A stretch of DNA of 20,225 nt from positions 1 through 20,225 of the forward strand of contig JAJJLU010004024.1 in NCBI GenBank assembly GCA_023807065.1. Direction: 5' to 3'. Below, piece after piece: positions 1 to 20,225 of this stretch. Below the pieces are notes generated by a model, which ran no database searches, had not been told where the DNA came from, and was given only the letters and a program-made list of their open reading frames with translations. The position numbers were made by a program, and so were the translations under genes. Source of the DNA: Isotricha intestinalis. Taxonomy: Eukaryota; Ciliophora; Litostomatea; Vestibuliferida; Isotrichidae. Position 1 is the first letter of the stretch, and every line of letters starts with the position of its first letter.

Positions 1-333
1 AATTTAAATTATTAGAAGATAATAAAATATGAGATAATTTTAAACACTTATTTGTTTAAGATATTTGTTTGCTTTAATAATATGAACTATAATAATTTGA
101 ACCTAAATTATTCAATTTTTTAAATTTATTCCAAATATTTTCTTTCATTCACTTTATTTTTTTTTAATTACAATATTTATTATTTAATAAATTTATGTTT
201 ATTAATAATTTAAGAAATAGAAAATGATGAATTAAATAAATTATTGAAGAAAATGCAAATAATTAATATCTTTTAATGATTATTTTAATTATTTATTATT
301 TCAACAACAGAATGATAAATATGTAAGTATAAT
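1..333. other. AT-rich leader, no gene seen
   Basis: Very AT-rich sequence with no sustained open frame in either direction. It precedes the decayed BspA-like gene and may hold remnants of its 5' part, since sense codons begin to accumulate around 300-334, but I cannot place a start. Confidence 0.4.
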
Positions 334-1456
334 ATTAATATAAAAGACATAAATAAGCTTGTTAATTTAGATTATTCAAATGAAAATGAAAAAGAAATAA
401 AAGATAGTTATGAATTATATTTGGATAAGAAATAAATAGATTTTAGTTTTGAATTTAAGAAAGAAGGAAATTATATAATTAAAATTATATCTAAAAAACA
501 AACAGCGAACAATAAAAAAATATTCTCTGATTGTTAGTCTTTAACTTCATTAGATTTCAAATTAGAATACTAACAAATTAATTAATATGAGTGAAATGCT
601 TTTTAATTCTTCTACTTTAACTTCTTTAGATTTATCTATTTTTAATACAAATAATGTAACTAATATGAATGCAATGTTTTATAATTATTCTTCTTTGGAA
701 AATGAAATATATCTAACTTTAATACTAGTAAAGTTAAAAAAATGATTGAAATGTTTTCCGAATGTTCTTCTTTAAAATCTTTATACTTCTTTAACTATAT
801 TAAAAAAAGATAATTTTGATACCAAAACTATAATAAATTTAAGTAAAATGTTTTCTTTATTTTATTTTTAACTTCTTTAATTTAATCTAATTAATACTAA
901 TAATGTTACTAAAACGGTGAGAATGTTTTCTGAATGTTCTTCTTTAACTTCTTTAAATTAATCTAATTTTAATACTATAAATGTAAAAGATATGAATCAT
1001 ATGTTTTTTAATTGAACTTCTTTAAAATATTTTAAAACATCTAATAATTTTAAAACTGATAATGTTATTAATATGTATCATATGTTTTATTATTGTTCTT
1101 CTTTAGAAAATTTCAATTTATCAAATTTTAACACTAAATATGTGAGAGAGATGAGTACAATGTTCTCTTATTGTACTTCTTTAACTTCTTTAGATTTATC
1201 CAAATTTAATATTGATAATGTTCAAGAGATCATTTATATGTTTTTCAAATGTTCTTCTTTAACTACATTAAATTTTAATACTGGTAAAGTTAATGATATG
1301 AGTAAAATGTTTTCTAAATGCTCTTCTTTTACTTCTTTCATTTCATCCAAATTTAATTCAAATAAAGTGAAAGAGATGAGTATAATGTTCTTTGGTTGTT
1401 TAAAATTGAAAGAAAAAACAAAAGATAAAGATGTTAGCCCTATTGAAAGAAATTAA
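334..1456 (+). pseudogene. BspA-like / DUF285 leucine-rich repeat protein, decayed
   Basis: The reading recovers many copies of a 23-25 residue repeat of the form MFxxCSSLTSLDLSxFNTxxV, the signature of BspA-like (DUF285) surface repeats known from Mycoplasma, Trichomonas, Entamoeba and other protists. The only intact stretch is 1073-1456, about 127 codons and five repeats, ending in a Lys-rich tail and TAA. Upstream the same repeats continue but are broken. There are frame changes near 545-580, 700-715 and 860-890, and in-frame stops where the repeat expects other residues: TAA for Leu near 958 and TGA for Cys at 1013-1015. Because the stops replace different amino acids, a recoded genetic code does not explain them; decay does. 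The section at 350-540 reads as a non-repeat N-terminal region rich in Glu, Lys and Ile. In intact relatives the product would be a surface or secreted binding protein, but no signal peptide is visible here. The intact 3' part might still be expressed as a short protein. Confidence 0.75.
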
Positions 1457-1529
1457 TTATTTGTGAATTATTTAATTAAAAGTTTAATTGTTATTAAGAT
1501 ATATAACAATGATTTTTAATTATAAATCA

Positions 1530-1715
1530 AAATTAATTATGATTTATTCATTGATAATAAAGATTATAAATTGGAAAATATTCTTGCAACTTTTCAAAAA
1601 TATTTCATTCATTAGAAAAATAATATTGAAAAATACAAAAAAAACTTACTTAATATTAATTTAGACATTAAAAAATTGTTATAGAAATTGAAAAGAAATA
1701 TCAAAAATAAATAAA
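1530..1715 (+). pseudogene. Coding relic, Lys/Asn-rich, unknown
   Basis: One forward frame reads as about 60 codons of plausible Lys/Asn/Leu-rich protein (for example NYDLFIDNKDYKLENILATF) interrupted by two TAG codons at positions where Gln would fit. It lies directly after the BspA-like relic and may be a decayed continuation or a separate fragment. No family recognised. Confidence 0.3.
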
Positions 1716-1724
1716 AAAGGAAAT

Positions 1725-1990
1725 CAATTGAATTTGAAATATTACTTATTAATTTAATTGATTTTAATTGATTTTTGTATTCATTATTTATAATTGAGTA
1801 AATTACTGCATTTTGTGAAGGAGATGATTGAATTTTTTTTATATTTTCATTTATTTCATTTATTATATTTTCCATATTTATTATTCTTTCTCCTTGATTT
1901 TCATTATATCAATTTATTCTTCTCCTTTAATTTCTAATTTTTTCTTTTTTTCTTTTTCTACAAATAAATTTTTATAAAATTATATATTTA
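1725..1990 (-). pseudogene. Coding relic, unknown
   Basis: On the reverse strand a frame starting near 1875 gives about 50 codons of protein-like sequence (MENIINEINENIKKIQSSPS at its start). Its upstream part, to about 1990, continues as Glu/Lys-rich sequence but only after a frame change and an in-frame TAA. The formal open frame runs on to 1612, but that end is hydrophobic antisense of the forward relic at 1530-1715 and I do not count it. Function unknown. Confidence 0.3.
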
Positions 1991-1997
1991 CTTTTAA

Positions 1998-2177
1998 TTA
2001 TATGAATATGAACAATTTAAGGAATTAACAGATTCATTAATACAAGATCATTTTGAAGTAGATTCTGATAATAATTGTTCATTATTTGGTTTTGGATATA
2101 ATATTCCTCCAAATTATGATATAAATTGTTATAATATTTCTTGTAATTTTATTTTTAATTTCTTTGTTTTTTTATGA
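1998..2177 (+). pseudogene. Short open coding fragment without a start
   Basis: A 59-codon open frame with no ATG at its head and a TGA end. Its composition is unlike random AT-rich DNA: it includes Asp, Gly, Pro, Gln, His and several Cys (for example NNCSLFGFGYNIPPNYDINC). It could be an isolated exon or the remnant of a decayed gene. No family recognised. Confidence 0.3.
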
Positions 2178-2866
2178 AAATAATAATATTATATTCAATA
2201 AAAAATATTTTAATGATTAAAAACCATAAAATAATGATAGATGATATGAATTATATCTAAATCATTAATTTTTATCTTATAATTCATATTCTATCTTTAA
2301 ACTTTTTGAATTTAATTACTTTTGAAATATTAAATTAAATTTACATATATTAAAATTAATAATATTAGAATTATTTTATGATAATTAAGTCAATTCTACT
2401 TTATATTATTTATTTTATTTATATTAGATATATTTTTCTTTTTTGTGTCTCTAAAAATTTAGGTTAAATATGATTATATAATTTTATATTTCATTTTTAT
2501 GATATATTTAATTAATTAAATTTAATAATTGAAAAATTTTTTATTCAAATAAAAATTTCTAAATCCTATCTGGGCTATATCGAACACCTTTCTATCCCAG
2601 TTGGAACTGAGACAATCATATGTTAGTCAGTTAATAAATAGGTTCTGATTATGATATATCTGATATAGATTTAAATATATATATTTAATAATTAATTTTT
2701 TTAATTTAATATTTAATAAATATTAAATATTAATAATTTTATTCTTTTTTATATAATTTTTATTCTAAATTAAAAATATGGGGATTGAACATCTCAAATA
2801 AATTAAAAATCTTTTAAATAAAAAATTAAAATTTGCATAAAAGTAAATTAAACAATTAATATTTTA
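2178..2866. other. Intergenic, AT-rich, with a GC-richer island
   Basis: Mostly A/T homopolymer-rich sequence with no credible open frame. The exception is 2561-2670, listed separately. A short GC-bearing patch (GGGGATTGAAC) sits at about 2780-2790, similar to part of the hairpin at 3976-4000. Confidence 0.5.
2561..2670. other. GC-richer island, candidate structured ncRNA
   Basis: A patch much richer in G+C than its surroundings. It can form two short stems: CTGGG (2570-2574) with CCCAG (2596-2600), and AACTGA (2605-2610) with TCAGTT (2627-2632). I checked for tRNA A/B boxes, the 5S rRNA core and the conserved cores of U1, U2, U4, U5 and U6 and found none. It may instead be a small remnant of foreign or coding DNA. 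Confidence 0.25.
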
Positions 2867-3889
2867 TTACTCTAATATATTATTTTCATTATCATCTATT
2901 TTTAAAAGTGTTTTTCCTTTAGAACCTCCCTTAAGAACTTTTTGAAGAGCTTGATTGACGTCATTTAATTCAAATATTTCATCTATAGAACATTCAATTC
3001 TATTCTCTTCAAAAATTCTTGAAACTTGTGCTAATTGCTTTCCATTTGATTGAACAAATAAAAAATAATATCTTTGATTTTTTTTCTCAGCAATTTTTTC
3101 ATTACCTCTTCCAAAGCACTTAAGTATCAATTTTTTAAAGCATCCTAATCCAAATCTATCAGCAAATTCTGCATTAGGCATTCCCTTCAAAGAAATTAAT
3201 TTTCCTCCATTTTTTAATATTTTAAATTCTTTTTCCAATTCCTTGTCTCCAACTGTATCTAACACATAATCAACATCATGTAAAATTTCAGAATAATCTT
3301 GATTCTTATAATCAAAAAATTCATCTGCTCCTAATTTCATTACTCTATCTCTATTTGAACCACTTCCACTTGTAATTATTTTAAAACCTAAACTTTTACC
3401 AATAGGGATTGCCATTGCTCCAAAACTTCCTGTTCCTCCAGAAATAAAAATCCTTTCACCACTTTTAGCTTCCATTAATTCAAATGCTTGAATTGCAGTT
3501 AAAGCAGTTAAAGGAATGCAGGCAGCTTCTTTGAAACTAAGATAATTTGGAATAATTGCAATTGCTTCTTTATCAATCGCAATATATTCAGCAAATGCAC
3601 CTATTTTATTTAAAGGCATTCTACCATAGACTTTATCTCCTATTTTAAATTCAGTTACATCACTTCCTATTTTTTCAATAACTCCTGAAAATTCGTTTCC
3701 CATTACACATGGAAGATCGTAAGGGACAATAAATTTAACTTCTTCTCTAATTATCATATTATCAAGAGGATTAACACCAGCATATTTTATTTTTACAAGA
3801 ACATCGTTTTTGCCGACCTGAGGAATTTGAATTACTTTTATTTCAACATTTCCTTCCTTGTTATATTTGTTTAATATAACTGCTCTCAT
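2867..3889 (-). CDS. NADPH:quinone oxidoreductase, zinc-free MDR family
   Basis: A complete 340-residue protein of the medium-chain dehydrogenase/reductase superfamily, quinone oxidoreductase branch, whose members use NADPH to reduce quinones or activated alkenes in the cytosol. The N-terminal GroES-like domain (about 1-125) carries AGVNPLDNM (37-45), GNEFSGVIEKIG (64-75) and GDKVYGR (84-90). The Rossmann domain carries GGTGSFGAMA at 151-160. The conserved C-terminal region has KKNQRYYFLFV (269-279) and ends GGSKGKTLLKI (321-331). The Cys/His set that binds catalytic zinc in alcohol dehydrogenases is absent, as usual for this branch. Length matches bacterial homologues. The gene has no intron, is visibly less AT-rich than its surroundings, and its motifs recall the bacterial (Firmicutes-type) form, so I infer lateral acquisition. 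The ATG at 3889 gives the standard MRAVI start. A GC-rich hairpin lies 87-111 nt upstream. Confidence 0.93.
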   Translation of the reverse strand: MRAVILNKYNKEGNVEIKVIQIPQVGKNDVLVKIKYAGVNPLDNMIIREEVKFIVPYDLPCVMGNEFSGVIEKIGSDVTEFKIGDKVYGRMPLNKIGAFAEYIAIDKEAIAIIPNYLSFKEAACIPLTALTAIQAFELMEAKSGERIFISGGTGSFGAMAIPIGKSLGFKIITSGSGSNRDRVMKLGADEFFDYKNQDYSEILHDVDYVLDTVGDKELEKEFKILKNGGKLISLKGMPNAEFADRFGLGCFKKLILKCFGRGNEKIAEKKNQRYYFLFVQSNGKQLAQVSRIFEENRIECSIDEIFELNDVNQALQKVLKGGSKGKTLLKIDDNENNILE

Positions 3890-3975
3890 ATATCTTTATT
3901 AATAAAAAAAATATAATATATTAGTATAAATAATTATTTTGAAAATAATTTATTAAATGAATTGATTTTTTTCAT

Positions 3976-4000
3976 GGGATTGTGGATTGAGCCCAATCCC
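3976..4000. promoter_or_regulatory. GC-rich hairpin upstream of the quinone reductase
   Basis: GGATTG (3984-3989) pairs with CAATCC (3994-3999) around a four-base loop. GGGATTG (3976-3982) can pair instead with CAATCCC (3994-4000), so the two stems exclude each other. The patch is isolated in AT-rich DNA about 100 nt upstream of the reductase start. A role in transcription or in the 5' UTR is speculative. Confidence 0.25.
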
Positions 4001-4875
4001 CAATCTCCAATTTATATATAAAATAATAAAATATTGAAAATTTTATTATTACTTACAATAATATAAAAATATTTCTTAAAATTAATATAAAAAAATCATA
4101 ATGAAATTAAATTATCGAGTAAAAAAATTTAATTTTATAGAATATAATTGAAAATATTCAATTCCAAAATATAATAATCATTAGTTAAAATATTTAAAAT
4201 ATATTTTTTATTTAATTTTAATAAAAATATTAATTATTAAAAATTAATTCATAATAAAAAAGAAAAATAGAAAAATTTAATATAATAAATTAATTGGACA
4301 TTATTCTAAAAATTTTTTTTAAGAAAATTTTAAAGCAAAATAAGTTTTAAAAAAAGAGTTAAGTCAAAGAAAAATAATCTTTATTATTTTTAATAAAAAT
4401 TAAATTAATAGTTTTTAATATTATTATTATTTTTAATGTAATAATTATAATTAAAATTTAATTCTAAATTGTTCAAATAAATATCATAAAAATTATTTTA
4501 CGTTTATTTGAATCCAGAATTAAATGATATATAAATTTAAATTCTCGTTTTGAATTAGGAAAATCTTATAAAATAATGAAATGCTCCCATACAACGAGAA
4601 TCTTGTAGCCTTATATAAAACCTTGCCAATGGAACTAATAATTATCATCAGTAAAACATGTATAATATCCAATATCTGTCATTGTGGAATTTTAAAGGTT
4701 TTCTTATTCTTATTTTAAACTTTGAATTGCATGATCTTACATAAATCAATTAAAAATAAAATAATGTTTAAGAATATAAAGAATTAAATTCTTTAAATAA
4801 ATTAATATTATTTTTAAAAATTCAATAAAAAAAAGAATTAAGAATTAAAATTAAACAAATAAATGAAAAATAATT
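4001..4875. other. Intergenic, AT-rich, with a second GC-richer island
   Basis: No credible intact gene. At about 4575-4690 there is a GC-richer patch, including an ACAA/TTGT mini-hairpin at about 4594-4609. Read on the reverse strand it contains TGATGA, the form of a snoRNA box C, but no convincing box D or terminal stem. The reverse strand is also open for some 40 codons here, so it may equally be a coding remnant. Nothing else is seen. Confidence 0.35.
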
Positions 4876-5750
4876 TCATATTTTCTCAAAGATAAAAAGT
4901 ATAATGCCTTTACCTGATATTTTATTAATTTCCACTTCTGTAACTAATGAATCATTATTTTCATACAAAAAATCTCCTTTTTTACAATAAGCAATATTAT
5001 GTCCATCATAACATGAAATATCATAATGATAAATAAATCCTATTAATTGATAAGAAATATTATTTTTATTCATATTACTACTTATATATTCTTTAATATT
5101 TAAATATTGTTTATTAAAAGTAATTTCAACTGAAAATCTTATTCTTTTATTTTTTCTCGTTGAATGAATAAATAAATTTGAGGCATTTCATAAAAAAATG
5201 ATTGACAGTGTGCATTATTTTTTCCACAATTAGAACAATAATTTTGATTTCTTCTAGTCATTTCAATTTTTTTTATAATCTTTAAACATTTAATAAATAT
5301 TAATTTTAACATTTTTTATACTTGATTCTAAAATATCCCATAAAATAATTGACTTATAATAGAATCATTTTCATATGAAATATTTTGCTTTTCAAATTCA
5401 AATTTATTTTCCAATTTGTATCATCATCTTCATATTGATATTCTTTTTTTGATAAATTTAATTCTTCATATAATGTTTCTAAAAGATAAATCATTTGGTA
5501 TATTATTTGAAAAATCTGAATTATATCTTCATATTATTTCTTTAAATTCTGATACTATAAATAACTTTTATTTTTATTATTCCATAAATTTTGAATTATA
5601 GTTGTAAAAATTTTTGAAATACGACAGTCATAAATTTAAATATTCTTTTTCATAAAATTTACTTAATGAAGAAATTTTACTAAATGATTGAACTGCATTC
5701 ATAAAACATTTTACCCTAAATTATCCTACTAATCTAGTTGAATACTCAAT
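4876..5750 (-). pseudogene. Ubiquitin-specific protease (peptidase C19), decayed
   Basis: Pieces of a USP catalytic domain lie in correct order on the reverse strand but in different frames. The Cys box remnant KCFMNAVQSFSKISSL sits near 5660-5712, with the catalytic Cys codon at 5706-5708 and an in-frame TAA just before it. A middle section near 5450-5640 has a TGA. The zinc-finger and substrate-loop part, NYCSNCGKN followed by MPQIYLFIQR, lies near 5150-5265. The His-box end is the open frame 4876-5073, containing YQLIGFIYHYD and GHNIAYCKKGDFLYENNDS. Between finger and His box the frame shifts by one base within a run of A near 5140-5150. USPs remove ubiquitin from substrates; this copy cannot make a full enzyme. 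Some shifts could be sequencing errors at homopolymers, but the scattered stops argue for a true pseudogene. Confidence 0.8.
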
Positions 5751-6959
5751 TATTTTTTTATTTTTTTTTTGAATATACAATTAAGAATAACACTTATTCC
5801 TTTTGTTTGAAGTAAATAACTTCAAATTAAAAATTAAATTATAATAAAAAAAATAATATTCAGATATAAAAGATTTTGCTTTAATGAATATCATTTAATG
5901 GTATTACATCAAATAAAAATAAATATGAAATAGTTTGAATAAATTTATTTGTTTAATTTCCCATTAAAATTTTATTGTTATATATAGGGATTATCAAAAA
6001 TAAAAATAAATCAAATATTTTATAAATTATTGAAATTAGAGAAATTATTAATATCACTTTTAATTTTTTATGATAATTAGATTTTTGATAAAAAAAAAGG
6101 AAGAAAAAGGAGAAAATGTGAAAAAAAGAATGGAGAAGAAGAAAATAAAGAAAAAGGAAAAAAAGATGATACATTAGTTATTTTTTTAACAATAAAAAAA
6201 ATATATTAATAAAAATAATTTAAAGGGATAAATTAAATTTTTTTTGAATTTATTGGAATTATTAAAGTTTAATTAATTTTGGAAATAAAAATTATATTTA
6301 ATAATAAATTTATATATTTTAATTTCAAGTTATTAATGAAGATAAAAATCTTTTTTTCTTATCAAAGTTGTAAATATTGATTCTTCTTTTAAAATAAATT
6401 AATATATTAATATTTTAAAAGGTTTTTCTCTAAAGTTTTTTCATTATATGGGAATTCTATAATTGGTTTCTAAATATTTTCTTGTTAATTTAGAATTTAT
6501 TTTAAGTTTATTTAACTTTCATCTTAAAAATTTTTTGTTAGTTTAGTGAATTATTTTTTTTAAAATTTAAACAAATAATATAGTTTTATTTTCATAGACA
6601 TAATTTTTTTTAGTTTTTTCTATATGAATTCCTTTTTTTAAATAATGAATAATTTGAATGTAAAAAATTAGATGAATCATTTTAAAATTAAATATTAAAA
6701 ACCTTCTAAAAAATAATTTACTATAAGAAAAACATATAAAGGAATTTTCTTATTTATGAAAATCTTTCAAATTTCTTTTCTTTGCATTTATATAGGATTT
6801 GTTGAATATAGATTTTCATATTGATTTAATTTACAATGTTTTAGTCTTTCATGATTATTATATAGGTATTCACATTAATTTTTTAAATAAAAAAAGTAAA
6901 ATTGATTTTTAAACATTATTTTTACTTATTAAATTTAATTAAATTATTTAACTTTAATT
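5751..6959. other. Long AT-rich intergenic stretch
   Basis: Mainly low-complexity A/T sequence. An open frame at 5953-6174 (-) is an antisense product of purine-rich DNA (Phe/Leu/Ile only) and is not supported. At about 6790-6880 (-) some 28 sense codons look protein-like (for example YNNHERLKHCKLNQYENLYS) before a TAA. This could be the tail of a lost gene; its RLKHCKLN faintly echoes the C-terminus of the neighbouring membrane protein. No promoter or terminator recognised. Confidence 0.35.
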
Positions 6960-8546
6960 TTAAATTTTACATTTTGAAGATCTTAAATGGGATCTTTCTA
7001 AATCTTTGAAATTTTCTTTACTATCTTTAGAATAAAGCTCATCTTTTAAATTATGAATATCAAAATAATTTTTAAATAATCTTTCTTCACTTAATAAATC
7101 CATTCTCATTCTTTCAGAATTTTTAATATAATAATTTTTGTTAAGACATTTTATTCTATTTAAACAATATGTACACCAACTTATTTTCTTATAATTTTGA
7201 GTTAATCTTTTATTCAAAAAATTCATTTTCGTTTTTTGTTTAACAGACTCATTATCATTATTAGTATTATTTTTTAATAACATAGTATTAAATTTAACAG
7301 ATTTAAAATAATTTTTACTTGAATTAATTGTATTATTTGAATATATTTTTTTTGGTTTAATATGTGAATGATTAATTAAATTTAAATTAGAAACAACTGT
7401 TTCAGTTTTATTATAATTCATTTGAGAAGAAAATTTAATCTTAATAATTTTTTGTTCAATAGTATTATTAAAATCTTTCATTAACTGAAAATCATGATAA
7501 ATAAGATTGTTGATTATTTGGAAAAAAATAATAAAAAGTTCAATAATACCATCAACAGCACCAGCAATGTCTTGTATTTTTTTATAAGTTCTATCATATA
7601 CTTCAACATAATTTTTTAATTGCAAAATTAAAACTCCTTTTATATCACTTTCAATTAAAAAATAACTATTAGAACTTGATTCATATTTATATTCTTTTAT
7701 TATTTTATTATTATCAAATAATATTCCATCATTTGTTCTTAATTCTACTGGATAAAAATTTAAAAAAAATAAATCAAAGTTTGTATTATAAAAAAAAAAA
7801 GTAAAATTTTTTGTTGAATATTTAATAGGCTCTTTATAATCTTTTACATCTATGAAAAATTCAAAATAATTAAAATAAACATTTTGAAATAATGAAAATG
7901 ATTTTTTAATAATTTCAGGAGATAAACATGAAAAATTATTTAAAGTTGAATTTTTACATGTTTTAACCATTATACTATATTTTATATCGTTTAAATCCTT
8001 TATTCCTTTTTCTAAATAAGGATATTCAAAATTTTTGTCTTTAATTGAATATACACTTCCATTTTTATACATTTTTTTTAGACAAGCAGAATCTGATATA
8101 ATATTCTTTGTTTCATTATTTATTTTTTTTTCAAATTTATAATAATCACTTTTTTCACATTTATCATAAATCCAATAAGTTTTATTTTCTAAATAATCTT
8201 CGTTTAAAAATGTTTCAGAATCAAATTCTAAAATCCCAATAATAGAATAAATATTTTTATTATATAAACTTAAATTAACTGTATTAGAATCTGAAATTGA
8301 AATATAATGAAATAAATTAATTGAATTAATTTCAACTTTAGGTATTTCAAGCTCTAATTTTTTATAATAAAAAGTTGTTGGATTTTTATGAAATAAAAAA
8401 TCAATTGAAATTAAATATCCAAATATAAATGCAAATATAAATAATATTATTGAAAGTAAGCCAGAAATAATAGATGAATGCCTATCTGAACCATTATGAA
8501 ATAATGTTATTTGAGGGGAAATATAATCTAAATTTTGAATAAACAT
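6960..8546 (-). CDS. Two-pass membrane protein, protist family, function unknown
   Basis: A complete 528-residue protein. The N-terminus, MFIQNLDYISPQITLFHNGS with DRHSSIISG, leads directly into a membrane segment at about 26-50. A second hydrophobic stretch lies at about 329-350 (IAGAVDGIIELFIIFFQIIN), followed by a basic Asn-rich tail. Between the two is a domain of about 280 residues with Cys 130, 155, 197 and 207 and several Asn-X-Ser/Thr sites. This fits an extracytoplasmic domain with both ends in the cytosol. The tail carries a CxxC pair in WCTYC. From memory the N-terminal pattern resembles a large family of uncharacterised ciliate membrane proteins; I cannot name a function. The start is the first ATG of the frame and begins with the family-like motif. 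No intron is needed. Confidence 0.8.
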   Translation of the reverse strand: MFIQNLDYISPQITLFHNGSDRHSSIISGLLSIILFIFAFIFGYLISIDFLFHKNPTTFYYKKLELEIPKVEINSINLFHYISISDSNTVNLSLYNKNIYSIIGILEFDSETFLNEDYLENKTYWIYDKCEKSDYYKFEKKINNETKNIISDSACLKKMYKNGSVYSIKDKNFEYPYLEKGIKDLNDIKYSIMVKTCKNSTLNNFSCLSPEIIKKSFSLFQNVYFNYFEFFIDVKDYKEPIKYSTKNFTFFFYNTNFDLFFLNFYPVELRTNDGILFDNNKIIKEYKYESSSNSYFLIESDIKGVLILQLKNYVEVYDRTYKKIQDIAGAVDGIIELFIIFFQIINNLIYHDFQLMKDFNNTIEQKIIKIKFSSQMNYNKTETVVSNLNLINHSHIKPKKIYSNNTINSSKNYFKSVKFNTMLLKNNTNNDNESVKQKTKMNFLNKRLTQNYKKISWCTYCLNRIKCLNKNYYIKNSERMRMDLLSEERLFKNYFDIHNLKDELYSKDSKENFKDLERSHLRSSKCKI

Positions 8547-9493
8547 TTATGTTTTATTTTTTATAAATATGTATATTTTTCAGAATAAAAAAGAAATATT
8601 TCCCTTTTTAAAGTTTTGTTAATTTACATTGATTATATTTTTATTGGAGATTAGGTATTAATTCTTATTTTAAAAATTATCTATTCTTTTTTATGTGTCT
8701 TTAATAATAAACAATAAGTGAATAAGTGTTAAGAATGTATTTTAATTATAATAATTTATGATTATTTTTATTCATCATACAATAAATAAATTAATTTTTA
8801 ATTTCTTTTTTAAATATTAAAATAACTCTTTTTATAATTATCTTTTGAAACACAAATACAAAATATTTTAATTTCACATTTCTTCATAGTATAAAGATAA
8901 AAATAGTCTTTTTCATCATTTCCAATTGATCATATTTAAATAGAAATTAAAGTTGATTTCTTTTTATCGATTATTGATTCAAATATTTGAGAATCTTTAT
9001 TAATTCAAAAATCTATTTAAGATTTCTATAATATTTATTAATTATAAGGATTATCTTATTTTTTGTTATATTTTATTCAAGAGTATATTTAATTATTATT
9101 CATTGAAAAAACAAATCCTATTAAATTTATATAATGCTTATAAATAGTATATATACAATTAAATTAGATTCTGAAAAATTAACTAAATTATGAGGTAAAA
9201 AGTTAATGAATTGAAAACTCTTTTTATGAAAAATACTTTTTTTAAGATTTATATGATTTTTAATGTTATATTAAGTTTAAAAAGATCATTTTATATTTTA
9301 TGATTTTTATATCTTGTAATAACTTAATAATAATTAATGAATATTTTAAATAAATATCTTTTTATTTAATATTATTTCATTTAATTTTTTTCTAAATTTA
9401 AATAGAAAAATTAAAAATTCTTTTCTATTTATACTATTCATTTTCTATTTATATGTTTAAATATATCTATAATTTTTATAAATTCCTAAAATT
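8547..9493. other. AT-rich intergenic with one coding relic
   Basis: No intact gene. Apart from the relic at 8811-8999 (listed separately) I see only A/T-rich low-complexity DNA between the membrane-protein start and the end of the ubiquitin-conjugating enzyme gene. Confidence 0.5.
8811..8999 (-). pseudogene. Coding relic, unknown
   Basis: One reverse frame reads about 60 codons of protein-like sequence with a TAA and a TGA close together near its middle. After them comes SIGNDEKDYFYLYTMKKC and further Cys-containing residues, ending in TAA. The TGA sits where Trp would fit. Too short and broken to assign. Confidence 0.3.
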
Positions 9494-10249
9494 CTAATCA
9501 TCAAGATCTAAATCATCCAAACTAGGTTTCGAAAGTTCAGAATTAACACTAGAATTATCATCATCATCACTTTTATTATTTTCATTAACTTTAGCATTTT
9601 CTTTTTTATTATTATTTATATCATCTTTATTATTTATATTATCTTTAACAATATCATTATTTTTTTTATCATCATCTTTCCCATTAACTTTATTTAAATT
9701 ATTTTTATAATGTTTTTCTTTATCAATAATTAAATCTTCACTTGCAAATTTTTTGACATAATCTTTAATTTTCATATTATATTTATCAGGATCACTTTGC
9801 AATAATTTCGCAGCTTCACCATTCAAAGGATCAGAAGGATTAGGATAAAGTAATAATTGAGGTAAAAATTCATCAAATATATTAATTAAATCAAACATTG
9901 GAGACCAAGTTTGATTAATAACATCTAAGCAAATTGAACCTGATTTTTCATCAACATTAGGATGATACATTTTATTAAAAAAACCTATTGATGGTGATTT
10001 ATAAGGATATTGTTCGGGTAATAAAACATGAACTTTCCAAATTCCCTAATTAAATATTATATAATTTTAATATTTTTTATAAATTTATTTTTTTCTTACT
10101 CCTTCATAAGGAGAACCTTTTGGTCCATGAAATAATACATACATATCATTTTTATTTGTTTCGTCTGTTAAACTTACTTCGTAATTACTCATTAATAATT
10201 TCATTACATCTCTTTCTTTTCTTTTATTTTGAGTTATTTGTGCTCTCAT
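9494..10249 (-). CDS. Ubiquitin-conjugating enzyme E2, UBE2H/UBC8 type (two exons)
   Basis: Exon 1 is 10249-10100 (50 codons), the intron 10099-10046 (54 nt, GTAAG to TTAG), and exon 2 10045-9494. The spliced protein is 233 residues and restores the E2 core across the junction (GSPYEG, then [10 protein letters not shown]). It accepts ubiquitin from E1 as a thioester and passes it to substrates, usually with an E3. YHPNVDE holds the HPN motif, and the catalytic Cys is residue 89 in [13 protein letters not shown], very close to its place in UBE2[13 protein letters not shown] is also typical of this subfamily. The last 75 or so residues are a Lys/Asn/Asp-rich acidic tail; UBE2H too has an acidic C-terminus. 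The single open frame starting MYHPN is only part of the gene; its upstream exon supplies the real start MRAQIT. A stop TAG ends the tail. The E2 assignment is firm, the UBE2H subtype probable. Confidence 0.93.
10046..10099 (-). other. Spliceosomal intron in the E2 gene
   Basis: 54-nt, almost pure A/T intron bounded by GTAAGA and TTAATTAG. It lies between codons (phase 0), and its removal joins two halves of the conserved E2 fold. With the 47-nt intron of the EF-hand gene it sets the normal intron scale of this genome. Confidence 0.92.
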
Positions 10250-11217
10250 TTTTTTTTATTATTTTTTATGGAGATTATATTTTGTTATTTAGATTTTTTT
10301 ATATTTTTATTTTTTTTGATGGTTAGTTTATTTTTTATATGAAATGAATTTGAAATTTGTTAAAATTTATTAGATTTTTTGATAACTAGAGATTTTACAT
10401 TTTTTTAAATTAACAATTATATTAAGTTTTCTTTTATTTTTTTTTTTTAATTATTAATTATAAGATAATTATAAGCTTTATATGAAAAGAGAAAAAAATG
10501 ATTTGTCAAAAATTCTTATGATATTGTATTAAATTGTTTCTTAAAAGAAAAAGAGATTTCTTTTACTGAGAAATATATTCTAAATTTTTTTTGAAATTGA
10601 AACAAATATCAAACAAAAAAAAACAAGAAAAAATTCAAATGAAATTATTATTTTGCAAAAAGAAAAAAGTCAACAAGCTATAGATAATGAATCAATTTAT
10701 TTTGTAAATAAATAAAGAAAACGAGGAAAAAAAAGAAAATATTCATTTAAATGAGAATAATATTTGAATAATTATTAATAACAAAAAATTTAATATAAAA
10801 ATGAAATCTTCAAATCATTAAATTGATAAAGATGAAAAGATTGATGAAATATATTATAATATAAAAATGATTGAATAAAAGTTTTTCTTTCATGAAAAAA
10901 TATATATTCTTTAATTGAATAAAAAAATTATATTCTAAGACAAGAAAATTTTTCAGATAATAATAAAGAAAAAAACATTTAAACTAAAATTGAATAAAAA
11001 TAAACAATTTATTATGAAAATTAATAAAATTTTTTGATTATTGGATTTTAGTTTTTTGTTTTAATTAATCATTATTTCCGATTTTATTATAACATTGTAT
11101 TAGAATATATTAAGAAAAAGTTTAAATCCTAATCTTATTTAATAAATATTATTAAAAGAATTTATAATAAATGAATTAAAATAAAAAAAATAATGTTTTT
11201 TAATATTATATAAATAT
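10250..11217. other. AT-rich intergenic with a decayed coding segment
   Basis: 5' flank of the E2 gene and 3' flank of the RING gene. Apart from the relic at 10598-11000 nothing is recognised. The open frame at 10120-10326 (+) is antisense to the E2 first exon and is rejected. Confidence 0.5.
10598..11000 (+). pseudogene. Coding relic with a basic RKRGKKRK motif
   Basis: Forward frames give protein-like pieces: LQKEKSQQAIDNESIYFVNK, then after a TAA a basic stretch RKRGKKRKYSFK, then after a frame change NNKKFNIKMKSSNH and IDKDEKIDEIYYN, separated by TAA and TGA codons. The basic cluster looks like a nuclear-localisation or AT-hook-like element. It may derive from a repeated gene or mobile-element family, but I recognise none with confidence. 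Confidence 0.35.
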
Positions 11218-12639
11218 CTAAAATTGGTTATTTATATCAGAATCATTAATGTTATGAAATCTCGATGAAAATATTTTCAAATTATTTTTTTGAATAGAAG
11301 GATTAAAATTATTTTTCATATTTAAAATACTTTTATTTATAATTAATTTTTTATTATCTTTTAAATTTTTTCTTTTTAATATTTTATTCTGATTTTCAAT
11401 AGTAATAAATCCTTTTTTTTTTTTTTCATTTTTCCCATTTTTTTCTTTATATAATCTAAAATTATTTCCAATTAAAGAAAGATCATTGTTATTTTTTTCT
11501 TGAGAAACAGACTTTATATTTATTGTTGTTTTATCATTTTCAAATTTATTCAAATTCTTATTTGAATTCCTATTTTTTGAGATAAATTTTTTAGGAACAC
11601 TAAAATTTGAAACTGATTTTTCTTTTTTCCTTTTTCCTGATAATATTCTTTTTCTTGATGATAATATTTTTTCTGAAATATTTATTGAATAAATTTCATT
11701 TAAAGATAATTCATTTCTAGTATTTTTATGAATAGAATTTTCAGAAAAAAAATAATGAATTTTATTTTTAATATTTTTAATTGGAGTTTTTAAATTTTGA
11801 ATTTCATTATATAAATTATGATTAAATATATTTGTCACATTTCCAACTTCAGTTTGTGTATCATCATCTAATTTATTTTCATCATTTTTTTCATTTTTAA
11901 AATTTTTATTAATTATTTTTAATTCACCAAATATATTATTAGGAATGGAAATTTCATTAGGCTCATTAAATAATGGATAATCATTGTTTTGAGATTCATT
12001 ATTAATATTTTTATTTATAAATGATTTAATTTCATTTAAATCATTATCAATTTTTAATTTTTCTTTAAGAAAAGAATCATAATCTTTTATTTGAAATAAT
12101 ATTTTATTATAATTCATTTCATTTAATTTTGAAATATATTCTCCTATTTTATGTTTATTTCTTTCAATTTTAGAATTATGTTTTTTAAAAAATATATCAA
12201 CATTCTCTGATAATAAAGTCTTTTTTTTCTCAATTTCTTTATTCACTAATTCAAAAAAAAAATTAATTTTATTTCTTTGTTCATTAAAATAATTTATAAT
12301 ATTTTCTTCAAATTTTTTATAAGAATTAAACTGATTTTTAATGAATTGAACTTGATTTTCAACTTTAATTAAATAATCTTTAATTTCCTTATTTAATTCC
12401 TCATTACTTTTTAAAGGAAGATTATCTAAAATTTGAACACAAACAGGAATTTTAAATAAATTTAAATTTTTATGAATAATTTTATCAATAGGACACTTAC
12501 ACATTAATCCTTTAATATCCTTATAAATAAATGTAGAAACACATTCCTCACAAAATACATGCCCACAAGGAAGACTTTTTGGCTTATTATTACTTTTATT
12601 ATATGCTATTTGGCAATTAATACAATTAAAAATTGACAT
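11218..12639 (-). CDS. RING-finger protein with coiled coil, probable E3 ligase
   Basis: A complete 473-residue protein. The N-terminal RING finger uses Cys6, Cys9, Cys25, His27, Cys30, Cys33, Cys49 and Asp52. The last ligand pair is CPID rather than CPxC, a known variant in which Asp serves as the eighth zinc ligand. Residues about 80-215 are Lys/Glu/Ile/Asn-rich and helical, compatible with a coiled coil, giving a RING-then-coil layout like TRIM proteins but without a recognisable B-box. The remainder is Asn/Lys-rich and probably disordered. RING proteins bring a ubiquitin-charged E2 to a substrate; substrate unknown. An E2 gene lies about 1 kb away on the same strand, but that nearness means little in a eukaryote. 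The start ATG at 12639 is 155 nt from the divergent EF-hand gene, so they may share a promoter region. Confidence 0.85.
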   Translation of the reverse strand: MSIFNCINCQIAYNKSNNKPKSLPCGHVFCEECVSTFIYKDIKGLMCKCPIDKIIHKNLNLFKIPVCVQILDNLPLKSNEELNKEIKDYLIKVENQVQFIKNQFNSYKKFEENIINYFNEQRNKINFFFELVNKEIEKKKTLLSENVDIFFKKHNSKIERNKHKIGEYISKLNEMNYNKILFQIKDYDSFLKEKLKIDNDLNEIKSFINKNINNESQNNDYPLFNEPNEISIPNNIFGELKIINKNFKNEKNDENKLDDDTQTEVGNVTNIFNHNLYNEIQNLKTPIKNIKNKIHYFFSENSIHKNTRNELSLNEIYSINISEKILSSRKRILSGKRKKEKSVSNFSVPKKFISKNRNSNKNLNKFENDKTTINIKSVSQEKNNNDLSLIGNNFRLYKEKNGKNEKKKKGFITIENQNKILKRKNLKDNKKLIINKSILNMKNNFNPSIQKNNLKIFSSRFHNINDSDINNQF

Positions 12640-12794
12640 TAATTTTCAAATTAAATTAAGTAAAAAAACAAATTTCTAAACTTAAATAATTTTAAATTTA
12701 AAATAATAAAAAAAAAAAAATTAAAATCCTTTAAAAAAAAATAAATATATATAAATTAAAAACTAATAAATAAATATCGTAACTTATAAAAAAA
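12640..12794. promoter_or_regulatory. Divergent promoter region
   Basis: 155 nt between the start of the RING gene (-) and the start of the EF-hand gene (+). It must contain both 5' flanks. It is A-rich on the forward strand near 12700-12795. No specific element can be identified by eye. Confidence 0.45.
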
Positions 12795-13462
12795 ATGGCA
12801 ACAACTAAAACAACAACCTACGCAGTAAGTGCAAACAGTTACACAATAGAAGAAAGTAAAAAAAATAAATAATAAATATATATAAACATATATAAAAAAT
12901 AGTTCTTGCATCTCTCCGTGAAAAAATATTTAAAATGGGATACGATCAAATAAGAATAATAGGTAAAAATCTTAGAAATGTAAAATCATACAATGGAATA
13001 AACAAAATAGAAAAAGATGATTTTTTAACATGTCTTCGTGACATAGGATTATTATTACCAAAAGCAGCAAATGAGAAATTAGTTCAATATTATGATAAAG
13101 ATATAGATGGATATGTATATTTTACAGAATTTTTAAAAGCTTTAAGAGGAGAACCAAATCAACAAAGACAAGAAATTATTGATAAAGCTTTTATGAAATT
13201 TGAAAAAGATGGTTCTGGAATGATTGATATAAGAGATTTAAAAGGAGTTTTTAATGCTAGTAGACATCCTAAAGTTGTTTCTGGGGAAATCACTCAAGAA
13301 CAAGCTTTTGATGAATTTGCAAGAAATTTTAACGATCGAACTGGTGCTGGAAAAGTAGAAAAATGTGAATGGGATGATTATTTTGCTGCTGTTAGTGCTA
13401 GTGTTGAAGAAGATGATCATTTTATTGAACTCATTAAAGGAGAATGGGAAATACAAGATTAA
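12795..13462 (+). CDS. Calcyphosine-like EF-hand calcium-binding protein (two exons)
   Basis: Exon 1 is 12795-12855, the intron 12856-12902, and exon 2 12903-13462. Splicing gives a 206-residue protein beginning MATTKTTTYAVSANSYTIEE; the junction codon (A plus TT) encodes Ile. Three EF-hand loops are readable: residues 85-96 (DKDIDGYVYFTE, all canonical ligands), 121-132 (EKDGSGMIDIRD) and 165-176 (DRTGAGKVEKCE). A fourth, earlier one around 45-60 is degenerate. Order, spacing and length match the calcyphosine/CAPSL family, cytosolic calcium sensors found widely in ciliated or flagellated eukaryotes. An open frame starting at the ATG at 12935 would lack the first 31 residues, including the helix LASLREKIFKMG that opens the family's domain, so the upstream start is preferred. 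Convergent with the gene at 13751-15619. Confidence 0.93.
12856..12902 (+). other. Spliceosomal intron in the EF-hand gene
   Basis: 47-nt A/T-only body between GTAAAA and AATAG, phase 1. Removing it joins SYTIEE to ILASLREKIF in a single frame and recovers the family N-terminus. Confidence 0.92.
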
Positions 13463-13714
13463 ACATTTGTCTTAAAAAATTTCTTTTTTTTTTGAGATTT
13501 TTTAAATGGGCTTTTTATTTTAAAATGGATTTGTTTTTTTGAAAAATTTAATTCTTTTATTTATAGTTTTTTTTTATTTTTTTTATTTTTTTTTTAGACG
13601 AGATTTTTTATTTTATATAAAGTTTTTTTATTATTTTGGTTTTGGTGTTTTTTTGCAAATAAAATTTGTATTTCTCTTTTTAAAAATAGATTTTTTTTCT
13701 TTTTAAAAAGTATA

Positions 13715-13738
13715 TTAATTATAATTATAATTATAATT
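13715..13738. repeat. Short TAATTA microsatellite
   Basis: About four copies of a 6-nt A/T unit (TAATTA) in the gap between two convergent genes. Confidence 0.7.
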
Positions 13739-13750
13739 AAAAAAACATTA

Positions 13751-15619
13751 TTATTTAAATGTTATTTTAGATTTTTTATTTCTTTCCGAATGAATCATAA
13801 AATCTTCATTAATTTTATTTGAATATTTATTAAAATTTTGATTATTTAATTTATATTTATCTCCTAAATTTATAGTATTAGTTCCAATTCTTCTAACATT
13901 TAAAGTTGAAAAATTACTATTATTAGGACTTAAACCTCTACTTGCATTTGGACTTTTTAAATTTTTGTTTTTTAAATTATTTCCATTTTTATCTTGAATA
14001 TTTTTTTTATGATTTATTTGACTTTTTATTATTTCATTTGAAAAATTCTTACTTTCATTAATTGATATTTTATTTAATGCTATTGTTGAATTTATATTTG
14101 ATTCATTTTTACTTAAATTATGAACATGGAAATATTTTCCTATTTTATGAAAAAAATCTTTTTTTAAACTTTTTTTATTACTTGATGAAGATTCTTCTAT
14201 CATATTATTATGAATAATTTTTCTTAAATTTAAATCAAATTTGTCATTATTATATTTATATAAATTTTTATCTTTATTTACATTATAAGTATTATTATTA
14301 TTATTAATATTAATTCCTGTTGAATTAGAAATTCTTTTATAATTATTTGTATTATTAATAGCAGAATTTCCATTATTTAATTTGATTGTTTTTAAAGTTT
14401 CATTATTTGTATAAATATTAATTTGAGTTATGCCTTCTTGAAAATTATTAATAATATTATAATTATTTACAATGTTATTTAATTTATTTTGATTTAAATT
14501 ATAATTTTTACCTAACTTAGGTTTTAAATTATCATTTTTATATGGAAATATATTTATATTATAATTTATATTATTTCTTTGTGTTTCAGGAATTATTTTT
14601 CCTTTTGAATTATATAATACTTTATTTATTTGTTGAGAATTTTTTCTACTATGATTTATACTTATACTTGGACTCAAATAATTATTTGTTTTTTTTAAAA
14701 TATCTTTTTTTGATGAAGGAGAAGAAAACATTTTTTCGTTTAATAATTTTGGCGAAAGAGAAACATTTGTTGATAATATTATTTTATCTGATTTACTTGA
14801 ATCTCCAATTGAGAGTTTTTTTTTACTATTTTTACTATTATTTGTATTTACATTGTTTTTATTTTTTTCAATTAATTTTGATTTTGAATTTGGACTAAAT
14901 AATGCAGAAATTACTTTATTCATTCCTTTTCCATAAATTAAATTTTGCTTTTTTTTAATTTCTTTTTGATAATTTAAATTACTATTTTTAAAATTTAATT
15001 TATTAATTTTATTTTTTATCATTTCTGCTTGTTTTTCAAAATTATTAATTTTCATAACTAAATCTTTAATACCTGAATCACTTTTAGTATTATTATTTAA
15101 TGATTGATTGGTATAAATTGACATAGTAAAACTATTAATTGAATTCATAGCATTTGTAGTAAAAATAATATTATTTTCTTTTTCTTTACATTCACTATTA
15201 TCATTATTATTGGCATTACAATTTTGAATTTGATCAATCATTTTTTGTTTTCTTTTAATATTTTTATACATATATTTTGATTCAGGAATTACAGTATAAT
15301 TTGCATAAATTTTTGAATATTTTTCATAAAAAATTAAAATTTTAGGTAATCTATGATAAATATCTTCTTTATTATAAAATCTTCTTAAAAATTCATTTAT
15401 ATCTTCATATATAAGATATTCTTTAAATACTTCGACATAATGAGTTTTTTCATTATATATTATATCATTTATCATTTTTATATCATGATAATATAATGGA
15501 TGATCATATCTTTTAATTAACTTTTTATTTACTCTTTTCTCAAGTTTTACCCTGTGATAATCAATATTTTTTTTATATTTGTGATAATAATTATTATAGC
15601 GATTATGTCCTTTCTTCAT
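13751..15619 (-). CDS. Asn-rich protein with conserved-looking N-terminal domain
   Basis: A complete 622-residue frame with no intron needed. Residues 1-130 have ordinary protein composition rich in Tyr, His, Lys and hydrophobics (KTHYVEVFKEYLIYEDINEF at about 58-77, then LRRFYNKEDIYHRLPKILIFYEKY). I recall similar segments in uncharacterised ciliate and other protist proteins but cannot name a domain. Residues 130-622 are dominated by Asn, Ser and Lys with low-complexity runs and scattered Ser-Pro sites (SPNSKS, SPSSK, GLSPNNS), probably disordered and possibly phosphorylated. No membrane segment or signal peptide. The first ATG of the frame is used; the basic N-terminus (MKKGHNRYNN) looks natural. 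Function unknown. Confidence 0.72.
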   Translation of the reverse strand: MKKGHNRYNNYYHKYKKNIDYHRVKLEKRVNKKLIKRYDHPLYYHDIKMINDIIYNEKTHYVEVFKEYLIYEDINEFLRRFYNKEDIYHRLPKILIFYEKYSKIYANYTVIPESKYMYKNIKRKQKMIDQIQNCNANNNDNSECKEKENNIIFTTNAMNSINSFTMSIYTNQSLNNNTKSDSGIKDLVMKINNFEKQAEMIKNKINKLNFKNSNLNYQKEIKKKQNLIYGKGMNKVISALFSPNSKSKLIEKNKNNVNTNNSKNSKKKLSIGDSSKSDKIILSTNVSLSPKLLNEKMFSSPSSKKDILKKTNNYLSPSISINHSRKNSQQINKVLYNSKGKIIPETQRNNINYNINIFPYKNDNLKPKLGKNYNLNQNKLNNIVNNYNIINNFQEGITQINIYTNNETLKTIKLNNGNSAINNTNNYKRISNSTGININNNNNTYNVNKDKNLYKYNNDKFDLNLRKIIHNNMIEESSSSNKKSLKKDFFHKIGKYFHVHNLSKNESNINSTIALNKISINESKNFSNEIIKSQINHKKNIQDKNGNNLKNKNLKSPNASRGLSPNNSNFSTLNVRRIGTNTINLGDKYKLNNQNFNKYSNKINEDFMIHSERNKKSKITFK

Positions 15620-16222
15620 TAAAATTCAAAATTATTTATTTTTAATTGAATTGAATGAATGAATAAAAATAAAATTTTAAAAATCAATTTATTTAAAATC
15701 TAATAAAAAAATAAAAGAAAGAATAAATAAGCAAAAATAAAATTAAATAAATTAATTTCTTTTGAGAATAAGAAATTGTTTAACCTATACTTAAGTTTAA
15801 ATTTAGAAAAATACAATTAAATTTTGTAGAATATTATCAGATATTTTTTGATATAAAGATAAATTACTGAAGAGTTATAAATTTTTTGAAAATTCATTAA
15901 GAGAACCATCTATAATATTGAATATATTTTAAATTGTTTGTAAATATAATTCTCCGTTTTTGAATTAATTAACATTAATTTTAATTCAAATTAATTTAAT
16001 TTATTATTTTTTTTCATATATATATTTAATTATAATAAAAAGTTTAAGATTAATTAAATTTTATTGAAAATAATTTTTAAACATTAATTAAATATAAGAT
16101 ACTTATATGAATTTATATATTTATAAATTATTTGATATATATAAAATATAAAGTATAAAATTTGAAATATATAATACATATATTTGAGTATTTGATAAAT
16201 ATGGAAATTAAAGTTTCATACT
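15620..16222. other. AT-rich intergenic, nothing seen
   Basis: Almost entirely A/T sequence with TATATA-type runs around 16010-16200. No coding-like stretch, no structured GC patch. Confidence 0.6.
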
Positions 16223-16600
16223 TTAAATTTTAAGGGTATTTAAAATTTTTGAAAATTTGTTACAAATTTTTTTGCTTTTTAGAAAAAAACCACTCTCAGA
16301 ATCAACAATTTTGTATTTATAATCAATTCGAATAAAATAAATTCCTTTAATATTAATTATAATTTTCCAATATTTTAATATTACTAATTTTATTATTTCT
16401 TCTGAAAAATCCACTTTTTTACCATATTAATTTTTTTTCAGTAATATATAAAATGGAATTTCTTGTTGAATATTATTAAAAAGATTAAACATTTTATTTT
16501 AACTTTTAAACTTCCATTTGATAAATCTCCTGTTATTATAATAAGTTCTGGTATTTTTCTAATTTTTTATTTACTTTTTTCTATTGATTTTTTTTTAAAT
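16223..16600 (-). pseudogene. Coding relic, unknown
   Basis: Reverse-strand frames give protein-like sequence in order. IPELIIITGDLSNGSLKVKI comes first; then, after a frame change, an ATG-led piece FNLFNNIQQEIPFYILLKKN; then an in-frame TAA; then YGKKVDFSEEIIKLVILKYW and about 45 more residues to a TAA at 16223. The 63-codon open frame at 16223-16414 is only the last part and has no ATG start. Product unknown, perhaps globular. Confidence 0.4.
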
Positions 16601-16959
16601 ATTTTTTCTTCTTTGGGGTTTATTTAATTTATTATTAAATAAATAAATATTTCATTTTGTAAATTTTAATATTATTTTAATATGAAAATGATATTTAAAA
16701 ATATGAAAAAATCTAAATATATAACTAATTTTATTAAATATTAAGGAATATAATTTTTTTATTTTAAACAGAAAAATACCATTTTTTTTAAATAATTAAT
16801 TTCAATTAAAATAATTATTATTCAGTATTTACTATTGACACTAAAAAATAAATAATTAAATGATTTTGATTTTTTTAAAAAATGGAAATAAATTATAATA
16901 AATAAATTCAATAAAAAGTTTTAATGAAAAAGAAAAGATATTGAAAATATTAAAGTAAA

Positions 16960-17575
16960 TTAATTATCACTTGAAAAAAAATAGATGAAAAACGAAAAGA
17001 TGAAAATGAAATATATATAAAAAGAAAAAATATAATATAAGCAATAAATATTTTGATATATAAAAATTTTAAAATAATTTTATCATTAAGAGGAATAACT
17101 AAAGAGGAAAATATAGATATATTTTAGGAAGAGTTAACAGATATATTAATTAATGATGTTGAATTAAAAATAATTTGTTGTGAATTCATCTCAATTTTTG
17201 AAATTCAAATATATTACAAACAAAAAAAATAATTATTCTATATTATTTGAAAGAAAAGAAATAAATAATTTATTGATTAATGAATATTATAATTTTAAAT
17301 AAAGTAAATTTTGAAATATAAAAAAATATTTTATTCAATTGAATTCTTTAAATGAAATATTTGAAAAAATAAAGAACAAATATTCTTTAAAGTAATTTCA
17401 ATATTTTGGAGAAAAAAAAATAAAATTAATTAATGATGATTTGAATAATTTCCTACAATTGAACTTTATTTTAATGAAGCTTATGAAATTAATAAAGAAA
17501 CAGAAAATTTAATTTAAGAAAAAGAATTTTCAATTAATGAAATAAAAAAAAAGAAGTTTAAATGTTTATAATATT
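16960..17575 (+). pseudogene. Coding relic with stops at probable Gln positions
   Basis: About 200 codons of Lys/Ile/Glu-rich protein-like sequence can be followed with a few frame changes. At about 16978-17230 one frame reads through DEKRKDENEIYIKRKNII, TAA, ILSLRGITKEENIDIF, TAG, EELTDILINDVELKIICCEF to a TAA near 17230. Later pieces include NEIFEKIKNKYSLK, TAA, FQYFGEKKIKLINDDLNNFL and ELYFNEAYEINKETENLI, TAA, EKEFSINEIKKKKF. All five in-frame stops are TAA or TAG where Gln would fit, as expected if CAA/CAG codons decayed by C-to-T change. No family recognised. Confidence 0.4.
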
Positions 17576-17678
17576 AAAAGAAATTATAAAAATAATTAAA
17601 ATTAAATATTTTAATAATTTTAATTGAATAAAATAAAAAATCAAATTTTAAATTATAATTTATTTTTTAAAATTATTA

Positions 17679-17749
17679 TTTCTTCAGAAAGAACATAAAA
17701 TTCTGGAGAAATGTTGTTTCTCCAACATTTTATGTTCTTTCAGGAGAAA
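17679..17749. repeat. 71-nt near-perfect inverted repeat (hairpin)
   Basis: Nested arms: TTTCTTC (17679-17685) with GGAGAAA (17743-17749, one G-T pair); GAAAGAACATAAAAT (17687-17701) with its exact complement (17727-17741); and GGAGAAA (17705-17711) with TTTCTCC (17717-17723) around a five-base loop. Small symmetric mismatches separate the three stems. It is GC-richer than its flanks. Options include a structured or hairpin-precursor RNA, a tiny foldback element, or a cruciform. Confidence 0.7.
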
Positions 17750-18779
17750 TTTTATATTTTGATTCATGTTTTAATTCTTTCTCACATCTTTGAAAACAGG
17801 AATATAGGGTTATTTTTTTAAAAAAATGAATGAAAAAAAAGAACAGAAAGAAAAATTTGAACAAATTAAAGAAGAGTATAGGGAAGAAAAGGATTATTTA
17901 ATAGTATAAAACATAATAAAGTCCAATAAAATTATTAAAACTCTATTTTTATAAATATGGCATTTATAATAATTGATTTGATATAATGAATATTATTTAA
18001 AGACATATTTGAATGCTTTTAATAATTAATATTGATGAGGATAATATTTAGATGATGATAATAATAATTAAAAATGATTTTTTGTTTGTTAAAAAAGAAA
18101 AATGACAGTAATAATATTTATTTAAATTTCATAAATAAAAAACAAAAAAGATTTTTAATAAATAAATTGATATATATCCTAAGGAATATCTTTAAAACAA
18201 AAATACAAATTTTATTTATTAAAATTAATAAAATATCATGAAAATAAAATTTGAAAATTTAGTTTTTTTTATTTATAAAAAATAATTTTGATATTAAAAA
18301 AATAATTAAATTTGTTAAAATTAATAACTTAATATATTAAATTTGTGATAAAATAAATATTTAATCTTTCAAAAAAAAATATTATATTTTATTATCCCAT
18401 AAAATATAATATTTATTTTTCTTTTAATTTTCCTATAATAAAAATGCTAAATGATTATGATATTATAATTTTATTCATAATTGTGAAATATAAATAATAA
18501 AATAATAATTGTACTTGAAGATAATTTTAAAAAAGAAAATTTAAAAAATTAATAAATAATAATCATTCATAAAAGTTTAGAGATATTTTTATATATTAAA
18601 AATCCATTTTTTTAAAGGAATTTTAATTTAATTTTAATTGATTAAAATTTTTATTAATTAATTTTAAATGTATGAATTTATTTTTTGCAAATGTTGATTC
18701 AAATCAAAGAAAATAAAATTATTTAAAAATAATATATATTTAAATATCATAATCTTCAATTAATAAATAAAAATTAAAA
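17750..18779. other. AT-rich region upstream of the micro-exon array
   Basis: One short ATG frame at 17826-17910 (27 codons, starting MNEKKEQKEKFEQIKEEY) reads like the start of a Lys/Glu-rich helix but stops at TAA; it may be a relic. The rest is A/T sequence, and 18600-18779 must hold the 5' flank of the array gene. No TATA-type element can be singled out in such composition. Confidence 0.4.
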
Positions 18780-20225
18780 ATGGAATTAAAAATAAGAGTT
18801 ATAGAAAATCCTATTGATAAATGGGAATTAAAGTAAAATAAAAATAATATTTAAGAGTATTGAATAAAATAATTTGAGTGTGTATAAATTAAAAAAAATA
18901 AAATTAGACTGTTAAAATATTTAATAATAATAATAGGAAGTATAATAAAAAAATAATAATATAAGTGTGTAAGATATTTAAATGATAAATAAGGATGTAA
19001 AAATAAAATTTAAAAATAGTATGTATAAATAAAATAATGAATAAGAAAGTAAATAGAAGAATAAAATAAGTTCGTAAATAATAAAAATAAAAAAGTGGGT
19101 AAAAAATAAATAAAAAAAGAAAGTAAATATAAAGAATTAAAAATAAAAGGGAGTAATTAAATAATTAAAAATAAATAGGAAGTAAAATATTATTAAAAAT
19201 AAAGAAAGTAAATAAAAAATAAAAATAAGGAAGTAAAAATAATAATAAATTATTAGCCAGTAATATAATATTATTAATTAATTATAGTTTGTAATATAAT
19301 ATCTTTAATTAATTATAGCAAGTAATATAATATTATTAATTAATTATAGTTTGTAATATAATATCATTAATTAATTATAGATAGTAATATAATATTAATA
19401 ATGAATTAGGGAGTAATATATATTATTAATAATGAATTATAGGAAGTAATATATATAATAATTAATTATAGGAAGTAATATAATATTAATAATGAATTAG
19501 GGAGTAATATAATATTATTAATAATGAATTATAGGAAGTAATATATATTGTTAATTAATTATAGGAAGTTATAAAATATTATTCATTAATTATAGATAGT
19601 AATATAATATCATTAATTAATTATAGATAGAAAAATAATATTATTAATTAATTATAGTGGATAAGAAAATATTATTAATTAATTATAGGGAGTAATATAA
19701 TATTATTAATTAATTATAGTGTGTAATATAATATTATTAATTAATTATAGAAAGTAATATAATATTATTAATTAATTATGGATGTAAAATAATATATTAT
19801 TAATTATAGATAGTAATATAACATTAATAATGAATTATAGGGAGTAATATAATATTATTAATAATGAATTTAGTGTGTAATATAATATTATTAATTATTT
19901 ATAGATAGTAATATAATATTATTAATTAATTATAGATTGTAATATAATATTATTATTAATTATAGGATGTAATATAATATTATTAATTAATTATAGGGAG
20001 TAATATGATATCCTTAATTAATTATAGACAGTAATATATTATTATTAATTAATTATAGGAAGTAATATTTTTTTAATTAATTATAGAGAGTAATATAGTA
20101 TCTTTTTTATTTTTGATTGTTAATTTTTTAATAATTTAAAAGTGTGTGTTTATTTCTTCTTTTATTTTAGTATGTAATATTTATTTAAATTTTTGAATGT
20201 AATTTTATTATTTATATTATAGGAT
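18780..20225 (+). CDS. Gene apparently split into single-codon exons (partial, runs off the end)
   Basis: An ATG at 18780 opens 53 coding bases (MELKIRVIENPIDKWEL plus AA). A spacer at 18833-18855 follows, then a lone A (18856) that completes Lys, then a spacer at 18857-18878. After that, triplets alternate with 21-31 nt spacers. Triplets start at 18879, 18908, 18937, 18966, 18994, 19020, 19046, 19071, 19096, 19120, 19150, 19179, 19205, 19230, 19257, 19288, 19319, 19350, 19381, 19410, 19443, 19472, 19501, 19535, 19565, 19596, 19627, 19658, 19689, 19720, 19751, 19781, 19810, 19841, 19874, 19905, 19936, 19966, 19997, 20028, 20059, 20087, 20116, 20143, 20171, 20196 and 20223. All 47 are sense codons. 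The joined protein (65 residues so far) starts its split part CTECDYKFWKGEKEP and has Cys at 19, 22, 48, 53 and 62 (a CxxC pair first) and Trp at 16, 27 and 46. Both other phases hit stops. Family not recognised. Spacers mostly run GT to AG; RNA splicing or DNA excision is inferred. Confidence 0.62.
18833..19256 (+). other. Proximal spacers 1-16: heterogeneous 21-27 nt GT-AG segments
   Basis: Sixteen A/T spacers, every one beginning GT (mostly GTAAA, GTATA or GTTAA) and ending AG (AAG or TAG). Their interiors differ in sequence and length, so they are not copies of one repeat, yet the interval between them is always exactly 3 nt after the second spacer. They are about half the length of the normal introns in this window. 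Confidence 0.75.
19260..20089 (+). repeat. Tandem ~31-nt units: conserved 28-nt spacer plus variable triplet
   Basis: Twenty-seven units (spacers 17-43). The typical spacer is 28 nt, starting GTAATATAATAT and ending TTAATTAATTATAG; a variant ends AATGAATTATAG or AATGAATTAG, and lengths range from 25 to 31 nt. Only the 3 bases between units vary freely (CCA, TTT, CAA, ATA, GGA, GAA, TGG, TGT, AAA, GAT and others). Units starting at 19630 and 19661 have lost the GT start (GAAAA, ATAAG) and the one at 19754 ends ATG, without change in the 3-nt phase. The variable-triplet/constant-spacer pattern is the reverse of what neutral minisatellite drift gives. Confidence 0.85.
20090..20222 (+). other. 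Distal spacers 44-48: T-rich 22-26 nt segments
   Basis: The homogeneous repeat stops but the triplet/spacer design continues with T-rich spacers: 20090-20115, 20119-20142, 20146-20170, 20174-20195 and 20199-20222. All begin GT; three end AG and two (20115, 20195) end TTTTTG. The intervening triplets are ATT, TGT, TAT and AAT, and the window stops exactly after the next, GAT. Confidence 0.6.

Follow-up and report, generated by a model that had tools for sequence, protein, structure and literature searches.

This analysis indicates that positions 18780–20225 of the window, by which we mean the whole stretch of 20,225 nucleotides under study, very probably hold the 5′ portion of a protein-coding gene in which 46 spacers divide the coding sequence into single codons; these spacers are likely spliceosomal introns, whose removal from the RNA would yield a small zinc-ribbon-like protein. 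Serial single-codon exons had been proposed here in an earlier note made from the letters of this DNA, and the proposal gained support: other loci spell the same amino acids and join in frame to ordinary exons, a second gene appears to have 66 such exons in a row, and the integrity of the splice sites follows the conservation of the codons.

The window is the entire contig C1460 (16% G+C) of an assembly of 57.3 Mb in 2153 contigs. Most of the array was delimited by a parser that ignores codons and scores ends resembling splice sites, the length of the spacers and that of the exons, an exon of 3 nt being favoured. The predicted features are as follows.

18780..18832, + strand: ordinary exon 1, 53 nt, MELKIRVIENPIDKWEL followed by AA, the first two bases of a Lys codon
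18833..18855, + strand: spacer (putative intron) 1, 23 nt, GT-AG, interrupting the Lys/Arg codon; codon-blind parser
18856..18856, + strand: putative 1-nt exon (A), completing AA/A = Lys; codon-blind parser and junction fits at other loci
18857..18878, + strand: spacer (putative intron) 2, 22 nt, GT-AG; codon-blind parser
18879..19259, + strand: conserved core of 15 single-codon exons, C-T-E-C-D-Y-K-F-W-K-G-E-K-E-P, with 14 GT-AG spacers of 21–27 nt; codon-by-codon alignment with 12 other loci
19260..20089, + strand: variable region with 27 single-codon exons, F Q F I G E E G E E I I W G C K D I G C I I D G T E R, and 27 often near-identical spacers of 25–31 nt; parser, last codon AGA by eye
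19630–19657, + strand: non-GT-AG spacer of the variable region, GA-AG
19661–19688, + strand: non-GT-AG spacer of the variable region, AT-AG
19754–19780, + strand: non-GT-AG spacer of the variable region, GT-TG
20090..20142, + strand: longer spacer, 53 nt, GT-AG; by eye, with a similar stretch before TGT in L010, L013 and L016
20143..20145, + strand: single-codon exon TGT (Cys); by eye, relatives as guide
20146..20170, + strand: spacer, 25 nt, GT-AG; by eye, relatives as guide
20171..20173, + strand: single-codon exon TAT (Tyr); by eye, relatives as guide
20174..20222, + strand: longer spacer, 49 nt, GT-AG; by eye, with related sequence in L010, L013, L016 and L017
20223..20225, + strand: GAT (Asp), last bases of the contig; by eye

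From 18833 to the contig end, one 1-nt exon and 45 sense triplets are set apart by 46 spacers, 43 of them GT-AG. The parser alone, from 18833 to 20086, returned 43 spacers (40 GT-AG), one 1-nt block and 41 triplets; beyond its reach, four more codons (AGA, TGT, TAT, GAT) and three GT-AG spacers, 53, 25 and 49 nt long, were read by eye. The earlier note had counted 48 spacers and 47 triplets, a difference confined to the last ~140 bases, for which relatives were consulted; its spacer range of 21–31 nt describes most of the array and gives way near the end, where relatives suggest 53 and 49 nt. As the contig stops inside the gene, the gene's 3′ end is absent from the window. The predicted translation up to the contig end is MELKIRVIENPIDKWELK-CTECDYKFWKGEKEP-(FQFIGEEGEEIIWGCKDIGCIIDGTER)-CYD, and a list of open reading frames at 80 aa holds nothing in 18780–20225.

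The sequences of the triplets strongly support coding by serial single-codon exons. In the window, the 41 parsed triplets contain no stop, an outcome with a probability of 0.0096 given their composition; both other frames meet stops; and G/C falls 19, 15 and 3 times at codon positions 1, 2 and 3 of these triplets, with 24 G/C in the 958 bases of the spacer interiors. These values bear out the earlier observations of all-sense triplets (45 overall), a single open frame and a G/C bias toward codon positions 1 and 2, together with the rough estimate of about 1% for a lack of stops by chance.

The same parse covered 43 loci, namely the window and 42 others (duplicate cut-outs L001–L008, L045, L046, L049, L051 and L052 dropped), which were picked by array and motif searches and are not a random sample. 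Taking at least 8 spacers as a chain, we obtained 29 chains in 26 of the 43 loci, with 921 spacers in total. In 28 of these chains, the codon-blind parse gave no stop in 859 triplets, where composition predicts about one per 10 triplets and shuffling of letters within triplets produced 29–59 stops (200 trials); counted across all 29 chains, stops number 37 and 116 in the two remaining frames, and G/C occupies codon positions 1, 2 and 3 in 376, 319 and 82 of 876 triplets. This stop test is independent of the motif used to choose the loci. A TAA in the minus-strand array of L019, met in a first crude scan, disappears when a 1-nt exon is allowed.

The sole exception is L025: frame 0 has 4 TGA in its 17 triplets, and one base on there is no stop.

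L025 4739–5591, − strand: gene with putative 3-nt exons read in phase 2 and a YLN repeat, the spacing staying at 3 nt despite split codons

The ordinary exon upstream of the chain has an open frame of 315 codons in phase 2 and in no other phase; the four triplets adjoining this exon (TGA TTA CTA TGA) are open in phase 2 too. About 160 irregular bases lie between two chains, and there the codon-blind parse loses the frame. A frame-aware parse, which avoids stops by construction, links the chain with the upstream exon and with an ordinary exon downstream, all in a single frame. The locus is consistent with phase-2 introns at 3-nt spacing, which falls short of proving the frame over its whole length.

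The array structure was also compared with controls. Reversed or Markov-resampled sequence of the same loci (three overlapping tubulin cut-outs omitted) gave no chain, against 29 chains and 921 spacers in the real sequence. When exon lengths of 1–15 nt were penalized equally and GT-AG was required, 213 of 216 exons, in 13 chains, were exactly 3 nt, and the reversed control again gave none; the triplets would be micro-exons in the usual sense of internal coding exons of 1–15 nt between introns. Genome-wide, three consecutive GTAA donors with 3-nt exons occur 397 times (10 for the reversed pattern), W-K-G as single codons 13 times (0 reversed), and the WE[L/I]R junction with a 1-nt exon before Cys, of the Arg type, 17 times (0 reversed). 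As 194 of the 397 three-donor matches lie inside the examined loci, about half are elsewhere in the genome; prevalence rests on these pattern counts and on loci that array or motif searches had picked. Outside the examined loci, C2, C94, C519 and C546 were seen to carry further chains, whose spacers differ in sequence. Some of the triplets listed on C2, C94 and C519, read irrespective of phase, are TGA, which counts against the codon reading. Arrays of 41 to 66 consecutive single-codon exons were found in the window, L011, L014, L017, L019 and L023.

A tandem repeat of period 31 extends over 19243–20101 within the window array, and this periodicity and the identical spacers could be expected of a non-coding minisatellite that resembles introns by chance. 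Such an explanation retains almost no probability and is already contradicted, as the three bases between spacers are poorly repeated (276 of 666 codon letters agree in units with letter-identical spacers), and the triplets lack stops and spell a recurring protein.

Concerning the encoded proteins, a recurring tail, WELR-CxxCxYxFWKGExxP-(variable)-CPxCGxG, is joined in frame to differing upstream proteins. The relatives' core variants include CTKCGYQYYNGEEEP, CTKCKYVFWMGEEKP, CTECNYEFWKGEEKP, CTNCQHQFWKGEFEP and others; the 13 loci of the core comparison were selected by the motif itself, so that part of the conservation in their columns stems from this choice. In complete copies (L017, for example), the single codons run to ..CPxCGxG and are followed by a short ordinary last exon (..KEPHE..stop). 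The tail follows Pkinase exons in L011 and L054 (2.8e-45 and 3.2e-33; the junction end of L054 is non-GT-AG), a Trypsin_2-like peptidase in L012 (1.1e-8), a protein with a weak B-box match below the cut-off in L023 (0.0043), and a short leader in other copies; a short first exon similar to that of the window (..IR.I.NP..KWEL) is also present in L009, L015, L017, L026, L048 and L053.

An intron followed by a 1-nt exon divides the Arg/Lys codon ahead of the first Cys. In a search with the first two bases fixed as AA or AG and the third free, this junction fits 13 of the 16 loci with a WE[L/I] exon end, giving AGA, AAA or AGG, always Arg or Lys, and does not fit L026, L028 and L054. The parse of L027 can be shifted by eye to a 1-nt exon G and the codon AAG, again Lys.

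A separate gene, with another protein, is predicted at one further locus.

L019 4900–6921, + strand: putative gene of three ordinary codons (ATG TCA GAA), 66 single codons and TGA after the last spacer; 67 spacers, 65 of them GT-AG

Its single-codon sequence is KYCYKCGGELKKPFVSKFKFLECDKCNVGFVEWKCSKCSEVNFTFYGDKRPTVPKYYCFHCGKFIY, and the four CxxC pairs (CYKC, CDKC, CSKC and CFHC) are what a small zinc-binding protein would show. Comparison with Pfam zinc-ribbon families stayed below the cut-offs (23.7 bits for a typed family consensus with Zn_Ribbon_1, whose cut-off is 25; best E 0.0037 for alignment members), so that the term zinc-ribbon-like is a description resting on the CxxC pairs and not an assignment of membership. 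For the tail, we infer metal-binding knuckles with a variable loop.

The earlier note had suggested searching for homologues of the predicted spliced protein, and the outcome was negative, which counts against the proposed reading of the joined protein: the protein collection gave no spliced homologue for the joined proteins searched. The L019 protein found no homologue there (the typed query had one Lys too many), the kinase-linked tail had 30 candidates, all above E 1, and an 8-row alignment, A1, whose rows were hand-joined, some partial and that of L054 one residue short, found one 36-aa protein at E 0.33. The 36-aa predicted protein (P0001, from a public 630-bp contig) begins MELKIREIKNPIDKWELR, like exon 1 of the family, and then seemingly runs into the first spacer; its contig may come from a different sample that contained a related organism. 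Scans for exact patterns in viral_contigs and genome_contigs returned 0 matches, and an intronless copy was not found in the same genome in a search without a positive control.

Removal of the spacers from the RNA by splicing is likely, as judged from their ends and their setting. GT-AG boundaries, as in U2-type introns, were found in 847 of the 921 spacers overall and in 205 of 207 in the conserved parts, and the genome encodes a spliceosome, with U6 present twice, U2, and a Prp8 domain in a 2473-aa open frame. Broken ends affect 2 of 207 spacers in the conserved parts and 60 of the 373 that make up the variable part (Fisher p 2e-10), a split set by the core motif and covering 580 of the 921 spacers, in core-motif chains. 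The rarity of broken ends where codons are conserved points to selection on GT and AG next to codons that matter, which is what their use in splicing would entail. The 74 non-GT-AG spacers (8%), 44 of which are AT-AG, count against the splicing reading. Some AT-AG spacers of the variable regions are found letter for letter at several loci, with one such spacer present 5 times over 4 loci.

The same window provided a positive control for ordinary splicing.

10046..10099, − strand: ordinary 54-nt GT-AG intron in a ubiquitin-conjugating-enzyme gene

The protein joined across this junction matches the UQ_con profile at positions 8–139 with 132.9 bits, versus 68 bits for the open reading frame from the first downstream Met alone. 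Ordinary genes have few introns: a rough gene finder predicted 102 introns in 106 genes; 14 of these introns are AT-rich and flanked by exons of at least 45 nt, and six, 28–54 nt long, are credible by eye. Since the only protein-backed ordinary intron is 54 nt long and the other candidates, judged by eye, are 28–50 nt, the array spacers would be a shorter class, a point against the splicing reading. A signature of nonsense surveillance is weak, as retained spacers contain in-frame stops in 94% of those of 3n length versus 74% of the others, a gap mostly due to the terminal TAG.

The arrays might instead be relics of genes formerly expressed and spliced, most copies of which are now silent. The overall share of non-GT-AG spacers, the many copies at contig ends and the damaged look of L009 (a stop in the core, CT*FWKG, under looser settings) and L026 (splice sites lost) would suit this explanation; however, the stop-free 859 triplets and the intact splice sites of the conserved parts would require recent selection, and we regard it as very unlikely. 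The damaged copies, and the three loci where the 1-nt exon junction does not fit, count against the splicing reading as well. Ribosome hopping has been reported for the byp elements of some yeast mitochondria, and the spacers, as short AT-rich inserts between codons, could in principle be passed over by ribosomes in the same way. This is highly improbable, as the GT and AG ends are under selection, the genome is nuclear with a spliceosome, the 1-nt exon splits a codon and the L025 spacers are in phase 2.

The earlier note had left room for a removal system at the DNA level. One rival explanation of this kind is that the spacers are internal eliminated sequences (IES) of germline DNA caught unprocessed by the assembly. 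The host is ciliate-like, ciliates delete short AT-rich DNA, and interconversion of IES and introns has been proposed in spirotrichs (PMC1805493). Telomere repeats are, however, present on the array contigs of L016, L020, L024, L025 and L028, with chains on those of L016, L020, L025 and L028 (the L024 array match gives no chain of 8), so that the arrays are not absent from telomere-capped DNA as IES are from the macronucleus. Contigs at several loci end in (ATTGGGG)n, the complement of (CCCCAAT)n; (CCCCAAT)n is reported as the telomere of the litostome ciliate Muniziella cunhai, which has a standard code (PMC11316547). The open reading frames, the ordinary intron, tubulins, U6, U2 and Prp8 fit a ciliate macronuclear genome, and the array-bearing genome is likely the working, already processed and transcribed genome of a gut-type ciliate.

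Direct-repeat pointers are likewise not apparent. Adjacent triplets, compared whole, are equal 71 times where 68.5 are expected, and the lack of excess means no triplet pointers of the IES kind (AGnnnGT type). On sequence grounds, excision at TA boundaries would be expected to leave GTAG behind as a scar at every site, and GT and AG are retained where codons are conserved. The telomere-repeat contigs and the missing pointers make removal at the RNA level the better reading of the sequence, and excision from DNA appears unlikely.

To our knowledge, dozens of consecutive 3-nt exons have no precedent. The earlier note knew of none either, and among the papers listed by searches of the open-access full-text literature (single-codon, 3-nt and 1-nt exons, rumen-ciliate genomes, intron gain; at most 20 papers per listing) there were isolated micro-exons and short ciliate introns and no gene with serial single-codon exons. 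The gene architecture would be new, with a splitting much finer than any met in these papers, while its parts, short GT-AG introns and micro-exons, are already known. 1-nt exons are described in Arabidopsis APC11 (PMC4674806) and Fusarium CYP621A (PMC12940212), and a 3-bp exon in Drosophila hth (PMC7392893); the likeness is an exon of 1 or 3 nt between introns, but one such exon per gene is described there, whereas here dozens follow serially and account for the bulk of a coding tail or for an entire small gene. Ultra-short introns are reported for Paramecium (~25 nt; median 24 nt in P. bursaria, PMC12862383) and Nyctotherus (median 23 nt) (PMC5014332, PMC2633312, PMC12862383), so that ciliates splice introns this short. 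The spacers share their length range, AT-richness and GTA...TAG ends, and differ in occurring once per codon while other genes in the loci read show few introns. Introners and introner-like elements (PMC9860276) are comparable in being near-identical introns at many sites, but the present spacers are serial at 3-nt intervals, and whole triplets on either side of them are equal no more often than expected. IES (PMC1805493) are similar short AT-rich inserts, the genome here being ciliate-like; the spacers differ from them in lying on telomere-repeat contigs, in lacking pointer repeats between adjacent triplets and in their constrained GT-AG ends.

As to the origin of the spacers, near-identical copies are found at many genomic sites, as with introners: one 28-nt spacer is present 33 times, over 10 loci, and is followed by 14 different codons. 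Within chains there are 222 letter-identical spacer pairs, in which the codon after is the same in 37 (20.6 expected). That letter-identical spacers adjoin different codons argues for copying of introns and not for duplication of units of codon plus intron, in which the codons would have been copied as well; introner-like insertion, gene conversion or strong codon diversification would fit better than simple unit duplication. The near-expected number of equal codons before and after a spacer, given above, also bears on the target-site duplication of introners. Block duplication was seen in L011, where DSWVKDLGDEE occurs twice. Core spacers across the 13 loci are about as alike at the same position (0.657) as at different positions (0.634), and the close copies L015 and L048 share spacers, with 6 differences in 196 sites.

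Based on this evidence, we propose that each spacer of 21–31 nt would be recognized as a unit, by intron definition, by an ordinary spliceosome and spliced one by one. A lost splice site would in most cases remove a single codon without shifting the frame, and the middle of the protein may therefore tolerate decay; the introns may have spread between codons as near-identical copies, by an introner-like process or gene conversion. A more tentative idea, which we hold to be possible and rather doubtful, is that intron gain places a new intron at every third base regardless of codon phase (mostly phase 0, phase 2 in L025) and yields one-residue exons, in which splice-site loss or skipping would delete single residues in frame and could create, from one gene, very many in-frame variants that differ in the length of the loop joining two metal-binding knuckles.

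If these genes are spliced as predicted, their spliceosome copes with dozens of consecutive exons of 1 and 3 nt and introns of ~21–31 nt, with no exon to define. This would set a new limit for intron definition, provide a natural substrate for studying the order and fidelity of splicing, and represent an intron gain that halts only at one codon per exon. Such genes, if real, would be missed by ordinary gene finding.

Other features were noted elsewhere in the window. About 1 kb upstream of exon 1, a strong RNA hairpin is predicted at 17674–17754 (−37.8 kcal/mol, z −6.5), and Rfam gave no match within the window. A zinc-type alcohol dehydrogenase gene at 2867–3889 on the minus strand has a G+C content of 27–28% in this 16% contig and is a candidate for acquisition from bacteria. 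At 1073–1456 on the plus strand, a BspA-like/DUF285 repeat protein is encoded within tandem repeats of ~78 bases.
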